Assembly (NCBI GenBank): GCA_022703255.1
Contig: JAKLDZ010000008.1
Location: 1 to 36,522, forward strand
Length of the DNA: 36,522 nt
From: Myxococcota bacterium
GTDB taxonomy: Bacteria > Myxococcota_A > Polyangia > Polyangiales > Polyangiaceae
Direction: 5' to 3'
Position numbers and translations under genes: made by a program. A model generated the notes under the pieces. It did not search any database. It was not told the origin of the DNA and was given only the letters and a program-made list of their open reading frames with translations. Of the stretch, positions 1 to 36,522 are shown one piece after another. The first letter of the stretch is position 1, and the number at the start of each line of letters is the position of its first letter.

Positions 1-1
1 G

Positions 2-748
2 TGGCTGCCCGACGGCAGGACCATCACGGCGCGCACGGCTCCGGACCCGCGCTTCGGAATGGCCGCCGAGTACGTCTCGGAATCGACGACGGTCACGCCG
101 GGCGGGCTGACCTCGACACGGGCGATGGAGCGCAGCGCACTGCTGGCGGACCCCAATGACCCGAGCACGCTGCAGTCGCTGACCGAGATGGACACGCTCA
201 ACGGCAGGGTATCGGTGGCCGCATACGACGCGGCGACGCGGACCTGGACGCGCACCTCCGCGGCGGGGCGCGTGACAACGACGGTGCTCGATTCGGCGGG
301 GCGTGTGGTTCGCAGCGAGCAGCCGTTGGTGTTGCCTGTGCTGCTGGCGTGCGACGAGCACGGCCGGCTCGCCTCGAGCACGCAGGGGGCACGGACGCAT
401 CGGATTCCCCCAAGCGTTGCTGTGCGGCCCCCCCGCTTGACCCGACCGCAGGCCGGCCCCAGGGCACGGGCAGGCGCCAAGGAGGCCTCGCGTGGGAAAG
501 CACAAGGACAAGCACCGGGACGACGAGACGGGCAAGGGAACGCGGGAAGACGCGCTGCCGAAACGCAAGCCCCTCTGCGACCTCGAGAAGCACGTGAAAG
601 AACAGCTCGAGGCCTTCAAGGAGCTCGTTCGTACCCCGACCCATGTCTGCCGCAAGTGCGGGCGAGCCTCCAACGCCAAGGCGAGGCTCTGTCGCCCCGA
701 GCCGCTCTGACGCCGAGGCTGGTTCCGCTCGAGGTCGGGACGTTGTAG
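2..748 (+). pseudogene. RHS/YD-repeat protein, 3' remnant (5' end outside window)
   Basis: The frame is open from the left edge, so the start lies upstream. About the first 130 residues read as degenerate YD/RHS repeats, with segments such as AAYDAATRTW, TTTVLDSAGRVV and CDEHGRLASSTQG, the pattern of large secreted or surface RHS proteins. Near position 405 the repeat pattern stops without the conserved RHS core end (DPxGxxGG-type) seen before polymorphic toxin tips. The remaining frame is Arg/Ala/Pro-rich, and from 492 to 710 it only shadows a small gene with its own ribosome-binding site. I infer that the RHS gene lost its 3' end and that the frame to 748 is open by chance in GC-rich DNA. 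The alternative is a real RHS protein with an unusual tail. RHS identity is fairly sure; decay is an inference. Confidence 0.55.
492..710 (+). CDS. Small Lys/Arg-rich protein with C-terminal CxxC-x10-C motif
   Basis: This is a 72-residue protein starting at GTG 492. A strong Shine-Dalgarno AAGGAGG (479-485) lies 6 nt upstream and decides the start. The N-terminal 25 residues are charged (KHKDKHRDDE). A short amphipathic helix follows (LEKHVKEQLEAFKELV), then VCRKCGRASNAKARLC, a CxxC-x10-C arrangement plausible for a zinc-ribbon or treble-clef knuckle. Similar small proteins ending in a CxKCGR...LC segment are familiar to me from other bacteria as uncharacterised proteins. The biochemical role is unknown; metal or nucleic-acid binding is only a guess. 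It overlaps the open tail of the RHS remnant in another frame. Confidence 0.7.
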   Translation: MGKHKDKHRDDETGKGTREDALPKRKPLCDLEKHVKEQLEAFKELVRTPTHVCRKCGRASNAKARLCRPEPL

Positions 749-751
749 CTT
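746..751 (+). promoter_or_regulatory. Candidate -10 element (TAGCTT), leaderless arrangement
   Basis: TAGCTT ends 6 nt before the ATG at 758, so transcription would begin at or next to the start codon. There is no Shine-Dalgarno. A weak TTCCGC lies 17 nt upstream (723-728). Confidence 0.35.
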
Positions 752-757
752 GCGGAC

Positions 758-1792
758 ATGCGCCCCTTGACGAATCCGAAGCCCTTCGCGCTGGTGCTCA
801 CCGCGACCTTGCTTTTGGCATGCTCCGACGACGACGCCTCATCAGCAGTTGTCGGAGGCGGGGCAGGAGCCGACGCGGGCGGCGTGGGCGGAGGCGTGAG
901 CGGAGCGGGAGGGACGGCGGGACAGGACGCGGGTGCGGATGCCGGGCAGGGCGGCAGCGCCGTTGGCGGAGCGGGTGGCGTGGCCGGGGGTGCGGGCACG
1001 GGCGGTGCCGCCGGCGGCTCTGCGGGAAACGCAGGGCACCCGAAGCTGGGTGACATCGACTCCGAGGGACGGGTGCTCACCTTCGCGGATGAGTTCGACG
1101 GTCCGGAGATCGACCGCACGCTCTGGGGCAACGAGATCGGGATGATCCGCAACGAGGAGGAGCAGTACTACACCGACCTTGCGCAGAACCAGTTCATCGA
1201 GCAGGGCAATCTGGTCATCCGGGCAATCCGCGAGAGCCATCAGGGAGGCAACTACACGTCGGCGTCGCTCACCACCGAAGGATACAGGAGCTTCCGCTAC
1301 GGCCGAATCGAAGCGCGCATGAAGGTCCCCGGAGCGAAGGGGTGCTGGCCGGCTTTCTGGCTGCTCCCCGCGGACAAGGCCAAGTACGACGGCAAGCCCC
1401 CGTACGGCTCCTGGTGGCCCGCGGGCGGCGAGATCGACGTGATGGAGTTCGTGAGCCAGACACCCAAGACCACCTACGGCACGGCCCACTTCCTGCGGAA
1501 CAACGCCCACGATTCGAGCGGCGACAGCACCGTGCTCCCCTCCCCCGTCGCGGACGACTACCACGTATTCGCCATCGAATGGACTCCGACGCAGATCGCG
1601 TGGTTCGTGGACGACACGGGCTATCACACGTTCGACACGAGCCAGCCCATCGACGGGCTGTCTCCGTTCCAGGACTCGTTCTACTTCATCTTGAATCTGG
1701 CGGTGGGAGGGACCTGGCCGGAGGATCCGGAGCCGTCGCAGTACCCGCAGGACCTGCGGATCGACTGGGTGCGAGTCTGGCAGTTGCCTTGA
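758..1792 (+). CDS. Glycoside hydrolase family 16 lipoprotein (laminarinase-type beta-glucanase)
   Basis: This 344-residue protein has a lipoprotein signal with lipobox LLAC (Cys22). A Gly/Ala/Ser linker (about 30-95) is followed by a GH16 domain (about 105-344). The catalytic motif EIDVME is at 225-230, with Glu225 as expected nucleophile and Glu230 as acid/base. The six-residue beta-bulge form is typical of laminarinases and agarases rather than lichenases. Other GH16 signatures are FADEFDG (109-115), YGRIEARMKVPG and CWPAFWLLP, the aromatic-lined cleft region. Family knowledge suggests hydrolysis of beta-1,3 or mixed-linked glucans outside the cell, anchored to the outer membrane through the linker. 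The exact substrate cannot be read from sequence. No Shine-Dalgarno precedes the ATG, and a -10-like hexamer lies just upstream. It is convergent with the next gene. Confidence 0.93.
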   Translation: MRPLTNPKPFALVLTATLLLACSDDDASSAVVGGGAGADAGGVGGGVSGAGGTAGQDAGADAGQGGSAVGGAGGVAGGAGTGGAAGGSAGNAGHPKLGDIDSEGRVLTFADEFDGPEIDRTLWGNEIGMIRNEEEQYYTDLAQNQFIEQGNLVIRAIRESHQGGNYTSASLTTEGYRSFRYGRIEARMKVPGAKGCWPAFWLLPADKAKYDGKPPYGSWWPAGGEIDVMEFVSQTPKTTYGTAHFLRNNAHDSSGDSTVLPSPVADDYHVFAIEWTPTQIAWFVDDTGYHTFDTSQPIDGLSPFQDSFYFILNLAVGGTWPEDPEPSQYPQDLRIDWVRVWQLP

Positions 1793-1828
1793 ACGCGGAG
1801 TCCCTGTGTCGGATGGGATGGACCGATC

Positions 1829-2836
1829 TCACGGAGCGACACACGACAGCCCGCTGATCTGGTCTCCGTGGCAGTACGCCTTCCCTCCCGCGCAGATCGA
1901 GTCCCCCCCGCAGGAGCAATCGACTTCCCCGTAGGGGCATCCCGGGACCCACCGGACACAGTGCGAGTTTCCCCCCTGATCTCGGAAACAGGCCTCCTTC
2001 GCCGCGGAGCACACCTCGCAGCTCGAGACCTGCTCACACAGCGACGGACTGGCGCAACTCTCGGCGCATCCGTTCGGAGTATCGCTCGTAGGGACCTGGC
2101 CCTGCGGGCAGGCATTCGCGTCAGGGCACAGTGGGAGGTCGCAGCGGCGCGTCAGGAACTCGCAGAACTCGCCGCCGGACGCACCCGCCCCGAGGGACTT
2201 GAGCCAGTCAACGAGCTGTTGGGCCTCGGGGGCCGTATTCTTCACCGCTCGATCGCCGTTGGCGCCGAGCAGCACGGGGGTGTAGGTCGAGGAGGCTGGA
2301 TCGTAGAGGTATCCCACGTACCGCATGTCGCCTGCGTCCGCGCACATGCTCTGCATCAGCAGAACACCATCGCGCGCGCTCGCCACCCCGCCGAGCCGCT
2401 CGTACAGCTCCTGGGCGTCCAGCTTCCCGATAGCGGTCGACGCAGCTCCGTACTTGCCGGTGATCTGCTGCTCGGTCATTCCGGGGCCGTACTCCGTATA
2501 CGGGTGTCCGGAATCGGGCGGCGCCGAAGCATAGTAGTCGTACGCGAAGACGGTGCCGTCCCCGGTCACGTAGAAGCCGCTGACCGAGGGCTGCCACGCG
2601 TAGTTCACGTAGCTCCCCTCGAACAGGATTCTCTGCCCGGCGGGAGGAACGACGGCGTCGGGACCACCGGAGCCATCGACAGGGACGCTCGCCTCTTTGG
2701 CATCGTGTTGGGGGGCAGCATCCGAGGCCGTGCCGCTGTCGGGATCGTCGCCGGGCCCGGGATCGGAGCCGGCGCTGACGGTTCCGCCGCAGCTTGCGCA
2801 CAAGACGAGAGAGAGGGTGATCAAGATTCGCTGCAT
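1829..2836 (-). CDS. Cys-rich putative lipoprotein, unknown function
   Basis: I chose the ATG at 2836 (335 aa) because it begins a signal sequence, MQRILITLSLVLCASC, ending in an approximate lipobox with Cys at about 16. The frame is open further upstream but lacks a sensible N-terminus. After a short Asp/Gly/Pro/Ser linker there is a domain of about 180 residues with no recognised family (starting near QRILFEGSYVNY). A C-terminal third follows with about twenty cysteines (CEFLTRRCDLPLC, CEQVSSCEVC, CPYGEVDCSCGG), suggesting a disulphide-stabilised exported module. It is probably an envelope or surface lipoprotein of the kind abundant in myxobacteria. The function is not recognised. No clear Shine-Dalgarno; TATGGA sits 6 nt before the ATG. 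Confidence 0.75.
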   Translation of the reverse strand: MQRILITLSLVLCASCGGTVSAGSDPGPGDDPDSGTASDAAPQHDAKEASVPVDGSGGPDAVVPPAGQRILFEGSYVNYAWQPSVSGFYVTGDGTVFAYDYYASAPPDSGHPYTEYGPGMTEQQITGKYGAASTAIGKLDAQELYERLGGVASARDGVLLMQSMCADAGDMRYVGYLYDPASSTYTPVLLGANGDRAVKNTAPEAQQLVDWLKSLGAGASGGEFCEFLTRRCDLPLCPDANACPQGQVPTSDTPNGCAESCASPSLCEQVSSCEVCSAAKEACFRDQGGNSHCVRWVPGCPYGEVDCSCGGDSICAGGKAYCHGDQISGLSCVAP

Positions 2837-3051
2837 GGGGGTTCCATACAGCAACTCCCATGCCCTCGACAAATGCCGAGGTGGTCCCGGTTCTTGTGCG
2901 CACTTCTGCCCCTCGACGTGTGCCATCTGTGCCAGCCCGCAGGCCCATCGTTGGTTCACCGAAGGGTCGGGTCGGTGCCACGAGACAGCCGCCCGGGGAG
3001 CGCGCTAGGATGGTTCGGTTCGCCTCCAGAAACCCACGATCCGGAATCGCG

Positions 3052-3990
3052 ATGAGACGTCTTGCGACCCTTCTGACCCTTGCCCTTGCCCTGTCGTGCA
3101 CACGCGCCGCGGACGCCCAGTCCAAAGGCGCGGCGGCCGAGAGCCTGTTCGAGGAGGGGCGCAAGGCGATGGACGCGAAGGACTACGACGCTGCCTGCGC
3201 GAGGTTCCGGGAGAGCAACCGAATCGACCCGGCGCCGGGCACGGTGCTCAATCTCGCCCGCTGCGAGGAGGCGCGAGGGAAGCTCGCCACGGCGTGGGAA
3301 CTGTATCGTCGCGCTCGCGACGAGTTCCCCGCGGGCGACGACCGTCGCGACGTCGCGAACCGGTTCGCCGACGCCCTCTCGGCCCGCCTCCCCAAGCTGA
3401 CGCTCCGTCTGCGCGCGGATGCCCCCAAGGGCACCATCGTGCGCGTCGGTGAGATCGAGCTCGGCGCGGGGAGTCTCGGAGTCCCGGTCCCCATGGACCC
3501 GGGCAAGCGGGAGCTTCGAATCGAAGCGCCCGGAAGGCGCAGCCGCACGTTGACGATTGAGCTCGCGGAGAAGGAATCGCGAGAGCTTGAAGTCGGCCCT
3601 GGAGAGCCGACGGCAGCCGGGGAGAGCGTCGCTGCCGACACCGCGCCACAGGGCTCGTCGAGGGCAACCTGGGGTTGGGTCATCGGCGGGGTTGGACTCG
3701 CCGGACTGGTGGCGGGCTCGGTCACGGGATTCATGGTGCTCGACAAGAAGAAGACGGTGGACGCCAACTGCGACTCGAACAAGCTGTGCACGCCGGCGGG
3801 CACGGATGCGGCCGATTCGGGCAAGGCGCTGGCCCCGTGGACGACGGCGGGACTGCTCGCGGGCGTGGCAGGCGTCGGCCTGGGCGCCTATCTGATCCTC
3901 TCGAGCGACACGGCGAGCGGCAGGCAGGCCGTGCTGCGTGCGAGTCCGGTGGCGGGGGGAGCGCAGTTGAATTGGAGCCGCACGTGGTAG
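3052..3990 (+). CDS. Exported TPR / PEGA-like protein
   Basis: The ATG at 3052 gives 312 residues beginning with a clear signal peptide (MRRLATLLTLALALS, cleavage near ADAQ). An in-frame ATG at 3010 would add 14 residues ahead of the signal and is less likely. Residues about 25-100 form TPR-like helices (ESLFEEGRKAMDAKDYDAACARF, NLARCEEARGKLATAW). Residues about 115-180 read as a small beta domain of PEGA type (PKGTIVRVGEIEL, VPMDPGKRELRIEAPGR). After a short linker there are hydrophobic segments near 210-235 and 260-285 (WVIGGVGLAGLVAG, GLLAGVAGVGLGAYLIL). Proteins of this layout are common in myxobacteria as envelope proteins of unknown role, and protein-protein scaffolding is a reasonable inference. 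TAGGAT at 3006-3011 could be the -10. The next gene begins 11 nt after the stop, so the two are probably co-transcribed. Confidence 0.82.
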   Translation: MRRLATLLTLALALSCTRAADAQSKGAAAESLFEEGRKAMDAKDYDAACARFRESNRIDPAPGTVLNLARCEEARGKLATAWELYRRARDEFPAGDDRRDVANRFADALSARLPKLTLRLRADAPKGTIVRVGEIELGAGSLGVPVPMDPGKRELRIEAPGRRSRTLTIELAEKESRELEVGPGEPTAAGESVAADTAPQGSSRATWGWVIGGVGLAGLVAGSVTGFMVLDKKKTVDANCDSNKLCTPAGTDAADSGKALAPWTTAGLLAGVAGVGLGAYLILSSDTASGRQAVLRASPVAGGAQLNWSRTW

Positions 3991-4001
3991 GGGGGCTTGG
4001 G

Positions 4002-4787
4002 ATGAGCCGACGCATGATCGCGGTCGCGGCTGCGATGTCGATGATGCTGGGGTGTCTCGTGGACTTCAGCGGCTACCGGACTGCACCGGATGGGGGTGCA
4101 GGATCGGCGCAGGAGGGCGGTTCGGCGGGCTCCGCGGGCGCAGCGGGGCAGCAGGCCGGCGGAGCCGCGGGGACGAGCGGGAGCGCTGGCGCGGAGGCGG
4201 GCAGTGCGGGCCAAGGGGGCAGTGCGGGGCAAGCGGGCGCTGCAGGCCAAGCAGGCAGTGCGGGGCAACCCGGCAACGGCGGTACCGCGGGCGGAGGCTG
4301 CGGGTTCGATGTCTGTCACCCCAGCCAGCAGATTCCTCCCTCCGGCTGCAGTCCGTGCACGCAGACCGTGTGCGGCAAGCTGGCATTCTGCTGCAGCACC
4401 GAATGGTCCTTCGAGTGCGTCATCGAGGCTCTCGCGACCTCCGCGTGCGCTTGCGGCGGACTCGGATGCGGGAAGCCCGTTCCGGTTTCCACGGAAGGAA
4501 GCTGTGCGACGAGCGGGGTGTGCAATCCGGTGACCGGAAAGACCTGCAGCGCGGGGCAGTGCGTGCTCAATCCCACCAACCCGGTCATCGCCGAGTGCCA
4601 ATTCATCGGACAGATCGAAACCTGCCAGCCGTGCAATCCCTCGACGAGCGACAACTGCGCTGCGGGGCTGTCGTGCATTGCGGATCGTTGCGTGCGAGTC
4701 TGCTGTGAAAACACCGACTGTCAGAACGGCGCGACATGCGACAAGAGCGTCCTGCCCGGGACCGTGGGGTTGTGCGTGAGCCCGTGA
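4002..4787 (+). CDS. Cys-rich lipoprotein with CC-x3-W motif domain
   Basis: ATG 4002 (261 aa) begins a lipoprotein signal with lipobox MLGC (Cys18). A GTG at 3984 is also in frame but would only add residues before the signal. Residues about 30-100 are a Gly/Ala/Ser/Gln low-complexity linker. A Cys-rich region follows with the segment VCHPSQQIPPSGCSPC, then VCGKLAFCCSTEWSFECV. The same pattern (VC-x4-YCC/FCC-x3-W-x3-CV) occurs at the C-terminus of the lipoprotein at 6444-7913. A second Cys-rich stretch ends the protein (CQPCNPSTSDNC, CCENTDCQNGATC). It is probably displayed on the cell surface and disulphide-bonded; ligand and role are unknown. It follows the TPR protein by 11 nt and runs into a structured convergent intergenic region. 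Confidence 0.8.
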   Translation: MSRRMIAVAAAMSMMLGCLVDFSGYRTAPDGGAGSAQEGGSAGSAGAAGQQAGGAAGTSGSAGAEAGSAGQGGSAGQAGAAGQAGSAGQPGNGGTAGGGCGFDVCHPSQQIPPSGCSPCTQTVCGKLAFCCSTEWSFECVIEALATSACACGGLGCGKPVPVSTEGSCATSGVCNPVTGKTCSAGQCVLNPTNPVIAECQFIGQIETCQPCNPSTSDNCAAGLSCIADRCVRVCCENTDCQNGATCDKSVLPGTVGLCVSP

Positions 4788-4921
4788 GGGGCCTCCAATC
4801 CACGGACTGGCCCAGTCTGCTCGAGGAGTACACCCACGGGCAAGCGCAGACGCTTGCCCATGGCACAATGCATTGGAGGGCTTCAGCGTTTGGAGGCCCG
4901 TGACGCAGCGATGACGCGAGC
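4788..4921. terminator. Nested inverted repeats between convergent genes (candidate bidirectional terminator)
   Basis: Three nested dyads fill this 134-bp gap. Outer arms GGGCCTCCAA (4789-4798) and TTGGAGGCCC (4890-4899) match perfectly over 10 bp. GACTG/CAGTC (4805-4809/4813-4817) forms a small hairpin. GGGCAAGCG (4838-4846) and CGCTTGCCC (4851-4859) form a perfect 9-bp stem with a CAGA loop. An extra copy of one arm, ATTGGAGG (4872-4879), can also pair with CCTCCAAT (4792-4799), so two alternative outer stems exist. There is no T-tract. The position between the stop codons of 4002-4787 (+) and 4922-6364 (-) fits a bidirectional terminator or 3'-UTR structure. Confidence 0.5.
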
Positions 4922-6364
4922 CTATCGCCGACGGGAGAAAGGATCCTGTCCTGCGGGGGGCGCGGCGGTCGTGGTCGTGGGCGGCGCCGTTCGGGCGCCG
5001 GGCGGGCTCTTGGCAGGGATGGAAGCGGTCATTGCGGGGCCGGACGTGGCCGGCGAGGCGCTCTTCGCACTGATTGGAGGCGTATTCGCGTCGTTTCGAG
5101 GGGTCGGGAGCTCGCTCACGGGCACCGGGGCAACGCCGGAATCGTCGCGTGCGACGGGCAGCAAGCCATCCGCGGAGACAGCCGGAGCTCCGCCTGCTGT
5201 CTCGATCGACGAGAGGGACGCAGGGGGCTCCGCGACCGGAGGCGCGACGGGGCCAGAGCTCGAGGAGGTTGCGAGGCGCAATGCGACGGCGATGAGGATG
5301 CCGGCCGCGAGGCATGCGGCAGCGACGACGGCGAGCGTTCTTCGCGCATCGTGAGTGACGGTCGAGCCGGCCACGACGGGACGGGAGGTCGTGAGCACAG
5401 GCGGGGGTGCTGCGCTCAGAAGCGGGGTTGCCGCGGAGGCAGCGGACGGGAACGAGGCGGCCTTGGGGGCGGCATCGACGGCCGTGAGCGCTGCGCTCGC
5501 TTCGCGCACGGCAGCCTGCATCGCAAGCGCATCGGGATAGCGGGAGTGCTTGTCGAAGGCGAGGGCCCGATCGACGATGGCAGCGACGCGGGGATCGAGG
5601 TCGGGGACGACGCTGGAGATCGGCGGGGCGTGCTGGAGGATGGACCGGGCGAGGATCTCGTTGACCGTGGCGGCCTCGTGCACGAGGCGCCCGGAGAGCA
5701 GCTTGAACATCGTGGCGCCGACGGACCACAGGTCGGTTCGAGCATCGACCTCGTCGGTCAGGCCGCGAGCCTGCTCCGGTGCCATGTAGGAGGGGGTTCC
5801 GATGAGGGCCCCCGCACGCGTGGCCAGCGAGCCTGCGCCCGCTTCGCGCACACGCGCGATCCCGAAGTCCAGGACCTTCAGCGCGCCGCTCTTCTGCACG
5901 AAGATGTTCTCCGGCTTCAGATCGCGGTGGATGATGCCCTTCGCGTGGGAGCTGGCGAGGACGTCGAGCAACTGGTCGGCGATCGACAACACGCTTGTTG
6001 TCGACAGGCGGCCTCCCTCCCGCGCTTGCCAGGCGTCGAGGCTCTCGCCGTCGAGCAGCTCCATCACGATGAAGGTCGCGCCGTCTTCGGTCACGCCGTC
6101 GTCATCGATCCGGACGACGCCCGGGTGGTCGACCGTGTTTGCGGCGTAGCCTTCGCGCAGGAACCGGGCGCGGATTCCGGGGTCGAGGGAGAGCTCCGGG
6201 TGAAGGAGCTTGAGGGCGGCGCGCTTGTTGTTGCGGCAGTGGGTGGCAGCGTACACGACGGCCATGCCGCCGACGCCGACGACGCGGTCGACGAGCCACC
6301 TTGCGTTGATGGTGGTCCCCACGCGGGCCTTGGCACGCAGCAGGATCTCGTCTTCGGTCGGCAT
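4922..6364 (-). CDS. Transmembrane Ser/Thr protein kinase (PknB type)
   Basis: This is a 480-residue kinase with all core motifs: glycine-rich loop GVGGMAVVY (30-38), ATP-anchoring Lys52 in AALKLL, HRDLKPEN (146-153) with catalytic Asp148, DFG (166-168) and APE (195-197). It is an RD kinase, so activation-loop autophosphorylation is expected (Thr/Ser at 179-192). A low-complexity Ala/Pro/Ser juxtamembrane region leads to one transmembrane helix (about 343-364, between RR and a Ser-rich turn). A 110-residue Pro/Ala/Thr-rich tail outside the cytoplasm has no recognised sensor domain. Such eukaryotic-like kinases are expanded in myxobacteria, where they control development and envelope processes. 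The substrate is unknown. There is no Shine-Dalgarno before ATG 6364, and TATCCT (6378-6383, minus strand) may give a very short leader. Confidence 0.95.
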   Translation of the reverse strand: MPTEDEILLRAKARVGTTINARWLVDRVVGVGGMAVVYAATHCRNNKRAALKLLHPELSLDPGIRARFLREGYAANTVDHPGVVRIDDDGVTEDGATFIVMELLDGESLDAWQAREGGRLSTTSVLSIADQLLDVLASSHAKGIIHRDLKPENIFVQKSGALKVLDFGIARVREAGAGSLATRAGALIGTPSYMAPEQARGLTDEVDARTDLWSVGATMFKLLSGRLVHEAATVNEILARSILQHAPPISSVVPDLDPRVAAIVDRALAFDKHSRYPDALAMQAAVREASAALTAVDAAPKAASFPSAASAATPLLSAAPPPVLTTSRPVVAGSTVTHDARRTLAVVAAACLAAGILIAVALRLATSSSSGPVAPPVAEPPASLSSIETAGGAPAVSADGLLPVARDDSGVAPVPVSELPTPRNDANTPPISAKSASPATSGPAMTASIPAKSPPGARTAPPTTTTAAPPAGQDPFSRRR

Positions 6365-6377
6365 GTCCGGTGGGTCG

Positions 6378-6383
6378 AGGATA
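6378..6383 (-). promoter_or_regulatory. Candidate -10 element (TATCCT) of the kinase gene
   Basis: Read on the minus strand, TATCCT ends 13 nt before the ATG at 6364. This predicts a leader of only about six nucleotides, and no ribosome-binding site is present. Confidence 0.3.
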
Positions 6384-6443
6384 GCACGAGTCAGGCGGGG
6401 ACCCGGTGGGAGCGGCGCGTGCGCAAGCGGTGTGCGGGAGAGG

Positions 6444-7913
6444 CTACTTGCACAATCCGCAGAGGTCCTGCGCGCCCATGACGCAACTGCCGGACCACTG
6501 GGTGTTGCAGCAGTACGAGTCGTTCGCGCAGACCTTCGCGGTGCACTCGTTGCACGACGGCTTCAGCGGTTCGCCCGACGTGCAGACGTCGTGCGTGCAC
6601 CCGGAGCAGGCGCCGGTGACGCCCTGGCAGTCGTAGTCCTCGACGCCGCAACCGCAGTCGCACTTGCAGTCGCCGTACTTCGCGGCTTCGCAGGTCCAGC
6701 CGGAGGGAGCCGGGACGCTGAGGGAGCAGCCGCCTTCGGCGCCGGCGTCGGCAGCGTCGCAGCTTCCGCTGGCGAGCTCCCAGGACTGGTCGAAGAGCTT
6801 GAGGCTGGCGCTCGCGAGGGTCTTGTCGAGGATCGCGACCTTGCCGCCGAAGTTGCCTTCGATGCCGGCCTTGATGTCCCACTTGCACGGGGGCACCTCG
6901 ACACCGGCGGAGACGTAGGGGCCGACGTTGATGAAGGGGCCGGCGACGTCGTAGAACATCAGCGCGAGCTCCGGCTTGAGGATGCACCGGACGCGCCCGC
7001 TCACCTTGCCTTCGAGGTTCGGTCCGATCGGCTGCCAACTGAAGCTCTGGGTGGCGACCTTGGACCAGTCCTTGTTCTGGTAGCGCGCGCCGATCGAGGT
7101 GGTGCTCGTCGCCGAGGCGCCGGCCTCGATCGAGAACTGCGCCTTGTCGGTCAGGTCGCAGGTGAGCTTGACGGAGAACCGGACGGTCTCCTCGATGGGG
7201 ATGGGTCCGATGAACTGCGGGGGGAGCACGTAGGGCGGAGCTTCGAACACGGTGAGATCGACGAACTTCTCGCTCACGGCCATGGAGGAGCTGACCTCGA
7301 GGGCGAGGGCGACGTCGAGAGTGCCCGTGGCGATCGCGTGGAACTCCTTGACGGACATGAAGCCGAACTGCATGCCGATGTCGAACTTCGGGGTGAACTT
7401 CAGGTGTCCCTGGGAGACCTTGGCCTTGACGCCGAAGGTCGGGCTGTCGAGCACCTTGCCGCTAAGGCTGACCTCGCCGCCGAGCAGCCCGCCCATGCCC
7501 TGGGGCGACACGTTCTGGGTCACGACGGTCGCGGTCCTGCCCTGTACGATCGCCTCGGAGAGGGAAGCCTCCTCGGTGGTGACGACGATGGTGTCGCCGG
7601 CCTTGGCGACGGTCTTCACCTTGCGCAGGAAGCCGTAGGGGTTCTTGGAGTCGGCGGTGGTCGAGCGGCGTCCGACGATCACGTCACCGGCCTTGCGGTC
7701 GAGGAGGTCCTCGTTGCCGGCGGCGGGGAAAACGAGCTGGTTGGATTCGACGGCGACGGCATCGGACTGGGTGGTCGAGACGACGAAGGCGTTGTCAGCC
7801 ACGACCGGGGGGATGTCGGCCGGAGGGGAGGACGATTCGGAATCCGAACAGCCGGAAGCGAGCACTGCCAGGACCGACAGGGAGAGCAGGCACCGACGGA
7901 CGATGGGTCGCAT
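6444..7913 (-). CDS. Large lipoprotein with C-terminal Cys-rich CC-x3-W module
   Basis: This 489-residue protein has a signal sequence ending ASGC (Cys22). The start is supported by GGAGG about 5 nt upstream of ATG 7913. Residues about 35-140 form a beta-rich region (DKKAGDVIVG-like segments with VKAGDTIVV character). Residues about 150-400 are a long repeated beta-strand region in which alternating hydrophobic residues dominate (VSLSGKVLDSPTFGVKAKVSQGHLKF-type strands); I do not recognise the fold. The C-terminal 100 residues are Cys-rich (CKCDCGCGVEDYDC, CSGCTHDVC) and end with VCANDSYCCNTQWSGSCV, matching the module of the lipoprotein at 4002-4787. It is probably a surface protein. A binding or adhesive role is possible but not shown. 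Confidence 0.82.
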   Translation of the reverse strand: MRPIVRRCLLSLSVLAVLASGCSDSESSSPPADIPPVVADNAFVVSTTQSDAVAVESNQLVFPAAGNEDLLDRKAGDVIVGRRSTTADSKNPYGFLRKVKTVAKAGDTIVVTTEEASLSEAIVQGRTATVVTQNVSPQGMGGLLGGEVSLSGKVLDSPTFGVKAKVSQGHLKFTPKFDIGMQFGFMSVKEFHAIATGTLDVALALEVSSSMAVSEKFVDLTVFEAPPYVLPPQFIGPIPIEETVRFSVKLTCDLTDKAQFSIEAGASATSTTSIGARYQNKDWSKVATQSFSWQPIGPNLEGKVSGRVRCILKPELALMFYDVAGPFINVGPYVSAGVEVPPCKWDIKAGIEGNFGGKVAILDKTLASASLKLFDQSWELASGSCDAADAGAEGGCSLSVPAPSGWTCEAAKYGDCKCDCGCGVEDYDCQGVTGACSGCTHDVCTSGEPLKPSCNECTAKVCANDSYCCNTQWSGSCVMGAQDLCGLCK

Positions 7914-8057
7914 GGGAACCTCCAGGCAGACGAGGGCCGATTCCTTGGAGGATACCGGATGACCGGGAGGAGCGCACGCACGGAGGCTTGGGCGAGCGTG
8001 AGATTCGGCGAGGAGAAGGTGAAGAGCGCGGACAGGTTCCCGGAAGAGGCCGGGGAC
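7914..8057. other. Intergenic region, no gene seen
   Basis: These 144 bp lie downstream of the small minus-strand gene and hold the ribosome-binding site of the lipoprotein at its left edge (GGAGG near 7919-7923 on the minus strand). I see no strong hairpin or promoter otherwise. Confidence 0.4.
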
Positions 8058-8321
8058 TCAGGGGGCCGAGACGCTGGCAGGCGGGTGACTCGTGTGGAAG
8101 TCCATCGCTGTCCTGTGAAGGGATAGCAGCTCGTTGATCACGCGGATTCGCTCGTCGGCCTGCGGACGCTGGGTAGCCCAGCGTTGGAAGACCGCGACGA
8201 GGCGTCGCGCGTGGGAGAGCATGTCGCGGGCTTCGGGGTCGCCGTAGGATTCGAGCACGCGGACGAGGTCGGTGGCGATGTGCTCGAACACGGGGGAGGA
8301 GCGGGTGCCGTTGTCTTCCAT
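8058..8321 (-). CDS. Small helical protein, unknown function
   Basis: This 87-residue reading frame starts at ATG 8321. Its composition looks protein-like: amphipathic helices (HIATDLVRVLESYGDPEARDMLSHARRLVAVF and later ERIRVINELLSLHRTAMDF) without the Arg/Pro/Ala excess of the shadow frames around it. No cysteines, signal peptide or known motif are visible. No good Shine-Dalgarno precedes the start. It lies alone between the lipoprotein and the divergent NifU-like operon. It may be a cytosolic helical bundle protein. Whether it is conserved is the deciding question; I am moderately confident it is a gene. Confidence 0.55.
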   Translation of the reverse strand: MEDNGTRSSPVFEHIATDLVRVLESYGDPEARDMLSHARRLVAVFQRWATQRPQADERIRVINELLSLHRTAMDFHTSHPPASVSAP

Positions 8322-8545
8322 GCGTTGGGAGTCCGGGTGCGGAGAGGCGTTGAAGCGGACGTGTCGTACAACGAAACGTTGGGCCGGGCAAGGTCGTGAA
8401 CGGGGACATCACGAAAGGTTTTGGGCGTGTCCGGACGGGGCGAGAGGCTTTTTTCCTGGCCTCTTGAACGATGCCGCTCTATCTGGAGGGACCGCCCGCA
8501 GCCAGGCGTGCGGCTTGAGAAGGTGACGACCCGGAGGGAACAGCA
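8322..8545. promoter_or_regulatory. Divergent upstream region with a leader hairpin
   Basis: The 224-bp gap between divergent genes carries AGAGGC (8443-8448) and GCCTCT (8459-8464), a 6-bp stem over a T-rich 10-nt loop, about 80 nt before the NifU-like gene. CGGAGGG (8531-8537) is a good ribosome-binding site for ATG 8546. No confident -35/-10 pair was found. Confidence 0.3.
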
Positions 8546-9238
8546 ATGGACGTATCCCACGAAGTACAACGGATGGTGTGCATCCATCGAGGGCCGAACA
8601 ACGGTCCGGCGCCCATCCCAGAGGAAGGGCGGTGGGTGCAGGCTCGTGAGATCAAGGACATCTCGGGGCTCACCCACGGCGTGGGCTGGTGCGCGCCCCA
8701 GCAGGGCGCCTGCAAGCTCACCCTGAACGTCAAGCAGGGCATCATCGAGGAAGCCCTGGTCGAGACCATCGGCTGCACCGGCATGACCCACTCCGCCGCG
8801 ATGGCGTCGGAGATCCTCCCGGGCAAGACCCTGCTCGAGGCGCTCAACGTGGACCTCGTGTGCGACGCGATCAACGTCGCCATGAGGGAGCTGTTCCTGC
8901 AGATCGCCTATGGCCGCACGCAGACGGCGTTCTCGGAGAACGGCCTGCCGATCGGCGCGGCGATGGAGGATCTGGGCAAGGGGCTGCGCAGCGTGACGGC
9001 GACCATGTACGGCACGACCCAGAAGGGGCCGCGGTACATGGAGATGGCGGAGGGGTACGTGACGAGGCTCGCGCTCGACGCCGACGACGAGATCATCGGC
9101 TACGAGTTCGTGAAGCTGGGGCCGATGATGGATCTCATCACCGCGGGCAAGGATCCGGCGGAGGCCTTGAAGAAGTGCACGGGGACGTACGGCAGATTTG
9201 CCGATGCCGTGCGCGTCATCAACCCGAGGAAGGAGTAG
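8546..9238 (+). CDS. NifU/IscU-like iron-sulfur scaffold protein partnered with GGGtGRT
   Basis: The 230-residue protein has an IscU/NifU-N-like core (about 35-120). Its three candidate ligand cysteines are in the expected places: WCAPQQGAC (Cys49/Cys56), IGCTGMTHSAAMASE (Cys77, matching the GCxxxxASS helix of IscU) and LVCDAINVAM (Cys106). A 110-residue C-terminal extension (about 121-230) is not part of classical IscU and contains another Cys in KKCTGTYGRF. By family analogy it may hold or transfer a transient Fe-S cluster, but this branch, found next to GGGtGRT genes, has no proven role known to me. GGAGGG precedes the ATG. The GGGtGRT gene begins 6 nt after the stop and a terminator follows that gene, so this is a two-gene operon. 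Confidence 0.85.
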   Translation: MDVSHEVQRMVCIHRGPNNGPAPIPEEGRWVQAREIKDISGLTHGVGWCAPQQGACKLTLNVKQGIIEEALVETIGCTGMTHSAAMASEILPGKTLLEALNVDLVCDAINVAMRELFLQIAYGRTQTAFSENGLPIGAAMEDLGKGLRSVTATMYGTTQKGPRYMEMAEGYVTRLALDADDEIIGYEFVKLGPMMDLITAGKDPAEALKKCTGTYGRFADAVRVINPRKE

Positions 9239-9244
9239 CACGCC

Positions 9245-10249
9245 ATGGCACTGTTCGAAGGCTACGAGCGGCGCATGCCGCAGATCCTCCCGGTCCTGTC
9301 GCAGTACGGAATCGAAAAGATCGAAGACGCCTACGAGCTCTGCAAGAGCCGCGGAGTCGACGTGCACGCGATCGTCAAGGGTGTGCAGCCCATCTGCTTC
9401 GAGAACGCCTGCTGGGCGTACACGCTCGGCGCGGCGATCGGGTTCAAGAAGGACCAGAAGCGCGCGGCGGAGATCGCGAAGTCGCTGGGCGAAGGGCTGC
9501 AGGCGTTCTGCATCCCGGGCTCGGTCGCGGACGATCGCAAGGTGGGAATCGGCCATGGGAACCTCGCGAGCATGCTGCTGATGGAGCAGACGCAGTGCTT
9601 CGCGTTCCTGGCGGGGCACGAGTCGTTCGCGGCGGCGGAAGGCGCGATCGGACTGGCGCAGAGCGCGAACCGGGCACGCAAGCAGCCGCTGCGCGTGATC
9701 CTCAACGGGCTGGGCAAGGACGCCGCGCACATCATCAGCCGCATCAACGGCTTCACGCACGTGCAGACGCGCTTCGACTACTTCACGGGCAAGCTCGAGG
9801 TCGTCTGGGAGAAGGCGTACTCGAAGGGCGAGCGGGCCAAGGTTCGCTGCTATGGCGCCGACGACGTCCGCGAGGGCGTGGCGATCATGCACGCCGAGGG
9901 CGTGGATGTCTCCATCACGGGCAACTCCACGAACCCGACGCGCTTCCAGCACCCGGTCGCGGGCACCTACAAGAAGGAGTGCGTGGAGCAGAACAAGCGC
10001 TACTTCTCGGTCGCCTCCGGCGGCGGCACCGGCCGCACCCTGCACCCCGACAACATGGGCGCAGGACCGGCCTCCTACGGCATGACCGACACGATGGGTC
10101 GCATGCACTCCGACGCCCAGTTCGCGGGATCGTCGTCCGTGCCGGCCCACGTCGAGATGATGGGACTCATCGGCATGGGCAACAACCCCATGGTGGGAGC
10201 CTCCGTCGCTGTCGCCGTCGCCGTGGAAGAAGCCCAGCGCAAGAGCTGA
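9245..10249 (+). CDS. GGGtGRT family protein
   Basis: The 334-residue protein carries the family's name-giving motif GGGTGRT at 259-265, followed by LHPDNMGAGPASYGMTDTMG. A strong ribosome-binding site (GGAAGGAG) overlaps the end of the upstream gene. Several conserved-looking cysteines (QPICFENACWAY, QAFCIPGS, RCYGADD) could serve as metal or cluster ligands, which would fit its pairing with a NifU-like scaffold. No signal peptide or membrane segment is seen, so it is cytosolic. The family (Pfam GGGtGRT protein) is uncharacterised as far as I know, and I associate it mainly with anaerobic Firmicutes and Bacteroidetes. I infer that the two proteins act together, perhaps as acceptor and donor of a cluster. 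Confidence 0.88.
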   Translation: MALFEGYERRMPQILPVLSQYGIEKIEDAYELCKSRGVDVHAIVKGVQPICFENACWAYTLGAAIGFKKDQKRAAEIAKSLGEGLQAFCIPGSVADDRKVGIGHGNLASMLLMEQTQCFAFLAGHESFAAAEGAIGLAQSANRARKQPLRVILNGLGKDAAHIISRINGFTHVQTRFDYFTGKLEVVWEKAYSKGERAKVRCYGADDVREGVAIMHAEGVDVSITGNSTNPTRFQHPVAGTYKKECVEQNKRYFSVASGGGTGRTLHPDNMGAGPASYGMTDTMGRMHSDAQFAGSSSVPAHVEMMGLIGMGNNPMVGASVAVAVAVEEAQRKS

Positions 10250-10296
10250 CCCCTGGCCCCGTCACTCGCCCCCCCATCACTCGCCCTCTTGCTCAC

Positions 10297-10314
10297 CCCG
10301 GATTGAAGTCCGGG
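10297..10314 (+). other. Small inverted repeat after the GGGtGRT gene
   Basis: CCCGGA (10297-10302) and TCCGGG (10309-10314) pair over 6 bp around a TTGAAG loop, 33 nt before the stronger terminator hairpin. It may be an accessory 3'-end structure. Confidence 0.35.
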
Positions 10315-10346
10315 TCCATTGCCCCTCAGAAGAGACGACGGACCAG

Positions 10347-10385
10347 GCCCGCCCCCCAAGCGGGGCGGGCTCTCACTCTTTCCTT
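10347..10385 (+). terminator. Rho-independent-like terminator of the NifU-like/GGGtGRT operon
   Basis: GCCCGCCCC (10347-10355) and GGGGCGGGC (10362-10370) form a perfect 9-bp GC stem over a 6-nt loop. A pyrimidine-rich tract with several T residues follows (TCTCACTCTTTCC). It lies about 100 nt after the stop and just before the end of the convergent phosphoesterase gene. Confidence 0.75.
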
Positions 10386-10419
10386 CTCCCCCTCTCCCTC
10401 CATCTGACAGTCCGGAGGG

Positions 10420-12027
10420 TCAATCCCGCCTGCGCCTGAGAAGCCCGAGCACGAGCGCCCAGGCGAGCGCCCCTGCCCCGGCGCTGGAACGTCCCGGGAC
10501 ACTGCAGGAGCAGCCGCCATCGTCGGAGGCTGCTTCCTCGGGCTCCGGCGGCTCCGCTGCATCGCTGCCGGAATCGCCCGCATCCGTCGTCGCCCCCGCC
10601 TCGTGGTCCACCACCGCGTCCACCCCTGCGGCGTCTGCCACCGCGGAATCACCGGCCGGCGCATCCGTCCCCGCATCCTGCTCCGCTGCGCACGGCCCCC
10701 CCGTGATGTTCACCTGGATCGCATCCCAGCGGGACACGTTGCCCGCCGTAGCCGTGACGGTGAGCGCGTGCAGCCCCGGCTTCACGCTGCTGGTGTCGAT
10801 CGTGGCCGTGTAGACCCCTTTCGGATCCGCAGCCGCAGCCATCGGCCCGATCGTCGAACCGTCGAGCGCGAAGGTCACCGAGGAGACTGGCTCTGCGGCG
10901 AGCACCAGGGCCCGCACCGGGTTGTCCTTGTTCGGTCCGCAGACATCGTACGCATAGGGGTTCTTCTGGGCGCCGTACTCCACGGCATCGCCCGGGTAGG
11001 CCACGCCTTTCTCCGTGCCCGCGGGAATCCCGCCGCCCTGGAGGTTGACGTCGACCGGTGCGGTGATCGCCACGAAGGGCCAGGGGTTCGTGGTGTCGGT
11101 CACGCGGTACACGACCGCGTTGTGGTCGACGATACCGACGCCGATGTTGCTCGCGTACTTGGTCGCGTCGAAAGCGTCGATGGAGCTGCGATCGACGGAA
11201 GGAGCATGTCCTAGGGAGCTGATCTGGAAGGTGACGAGGTTGCCCTGCAGGGACTCCTTGAACTGGTGGACGTGCCCGTGGAGGTAGAAGGCGCCGGCGT
11301 CTTCGAGGAGGGGCACGACCTCGGCGACGTTGTCCGGGGGGTTGTCGGCGCCGCCGATTCCGAGCTGGGTCTGCGCATCGGTGGCTCCGCGCGGCACGAG
11401 GTGGTGGTGGGCGAAGGCGAACACGAGCTGTGCCGACTTGTGGGCCTGCAGTCCGGCGGTCAGGTCCTCGACGTTGGTGAACGACGGGTTGCCGAAGGTG
11501 AAGGGCTTGTCGTATGTGCCCGCGCTGTTGAGGCCCACGAAGTAGTAATCGCCCAGGGAGGTGGTGACCGTGGTGTCGCTGAACAGCGTGCCCGTCGCCT
11601 GCCCCTGCAACGAGTTCGCCAGGAAGTGGGTCAGCCCGTTGTCGCCGTAGCCGTCGTGATTGCCCGGGACGTCGAAGAACCAGGTCGGCTGCACGTTCGC
11701 GTCGTCGAGGATCCCCTTGTAGATGTCCCACTCCGCCTGGTCCTGTCCCGAGGTCGGGATGCCCGCCAGCGTGCCGTCCACCAGATCGCCCGAGACGAGC
11801 ACCAACTGCGGCTGCATGACTTGAACCGCGTCCTTCACGAGGAACTTCAGGTGCTCCGACTGCGCGAGCGCGTTCGTGTCGACGTGCAGATCCGACACGT
11901 GCAAGAACCAGAAGATCCCCTGGGTGTCGCCGGCGTAGTAGCGCGACATCGGCCCCCCGGCACCGGCAGGAGGCGTCGAGAGCAGAGCACCCAGGAGACA
12001 CGCGGAGGCAAGGAAGGGACGACGCAT
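10420..12027 (-). CDS. Exported calcineurin-like metallophosphoesterase with MYXO-CTERM-type tail
   Basis: The 535-residue protein has a signal peptide (about 1-23). The phosphoesterase domain carries every metal-binding block: SDLHVD (Asp46, His48), GD (80-81), GNHD (122-125), HHH (207-209) and HGHVH (250-254). The second half holds an all-beta region (about 340-450, TVTATAGNVSRWDAIQV) resembling the Ig-like part of TMEM62-type phosphoesterases. An Asp/Ala-rich linker follows (about 455-500). The end is CSC, then a hydrophobic stretch (AGALAWALVLGLL), then RRRRD. This is the MYXO-CTERM arrangement, which is processed and surface-anchored in myxobacteria. Expected activity is hydrolysis of phosphomono- or diesters outside the cytoplasm; the substrate is unknown. 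TAGCCT at 12055-12060 (minus) is a candidate -10. Confidence 0.93.
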   Translation of the reverse strand: MRRPFLASACLLGALLSTPPAGAGGPMSRYYAGDTQGIFWFLHVSDLHVDTNALAQSEHLKFLVKDAVQVMQPQLVLVSGDLVDGTLAGIPTSGQDQAEWDIYKGILDDANVQPTWFFDVPGNHDGYGDNGLTHFLANSLQGQATGTLFSDTTVTTSLGDYYFVGLNSAGTYDKPFTFGNPSFTNVEDLTAGLQAHKSAQLVFAFAHHHLVPRGATDAQTQLGIGGADNPPDNVAEVVPLLEDAGAFYLHGHVHQFKESLQGNLVTFQISSLGHAPSVDRSSIDAFDATKYASNIGVGIVDHNAVVYRVTDTTNPWPFVAITAPVDVNLQGGGIPAGTEKGVAYPGDAVEYGAQKNPYAYDVCGPNKDNPVRALVLAAEPVSSVTFALDGSTIGPMAAAADPKGVYTATIDTSSVKPGLHALTVTATAGNVSRWDAIQVNITGGPCAAEQDAGTDAPAGDSAVADAAGVDAVVDHEAGATTDAGDSGSDAAEPPEPEEAASDDGGCSCSVPGRSSAGAGALAWALVLGLLRRRRD

Positions 12028-12054
12028 GGACAGCCTGCTTTCGGTGAGTTCGGC

Positions 12055-12060
12055 AGGCTA
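12055..12060 (-). promoter_or_regulatory. Candidate -10 element (TAGCCT) of the phosphoesterase gene
   Basis: Read on the minus strand, TAGCCT lies 27 nt before ATG 12027, which would leave a leader of about 20 nt containing an AGG. No convincing -35 was identified. Confidence 0.25.
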
Positions 12061-12164
12061 GATGGTGGCAGGCGGAGCGGGCTTGATCAACCTCGCAAGG
12101 TGTGGAGCCGGACAACTTGCGCGAGGAGTCCCGAGCGCAACTCGAGCCGGCGGGCCGGCCGCGG

Positions 12165-12827
12165 TCACGGAGAGCCGGGGGCGGAGCGGGTCCGAGGCGC
12201 CAGCGTCACATCGCCATGCCAGGCCATTCCGAGTCGTCCGTTGTGCGCCTCGACCAGGACGGCGCGCTCCGCTTTCGGAACGCTCTCGACCTGCTGATAC
12301 AAGTCGCTGTCGACCCGCAAGGTCAGCGTCTGCTCTCCGGGGCGCCAGGACTTGACCTCGAGGTGGTAGGAGGTCGAGTCGCCGTGGGAGACCCGCATGT
12401 CGACCACCGGGAGGAGAATCGGCTCGGGCATCGAGGTATCGAGTCCGCAGTTGACCGCCACGGCGATGGCCACGAGGAGGAAGACCGGACCGGTGACGAT
12501 ACCGATTCTCCCGATGGCTTCGAAGGGGTGAATGCGAAGCCTGCGTGAGCCGCCGATGCGTTTCCTGATCTGCAAGAGGAATCCGATGCCTCCCGCGACG
12601 GTTCCGACGGCGATTCCGATGACGGGAAACCAGAAGTCGATCAGGTTCCAGAAGACCATCTCGAGAGAGAACGCGACGAGTGCCAGGACTTCGAGCGCAA
12701 AGGCAGCGATCCAGAGGGCCATCTTCGCCGGGGTCGGGGGCTGTGGCGCTGCGCCGCGCGGGCCGGCATCTTCGGGTGGGGCCGCGTTGGGAGGGATCAA
12801 GGGGCCCGTGGAAAACGACTGTTCCAT
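12165..12827 (-). CDS. Three-helix membrane protein, unknown function
   Basis: The frame is open further upstream, but only ATG 12827 (220 aa) gives a sensible protein. A Pro-rich cytosolic N-terminus (about 1-34) is followed by two close transmembrane helices (about 36-57 and 64-85), a basic loop (QIRKRIGGSRRLRIH), and a third helix (about 107-128, GIVTGPVFLLVAIAVAV). The last 90 residues have alternating polar and hydrophobic residues (YHLEVKSWRPGEQTLTLRVDSDLYQQV), suggesting a beta-rich domain outside the membrane. No family is recognised. It lies on the same strand as the phosphoesterase, 137 bp upstream of it, so it may be transcribed separately. It is divergent from the small membrane protein at 12969. 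Confidence 0.7.
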   Translation of the reverse strand: MEQSFSTGPLIPPNAAPPEDAGPRGAAPQPPTPAKMALWIAAFALEVLALVAFSLEMVFWNLIDFWFPVIGIAVGTVAGGIGFLLQIRKRIGGSRRLRIHPFEAIGRIGIVTGPVFLLVAIAVAVNCGLDTSMPEPILLPVVDMRVSHGDSTSYHLEVKSWRPGEQTLTLRVDSDLYQQVESVPKAERAVLVEAHNGRLGMAWHGDVTLAPRTRSAPGSP

Positions 12828-12968
12828 GGCTCGAGGCGTACAGCGGCTGATCCGAGGAAGCAATCCGCGCCGAGTCGGTCTCAGGGCCGAGAGGATCCCG
12901 CTTCTCAGCGGCGACCCGTCCCCGTAGACTGGCCCGTAGACGCTGTTCCGAAAGGCAGGAGGCTCCCG

Positions 12969-13262
12969 ATGGCTGCGCTCGCATTCGCGGTCGTGCTGTA
13001 TGGATTGACGCTCGCGATCTTCTTCGTCGATCGAGCGATTCGCGCCCGGCGCGGCGGGCTCAACCCCTACCATGAGCCGGAAGTCGGGACCGTCGTCCTG
13101 CTCTGCTTCCTGCTGAACCTGGCCTGCCTGCCGTTCTACTTCGCCAAGACCCGCGGGGGCGCGCTCGGCGTCGTCATCGGGATCGCTGCCTTCATCGGCG
13201 CGTTCATTGCCGCCTTCATGGCGGCGTTCATGGTGGGATTCATCTCGGCCCTGGTGGGGTGA
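12969..13262 (+). CDS. Small membrane protein with Ala/Phe/Met-rich helix
   Basis: The 97-residue protein has a good Shine-Dalgarno (AGGAGG, 12957-12962). It has three hydrophobic segments: residues about 3-20, about 40-59 (TVVLLCFLLNLACLPFYF) and about 65-97. The last is a near-periodic run of small residues and Phe (GAFIAAFMAAFMVGF), giving a helix with a small-residue face suited to close packing. A basic loop (RAIRARRGG) suggests a cytoplasmic turn. No family is recognised. TAGACT and TAGACG upstream (near 12926-12943) resemble -10 elements used elsewhere here. Its stop is only 4 bp from the convergent ygfZ gene. Confidence 0.7.
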   Translation: MAALAFAVVLYGLTLAIFFVDRAIRARRGGLNPYHEPEVGTVVLLCFLLNLACLPFYFAKTRGGALGVVIGIAAFIGAFIAAFMAAFMVGFISALVG

Positions 13263-13266
13263 CGCG

Positions 13267-14169
13267 CTACTGCAGGAGACCCGAGGCCTCGACGACGCGG
13301 GCGACGCGGTCTCCGCAGCGCAGAGAGGGAGAAGCCGCGACGGCGGAGCGAACGATGGCGAAGGCCACGACGTGATCCGGCAGCAGGGCGGAGGAGTGAC
13401 AGGAGCGGACCGAGCCGACGAGCTCGCCCGATTCGGAGGCGACCTCGGCGCCGTCGGCCACGGGGTCGGCGCCCTGCAGGACGAGTCGCACCAGCTTGCG
13501 CGGAGGCTTTCCGCGGGAGCGCATCTTCACGACGACCTCCTGGCCCAGGTAACACCCCTTGTTGAAGTCGATGGCGTGCTGATCGAGTCCGGCCTCCTCG
13601 GCATAGGTGCTCTCGCCGAACTCGATGCCGAAGCGTTGGATTCCGAGATCGAGGCGAATGCGATCGAAGTCCTCGAGAGTGGCAATCACGACCTCGGCGC
13701 CGCTGGAGCCGAGTCGGTCGAGCAGGGCCGCCCGGGAGGACTCCAGTGAGGTGAGCAGGGTCGCGGGGAATCCGAAGTGACGGAACGAGGCCGACGCGTC
13801 GGGGAGGGTTGCGGCCTTGGGGCCATAGGCAACCATCCAGGACATGGGATCGGGAGCGACGACGATCTCGGCGTCCTCCATGATCAGGTATCGATCGAAG
13901 TGCGCGAGCAGGCTCTCGCGTCGGGCCGCATCGACGGCGACGAAGATGCGGTCCTCGGCCGCGGACACGAGCACTTCGGACAGGACACGCCCCTGCTTGT
14001 CGAGGGCGAGGCCGGCGGCCACTCTCCCGGGCGAGATCTTGGAGACGTCGCAAGTGAGCAGTGCGTTGAGCCAGGAGGCGCGATCGGGACCGGAGACGAC
14101 GAGGGAGGAGAGGTCGGAGCGATGGACGACGAGTGCGCCGTGGGAGAAGGCGAGGAAGGGGTCGGACAT
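13267..14169 (-). CDS. ygfZ: YgfZ/GcvT-like folate-binding protein
   Basis: The 300-residue protein contains the diagnostic YgfZ motif KGCYLGQE at about 204-211, whose Cys is needed for activity in the family. The fold is that of the glycine-cleavage T-protein (folate-binding beta domains), shown by the N-terminal segment VSGPDRASWLNALLTCDV and the middle segment DFDRIRLDLGIQRFG. YgfZ proteins bind tetrahydrofolate and support assembly or repair of certain Fe-S enzymes, for example radical-SAM enzymes such as MiaB. The length is near the usual size (about 320). No operon partner is evident: HU lies 60 bp downstream in transcription-independent spacing on the same strand, and the gene is convergent with a membrane protein. 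The start at ATG 14169 has no obvious Shine-Dalgarno. Confidence 0.92.
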   Translation of the reverse strand: MSDPFLAFSHGALVVHRSDLSSLVVSGPDRASWLNALLTCDVSKISPGRVAAGLALDKQGRVLSEVLVSAAEDRIFVAVDAARRESLLAHFDRYLIMEDAEIVVAPDPMSWMVAYGPKAATLPDASASFRHFGFPATLLTSLESSRAALLDRLGSSGAEVVIATLEDFDRIRLDLGIQRFGIEFGESTYAEEAGLDQHAIDFNKGCYLGQEVVVKMRSRGKPPRKLVRLVLQGADPVADGAEVASESGELVGSVRSCHSSALLPDHVVAFAIVRSAVAASPSLRCGDRVARVVEASGLLQ

Positions 14170-14229
14170 GGCCGACAGTGTGTAGGTCCGGGGGCGAAGA
14201 GCGCAAGCCTGGGAGGGAGCTGCCGTTGG

Positions 14230-14562
14230 TTACTGGACGAGGTCCTTGAGGGACTTGACGGCGGAGGCGCGGATCTTCTTGGAGGCGGGTTTGCCCTGGA
14301 TGAGCATGGGCTGTTTGGTGAAGGGGTTGATGCCCTGGCGGTCCTTGGTGGCGGGTTTCTTGACGGCCTTGAGCTTGACGAGGCCGGGGACGACGAACTC
14401 GCCGGGCCCCTTGGAGCCGAGCTGCTTCTGGGCGAGGGAGGCGAGGGCGTCGAGGAGCCTGGCGACGGCTTTCTTGTCGAGGGCGGTGTCGGTGGCGAGC
14501 TCCGTCACGACCTGGGCTTTGGTGAGCTTCTTGGGTGCAGATGCTGGTTTCTTGTCGACCAT
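14230..14562 (-). CDS. HU-family DNA-binding protein
   Basis: ATG 14562 (110 aa) has GGAGG 9 nt upstream; the longer open frame reads Arg-rich noise. The protein begins with a Lys/Pro/Ala tail (about 1-15). The HU fold follows: a helical N-terminal half (KAQVVTELATDTALDKKAVARLLDALASLAQ), then the turn and beta arm (FVVPGLVKLKAVKKPATKDRQGINPFT), then the C-terminal helix (KIRASAVKSLKDLV). The segment after the arm differs from classical HU (NPFTKQPM instead of NPxTGE), a variation seen in divergent HU-like proteins. The role is nucleoid compaction or DNA bending. Inverted repeats lie upstream at 14599-14620 and 14648-14670. Confidence 0.9.
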   Translation of the reverse strand: MVDKKPASAPKKLTKAQVVTELATDTALDKKAVARLLDALASLAQKQLGSKGPGEFVVPGLVKLKAVKKPATKDRQGINPFTKQPMLIQGKPASKKIRASAVKSLKDLVQ

Positions 14563-14598
14563 GGGACGGAGCCTCCGATTGGATAGGGCCATGGAGAG

Positions 14599-14670
14599 CG
14601 CGCGGAGCGAGCGCCGCGCGGTACAACTCCCTCGTATGTGCGCACGATGCGAACGGCCTCTGGGTTCGCA
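14599..14670. promoter_or_regulatory. Two inverted repeats between glgP and the HU gene
   Basis: CGCGCGG (14599-14605) pairs with CCGCGCG (14614-14620). TGCGAAC (14648-14654) pairs with GTTCGCA (14664-14670). The second could be an operator or a hairpin ending the glgP transcript; the first would fall in the HU leader. Nothing decides between these. Confidence 0.35.
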
Positions 14671-14748
14671 CACAAGCGACCTTGGGATCAAGCGCGAAAT
14701 GGGATGATCGAGTGAAAAGGTGCGAGAAACACCGAGAGACAGAGAGGC

Positions 14749-17265
14749 TCAGACCGGGTCGGTGCTGACGTAGGGGGGGACGGAGACGGAGACGGGCTTC
14801 ACGCGCCAGATGTCCTCGGCGTACTGGCGGATGGTGCGATCGGAGGAGAAGCGGCCCATGAGCGCGGTGTTGCGGGCCGCGGCGCGCGCCCACCAGTCCC
14901 GGTCCAGCCACGCTTCTTCGACGCGTCGCTGGCACGCCAGATAGGAGCCGAAGTCCGCCATCACGCGGAAGGGATCCGCGGAGAGCAGGTTGTCGGTCAA
15001 CGGACGGAACAGGTTGCGCTCCTCGAACGAGAAGAAGCCCGAGGCGATGAGGTCGATGACCTCCTGCAGCTCGGGGTTCGTCTCGTAGTAGTGCCGCGGG
15101 TCGTAGCCGTCCTTGCGCGTGCGCTCGACCTGCTCGGCGGTCATACCGAACAGGAAGAACCAGTCGGGGCCGACAGCCTCGCGGATCTCGACGTTGGCGC
15201 CGTCGAGGGTGCCGATGGTGAGAGAGCCGTTGAGGGCCAGCTTCATGTTGCCCGTGCCGGAGGCTTCCATGCCGGCAGTGGAGATCTGCTCGGAGAGGTC
15301 GCAGGCAGGGATCATGCGTTCGGCGAGGGAGACGCGGTAGTTGGGGACGAACTTGACGGACAGTCCGTGGACGGAGCGGTCCTGGGCGATGGTGTCAGAG
15401 ACGGCGTTGACGAGGCGGATGATGAGCTTGGCCATGAAGTAGCCGGGGGCCGCCTTGCCGCCGAACAGGAAGGTGCGCGGGACTTTGACCGAGGACGGGT
15501 CCTTGCGGGCGCGCAGGTACAGGGCGATGACGTGCAGGATGTTGAGCTGCTGGCGCTTGTACTCGTGGATGCGCTTGATCTGCATATCGAGCAGGGAGTC
15601 GGGGTCGAACGAGTAGCCGATGGCACTCCCCAGGTGGTTGGAGAGCGCGACCTTGTTGTCGCGCTTGATCTGCATGAAGCGCGCGCGGAACGACGCGTCT
15701 TCGATCGCCGGGAGCAGCTTCTCGAGCTCGTCGAGGTTGCGGGTCCACCCCGGGCCGACGTGCTCGGTCAGCAGCCTGGCGAGGGCGGGGTTGCACTGCA
15801 GCAGCCAGCGCCGAGGGGTGACGCCGTTGGTCTTGTTGGAGAACTGCTCGGGACGCAGCTCGAAGAAGTCGCGGAAGACGTCGTGCTTGAGGATCTCGGA
15901 GTGCAGCGCGGCGACTCCGTTGATCGAGTGCGAGCCCGCGATGGCGAGGTTGGCCATGCGGACCTTCTTCTCGTGGCCTTCCTCGATGAGGGACATGCGC
16001 TGCAGCCGCGCGAGCTCGTTGGGCCAGCGCACCAGCACCTCGCGCAGGAAGCGGCGATTGACCTCGTAGATGATCTCGAGATGACGCGGCAGCAGGCGCC
16101 CGATGAGCTCCACCGACCAGCGCTCGAGCGCTTCGCTCAGCACCGTGTGGTTGGTGTAGGCGATGGTCGCGCGCGTCACGCTCCACGCCTTGTCCCAGTC
16201 GAAACGGTGCTCGTCGACCAGCACGCGCATCAGCTCCGCCACCGCGATGGCGGGATGGGTGTCGTTGAGCTGAATGGCCACCTTGTCGCCGAGGTTCTCC
16301 AGGGAGGGGTTGCGGGCGAGATGACGACGGATGATGTCGACGATGGCGCAGCGGACGAAGAAGTACTGCTGCTTGAGGCGCAGCTCCTTGCCGAGCACGG
16401 TCTTGTCGTTGGGGTACAGGACCTTGCTGATCACCTCCGACTCGTTCTTGTCCTGCACGGCGCGCTCGTAGTCGCCGTCGTTGAACACGGACAGGTCGAA
16501 CTCCTCGCTCGCGGAGGCTTGCCAGAGGCGCAGGGTGTTGACGGTCTCGTTGCCGTAGCCGGCGACGGGAGTGTCGAAGGGGACGCCGACGACGGCCTGG
16601 GTGTCGACCCAGCGGGCGCGCCACGCTCCGGCGTCGTCGTAGTAGTGCTCGGAGCGACCGTAGAAATGCACGTGCACCGAGCGTTCGGGACGTCGGATCT
16701 CCCAGGGATTTCCGTGCTTGAGCCACTCCTCGGGGCGCTCGACCTGGGCGCCGTTGCGGATGACCTGCTCGAAGATCCCGAACTGGTAGCGGATGCCGTA
16801 GCCGTACCCGGGCAGCGACAGCGCTGCCATCGAGTCGAGGAAGCAGGCCGCGAGCCGTCCGAGACCGCCGTTGCCGAGGCCCGCGTCGCTCTCGCTCTCG
16901 AGGACGTCGTCGAGCGCGACGCCGCGTGCTGCGAGCACCTGCTTGACCGAGTCGTAGATCCCGAGGCTGATGAGGTTGTTCGCGAGGGCGCGGCCCATCA
17001 GGAACTCGGCAGACAGGTAGTAGACCCGCTTGGGGTCCTGCTCGTAGTAGGTCTTCTGGGTCTCGATCCAGCGTCGCACGAGACGGTCGCGCGAGGCGTA
17101 CGCCACGGACATGAACAGGTCGTGTGCGGTGGCCGTCGCGAGGGTCTTGCCTCGCGTGTAGTACAGGTGATCCAGGATCGCCCTGTCGAGAACCACCGGA
17201 AGCATCCCCGTGCGATCGTCTTCCACCCGGATCCGAGGACTGCTGCTGTCCACGCTGGTCGTCAT
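14749..17265 (-). CDS. glgP: Glycogen/starch/alpha-glucan phosphorylase
   Basis: ATG 17265 (838 aa) has AAGGAGG 7 nt upstream. The open frame continues far upstream but only as shadow of the next gene. The protein is a full GT35 phosphorylase. The pyridoxal-phosphate signature EASGTGNMKLALNG has its Lys at residue 675, and it is followed by GTLDGANVEI. Also visible are LGNGGLGRLAACFLDS, the conserved substrate-site segment, and NKTNGVTPRRWL. It releases glucose-1-phosphate from alpha-1,4-glucans with inorganic phosphate in the cytosol. The length matches bacterial GlgP (about 815-850). It stands without other glycogen genes here. TAGCGT at 17292-17297 (minus) is a likely -10, giving a leader of about 20-25 nt. 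Confidence 0.98.
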   Translation of the reverse strand: MTTSVDSSSPRIRVEDDRTGMLPVVLDRAILDHLYYTRGKTLATATAHDLFMSVAYASRDRLVRRWIETQKTYYEQDPKRVYYLSAEFLMGRALANNLISLGIYDSVKQVLAARGVALDDVLESESDAGLGNGGLGRLAACFLDSMAALSLPGYGYGIRYQFGIFEQVIRNGAQVERPEEWLKHGNPWEIRRPERSVHVHFYGRSEHYYDDAGAWRARWVDTQAVVGVPFDTPVAGYGNETVNTLRLWQASASEEFDLSVFNDGDYERAVQDKNESEVISKVLYPNDKTVLGKELRLKQQYFFVRCAIVDIIRRHLARNPSLENLGDKVAIQLNDTHPAIAVAELMRVLVDEHRFDWDKAWSVTRATIAYTNHTVLSEALERWSVELIGRLLPRHLEIIYEVNRRFLREVLVRWPNELARLQRMSLIEEGHEKKVRMANLAIAGSHSINGVAALHSEILKHDVFRDFFELRPEQFSNKTNGVTPRRWLLQCNPALARLLTEHVGPGWTRNLDELEKLLPAIEDASFRARFMQIKRDNKVALSNHLGSAIGYSFDPDSLLDMQIKRIHEYKRQQLNILHVIALYLRARKDPSSVKVPRTFLFGGKAAPGYFMAKLIIRLVNAVSDTIAQDRSVHGLSVKFVPNYRVSLAERMIPACDLSEQISTAGMEASGTGNMKLALNGSLTIGTLDGANVEIREAVGPDWFFLFGMTAEQVERTRKDGYDPRHYYETNPELQEVIDLIASGFFSFEERNLFRPLTDNLLSADPFRVMADFGSYLACQRRVEEAWLDRDWWARAAARNTALMGRFSSDRTIRQYAEDIWRVKPVSVSVPPYVSTDPV

Positions 17266-17291
17266 CCCGCGCCTCCTTGGTTGGCGACGAC

Positions 17292-17297
17292 ACGCTA
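17292..17297 (-). promoter_or_regulatory. Candidate -10 element (TAGCGT) of glgP
   Basis: Read on the minus strand, TAGCGT lies 26 nt upstream of the glgP ATG with a good Shine-Dalgarno between. The identical hexamer precedes the Hsp70-like gene at 20385-20390. Confidence 0.35.
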
Positions 17298-17383
17298 GAA
17301 CACAACGGGGCGGGAGCGGAAGCAGGAAGCTCAGGGAGGGGAAAGAGGTCCGGTGCAGCGGGGAAGACGGCCCAAGCGTGCGT

Positions 17384-18106
17384 CTACTGCGGGAAGCCGC
17401 AGCACGAGTCTTCGCAGGAGATCGGCCCGCCGCCGGAGCCGCCGGCGGTGCCACAGCCCATCGATGAAGCCGAGCCGCCCGTGTACTCCGTGCACTCGCA
17501 GCTGAAGCTCGAGCCGTAGAGCTTGCAGTCGGTGGCGTACGTCGAGCCGTTGTTGCAGCTCCACTTGCACATGCAGCCGTTCGGCGTGTTGCTGCAGGAC
17601 TTCTCCGAGCAGGTGAACACCGGCTCTCCGGGCCAGCACAGGCCATCCGACGCGCAAATCGTGCCCGCCGGACAACCCTGGCTCCAACACGGCTGGGTCT
17701 TGCAGGGATCCACGCCGTTCGCGCAGAGCCATCCGGCGACGCAACCCTGGGCATCGTAGTAGGGGGCGCCCCCGCACCAGTTGCACGAAGGCAAGGGAGG
17801 ACAGGGATTGCCGCCCGCGCCCCCGACACCGCCGCCCGAGCCGGCCCAGCCGCCCTGAGCCCCCGCGCCCGCGACGCCGCCGGTGCCGATCCAACCGCCC
17901 TGCCCGCTTGCGCCGGCGGTGCCACCGCCGGTGCCGATCCAGCCGCCCTGACCGCCTGCGCCCGCGGAGCCACCGACGTTCTCCTTGCCGGCGCCACCAG
18001 CGGCTCCGGCTTCGCCGGCGTCCCCTCCCCCTTCGACGACGCTTCCGCCGCACGCGGCGAGGAGGAGACCGAGCGAGAGAGCGAAGGCGTATCTGCGGTG
18101 GTTCAT
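17384..18106 (-). CDS. Cys-rich lipoprotein with Gly/Trp repeat linker
   Basis: ATG 18106 (240 aa) begins a lipoprotein signal with a perfect lipobox LAAC (Cys19). Residues about 25-100 are Gly/Ala-rich and include three tandem copies of a 15-residue unit containing QGGWIGTGG or QGGWAGSGG. The C-terminal 140 residues hold about 24 cysteines (CPPLPSCNWCGG, CKTQPCWSQGCPAGTIC, CSEKSCSNTPNGCMCKWSC). It ends CEDSCCGFPQ. It is an exported, probably surface-exposed, disulphide-rich protein; the function is not recognised. It is transcribed divergently from a second Cys-rich lipoprotein across 111 bp. No Shine-Dalgarno; TGTACT ends 6 nt before the ATG. Confidence 0.78.
   Translation of the reverse strand: MNHRRYAFALSLGLLLAACGGSVVEGGGDAGEAGAAGGAGKENVGGSAGAGGQGGWIGTGGGTAGASGQGGWIGTGGVAGAGAQGGWAGSGGGVGGAGGNPCPPLPSCNWCGGAPYYDAQGCVAGWLCANGVDPCKTQPCWSQGCPAGTICASDGLCWPGEPVFTCSEKSCSNTPNGCMCKWSCNNGSTYATDCKLYGSSFSCECTEYTGGSASSMGCGTAGGSGGGPISCEDSCCGFPQ
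17835..17971 (-). repeat. Tandem repeat, about 45 bp x 3, coding for Gly/Trp linker
   Basis: Three imperfect copies (plus strand: GGTGCCGATCCA(A/G)CCGCCCTG and a more diverged first copy) encode QGGWIGTGG, QGGWIGTGG and QGGWAGSGG. Boundaries are approximate. Confidence 0.6.
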
Positions 18107-18217
18107 GCCGGAAGTACAGCACCAAGTCGGAGATTGGGCCAACTCGATTTCGCGTCGCGCTTGCATCGCCAGCACAGTTGGACCAGCCTCCGACCCCGGA
18201 GAGCTTGGAGAGAAACT

Positions 18218-19906
18218 ATGAAGCGTGCGGGCTGGGTGATTGGGGTTCTTCTTGGAATCGCCGCGGGCTGCGGGGGTGACGAATTCGATGACGTGACCGC
18301 GGGGGAAGCCGGCGCGAGCGGAGAGGGGGGCGCGGGCGGAGGCGGTGCGGGCGAAGCGGGGACAACCGACGGGGGAGCGGGCCAAGGGGGCAAGGGCCAG
18401 GGAGGTCAGGGGCAAGGAGGGAAGGAACAGGGAAGCGCAGCGACCTGCCCGACGGGCTCCGCGGACTGCGACAAGAATGCAGGCAACGGCTGCGAAGTGG
18501 ACCTCACGTCGGACGATGCCAATTGCGGAGCATGCGGCAAGGCCTGCACGGGAGGCGCGCACACCGGCGCGTCGTGCGAAGCCTCGGTGTGCAAGCAGAC
18601 GTGTGACACGGGATACGACGACTGCGACGAGGACTTCGCGAACGGCTGCGAAGCCGATCTGAAGGGCGATCCGTCCACGTGTGGGAAGTGCGCGCCGTGC
18701 GCGCAGTACCCGAACGAAGTCCCTTCGTGCGCTGCGGGGCAGTGCGAGTATGCCTGTCAAGCGGACTATGCGGACTGCAATGGAGAGCTCCCCGACGGGT
18801 GCGAGAAGCACCTGCCGGACGACGTCGCGAACTGCGGCTCTTGCGGGCACGTGTGCGGTGCGCAGCACGCGACTGCGTCGTGCGAGGCGGGCAAGTGCGA
18901 GATCGTGTGCGAGGCGGGGCACGCCAACTGCGACGGTATCGACGAGAACGGGTGCGAGACGGACCTGACGGGAAACACGAACTGCGGCGCCTGCGGACAC
19001 GACTGCAAGGCCGGCCAGTGCAACGGCTCGATGATGTGCGACCCGATCCTGCTGGGCGAGACGAACACCGCCGGGTCGATGCTCACCATGGACTCGTCCA
19101 CGCTGTACTGGAAATCCTACGATTCGATCACCTCGCACTTCGCCGTCGTGAAGCTCTCCAAGGGCGGCGGGACGGTGGGCACCGTAGGCTATCCCTCGGG
19201 CGACGACTTCGGCGGAATGGCGCCGGGCGACGACGGAATCTTCCTCTCGATGAACTGGAATGGGGCGTTGTACCTGTTGGAATTCTCGAGCGAGCAGCTT
19301 GCGACGAAGTCGGTGCCGACCGGGGTGCAATACGGGCACGACGTAGTGCGCACGTCGCAATGGGTCTTCTGGGTCGCATCGGGTGGCGGCACGCAGAAGC
19401 TGTTCCGGGCTCCGCACGCCGGCGGATCGCCCACGCTCGTGTGGAGCGAAGCGGTAATCCAATCCGTCGCCGCCGACGATCAGTCGGTGTACTGGGCGAA
19501 CAACTCCAAGGGAGAAATCCGCAGCGTGAGCCACAACGGCACCGACGCGAAGACGGTGGGCCTGGGGGCGGTGGGGGCGACCTCGCTGACGCACCACGGC
19601 ACGAAGCTGTACTGGGCCACGGGCAATGGCGGCACGGTTCTCTCGGTGGACAAGGGCGGCGGCACGCCCACGGTGCTCGTGCCGAACGGAGGGACGCCCG
19701 TGTGGGGCGCGACGTCGGACGCCGGCCACGTGTGGTACTGGTCGGGCAACGAGATCCGCCGCGTGCCCAACACCGGAGGGACGCCGATGACGATGGCGGT
19801 CGGACAGAAGGACTTCTCCGGGATGGTGAGCGACGGGGAGTACCTGTACTGGCTGAGCATGAGCAACGACGTGACGAAGGCCTACAAGATCGCCGCCGGC
19901 CCCTGA
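18218..19906 (+). CDS. Lipoprotein with NGCE/NCGxCG Cys repeats and beta-propeller-like domain
   Basis: ATG 18218 (562 aa) has GGAGAG upstream and begins a signal ending AAGC (Cys18). A Gly/Gln/Ala linker (about 30-75) is followed by about four Cys-rich repeats of the form NGCE-x-DL-x-(N/T)CG-x-CG-x2-C (about 80-270), including DKNAGNGCEVDL, ANGCEADLKGD and DENGCETDLTGN. This unit is frequent in myxobacterial secreted proteins. The C-terminal 290 residues read as repeated blades (SVYWANNSKGEIRSV, KLYWATGNGGTVLSV, HVWYWSGNEIRRV, YLYWLSMSNDVTKAY), strongly suggesting a beta-propeller of the DUF5050 or low-density-lipoprotein-receptor YWTD-like type. It is probably a surface binding protein; the ligand is unknown. 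It is convergent with arfB at 4 bp. Confidence 0.85.
   Translation: MKRAGWVIGVLLGIAAGCGGDEFDDVTAGEAGASGEGGAGGGGAGEAGTTDGGAGQGGKGQGGQGQGGKEQGSAATCPTGSADCDKNAGNGCEVDLTSDDANCGACGKACTGGAHTGASCEASVCKQTCDTGYDDCDEDFANGCEADLKGDPSTCGKCAPCAQYPNEVPSCAAGQCEYACQADYADCNGELPDGCEKHLPDDVANCGSCGHVCGAQHATASCEAGKCEIVCEAGHANCDGIDENGCETDLTGNTNCGACGHDCKAGQCNGSMMCDPILLGETNTAGSMLTMDSSTLYWKSYDSITSHFAVVKLSKGGGTVGTVGYPSGDDFGGMAPGDDGIFLSMNWNGALYLLEFSSEQLATKSVPTGVQYGHDVVRTSQWVFWVASGGGTQKLFRAPHAGGSPTLVWSEAVIQSVAADDQSVYWANNSKGEIRSVSHNGTDAKTVGLGAVGATSLTHHGTKLYWATGNGGTVLSVDKGGGTPTVLVPNGGTPVWGATSDAGHVWYWSGNEIRRVPNTGGTPMTMAVGQKDFSGMVSDGEYLYWLSMSNDVTKAYKIAAGP
18460..19030 (+). repeat. Cys-rich NGCE/NCGxCG protein repeats
   Basis: Four related coding units of roughly 120-150 bp lie in the lipoprotein at 18218-19906. 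They keep D-x-NGCE-x-DL and NCG-x-CG; the second copy is changed to STCGKCAPC. Boundaries are approximate. Confidence 0.55.
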
Positions 19907-19910
19907 GCCC

Positions 19911-20339
19911 TCACTCCTCTCCGCCCGATCTCCTTTGCAGCTTGCGTTCCCCCCGGCGTCGCTTGTCCTCGATTCGGCGCCGCACCGATCCGCGCGTCGG
20001 GCGCGTCGGCCTTCGCACCGTCGGAACCACCATCGCGCGTGCGATGAGGTCGCGAACCTTCTCCCGCGCGTCCTGCAGGTTCACGAGCTGATCGCGCGTG
20101 CGGCTGCTCGTGACCAGCAGCTTGCCCTCGGCATCGAGCCGCGTGCGCGCAAGAACCAGGAGCCGGGCGCGAGCGGCTTCGTCGAGTCCTTCGATCCGGG
20201 ACAGGTCCACCCTGAGGAGGATCTTCGAGGCGACCTTGTTGACGTTCTGGCCGCCGGGTCCGGGGGAGCGGACGGCGGACACCTCGATGGCGTCGGGGGG
20301 CACGAAGACGGCGAGGGAGACGAGGATCGGGTCCTGCAC
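19911..20339 (-). CDS. arfB: ArfB (YaeJ)-type peptidyl-tRNA hydrolase, ribosome rescue factor
   Basis: GTG 20339 gives 142 residues, the normal ArfB length. The catalytic GGQ lies in SPGPGGQNVNKV near residue 25-36. The middle matches class-I release-factor domain 3 (RVDLSRIEGLDEAARARLLVL, LVTSSRTRDQLVNLQDA). The C-terminal tail VRRPTRPTRGSVRRRIEDKRRRGERKLQRR is the basic segment that enters the empty mRNA channel of stalled ribosomes. It releases nascent chains from non-stop complexes. The much longer open frame upstream is the shadow of the Hsp70-like gene. No Shine-Dalgarno is present, but TATCGT ends 7 nt before the GTG, supporting this start as a leaderless transcript. It is divergent from the Hsp70-dynamin operon. 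Confidence 0.93.
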   Translation of the reverse strand: MQDPILVSLAVFVPPDAIEVSAVRSPGPGGQNVNKVASKILLRVDLSRIEGLDEAARARLLVLARTRLDAEGKLLVTSSRTRDQLVNLQDAREKVRDLIARAMVVPTVRRPTRPTRGSVRRRIEDKRRRGERKLQRRSGGEE

Positions 20340-20346
20340 GGGAGAG

Positions 20347-20352
20347 ACGATA
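20347..20352 (-). promoter_or_regulatory. Candidate -10 element (TATCGT) of arfB, leaderless arrangement
   Basis: Read on the minus strand, TATCGT ends exactly 7 nt before the GTG start, and there is no ribosome-binding site. The same hexamer lies 8 nt before the histidine kinase ATG at 31061. Confidence 0.35.
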
Positions 20353-20384
20353 GCATCCGGCGACCCGATGCTCCCGCCTTGTGG

Positions 20385-20390
20385 TAGCGT
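20385..20390 (+). promoter_or_regulatory. Candidate -10 element (TAGCGT) of the Hsp70-dynamin operon
   Basis: TAGCGT would start a transcript about 20 nt ahead of ATG 20418. The leader carries AGGACAGGGAG as ribosome-binding site. No convincing -35 was found. Confidence 0.35.
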
Positions 20391-20417
20391 TTCGCCCCTA
20401 CGAGGACAGGGAGCGCC

Positions 20418-23183
20418 ATGGCCGACCAACCGCAAGCGAGTACCCACGAGAATCGTCAGGGGGCGTCGGGATCGACGCCGCAGGTTCGCATCGACGAGAT
20501 GGCGATGCTGTTGAGGCTGCCGGTCGCCGACGGGGTGCGGTTCGAGCTGAAGCCGGCGCGCATGCTGACGGCGGCCCACGATCCGACCTTGCCGGTGTTC
20601 GACGGGTGGACCTCGACGGCGGAGATGGTCGTGCGCGTGTCGGGGCTGTGCGACGCACCGTTCACGGCGGGGCTCGACTTCGACGGAGCGAAGCTCGGCA
20701 GTCCGCAAGAGGCGACGGTCGTGCGGACGTCGTCGGGGCACCTGCACTTCACGCTGGAGCTGACGGTGCCGTTGAAGCACCTCGCGGCCTACGTGGGGCG
20801 CGAGGTGAAGGTGGGCCTGGCGATGCACCCGGCCGGGCGCACGCTGCGTCTCGCGAAGCTGTCCCTGGCGTTCTTCCGCTCGCAGGGCCCGCAGATCGCC
20901 TCCCTGGACCTGCGCGAGTGCACGGACGCGGAGCTGTTCGACGCGCCGGAGCGCAGGCTGTTCGACCTGCAGAATCCCGAGGAGGGAATGTGGGCCGGCA
21001 CCGGCAAGTGGAAGCTGCGTCTCGCGGCGGAGTGGGCGCGGGCCGGCGACGGCTATGTGCTCGATCCGAAGCCGTCGCACGTGCTGCATCGATGGCAGCG
21101 CGCGAACGACGAGACCGACGTCGTCTACGAGGATCCGTCGCAACGGGGCACCGGCGCGACCACGGAGCTGGTGCTGACATTCGACAGCTCGCACAAGGGG
21201 GTCGGTGAGATCCCGCCGGAGGGCAAGGACGTCCCGATCGATCTCATCGTGGAGCACCCGTTGACCTTCGCGGATCGCGCGTGCGTGCTGTCGTGGCACG
21301 CGTCGCTGCCGATCCGGCTGCGCGATCCAGTGCCGATGCTCAAGACCTTCCAGCGGCTGTCGGCGGTCGGGATCGACTTCGGCACGACGGCGAGCGTGGC
21401 GGCATTGCACCACAAGGGGTATCGATCGCTGCTGCGCCTCGGGCCTGCGGGCAACACGGCGGAGAACCCGACCTATCTGCTCATCGAGGACCACGAGCGA
21501 CTGTGGACCGAGATGGGGAGCAGCCGGCGGTTCCCGTGCGTGCTCGGGCTGGTGCGCGGAAGCCACGCGGCCTACGACCGGATGGTCGAGTTCCCGAGCG
21601 CGGTCGTCGGCGAGCTCAAGAGCCTGCCGGGTCGCGTGATGACCCTCGATCAGTCGCCGCAGCTTCGGGACCGGGACAAGCAGCGGGACTTCCTGCTCGA
21701 CGAAGGTCGCGTACGGATCCTGATCCGGACCTATGCCTACCTGCTCGGCAGGGCGATCAACCGTCCGGGCCAGGACGTGTACCTGCACTACTGGCTGACC
21801 CATCCGGCGAAGTACGACCGGCGCATCAGGGAGCTGCTCGAGGAGGAGATCCGCGCGGGCATCCTGATGAGCATTCCCGAAGGAATTGCGGCGTCGGACG
21901 TGCTCGTGTCGATGCGGGCGAGCGAGCCCGAGGCGTTCGCCGCAGAGGTGTGCCCCGAGCTGGCGGCGATGCCGGAGCTCGAGCCGCTCGTTTCGAAGTG
22001 GGGCGAGCTGCGGTTCGCGGTCTTCGACTTCGGCGGCGGCACGCTCGACATCGCGTGCGGCCGGTTCCGTCCCGCGACCGATCAGGAGCAGCAGGAGTCG
22101 GGCGCCTCGACGGTAGTGGAGACGTTGCAGGTGGGAGGGGACGAGGATCTGGGCGGGGACTATCTGACGCACGAGCTGGTGTGGTTGACGCACCAGTACG
22201 AGAAGTTCCTGCCGGAGATGGAGGACAAGGAGGTGCCGATGATGCGTCCGGCGACGGTGCCTCCGAACAACCTGGCGAACAAGCCGCACCTGTACAAGCG
22301 GAGCCTGGCGGGGCGTCAGAACCGCGTGCGGTTCCAGCGGGAGCTGGGGCTGGAGGACGTGAAGCGCGGGCCGCAGAATGCCCCGAAGCGCGTGGAGGAT
22401 CTGGTGGCGGCGCGTCTGGACGGCGGCGATGCGCACCTGCAGTCGCTGCGCAGCGACGTGCCGGGGCTGCACGCGCAGCTCAAGGGGCACCTGCAGACGC
22501 GCATCCGGGATGGCGTGAAGCTGCTGGACAGCATGCTGCGCAACACCTCGTGGGGCTGCGAAGGGGGATGGCGCGAGCAGGGCGTCGTGATCCTGCTCGC
22601 AGGCAACTCGTCGCGCAGCGAGTTCGTCGAGAAGGTCCTCGCCGAGGAGCTGCACGTGCCCGACCTCAAGGTGTGGCGTCCGGGATCGAGCACGCGCTTC
22701 CAGCAGGTGGTGCTCTACGAGACCCAGCCGCGGCTGGAGCGCGGGGTCACGATCGTGGGGGTCACGCCCAAGACCGCGACCGCGCTCGGAGCGTTGAAGA
22801 TCGCGAACCACGAGGTGCACCTGGTGCGCAGGGCACAGGGATTCAGCTACTTCCTGGGAGATCTGCGCGGCTTCCCTCCCAAGTTCGTCGCCCTCGTCCC
22901 CATGGGCGCCCCCACCGCGAACCCCGCCGAGCTCGGCGATCACTTCGTCGCCTTCGGCACCTGGGACTCGCAGAAACCGCTTCGGGTCGCGAAGGATTAC
23001 GTGCCCGGCACGATGACCTCCAACGATCCGAGGCTGTCGCTGGTGCCCACCGGGCTGCCCCCGGGCGCCCAGGGCAAGCTGTACGTCTGCGTGGTGAGCC
23101 CCGAGGAGATCGCGCTGCACCTGGAGCGCGAGGGGGCGGAGCCGCTGAAGACGACGCTGAACCTGGCGAAGTACATGAGCTGA
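20418..23183 (+). CDS. Hsp70/actin-like ATPase with large N-terminal extension
   Basis: This 921-residue cytosolic protein has an Hsp70-type nucleotide-binding domain starting only at about residue 315. Phosphate-1 is VGIDFGTTAS (317-326), phosphate-2 is FDFGGGTLDIA (536-546) and the adenosine motif is LLAGNSSRSEF (about 726-736). The first 310 residues (FELKPARM, FTAGLDFDGAKLG, LHFTLELTVPLKHLAAYVG) look beta-rich and resemble no domain I can name. The region after the adenosine motif (about 740-921) is not a classical DnaK substrate-binding domain plus lid. The protein is therefore more like a specialised actin/Hsp70-superfamily ATPase than a housekeeping chaperone. The SrfB family is a comparable large actin-like protein, but I cannot show homology. 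It is the first gene of a run with a dynamin-like GTPase 55 bp downstream. Confidence 0.85.
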   Translation: MADQPQASTHENRQGASGSTPQVRIDEMAMLLRLPVADGVRFELKPARMLTAAHDPTLPVFDGWTSTAEMVVRVSGLCDAPFTAGLDFDGAKLGSPQEATVVRTSSGHLHFTLELTVPLKHLAAYVGREVKVGLAMHPAGRTLRLAKLSLAFFRSQGPQIASLDLRECTDAELFDAPERRLFDLQNPEEGMWAGTGKWKLRLAAEWARAGDGYVLDPKPSHVLHRWQRANDETDVVYEDPSQRGTGATTELVLTFDSSHKGVGEIPPEGKDVPIDLIVEHPLTFADRACVLSWHASLPIRLRDPVPMLKTFQRLSAVGIDFGTTASVAALHHKGYRSLLRLGPAGNTAENPTYLLIEDHERLWTEMGSSRRFPCVLGLVRGSHAAYDRMVEFPSAVVGELKSLPGRVMTLDQSPQLRDRDKQRDFLLDEGRVRILIRTYAYLLGRAINRPGQDVYLHYWLTHPAKYDRRIRELLEEEIRAGILMSIPEGIAASDVLVSMRASEPEAFAAEVCPELAAMPELEPLVSKWGELRFAVFDFGGGTLDIACGRFRPATDQEQQESGASTVVETLQVGGDEDLGGDYLTHELVWLTHQYEKFLPEMEDKEVPMMRPATVPPNNLANKPHLYKRSLAGRQNRVRFQRELGLEDVKRGPQNAPKRVEDLVAARLDGGDAHLQSLRSDVPGLHAQLKGHLQTRIRDGVKLLDSMLRNTSWGCEGGWREQGVVILLAGNSSRSEFVEKVLAEELHVPDLKVWRPGSSTRFQQVVLYETQPRLERGVTIVGVTPKTATALGALKIANHEVHLVRRAQGFSYFLGDLRGFPPKFVALVPMGAPTANPAELGDHFVAFGTWDSQKPLRVAKDYVPGTMTSNDPRLSLVPTGLPPGAQGKLYVCVVSPEEIALHLEREGAEPLKTTLNLAKYMS

Positions 23184-23238
23184 GCGACGAGCACGACGAC
23201 GACGACAAGGTTCCAGCAAGGCGCAGGAGAGAGGCAAA

Positions 23239-25824
23239 ATGTGGAGTCCCGAGAGCCGGAAGAGGAATGCCGAAGAGCTACGCAAGGTCGCGGACAAGCT
23301 GTTGCGGTATCGGCAGCTCGCCGATCGGTTCACGGGCTACTTCCAGGCCGAGAGCGACAATGCGCGGCTGCTCAAGCAGGTCAGGACGAAGCTGGATGAC
23401 CTGCGGGCGCGGGCGACGGATCGGGAGAAGCGTCTCGCCAAGGGGGTGGTGAAGATCGGGGTGGTCGGCCTCGAGAAGCAGGGCAAGAGCGCGTTCCTGT
23501 CGGCGTGGCTCAAGAGCGAGAAGCTGCTGCCGAGCGAGGCGGAGCGGTGCACGTGGAGCACGACGGTGGTGGAGCCCGGGGAGCCGGGGCAGTTCCACGC
23601 GATCGTGAACTACTACACGCCGGAGGACTTCAAGGCGCGGATTGCGAGCTACTTCGACGCGCTGCAGCCGGGGAGCGCGGATCGCTGGGCCGGGCTCAAC
23701 GCCGCCGAGATCCTGCGTCTGCGCGCGGCATTCAGGGAGCGCGAGGGCTACGAGGTCGACGATCCGGATCGCGCGGGGCGTCGGGAGCACGTGGCGCTGG
23801 CGGAGCTGCAGGACATCGCTGCGGGGCTGTCGGAGATCAAGGCGCGGCTGGGCAAGGAGCCGGAGCGGATCGAGGCCTCGAGCATCGACGATCTCGCCGA
23901 CAAGATCCGCCCGTACATCGCCCTCAAGGACACGCTGCACGGCAATCGCCCCTACCCCGGCGTGCGCGCCGTGCGCGAAGTGGTGGTCGTGATCCCGGTG
24001 GCCGCGGCCATGCCCGGCGTGGTGCTGATGGACCTGCCGGGCATCGACGCCCCCTCGGACAAGGCGAGGCGCGACACCGAAGACGCCCTCACGCACGAGG
24101 TGGACGTCACGATCTTCATCAAGGACGTCACGCGGCCCTCGCTGGTGCGCAACGAGATCGACCTGCTGCGGACCGCGCAGTCGGCGGACCGGAGCATCTC
24201 GCTGAAGGACCGGATGTTCGTGGTGCTCACGAAGTCGGACCTGTTCGATCACCCCGACGAGAACGGCAACTGGCACTGGTCGCTGGCGGCGCGCAACTTC
24301 AAGGAGCAGGGAGTCGATCGGATCTTCCCCTACTCGAAGGTGTGGGTGCACCAGGGCGTGGACCTGGAGCACCCGGTGGCGCGTCAGCTCATGGACTTCT
24401 ACGGCTCCACGGTGCCGGTCCACGGGCTCGAGAAGCTCCAGGCCGCGATCGAGCGCTACCTGTCCACCGACGTCGAGGCGCTCGACAAGAAGGTGACCGA
24501 TCAGGTGCGCCAGGAGTTCGGGGAGCTCGAGGCGCAGCTTCGCGGCGCCCTGGTGTCGGTGAAGGACGGCCTGTCCGATCGGGAGTTCGATCGGAGGGCG
24601 GAGCAGGAGTTCGATCAGCTCTGGGAGCACATCCTCGCGGGCGAGGACCCGGTGGGGTTGCTGCCCGAGATCCGCAAGCGGCTGAGCGCGTTCATGGACT
24701 TCGAGATGAGCGATCAGCAGCGGATGGCGCGCGCCACCAAGGCCGACGAGCGCATCAAGGAGATCCGCAAGGAGCTGCTCAGCCGGCTGACACCCGAGGA
24801 AGCGGAGGCGAAGCGTCGCCAGATGCCGAGCCCCGGGCTCATGAACGAGACCGCGGTCGAGATCGAGATGCGCAAGCAGATGCGCGAGCGCGTGGCTTCG
24901 CGGATCGCCGGCCTGGGCGAGGACTTCCGCAACACCGCCCGGGAGAGCATCGAGCGGATGCTCCTCGAGATGTTCGTCAAGGCCGTCTACGAAGCGGGAC
25001 GCCTGGAGGTGCTGCTGCCGTCGGGCAAGTTCCTCGTCGAGCGGATCGACGCGCTGGGGCGATCTGGGCACGTGTCCGAGAGCGTGGTGCGCTACCAGAA
25101 TCAGGAGATGGCCAAGGCCGACGTGGCCTTCGAGGTGCTGTCGCGCTACTTCGCGCGACAGATCATCGACATCCTCGACGCGACGGATCCCGGGGATCGG
25201 GAAATGCGCGAGAAGGAGATGCGGGGCCTCGAGCAGTTCTTCGGGATGGGGATCGCGGACAAGGCGCAGCAGCGAGCGGACGGCGTGCTTGCGACGGTGA
25301 AGGCGAAGGTGGGGCTGGGGGACAAGGACGCGGCGCAGGCGCCGGTGGCCACGAACAGCTTCCCGTCGGGCGGAGCGGCGAGCTTCCCCATGGCCCCCGC
25401 GCAGCCGGTGCGCAAGGAGGCGCCGAAGGACGAGGCCGCGCCGGCAAGGGAGAAGGACGACTATCCGACGACCACGCGCGACTGGAACAAGATGCTCGCG
25501 CGCGTGCGAGCCGACGTCGAGCGCATCTGCAGCTTCCTCGAGGCGCTCGCGAAGCACCCTCGCGGCCTGCAGAAGTACCACGAGGAGGCGGTCCGGACCG
25601 TGCACGACTCGTGGCTCGATCGCGAAGGCGAGCAGTCGTTGCGTCGATGGGTCCGCTCCGAGTGCGCGCGGATTTGGCCGCACAAGTTCGCGGCGATCGA
25701 GGCCGAGAAGGATCGCGCGCAGTCCGACATCCGCGCCCTCGAGGAGCTGTTCGGCGCCCAGGAGTCCCATGCGCCAGCGCCTGCCGCGAAGGCTGCTGAC
25801 AAGCCCGCCCGGGCCGGAGGTTGA
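23239..25824 (+). CDS. Dynamin-family GTPase
   Basis: This 861-residue protein has AGGAGAG upstream. A helical N-terminus (about 1-68) precedes a large GTPase domain. P-loop G1 is GLEKQGKS (77-84). The G2 threonine is in LPSEAERCTWSTT (about 105-109), the place where dynamins have LPxxxxxxT. G3 is DLPG (265-268) and G4 is TKSD (331-334). An insertion of about 150 residues lies between G2 and G3. The helical stalk-like region (about 410-660) contains long charged helices (KRRQMPSPGLMNETAVEIEMRK region). A Pro/Ala linker (about 700-740) leads to another helical segment (about 745-840). No transmembrane helix is evident. Dynamins oligomerise and remodel membranes on GTP hydrolysis; that role is inferred here. 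It is tightly linked to the Hsp70-like gene and to the coiled-coil gene (2-bp gap). Confidence 0.88.
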   Translation: MWSPESRKRNAEELRKVADKLLRYRQLADRFTGYFQAESDNARLLKQVRTKLDDLRARATDREKRLAKGVVKIGVVGLEKQGKSAFLSAWLKSEKLLPSEAERCTWSTTVVEPGEPGQFHAIVNYYTPEDFKARIASYFDALQPGSADRWAGLNAAEILRLRAAFREREGYEVDDPDRAGRREHVALAELQDIAAGLSEIKARLGKEPERIEASSIDDLADKIRPYIALKDTLHGNRPYPGVRAVREVVVVIPVAAAMPGVVLMDLPGIDAPSDKARRDTEDALTHEVDVTIFIKDVTRPSLVRNEIDLLRTAQSADRSISLKDRMFVVLTKSDLFDHPDENGNWHWSLAARNFKEQGVDRIFPYSKVWVHQGVDLEHPVARQLMDFYGSTVPVHGLEKLQAAIERYLSTDVEALDKKVTDQVRQEFGELEAQLRGALVSVKDGLSDREFDRRAEQEFDQLWEHILAGEDPVGLLPEIRKRLSAFMDFEMSDQQRMARATKADERIKEIRKELLSRLTPEEAEAKRRQMPSPGLMNETAVEIEMRKQMRERVASRIAGLGEDFRNTARESIERMLLEMFVKAVYEAGRLEVLLPSGKFLVERIDALGRSGHVSESVVRYQNQEMAKADVAFEVLSRYFARQIIDILDATDPGDREMREKEMRGLEQFFGMGIADKAQQRADGVLATVKAKVGLGDKDAAQAPVATNSFPSGGAASFPMAPAQPVRKEAPKDEAAPAREKDDYPTTTRDWNKMLARVRADVERICSFLEALAKHPRGLQKYHEEAVRTVHDSWLDREGEQSLRRWVRSECARIWPHKFAAIEAEKDRAQSDIRALEELFGAQESHAPAPAAKAADKPARAGG

Positions 25825-25826
25825 CG

Positions 25827-27797
25827 ATGGTGTACGAGCTCGGTCCGCTCAAGAGCTACGTCCGCTTCTACCTGACGGTCGTGAACCAGCTGCAGAGCTC
25901 CTGGGACACGCTGGGAGAGACGCACGAGGCGATGCGACAGACGATGGCCCCGTTCGCGGAGCCGCTTGCGCCCCTGCAGAACGCCAGCGTGGCTGCGTCG
26001 CAGGGCCCGTCTCCGCAGCGCCCAGCCGCGCTCGCAGCGCTGTGGCGCCCGCAGGATCGCTCGGAGCTCGAGGGGCTGCTCGACGTCTACGAGGTCGTCG
26101 GGCGCTTCTCGTTCCAGGGGCAGGACAACGACAACCTGGCGCGGGTGCAGGCGGTGGTGAGCGGAGCGCGCAACGAGATCGCGCAGCAGCGCATGCGCCT
26201 GAGCGATCTCGCGAAGCTCCCGGCCGTGGCGACGACGGCGTCGGACCGGCTCGCTGCGGAGGAAGCGCGCATGGCAGCGCAGCGCAAGTCCGACAAGGTC
26301 GCGGCCTTCACGCCGCTGGTGCAGGTTCTCCAGCAGCGGGGCAAGCAGACCATGGACGCGGTGCGCGGGGTGCCGCTGCCGGATCTGCAGAACTACGAAA
26401 CCGCGGCCGACGACTACCTTCGCTTCGTGGTGCGACTCGATCAGGTCTACCAGACCTGTCTGCCGTACCTGCGCAAGGCGCTGTCGGACCTGTACCAGTT
26501 CGCAGGTTGCGAGGTGCCGCAGTCGTGGCCCGACACGCTGCCCATGCAGCGCGAGATCCCCCAGGAGCTCGTGTCGGTTCCGCCGGCAGACTCCCCCGAT
26601 CTGCAGCGGGCCACCTCGGGTCGCGAAGCGCTCGCCGACGAGGAGACGCAGCTTCTGCGCGCGCGCGATGACGTCGCGGTGACCCAGGCGCGCATCGAAG
26701 GGGAGCTGGCGGCGGAGATCGCAAAGGAAGCGGAGGTGCGCGCGGAGATCGACGTCGCCGGCACGGTGCTCGAGTACGCGATGCTGCTGGAGCAGGCCGA
26801 TCAGGCGGGTCAGGCCATCGGGCAGCTCGAGCAGCAGAAAGCCCAACGCACCTACACGGTGGGCGAGATCCAGGGGCGTCAGACCCAGAACCAGGCGGCC
26901 ATCACCGCCCTCGAGCAGGAGCTCGCCGAACGCACCAACGAGCTCGGCGTGGCCGGACAAAGGCTCGCGGTCGAGCGCGACAACGAGCCGGCGCTGTTCG
27001 GCAAGGACGACTGGCGCAAGCGGGTCGCTGCGATCGAGGAGGAGGTCGAGTCGCTCCGCAGCACGTTCGCGCAGCGCCAGGGCATCCTCAACCAGCTCAA
27101 AATCGATCTGTCGGCCCTCTCCGTGCAGGCCCAGACCGAGCAGTCCCAGATCGCTCTTATCGAGCGTTGGATCGCCGACACGAAGGCCCGGCAGAAGACG
27201 CTGCACGACAGCGCGCGCGAGGTGGAGAACAGGCTCGGCCACGCGCGTCCACCCAAGCCCCCGACCGTGACCGAAGCCGAGCAGATCCTGACGGTGATGC
27301 AGACTCGCCGCGGCGAGCTGCTCGAGCGCATCGAGCGTCTCAAGACCGAAATCCGCCGCCAGAAGGAGGAGACCGCACGCATCCTCGCCCGGCTCAAGCA
27401 GATCGAGCTCGAGCGACAGCGTGTGGCGCAAATGGTCCAGAGCGCTCAGGTCGCAGCGACCCAGGGAAGAGAGGCGGCGCTGCGCCAGCTCGCCTCCCGG
27501 CGCCGCGCAGCCGTCGAGCAGCACACCCTCGAGGTACTGGGCGGGCTCGAGCGCTCGCTCGCCTCCATCGACCAGGTGTTCGTGGAGCCCGCGCGCGAGG
27601 CCATGCTCAAGGACGATTCCCCGCGTCCCCTCCCCTCCGAGATCGTTCGAGACGCCGCCGACAAGCTCGCACCCGTGGTGGAGAGGCTGGTGAGCGAGCT
27701 CGATCCGCAGCTGCTCACGCAGGACGCGATGCTGGGGCAGGTCCAGCGGGAGTTCTGCGATGTCGCCGTGGAGGCCTGCCGCTCGGCGTGGGGATGA
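25827..27797 (+). CDS. Long coiled-coil protein of the Hsp70-dynamin operon
   Basis: ATG 25827 (656 aa) has GGAGG 6 nt upstream, inside the end of the dynamin gene; a TTG at 25821 is in frame but too close to that site. The N-terminal 250 residues are helical without a known domain (YELGPLKSYVRFYLTVVNQLQ). Residues about 260-560 are a long Gln/Glu/Ala/Arg-rich coiled coil (AITALEQELAERTNEL, LIERWIADTKARQKTL, ERIERLKTEIRRQKEETARILARLKQIELERQRV). A break near residue 390 (FGKDDWRK) may be a hinge. No signal peptide or membrane helix is visible. Scaffold or tether for the ATPase and GTPase encoded upstream is the natural inference. It overlaps the VanZ gene by 4 bp. Confidence 0.85.
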   Translation: MVYELGPLKSYVRFYLTVVNQLQSSWDTLGETHEAMRQTMAPFAEPLAPLQNASVAASQGPSPQRPAALAALWRPQDRSELEGLLDVYEVVGRFSFQGQDNDNLARVQAVVSGARNEIAQQRMRLSDLAKLPAVATTASDRLAAEEARMAAQRKSDKVAAFTPLVQVLQQRGKQTMDAVRGVPLPDLQNYETAADDYLRFVVRLDQVYQTCLPYLRKALSDLYQFAGCEVPQSWPDTLPMQREIPQELVSVPPADSPDLQRATSGREALADEETQLLRARDDVAVTQARIEGELAAEIAKEAEVRAEIDVAGTVLEYAMLLEQADQAGQAIGQLEQQKAQRTYTVGEIQGRQTQNQAAITALEQELAERTNELGVAGQRLAVERDNEPALFGKDDWRKRVAAIEEEVESLRSTFAQRQGILNQLKIDLSALSVQAQTEQSQIALIERWIADTKARQKTLHDSAREVENRLGHARPPKPPTVTEAEQILTVMQTRRGELLERIERLKTEIRRQKEETARILARLKQIELERQRVAQMVQSAQVAATQGREAALRQLASRRRAAVEQHTLEVLGGLERSLASIDQVFVEPAREAMLKDDSPRPLPSEIVRDAADKLAPVVERLVSELDPQLLTQDAMLGQVQREFCDVAVEACRSAWG

Positions 27798-28171
27798 AGC
27801 GCTCTCTGCTGCTCTGGGCTCCCGCGGCCATCGTCGCCGGGATCATCTTCTTCGCCTCCTCCCTGCCAGGCCAGTCGCTCCCTTCGGTTGCCATCTGGTC
27901 CTTCGACAAGGTCGTCCATGCCGCGGTGTACGCCGTCCTCGGCCTGCTCGTCGCCTTGCCCCTCGAGCGCCTGAAGGTGATCCAGCGACGCACGGCGATC
28001 GTGATCGTGGCAGCCATGGTCGTGACGGCCTACGGGATCTCGGACGAGCTGCACCAGCGGTTCACGCCGGGACGAAGCCCCGATGTGTTCGACGTGATCG
28101 CGGACGCGATCGGAGGCGTGTTGGGAGCATGGGCATGGGTGGGGTTTCGTCGGAAACGGGCCGGGGACTGA
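27794..28171 (+). CDS. VanZ-family membrane protein
   Basis: ATG 27794 overlaps the stop of the coiled-coil gene (ATGA), which argues for translational coupling. The 125-residue protein has four hydrophobic segments and the VanZ signatures: FDKVVHAAVYAVLGLL (about 37-52) and DELHQRFTPGRSPDVFDVIADAIGG (about 83-107). VanZ proteins are small inner-membrane proteins. The name comes from teicoplanin resistance, but most members, including chromosomal ones like this, have no proven function. Because it is the last gene of the Hsp70-dynamin-coiled-coil run, it could supply a membrane partner, or it may simply be a passenger. The frame is open upstream only as shadow. Confidence 0.92.
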   Translation: MKRSLLLWAPAAIVAGIIFFASSLPGQSLPSVAIWSFDKVVHAAVYAVLGLLVALPLERLKVIQRRTAIVIVAAMVVTAYGISDELHQRFTPGRSPDVFDVIADAIGGVLGAWAWVGFRRKRAGD

Positions 28172-28469
28172 GCATGGGCAGGAAGGCGCCGGGCGAGGCC
28201 AACGGCTGGACGGCGCCGCTCGAATTGAGACAGGCGCTCCGGGGGCTCATCTCACGTGCATGGGGCGACGAGTGCACCGCGGTCGTTCCACGAGGTGATC
28301 GCGAGACAGTCAAAGGACACCGAGTCCATCGACTCGACCGGGTCGGCCGTGGCCGGCGTCAACGGAGTGCCCGTCGACCCAAGTCGTGCGCGGCGCCCCC
28401 GCACTGCGCCCCGCACCTCTAATGGACGAACCCGCCGTGAGCGACGCGGACGGCGGGGGACAACTCCGC
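28172..28469. other. Convergent intergenic region with hairpins; possible decayed ORF
   Basis: The 298 bp lie between convergent genes. An 82-codon frame (28174-28422, +) begins MGRKAPGEANGW and looks protein-like for about 35 residues, then turns Arg/Pro/Cys-rich; I do not count it as a gene. CGAGTC/GACTCG (28321-28326/28331-28336) is a perfect 6-bp hairpin. Confidence 0.4.
28431..28457 (-). terminator. Hairpin downstream of the hybrid histidine kinase
   Basis: CCCGCCGT (28431-28438) and ACGGCGGG (28450-28457) pair perfectly over 8 bp, 12 bp past the kinase stop on the minus strand. No long T-tract follows, so a factor-assisted or weak terminator is likely. Confidence 0.5.
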
Positions 28470-31061
28470 CTATCGCTCCCCGCTCCCGCCGCTTGCGCCG
28501 TCGAGCACCGCGCGAACCTTGCGCGCCAGCGCGCCGGCGGTGTACGGCTTCGCGATGAACAGCACCCCCTCCTCCAGCATGCCGTGGTGCCCGATCACGT
28601 CGTCCGCGTAGCCCGACGCGAACAGCGTCTTGAGCTTCGGATTCGCCTCGGTCAGCTTCTTCGAGAGCGCACGCCCGTTCTGCCCGGGCAGCACCACGTC
28701 GGTGACCAGAAGCGGAGCGGTCAGCAGCGCCTCCCCACCGCGCGCCAATGCATCTTCCGCGCAGGCGAAGTCGATCACCCTGTAGCCGAGACGCGAGAGG
28801 ATCTCGCGGGCGAACGCCAGCACCAGGGGCTCGTCTTCGACCAGCAGGAGGGTCTCGGAGCCCGTGGGCAGTGCCGTGACGCGCGAAGGGCTGTGCTCCC
28901 AATCCGCGGCTCCCTCGGCGCGCGGGAGGTAGATCTTGAAGACCGATCCCTTGCCGGGCTCGGACTCGACGTCGATGCACCCACCCTGCTGCGCCACCGT
29001 GCCGTACACGGTGGCAAGCCCGAGTCCGGTGCCCTTGCCCTTGGGCTTCGTCGTGAAGAAGGGCTCGAACAGATGGGAGCGAACCTCGGGGGTCATGCCG
29101 GAGCCGGTGTCGCGAACGGAGAGCAGCACGTGAGGGCCGGGTTTCGCCTCGGGGTGCAGACGGCAGAAGTCGGCGTCGAGGACGACCTCGGCGGTCTCGA
29201 TGGTGAGCTTGCCGCCATCGGGCATCGCATCGCGGGCATTGACGGCCAGGTTGACGAGGACCTGCTCGAGCTGGGTGGGGTCGGCCTTGACGAGGCCGAC
29301 GGGGGAATCGATGACGGCTTGCAGGGCGACGTCTTCGCCGATGAGGCGGGCGAGCATCTTCTGGAGCTGCTCGATGAGCTGGTTGAGGTCCAGGACCCGA
29401 GGCTCGATGATCTGCTTGCGGGAGAAGGCGAGGAGCTGGCGGGTGAGCGCGGCTGCGCTGTGGCCGGCCTTGGTGGCCTCGCCCAGACACTCGCGCGGGG
29501 AACGACCGCCTTGCATGTCCATGAGCGCGAGCTGGATGTTGCCCAGGATCGCGGTGAGCAGGTTGTTGAAGTCGTGGGCGACTCCACCGGCGAGACGTCC
29601 GATGGACTCCATCTTCTGCGCCTGACGCAACTGGTCCTGCAGCCTCTCGCGCTCCTGCTCCGCTTCCTTGCGCTCGGTGATGTCCCTGCCGACCACCTGG
29701 ATCTCGTCGATCGCGCCCTGCTGATCGCGCAGGGCACGCACGGACCACACGCTCCACCGACGCACGCCGTCGACGCCCACGAAGGAGTGATCGAACTCCT
29801 CGATCGTCGAGTCGCGCTTCAGGGTGGTCATGTGAATCGAGAGCAGCTCTTGTCCCGGGAGCTGCTCGAGGGTGCGGACGTCGCGTCCGACGAGTGACTG
29901 CACGTCGGAGACGCGACTCCGGCAATAGCGCTCCAGAGCGCCGTTGGCGAAGGAGACCACGCCGTCGGAGCCGAAGCGGAAGATCATGTCGGTCTGGCCT
30001 TCGACGATGCCGCGGTAGCGGGCCTCGCTCGCGCGCAGGCGCTGCTCGTCCTGCTTGCGCGCGGTGATGTCGCGGAAGTACCAGACGCGTCCGAGGTACT
30101 TGCCCGAAGGAGCGTGGACGGGCTCGGTGTAACGCTCGAGCGTGCGGCCGTCGGCCAGCTCGAGCTCGTCGCGGCTCGGGGTCGAATGCTGCTCGTACAG
30201 CTCCGCGACGCCTTGAAGGAATGCATCGGAATCGCGCAGCTTGTCCCTGACGAACGCGAGCGTCTCGCGGTCGGAGCGAGCGGCCATGACCTCGGGCGGG
30301 ACGCCCCACAGCTCCATGAAGCGCCGGTTGTGGAGGATGACGTGGCCGTCGCCGTCGACGAACAGGACGCCGTCGTCGGAGGCCTCGGCCTGCGCCTCGA
30401 GCAGTGCATTCTTGAGGGTGACCTCCGCCTCGGCGTGCTTGCGGGCCTCGATGTCTGCGTTGGCGCGCTCGAGGGCCGCGTTGTTGATCGCGAAGAAGCT
30501 CCAGCCGACCACGGCGATGATGATCATGGCCGAGGTGCTGTTGGCAACGTAGTCGAAGAGGGCTTCGGAAGGAGCGTCGAGGTGAGGACGTGTGGCGATG
30601 ATGAAGACGAACAGCGCGCCGATGTTGGCAAGAGCATACAGGCCGATGCCCCAGCCCCGCTTCCTGAGGCTCAAAGGGACCATGCTCAGGAAGGCGAGCA
30701 CGAAGACGATCGTGTCGAGTCGTGCGACGGGGGTAGCCCGGTCGACGAACATGATGGTCCAGAAGACGCTGAAGGCAGTGACGAGGAACAGGTGGGCGGC
30801 GAGGGTGAAGAAGCCCTTGACGAGCAGGAAGAGGGAGCCGCAGAGGATGACGAAGCCGATGCCGAGGATCGCCATGATGGCTTCGTTGACCGAATGATCG
30901 AACGAAGGGCTGGTGAGGGTGATCCAGGCGTTGTAGCCGGCGGCCACCGGAATGATGGCCATCAACGCGAGGAACAGCAGAGCGATGAAGCGAGCGCGCT
31001 GCATCGTCGCGAAGTCGACTTCGGCATACCGTCTGAGGAGGAGGTCGAGAAGCCGGCGCAT
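28470..31061 (-). CDS. Membrane hybrid histidine kinase (6TM-PAS-PAS-HisKA-HATPase-REC)
   Basis: The 863-residue protein starts with about six transmembrane helices (residues 25-200, e.g. FIALLFLALMAIIPVA, AMIIIAVVGWSFFAI). Two PAS domains follow (about 225-340 and 350-470), each ending in a DIT-x-RK motif. The HisKA phosphorylation site is His496 in GRLAGGVAHDFNNLL. The ATPase domain shows NLAVNARDAMPDGG (N box), DTGSGM and GTGLGLATVYG. A C-terminal receiver (about 735-855) has acidic VEDEP and phosphoacceptor Asp788 in LLVTDVVLPGQ. The HDFNNLL type with terminal receiver is common in myxobacteria; the output partner is not adjacent, so it is an orphan. The PAS and six-helix regions suggest sensing of a membrane or small-molecule signal. 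TATCGT ends 8 nt before ATG 31061. Confidence 0.96.
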   Translation of the reverse strand: MRRLLDLLLRRYAEVDFATMQRARFIALLFLALMAIIPVAAGYNAWITLTSPSFDHSVNEAIMAILGIGFVILCGSLFLLVKGFFTLAAHLFLVTAFSVFWTIMFVDRATPVARLDTIVFVLAFLSMVPLSLRKRGWGIGLYALANIGALFVFIIATRPHLDAPSEALFDYVANSTSAMIIIAVVGWSFFAINNAALERANADIEARKHAEAEVTLKNALLEAQAEASDDGVLFVDGDGHVILHNRRFMELWGVPPEVMAARSDRETLAFVRDKLRDSDAFLQGVAELYEQHSTPSRDELELADGRTLERYTEPVHAPSGKYLGRVWYFRDITARKQDEQRLRASEARYRGIVEGQTDMIFRFGSDGVVSFANGALERYCRSRVSDVQSLVGRDVRTLEQLPGQELLSIHMTTLKRDSTIEEFDHSFVGVDGVRRWSVWSVRALRDQQGAIDEIQVVGRDITERKEAEQERERLQDQLRQAQKMESIGRLAGGVAHDFNNLLTAILGNIQLALMDMQGGRSPRECLGEATKAGHSAAALTRQLLAFSRKQIIEPRVLDLNQLIEQLQKMLARLIGEDVALQAVIDSPVGLVKADPTQLEQVLVNLAVNARDAMPDGGKLTIETAEVVLDADFCRLHPEAKPGPHVLLSVRDTGSGMTPEVRSHLFEPFFTTKPKGKGTGLGLATVYGTVAQQGGCIDVESEPGKGSVFKIYLPRAEGAADWEHSPSRVTALPTGSETLLLVEDEPLVLAFAREILSRLGYRVIDFACAEDALARGGEALLTAPLLVTDVVLPGQNGRALSKKLTEANPKLKTLFASGYADDVIGHHGMLEEGVLFIAKPYTAGALARKVRAVLDGASGGSGER

Positions 31062-31069
31062 GCGGCTCC

Positions 31070-31075
31070 ACGATA
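31070..31075 (-). promoter_or_regulatory. Candidate -10 element (TATCGT) of the histidine kinase gene
   Basis: On the minus strand TATCGT is followed by GGAGCCGC and the ATG. Either the transcript starts at the ATG, or GGAG acts as ribosome-binding site from another promoter. Confidence 0.3.
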
Positions 31076-31189
31076 GGCGAGGTTAGCCGTGGAAGATCGC
31101 CCCATTTTGGAGGCCAGAAAGTTCGCTCCTTTCGTCCGTCGAGGAACGTGGACTCCGCGAACATCGCCGGAACCAGGCAAGGCCGGCGA

Positions 31190-31219
31190 TTGGCCCCCGC
31201 GAGCCCCGTGTCGTATGCT
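31190..31219 (+). promoter_or_regulatory. Candidate sigma70-type promoter, leaderless (TTGGCC-18-TATGCT)
   Basis: TTGGCC (31190-31195) and TATGCT (31214-31219) are 18 nt apart. The ATG at 31227 follows the -10 by 7 nt and there is no Shine-Dalgarno. If this is the promoter, the start at 31215 would be ruled out. Confidence 0.4.
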
Positions 31220-31226
31220 GCGCGCC

Positions 31227-31940
31227 ATGCGGATCCGAGCCTTCGTTCTTCTTCCCGCTCTCGCAACCCTCCTCCCTGCGTGTGACAAGAGCGCGGCCCC
31301 GTCAGCGCCCGACGCGGCGCCGGTCGCTTCGGTCTCCGTGACCCCGCCGCCTCAGCCGCGTCCGCGTCCCGCCGACATGGACGTGCCTCAGGCGCGGGAA
31401 CCGCTGAAGTGCGCGGCAGGGGGGAAGCGGCCGGTCTGTCAGGTGCTCGACGAGTTCGAGAAGGCGGATGCGTGGAACCTGGAGACGATCCGCGGAGTGG
31501 ACGCGCGGTACTTCGGGCAGGCCACGGTCGTGGAGAAGGGGCAGCCGCGCACGGCGTGGTACTTCATGGTCGTGAAGAAGGTTCCGACCAACGACGTGCC
31601 CGCGGGGGATCTGCCCATCAAGATTGCGATTCGGGAGCTCGATTCGACGCTCGGGGCCGAGAACACGCAGGCGCCGAAGCTGCTGCGCGCGCTCGAGCAC
31701 GACGACACGGTGAACAAGGGCAACTCGACGTCGCAGTACGTGAAGTCCTACGCACCGAGCAACTGGGACGGCGCGAACGTGACGGCGGGACCGTCCACGA
31801 TCCTGCACGCCCAGGGCGGGATGTTCGTGCGCGAAGGCAAGAAACGCCAGCTGCACGTCGTCCACTTCTCGGCGGTGGGCGTCGGCGGGGCGGTCTCGGG
31901 CGACGGTGTCTACGCGACGCTGTACCCGGTCTCCTGGTGA
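31227..31940 (+). CDS. Putative lipoprotein, unknown function
   Basis: I chose ATG 31227 (237 aa) over ATG 31215 because a -10-like TATGCT overlaps the earlier codon and the signal peptide begins cleanly at MRIRAFVLLPALATLLPAC. Cys19 fits an imperfect lipobox (LPAC). A Pro/Ala/Ser-rich linker (about 22-60) is followed by a 175-residue domain starting at KCAAGGKRPVCQVLDEFEKAD, where two cysteines probably pair. The rest alternates beta strands (RTAWYFMVVKKVP, LPIKIAIRELD, KRQLHVVHFSAVGVGG) and ends right after a strand (YATLYPVSW). No family is recognised. It is convergent with the DUF190-CBS gene (16-bp gap). Confidence 0.78.
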   Translation: MRIRAFVLLPALATLLPACDKSAAPSAPDAAPVASVSVTPPPQPRPRPADMDVPQAREPLKCAAGGKRPVCQVLDEFEKADAWNLETIRGVDARYFGQATVVEKGQPRTAWYFMVVKKVPTNDVPAGDLPIKIAIRELDSTLGAENTQAPKLLRALEHDDTVNKGNSTSQYVKSYAPSNWDGANVTAGPSTILHAQGGMFVREGKKRQLHVVHFSAVGVGGAVSGDGVYATLYPVSW

Positions 31941-31956
31941 CGCGCGGAGCTCCCGG

Positions 31957-33261
31957 TCACCTCGCCTCCTCGAGAATTCCACGCAGCACGTCGGCCCGGT
32001 CCACACCGCCCAGCAGCCGCCCTTCCTCGTCGACCACGGCCACCAGCTTGTGCTTGCCTTCCACCATCGCCCCGATCACCTGCGCGAGGGGATCGTCGGG
32101 ACGCGCGCGGACCACATCCGTGGTCATCAGATCCGCTGCGTACCGGGCGCTCGCGTGACGCGCCGTCTGCGCCTCGTCGTCCGCATGCGTGCGATGCCCC
32201 AGGCGCCGCATCAAGGAGCGGACGATCGTCGGATGGCTCGCGGGGGCGACCCGCTCGAGCACCGCGCGCGCGGAGACCATCCCTTGCACGCGGCGGTTCG
32301 CATCGACGACGAGGGCGCGGGCCAGCTCGGTGGACTCCACCGCTTCGATCACCTCGCCGAGGGGAGCGTCGGGGCGCACGGTGGGGATGTCGTGGCGCAT
32401 CACCGCGGAGACCCGCGCGTCGGAGGCTCGGGGCACCGGTGAAGTCGGGTGCTGGCGCAGCGCTCCGAAGTCCGCGACGGTCCTGAGCAGGTCGAGGCGA
32501 CTGACGATGCCGACGACGGCGCCGGTCTCGTCGACGACCGGGAGCCGCTTGAGCTGGCGACGGACCATGGCCTCGGCAGCGACGGTCAGGGGCGCTCCGG
32601 CGGGCACGGTCACGGCGGGACTCGTCATCACCTCGCCCGCAACGACGCGGGACATGGCCTCCATGTGATCGGACTGAGCGCGGGCCGACAGTCCGGGCAG
32701 CAGCGCGAGACGAATCCCGAGTCCCGCGCGCTGGACGAGATCCGAGTCGGTGATGAGGCCGACGACGATCCCGCCGTCCACCACGGGAACTGCCCGCACA
32801 CCACGCGTCCGCATCAGCTCGACGACCTTGCGGATCGGGGTGTCCTTGTGCACGACGAGCACGTCGCGGGTCATGATGGAAGCGATCGGGAGGGCATCGG
32901 ACAGCGGTCGGACGGCCTGCGTGGCGCAACGCACGACCTCGGTGGGCTCGACGGTGACCATGCCAGCGGGCACCATCGGGCAGAGCTCGGGGAGCAGTGC
33001 GTCGACGCGCTGACGCGAGTCGATCCACTCGATCACCAGAGGGAGGTCACCGTCGTCCTCGCCGATCCTGGATGCGTGCAAGCGGCCGGAGGCGCCGAAG
33101 CCTTCGAGGGCTCGCAGGACGGTGACGCCTGCGGCGTTGTGCGTGCGCAGGAAGGTGACGACGGCCTGGGAGGCGGGAGTCCTGCCGATCGTGTCCGTTT
33201 CGCTGACATAGACGCGGACGCGCAGCATCGGGCCGATCGCGGTAGGGGAGTTGGGAGTCAT
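31957..33261 (-). CDS. DUF190 domain fused to four CBS domains
   Basis: The 434-residue cytosolic protein begins with a DUF190 domain (about 12-105), shown by LRVRVYVSETDTIG, GVTVLRALEGFGASGRLH and LPLVIEWIDS. This family has a PII-like ferredoxin fold. Four CBS motifs follow: about 125-180 (IMTRDVLVVHKDTPI), 210-265 (VMTSPAVTVPAGAPL), 285-340 (VMRHDIPTVRPDAPL) and 375-430 (LMTTDVVRARPDDPL). They form two tandem (Bateman) pairs that usually bind adenine nucleotides. The combination suggests a ligand-sensing regulator. DUF190 genes often neighbour fluoride channel genes (crcB), but none is here. The ribosome-binding site is embedded in a small hairpin. Confidence 0.93.
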   Translation of the reverse strand: MTPNSPTAIGPMLRVRVYVSETDTIGRTPASQAVVTFLRTHNAAGVTVLRALEGFGASGRLHASRIGEDDGDLPLVIEWIDSRQRVDALLPELCPMVPAGMVTVEPTEVVRCATQAVRPLSDALPIASIMTRDVLVVHKDTPIRKVVELMRTRGVRAVPVVDGGIVVGLITDSDLVQRAGLGIRLALLPGLSARAQSDHMEAMSRVVAGEVMTSPAVTVPAGAPLTVAAEAMVRRQLKRLPVVDETGAVVGIVSRLDLLRTVADFGALRQHPTSPVPRASDARVSAVMRHDIPTVRPDAPLGEVIEAVESTELARALVVDANRRVQGMVSARAVLERVAPASHPTIVRSLMRRLGHRTHADDEAQTARHASARYAADLMTTDVVRARPDDPLAQVIGAMVEGKHKLVAVVDEEGRLLGGVDRADVLRGILEEAR

Positions 33262-33269
33262 GACGCATG

Positions 33270-33282
33270 CCCCTCTGAGGGG
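33270..33282 (-). promoter_or_regulatory. Hairpin covering the DUF190-CBS ribosome-binding site
   Basis: In the transcript CCCCT-CAG-AGGGG forms a 5-bp stem. The AGGGG arm is the only Shine-Dalgarno-like sequence, 8 nt before the ATG at 33261, so the stem would hide it. Confidence 0.35.
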
Positions 33283-33331
33283 GACATGTTTCGAGAGGCG
33301 GCGAGGGCAAATGCAGGAGCGACGGAGCGGG

Positions 33332-34210
33332 TCAGCCGCCCGCGCCCGCGCGGGTGGTGACGCTGGCGCTGGCCTGAACGGAGACCTTGATGCTGGCGGA
33401 GGCGCTGACGGTCATGGTGGCGGCGGAGGCGACGCAGGCGACAGCGTGTGCGCCGGCCTTGCCGATGATGCCGGGCATGTTCTTGCCGACCTGCACGACG
33501 GTGTCGGCGTCGGCGATGACACGTTTGCCGAGGGCGATCTGGGCGTGCAGCAGCAGCGGGAGGTTGGCGCGCAGGGAGTTGGCGAGGCGCAGGGCCATTT
33601 CGTGGGACTGGTTGGGGATGACGGTGACGGCGGCCGGGGTGCAATAGGCGGTGAACTCCGCGTGGGCTTTGCAGCTCGCGTTGCACTCGGCATCGGCGCT
33701 CCCGCCGCCCTGTGCGGTGCTCATCCCGGCCGCGGCGTTGCACTGCCCCGTGCAGTTCGAATACGCCTGGGCGTTGGCCTGGCACTGCGGCGGCACCACG
33801 GTGACCAGGAAGCGCAGCCCCGTCGTGGAGAGGATCCCGTCCATGCGCGCGGCCACGGCGCTGCACGCGCCGGAGGCCCGACCGCCTTCGCCCTGGCGCG
33901 GCGCCATCTCCTGATCGGAGAGGCCGATATCGTGACCGATGCGCACGCAGGCCTGGGCGGTTTCGGCCTCAGCCTGTGCGGCGATGCTCATCAGGTCCTT
34001 GGTGGCGACGACGAACGCGCCGATCTTGGCGTTGAAGTCGGCGCGGGATGTGTACACGGCGCCGGCGGCGTTCACGTTGACGCCGAGCTCGGGACAGGCT
34101 GCGGTGGAGACACCGCCGAGCACGCCGGAGCCGAGGGCCTCGCAATCGACGAGAGCGCTGGGGCCGAGGGCCATGACGGCCAGGCAAGCGAGACGCGAGA
34201 GGGGTTTCAT
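33332..34210 (-). CDS. Exported Cys-containing protein, unknown function
   Basis: The 292-residue protein has GGAG upstream (9 nt before ATG 34210). The N-terminus is a signal sequence (MKPLSRLACLAVMALGPSAL), followed by a short Gly/Ser region. Ten or so cysteines are spread through the mature part (TAACPELG, QACVRIG, PQCQANAQAYSNCTGQCNA, ECNASCKAHAEFTAYC), suggesting disulphides outside the cytoplasm. Long helical stretches (MALRLANSLRANLPLLLHAQIALGKRV) separate them. The last 30 residues are a Ser/Ala/Val tract (SASASIKVSVQASASV). No family is recognised. It lies on the same strand upstream of the DUF190-CBS gene (70-bp gap) and is divergent from nagZ. Confidence 0.78.
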   Translation of the reverse strand: MKPLSRLACLAVMALGPSALVDCEALGSGVLGGVSTAACPELGVNVNAAGAVYTSRADFNAKIGAFVVATKDLMSIAAQAEAETAQACVRIGHDIGLSDQEMAPRQGEGGRASGACSAVAARMDGILSTTGLRFLVTVVPPQCQANAQAYSNCTGQCNAAAGMSTAQGGGSADAECNASCKAHAEFTAYCTPAAVTVIPNQSHEMALRLANSLRANLPLLLHAQIALGKRVIADADTVVQVGKNMPGIIGKAGAHAVACVASAATMTVSASASIKVSVQASASVTTRAGAGG

Positions 34211-34365
34211 CGTGTTTCTCCGATGGGGGAACGAGGCTCTTCGATGACGGGACCGAGACCGGGGAGTCGCGTCGGGATCGCGTGTTTCCCCGCGGAGGCC
34301 ACGGTATCACACGGGGGAGCTGGCGAGCCACGGGCTGGGAGGGTGGGTGCGGCGCCGAAGAGAGC

Positions 34366-34394
34366 TTGACGAACCGCCCGGACCGGCGTGCCAT
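34366..34394 (+). promoter_or_regulatory. Candidate promoter of nagZ (TTGACG-17-TGCCAT)
   Basis: TTGACG (34366-34371) is the best -35 seen in the window. A 17-nt spacer leads to TGCCAT, which ends 8 nt before ATG 34403. No ribosome-binding site is present. Confidence 0.35.
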
Positions 34395-34402
34395 GCGTCG
34401 CG

Positions 34403-35482
34403 ATGGATGTCGACACGCTTTGCGGGCAGCTGATCGTGGGCGGGTACGCCGATGCGGAACCCTCCAAGGAGTTCGTGGACGCGGTACAGCGGGGACGTCG
34501 CGGCGGTGCGGTGCTCTTCCGCAGGAACCTCCCTACTCTCGAGGCCGCGTGGAAGGCGTGCACGACGCTGGCCCAGGCCGCGCCGGCGGAGTGCCCGCTG
34601 TGGCTGTGCGTGGACGAGGAAGGGGGCCGCGTGAGCAGGCTTCCGGCCCCTGCGCGCAGGCTCCCGGCGATGCTCGCCCTCGCCGCCCACGCGGACGAGG
34701 CGTTGATCGAGAAGGCCGGCGCGTGCACGGGAACGCAGCTGCGCGCGCTCGGGTTCAACCTCGATCTCGCGCCGGTGCTCGACGTGCACACGCGCGAGGA
34801 CAACCCGGTGATCGGGGATCGGGCCTTCGGGCGCGACGCGGCGACGGTGACCCGCCTGGGCCTTGCGTTCTGGCGCGGGTTGAAGTCCGCGGGGATCGCC
34901 GGCTGCGGCAAGCACTTCCCCGGGCATGGGGACACGTCGGTCGACAGCCACGTCGGCTTGCCGGTGATCCCGTGGGACATGGATCGTCTCGAGCAGCTCG
35001 AGCTCGTGCCGTTCCAGGCCGCGGTCGACGCGGGCATCGAGTGTCTGATGAGCGCGCACGTGGTGTGCGATGCGATCCACGCGGGGGTTCCGGGGACGCT
35101 GTCGCCGCGCATCGGGATGTCGTTGTTGCGGGGCGAGCTGGGCTTCCGGGGAGCGTTGCTCTCCGACGACCTCGAGATGAAGGCGATCTCGGAGCAGCGC
35201 GGCATCCAGGAGGCCGCGGTGATGGCGGTGCTCGCGGGGTGCGACGCGATCCTGGTGTGCAGCCGTCACGACTGGCAGGAGCAGGCGCACAACGCGCTGG
35301 TGCGCGAGGCCCGGCGCAGCACGGCCTTCCGAGCGCGGTGCGAGGAGGCGGTGGAGCGGACCCTGGCGGTGCGGCGCGCGTGGCCGTGCAGGGCGGAGCC
35401 CACCTTCGCCCAGGCCCAGGCGATCATCCAGTCGGCGGAGGTGACCGAGGTCGCCGACCAGATGGCCCGTCTCGCCGGCTGA
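34403..35482 (+). CDS. nagZ: Beta-N-acetylhexosaminidase, NagZ type (GH3)
   Basis: ATG 34403 gives 359 residues; an in-frame GTG at 34388 would add five, and the difference is unresolved. The GH3 signature KHFPGHGDT is at 170-178, and the catalytic-loop histidine follows in DSH (181-183). The nucleophile lies in SDDLEM (254-259). No signal peptide is seen, consistent with the cytosolic enzyme that removes N-acetylglucosamine from 1,6-anhydro-muropeptides during peptidoglycan recycling. The length is within the NagZ range (about 340-360). The imidazolonepropionase gene starts about 40 bp downstream on the same strand, so the two may share a transcript although their pathways differ. Confidence 0.94.
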   Translation: MDVDTLCGQLIVGGYADAEPSKEFVDAVQRGRRGGAVLFRRNLPTLEAAWKACTTLAQAAPAECPLWLCVDEEGGRVSRLPAPARRLPAMLALAAHADEALIEKAGACTGTQLRALGFNLDLAPVLDVHTREDNPVIGDRAFGRDAATVTRLGLAFWRGLKSAGIAGCGKHFPGHGDTSVDSHVGLPVIPWDMDRLEQLELVPFQAAVDAGIECLMSAHVVCDAIHAGVPGTLSPRIGMSLLRGELGFRGALLSDDLEMKAISEQRGIQEAAVMAVLAGCDAILVCSRHDWQEQAHNALVREARRSTAFRARCEEAVERTLAVRRAWPCRAEPTFAQAQAIIQSAEVTEVADQMARLAG

Positions 35483-35524
35483 GCGTCTGTGGCCGCGGCG
35501 TCGGCGCTGGTGTATCGGACGGGC

Positions 35525-36522
35525 ATGAACCTGCCCGATCGCTATGTCGTGTGCTGCTCCCGGCTGGTCACGTGCGACGACGTCCGTGAGACGGAGCGCA
35601 ATCCCCTCGGGGTCATCGAGGACGCCGGATTGTTCGTGGACCGAAGCACCCTGCAGGCGATCGGTCCGCGCAAGCACGTGATCGAGATGGCGGAAGGGGC
35701 GCCGGTGGTGCTCGACTGGCCGGGGGTGATCACGCCGGGGCTGGTGGACGCGCACACCCATGCGGTGTGGGCGGGGTCGCGTCACGACGAGTACGCGCTG
35801 CGGATGTCGGGGGCGGGCTACGAGCAGATCGCCGCGGCGGGCGGAGGAATCGCGGCGACCATGAACGCGGTGCGCGCGGCCACGGCCGGGCAGCTCGCGA
35901 GCTCGACCTGGGCGCGCCTGCGCAGGATGGCCGCGCTCGGCACCACGACCTGCGAGGTCAAGAGCGGCTATGGCCTCGACCTGGCGAACGAGATCAAGCA
36001 GCTCCGCGTGATCGAGCAGCTCGCGTCCGACGTCCGCCTCCCCAGGGTGATCCCGACCTATCTCGCGCTGCACGCGATTCCGCCGGAGGGCAAGGCGCAC
36101 CGCGACGAGTGGGTCGATCGGGTCGCCCGGGAGTGGGTCCCCGAGATCGCGAAGCTGGGCCTCGCCCGCTACGTGGACGCGTACATCGACCGCAATGCGT
36201 TCACCGTGGAGGAAGCGCGCAGGGTCTTCGACAAAGCCTACGAGCTCAAGCTCGGTGTGCGCGCGCACGTGGGGCAGTTCGCCGACGTGGGCGGCGCCGA
36301 CCTCGCGGCGGATGGGGGAGCCGCCTCGATCGACCACGTCGAGCACGTCTCCCACGACTCGCTGCTGAAGCTGGCGGCCTCGAAGACCCGCGTGGTGCTG
36401 CTGCCGGTGGCGAGCTACACGCTCAAGCAGACCCCGCCGCCGGTCCAGGCGATCCGCGAGGCCGGGGTCCCCATGGTGATCGCGACCGATTCGAACCCGG
36501 GCACGGCGCCGACCGAGAGCCT
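35525..36522 (+). CDS. hutI: Imidazolonepropionase, 3' end cut by window
   Basis: The frame runs through the right edge (332 codons seen). ATG 35525 is the likely start; an upstream GTG at 35489 is possible. The amidohydrolase metal motif HTH is at residues 77-79 in TPGLVDAHTHAVWAG. Family-specific segments are AGGGIAATMNAVRAAT, CEVKSGYGLDLANE, ARYVDAYIDRNAF, RAHVGQFADVGGADLAA, SIDHVEHV and ATDSNPGTAP, the last shortly before the end of the usual protein (about 400-420). It hydrolyses 4-imidazolone-5-propionate to N-formimino-L-glutamate in histidine breakdown, in the cytosol with a metal ion. RAHVGQF replaces the usual KLHADQL wording but keeps the histidine. Other hut genes may follow outside the window. 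Confidence 0.95.
   Translation, partial: MNLPDRYVVCCSRLVTCDDVRETERNPLGVIEDAGLFVDRSTLQAIGPRKHVIEMAEGAPVVLDWPGVITPGLVDAHTHAVWAGSRHDEYALRMSGAGYEQIAAAGGGIAATMNAVRAATAGQLASSTWARLRRMAALGTTTCEVKSGYGLDLANEIKQLRVIEQLASDVRLPRVIPTYLALHAIPPEGKAHRDEWVDRVAREWVPEIAKLGLARYVDAYIDRNAFTVEEARRVFDKAYELKLGVRAHVGQFADVGGADLAADGGAASIDHVEHVSHDSLLKLAASKTRVVLLPVASYTLKQTPPPVQAIREAGVPMVIATDSNPGTAPTES

Follow-up and report, generated by a model that had tools for sequence, protein, structure and literature searches.

The window, which is the whole stretch of 36,522 nucleotides that was analysed, contains three consecutive genes, referred to here as P1, P2 and P3, followed by a small gene of the VanZ type. Their coordinates, together with those of the domains and motifs discussed below, are collected in Table 1. 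All four open reading frames lie at the positions given in the initial annotation, with the spacing that it had described: P1 and P2 are separated by 55 bp, the P2 stop (25824) and the P3 ATG (25827) by 2 bp, and the VanZ ATG (27794) overlaps the P3 stop as ATGA. The same genes were picked by a codon-model gene caller. In a related genome, G001, the products of P1, P2 and P3 aligned over their full length with 78%, 83% and 73% identity, respectively, and the gene order was the same. Therefore, the three can be regarded as real genes. The earlier assignments to the Hsp70/actin type, the dynamins and VanZ were upheld by profile and structure searches.

The four genes had also been described as one module. 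This description held for three of them and failed for VanZ, which among the genomes examined adjoins P3 only in the genome of the window (G000), in G001 and in G017, where it lies about 210 bp from the gene cluster. Since VanZ is next to P3 in only three genomes, it was rejected as a core member and is treated as a local neighbour. The coiled-coil character proposed for P3 is supported by its composition, its heptad periodicity and weak coiled-coil matches, and no recognised globular domain was found in it by Pfam and profile searches. The identity of P3 to its homologues ranges from 33 to 73%. A fusion of P2 and P3 in Polyangium, considered on the basis of 1554-aa open frames, was rejected; in that genus P3 has a gene of its own, of 657 aa, and the rest of the frame is stop-free upstream sequence.

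Table 1. Genes, domains and motifs at the locus (nucleotide positions are those of the window).
Feature	Position	Strand	Residues	Remarks
P1	20418..23183	+	921 aa	Divergent Hsp70-family ATPase
P1 N-terminal beta-rich region			about 20-305	About 310 aa, before the ATPase domain
P1 GxW motif NPEEGMW	20973..20993	+	186-192
P1 Hsp70-type nucleotide-binding domain			about 315-800
P1 phosphate-1 motif VGIDFGTTASVAA	21366..21404	+	317-329	Mostly invariant in 13 family members; aligned to HscC
P1 Lys401	21618..21620	+	401	Aligns with the conserved lysine of the Hsp70 nucleotide-binding domain (NBD); family-invariant
P1 phosphate-2 motif VFDFGGGTLDIACG	22020..22061	+	535-548	Family alignment and HscC alignment
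P1 adenosine motif LLAGNSSRSEFV	22593..22628	+	726-737	Family alignment and HscC alignment
P1 C-terminal beta-rich region			about 805-915
P2	23239..25824	+	861 aa	Bacterial dynamin-like GTPase
P2 N-terminal helices				Ahead of the GTPase domain; predicted model
P2 GTPase domain			about 70-390
P2 G1/P-loop GLEKQGKS	23467..23490	+	77-84
P2 G3 motif DLPGID	24031..24048	+	265-270
P2 G4 motif LTKSD	24226..24240	+	330-334
P2 helical stalk-like region			about 396-667
P2 disordered linker			672-745
P2 C-terminal helices			750-844
P3	25827..27797	+	656 aa	Predicted coiled-coil protein; ATG start
VanZ-like small membrane protein	27794..28171	+		Pfam E 8.1e-15; local neighbour, not a core member

Sequence and predicted structure of P1 and P2

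P1 and P2 are members of known superfamilies. The placement of P1 in the Hsp70/actin superfamily was narrowed to the Hsp70 type by structure search. Its AlphaFold2 model (pLDDT 87.5) has the Hsp70-type nucleotide-binding fold, and the best 50 matches in the PDB were all Hsp70 proteins (top E 1.2e-17), at the modest overall TM-scores (0.33) that were obtained for the P1 and P2 models. The alignment of the P1 family with three HscC proteins by hhalign (Prob 97.3, E 2.3e-11) extended across the ATPase domain. The Pfam HSP70 profile did not match P1 at the cut-off, and the NCBIfam HscA/DnaK profiles gave weak matches in 23 of 28 P1-family members (best E 6.1e-9). The three nucleotide motifs and the catalytic Lys and Glu of the Hsp70 family are intact. 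Conservation covers GIDFGTT, FDFGGGTLD, LLAGNSSRS, Lys401 and Glu503, and D320, T323, K401, E503, D537, GGGT (539-542), D544 and G729 were invariant in 13 members. As the motifs and the two catalytic residues are conserved, P1 is likely to be active as an ATPase.

Thus, P1 shares with the Hsp70 chaperones DnaK, HscA, HscC and BiP the nucleotide-binding fold, the three nucleotide motifs and the Lys, Glu, Asp and Thr positions. It differs from them in having a beta-rich N-terminal region with the GxW motif and in lacking the C-terminal helical lid. The G and W of this motif were common to all 11 wider-family members compared in an alignment, including proteins from Acinetobacter and Helicobacter plasmids. 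In the P1 model the C-terminus has eight strands, and strands with a single short helix (917-920) form its end. In the structure search, P1 aligned over about 650 columns with full-length Hsp70s, compared to about 510 with NBD-only chains, which hints at a substrate-binding domain. Sequence gave no support for such a domain: when the C-terminal region was compared with that of Hsp70, 19 of 300 shuffles were equally good. Judged by alignments and the predicted model, the P1 proteins define a divergent, GxW-containing and lidless Hsp70 family that falls below recognition at the Pfam cut-off. The named organisms with close relatives of P1 include Polyangium, Minicystis and Byssovorax, besides other Myxococcota assemblies. 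Several Polyangiaceae also have 840-aa paralogues of P1. These were not accepted into the module: each stands by itself, and both that were inspected have lost GGGT.

P2 matched the Pfam family Dynamin_N (E 6.1e-10), as did every one of the 24 P2-family proteins, and the G1, G3 and G4 motifs are intact in P2 and conserved in the family. The best 50 Foldseek matches of the predicted P2 model (pLDDT 74.3) in the PDB all belonged to the dynamin superfamily, with SynDLP first (E 8.8e-15), followed by BDLP (4.4e-11), the Campylobacter pair, IniA and mitofusins. The architecture of a helical stalk and bundle is present both in the model and in these matches, whose overall TM-scores are modest. Like the bacterial dynamins SynDLP, BDLP, the Campylobacter DLP pair and IniA, P2 has a helix-flanked GTPase domain, a helical stalk-like region and C-terminal helices. 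In contrast to them, neither a transmembrane segment nor a hydrophobic paddle was detected in it by hydropathy, and membrane binding is therefore not evident from its sequence. Another difference is that P2 is accompanied by an Hsp70 and a coiled-coil protein, not by a second dynamin. Its membership in the dynamin family suggests a role in membrane remodelling or trafficking.

Distribution of the genes among genomes

The initial annotation had named co-occurrence in related genomes as a check, and a strict co-occurrence was found. In 145 Polyangiales genomes, P1 was detected in 27, P2 in 26 and P3 in 27; all three were present in 26 genomes and none in 117. The two genomes with a single gene (G090 and G098) are incomplete assemblies, with a completeness of 76 and 64%. 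Fisher's test gave P of about 1e-27 for the association, a value that is uncorrected for phylogeny, and the number of changes on a tree is the fairer figure. An RpoB tree built for 102 of the 145 genomes (24 of them positive) requires at least six changes of state, with P1, P2 and P3 changing together; this is a tree of one gene with some low supports, and it excludes four carriers lacking a usable RpoB match (G000, G129 and G144 with the full set, and G098 with P3 only). Among 284 genomes drawn from across the phylum, the P1 and P2 profiles matched the same seven. One of these, G323, is from a distant family, and its relatives of P1 and P2 are weak ones (26 and 25% identical). Hence, P1, P2 and P3 are inherited together.

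P3 directly follows P2 in 21 of the 26 genomes and is unlinked to it in five. P1 and P2 are on the same strand within 20 kb in 13 genomes, far apart in one, and on different contigs in 12. The latter arrangement would fit unrelated housekeeping genes that have become neighbours by chance. This explanation is refuted by the identical presence and absence of the genes, which holds in the phylum-wide sample as well as across six or more gains or losses, and from which we conclude that the set is not a chance cluster. Moreover, P1 and P2 do not belong to the housekeeping families that the initial annotation had allowed for, because most relatives are without both. That the genes are retained together without being linked is weightier evidence than their synteny by itself would be.

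The neighbour gene of P1

GrpE is the nucleotide-exchange factor of Hsp70. An extra gene of 240-300 aa was found near P1 in 14 of the 26 genomes, directly after it in 13 and with one gene between them in the remaining one. Its product consists of a coiled coil and a C-terminus (e.g., GTRFSASSMEKAATTSDPAEEGNVVECMLPGLRRAGTEGMLVFPRVRVATG), the latter of which could be aligned, in register, to the beta domain at the C-terminus of canonical GrpE proteins of Polyangiales. The alignment is weak (hhalign P 0.0087), and 2 of 400 column shuffles scored as high. No match to Pfam GrpE was obtained, and a test of GrpE likeness with single sequences gave no support. Unrelated coiled-coil neighbours of P1 relatives on Acinetobacter and Helicobacter plasmids aligned to the same stretch of GrpE with P 0.089 and 0.047, respectively. 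The gene had no match in the genome of the window, which is 73.5% complete, and was absent in 12 of the 26 carriers, several of them more complete than that genome. Based on these alignments, the product is a likely candidate for a GrpE-like nucleotide-exchange factor of P1.

Such a partner would be a further likeness of the module to the Hsp70 chaperones, from which it differs in that a J-protein is not a constant member among the carrier genomes. A second GrpE encoded in the genome of the window was rejected as the partner of P1, as it belongs to a DnaJ-GrpE-HscC operon located on a different contig. The ASKHA fold of P1, with some 310 residues ahead of its ATPase domain, would also be compatible with a protein that forms actin-like filaments to position the dynamin and is not a chaperone. 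We consider this very unlikely: the best structure and profile matches of P1 were Hsp70 and not MreB, ParM or FtsA (50 of the 50 PDB matches listed were Hsp70), and the candidate exchange-factor gene stands beside P1 in half of the genomes.

Proposed mechanism and comparison with known systems

Members of the dynamin family form assemblies on membranes, which they bend, fuse or cut at the expense of GTP. Hsp70s are driven by ATP to bind protein segments, to let them go again and to dismantle assemblies. We propose, with just under even confidence, that P1, P2 and P3 form the core of a single functional system in two Polyangiales families, in which the ATP cycle of P1 controls how a complex of P2 and P3 is assembled or disassembled, probably at a membrane. 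P2 would be a soluble dynamin-like GTPase that binds to or assembles on a membrane, and P3 would be its coiled-coil partner, serving as a tether, scaffold or adaptor. As a specialised Hsp70, P1 would bind and release P2 and P3, or a client bound to them, in the course of its ATP cycle, and would in this way load or disassemble the GTPase assembly. The product of the gene adjacent to P1 may serve as its GrpE-like exchange factor in about half of the genomes. We infer the physical contact between the proteins, their action on membranes, the order of events and direction of control, and the part of the exchange factor.

The co-inheritance and the Hsp70 fold fit equally well with P1 as a dedicated chaperone that helps P2 or P3 to fold or mature and takes no part in the GTPase's working cycle. 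Dedicated Hsp70s exist, HscA being an example. Nothing speaks directly against this explanation, although the residues of the ATPase and the GTPase are both strictly conserved; we judge it unlikely. The proposed control of a dynamin assembly by P1 resembles in its logic the eukaryotic cycle of Hsc70, auxilin, clathrin and dynamin, in which an Hsp70 and a dynamin serve one membrane process and Hsc70 acts on clathrin coats beside dynamin (PMC4436892). This is an analogy only, and no clathrin or auxilin homologue is encoded at this locus. Another analogue named in the initial annotation, SrfA-SrfB-SrfC, likewise has an actin/Hsp70-like protein beside a P-loop protein. Homology to it was rejected, since none of the 28 P1-family and 24 P2-family proteins matched the Pfam SrfB and SrfC families at E<=10.

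Bacterial dynamins are widespread, and the regulation of their assembly is mostly unknown. To our knowledge, none has been described as working together with a dedicated Hsp70. No description of a bacterial set of Hsp70, dynamin and coiled-coil protein was found in the open-access literature searched, outside which most subscription journals lie; within that literature, the earlier statement that this combination has no described function was borne out. We rate the module as a new form of the dynamin operons of bacteria, one that includes a divergent Hsp70 dedicated to it. The joint gain and loss of P1, P2 and P3 in some Polyangiales, which are soil bacteria, points to an undescribed machine that combines a chaperone with a membrane-bending enzyme. 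The obligate co-inheritance also names partner proteins of a dynamin, so that the question can be tested directly in cultured Polyangium. It is possible, and we suggest it with limited confidence, that these genes represent an undescribed class of bacterial machines. In this class, the assembly cycle of a dynamin-like GTPase would be powered by a dedicated Hsp70, which in some lineages has a GrpE-like factor of its own. Distantly related forms in other phyla, some of them carried on plasmids, would have been taken over for different purposes.

The distant relatives bear on the main rival explanation, namely that the module is a conflict system directed against phages or other elements, in which the Hsp70 and the dynamin would together detect invasion or damage to the envelope, with the GTPase as effector. 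On an Acinetobacter plasmid, distant relatives of P1 stand in tandem, in a cluster that also contains genes for a WYL regulator, a HerA-like ATPase, a HEPN protein, a dynamin-family protein and an integrase. GTPase-centric conflict systems have been published for multicellular bacteria; these DO-GTPase/GAP1 systems also combine a GTPase with Hsp70 and in some cases GrpE. Their GTPase comes from another TRAFAC family and is coupled to GAP1 (Kaur et al. 2020, PMC7159879). No Pfam match of the DO-GTPase/GAP1 type was found in P1, P2 or P3. The PADLOC search returned no match for P1 and VanZ and only chance-level ones for P2 (best E 0.027) and P3 (best E 0.0054, coiled-coil noise). Defence genes are not constant neighbours of the module, and no close relatives of P1 were found in collections of phage, plasmid and viral sequences, including the viral contigs and phages searched. 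On the whole, we consider a conflict system somewhat unlikely. The patchy presence of the genes in family f1 on the RpoB tree is in line with it, whereas in family f6 all 12 genomes on the tree are positive, and the Polyangiales module genes are single copy and often dispersed over the chromosome.

P1 relatives in Polyangiaceae and a distant family

A family of P1 (divergent Hsp70-family ATPase) paralogues, about 840 aa long, was found in other Polyangiaceae, where it is not linked to dynamin. The nucleotide-binding phosphate-2 motif is degenerate in both inspected members, and these two are probably pseudo-ATPases. In G323, a genome of a distant family, relatives of P1 and of the dynamin-like GTPase P2 each lie on their own short contig, and downstream of the P2 relative comes a second dynamin-type GTPase, a small one.

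Neighbouring and other chaperone genes

The divergent neighbour of P1 carries a GGQ motif, and its product resembles an ArfB-type release factor. In Polyangium, the 3′ end of the gene for the coiled-coil protein P3 is overlapped by a convergent gene, whose product of about 1340 aa has an N-terminal part similar to a Ser/Thr kinase. A DnaJ-like gene was observed close upstream of P2-P3 in two genomes of genus g62. The window's own genome contains a second chaperone operon (contig C790), encoding a J-domain protein, a divergent GrpE, and an HscC-like Hsp70. G017 has a related operon, and so, apparently, does G001.

Plasmid-borne relatives

A gene cluster of Acinetobacter piscicola plasmid NZ_CP048660.1, bounded by a WYL regulator and an integrase, encodes a HerA-like ATPase, coiled-coil proteins, a HEPN protein, and two P1 relatives in tandem (E about 1e-97 and 1e-109). 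It also includes a dynamin-family gene, which is short and probably truncated. The arrangement looks like an undescribed conflict island. On Helicobacter sp. plasmid NZ_AP024820.1, two overlapping ORFs together encode a split P1 relative, which adjoins a coiled-coil protein whose C-terminus resembles GrpE.

Coordinates of the features described
Feature	Locus	Position
P1 paralogue	L046	8516-11047
P1 paralogue	L047	9069-11597
P1 paralogue	L049	8286-10811
P1 paralogue	L050	8975-11500
P1 paralogue	L051	8513-11035
P1 and P2 relatives, G323	L155 and L154	3336-6591 and 5-2368
GGQ gene	window	19911-20339 (-)
Convergent gene	L082	8807-12865
Convergent gene	L083	8973-12998
Convergent gene	L084	5664-9650
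DnaJ-like gene	L087	10367-11449
DnaJ-like gene	L089	1607-2689
Chaperone operon	L156	2-2716
Acinetobacter cluster	L163	2147-15351
Helicobacter locus	L164	5115-8739
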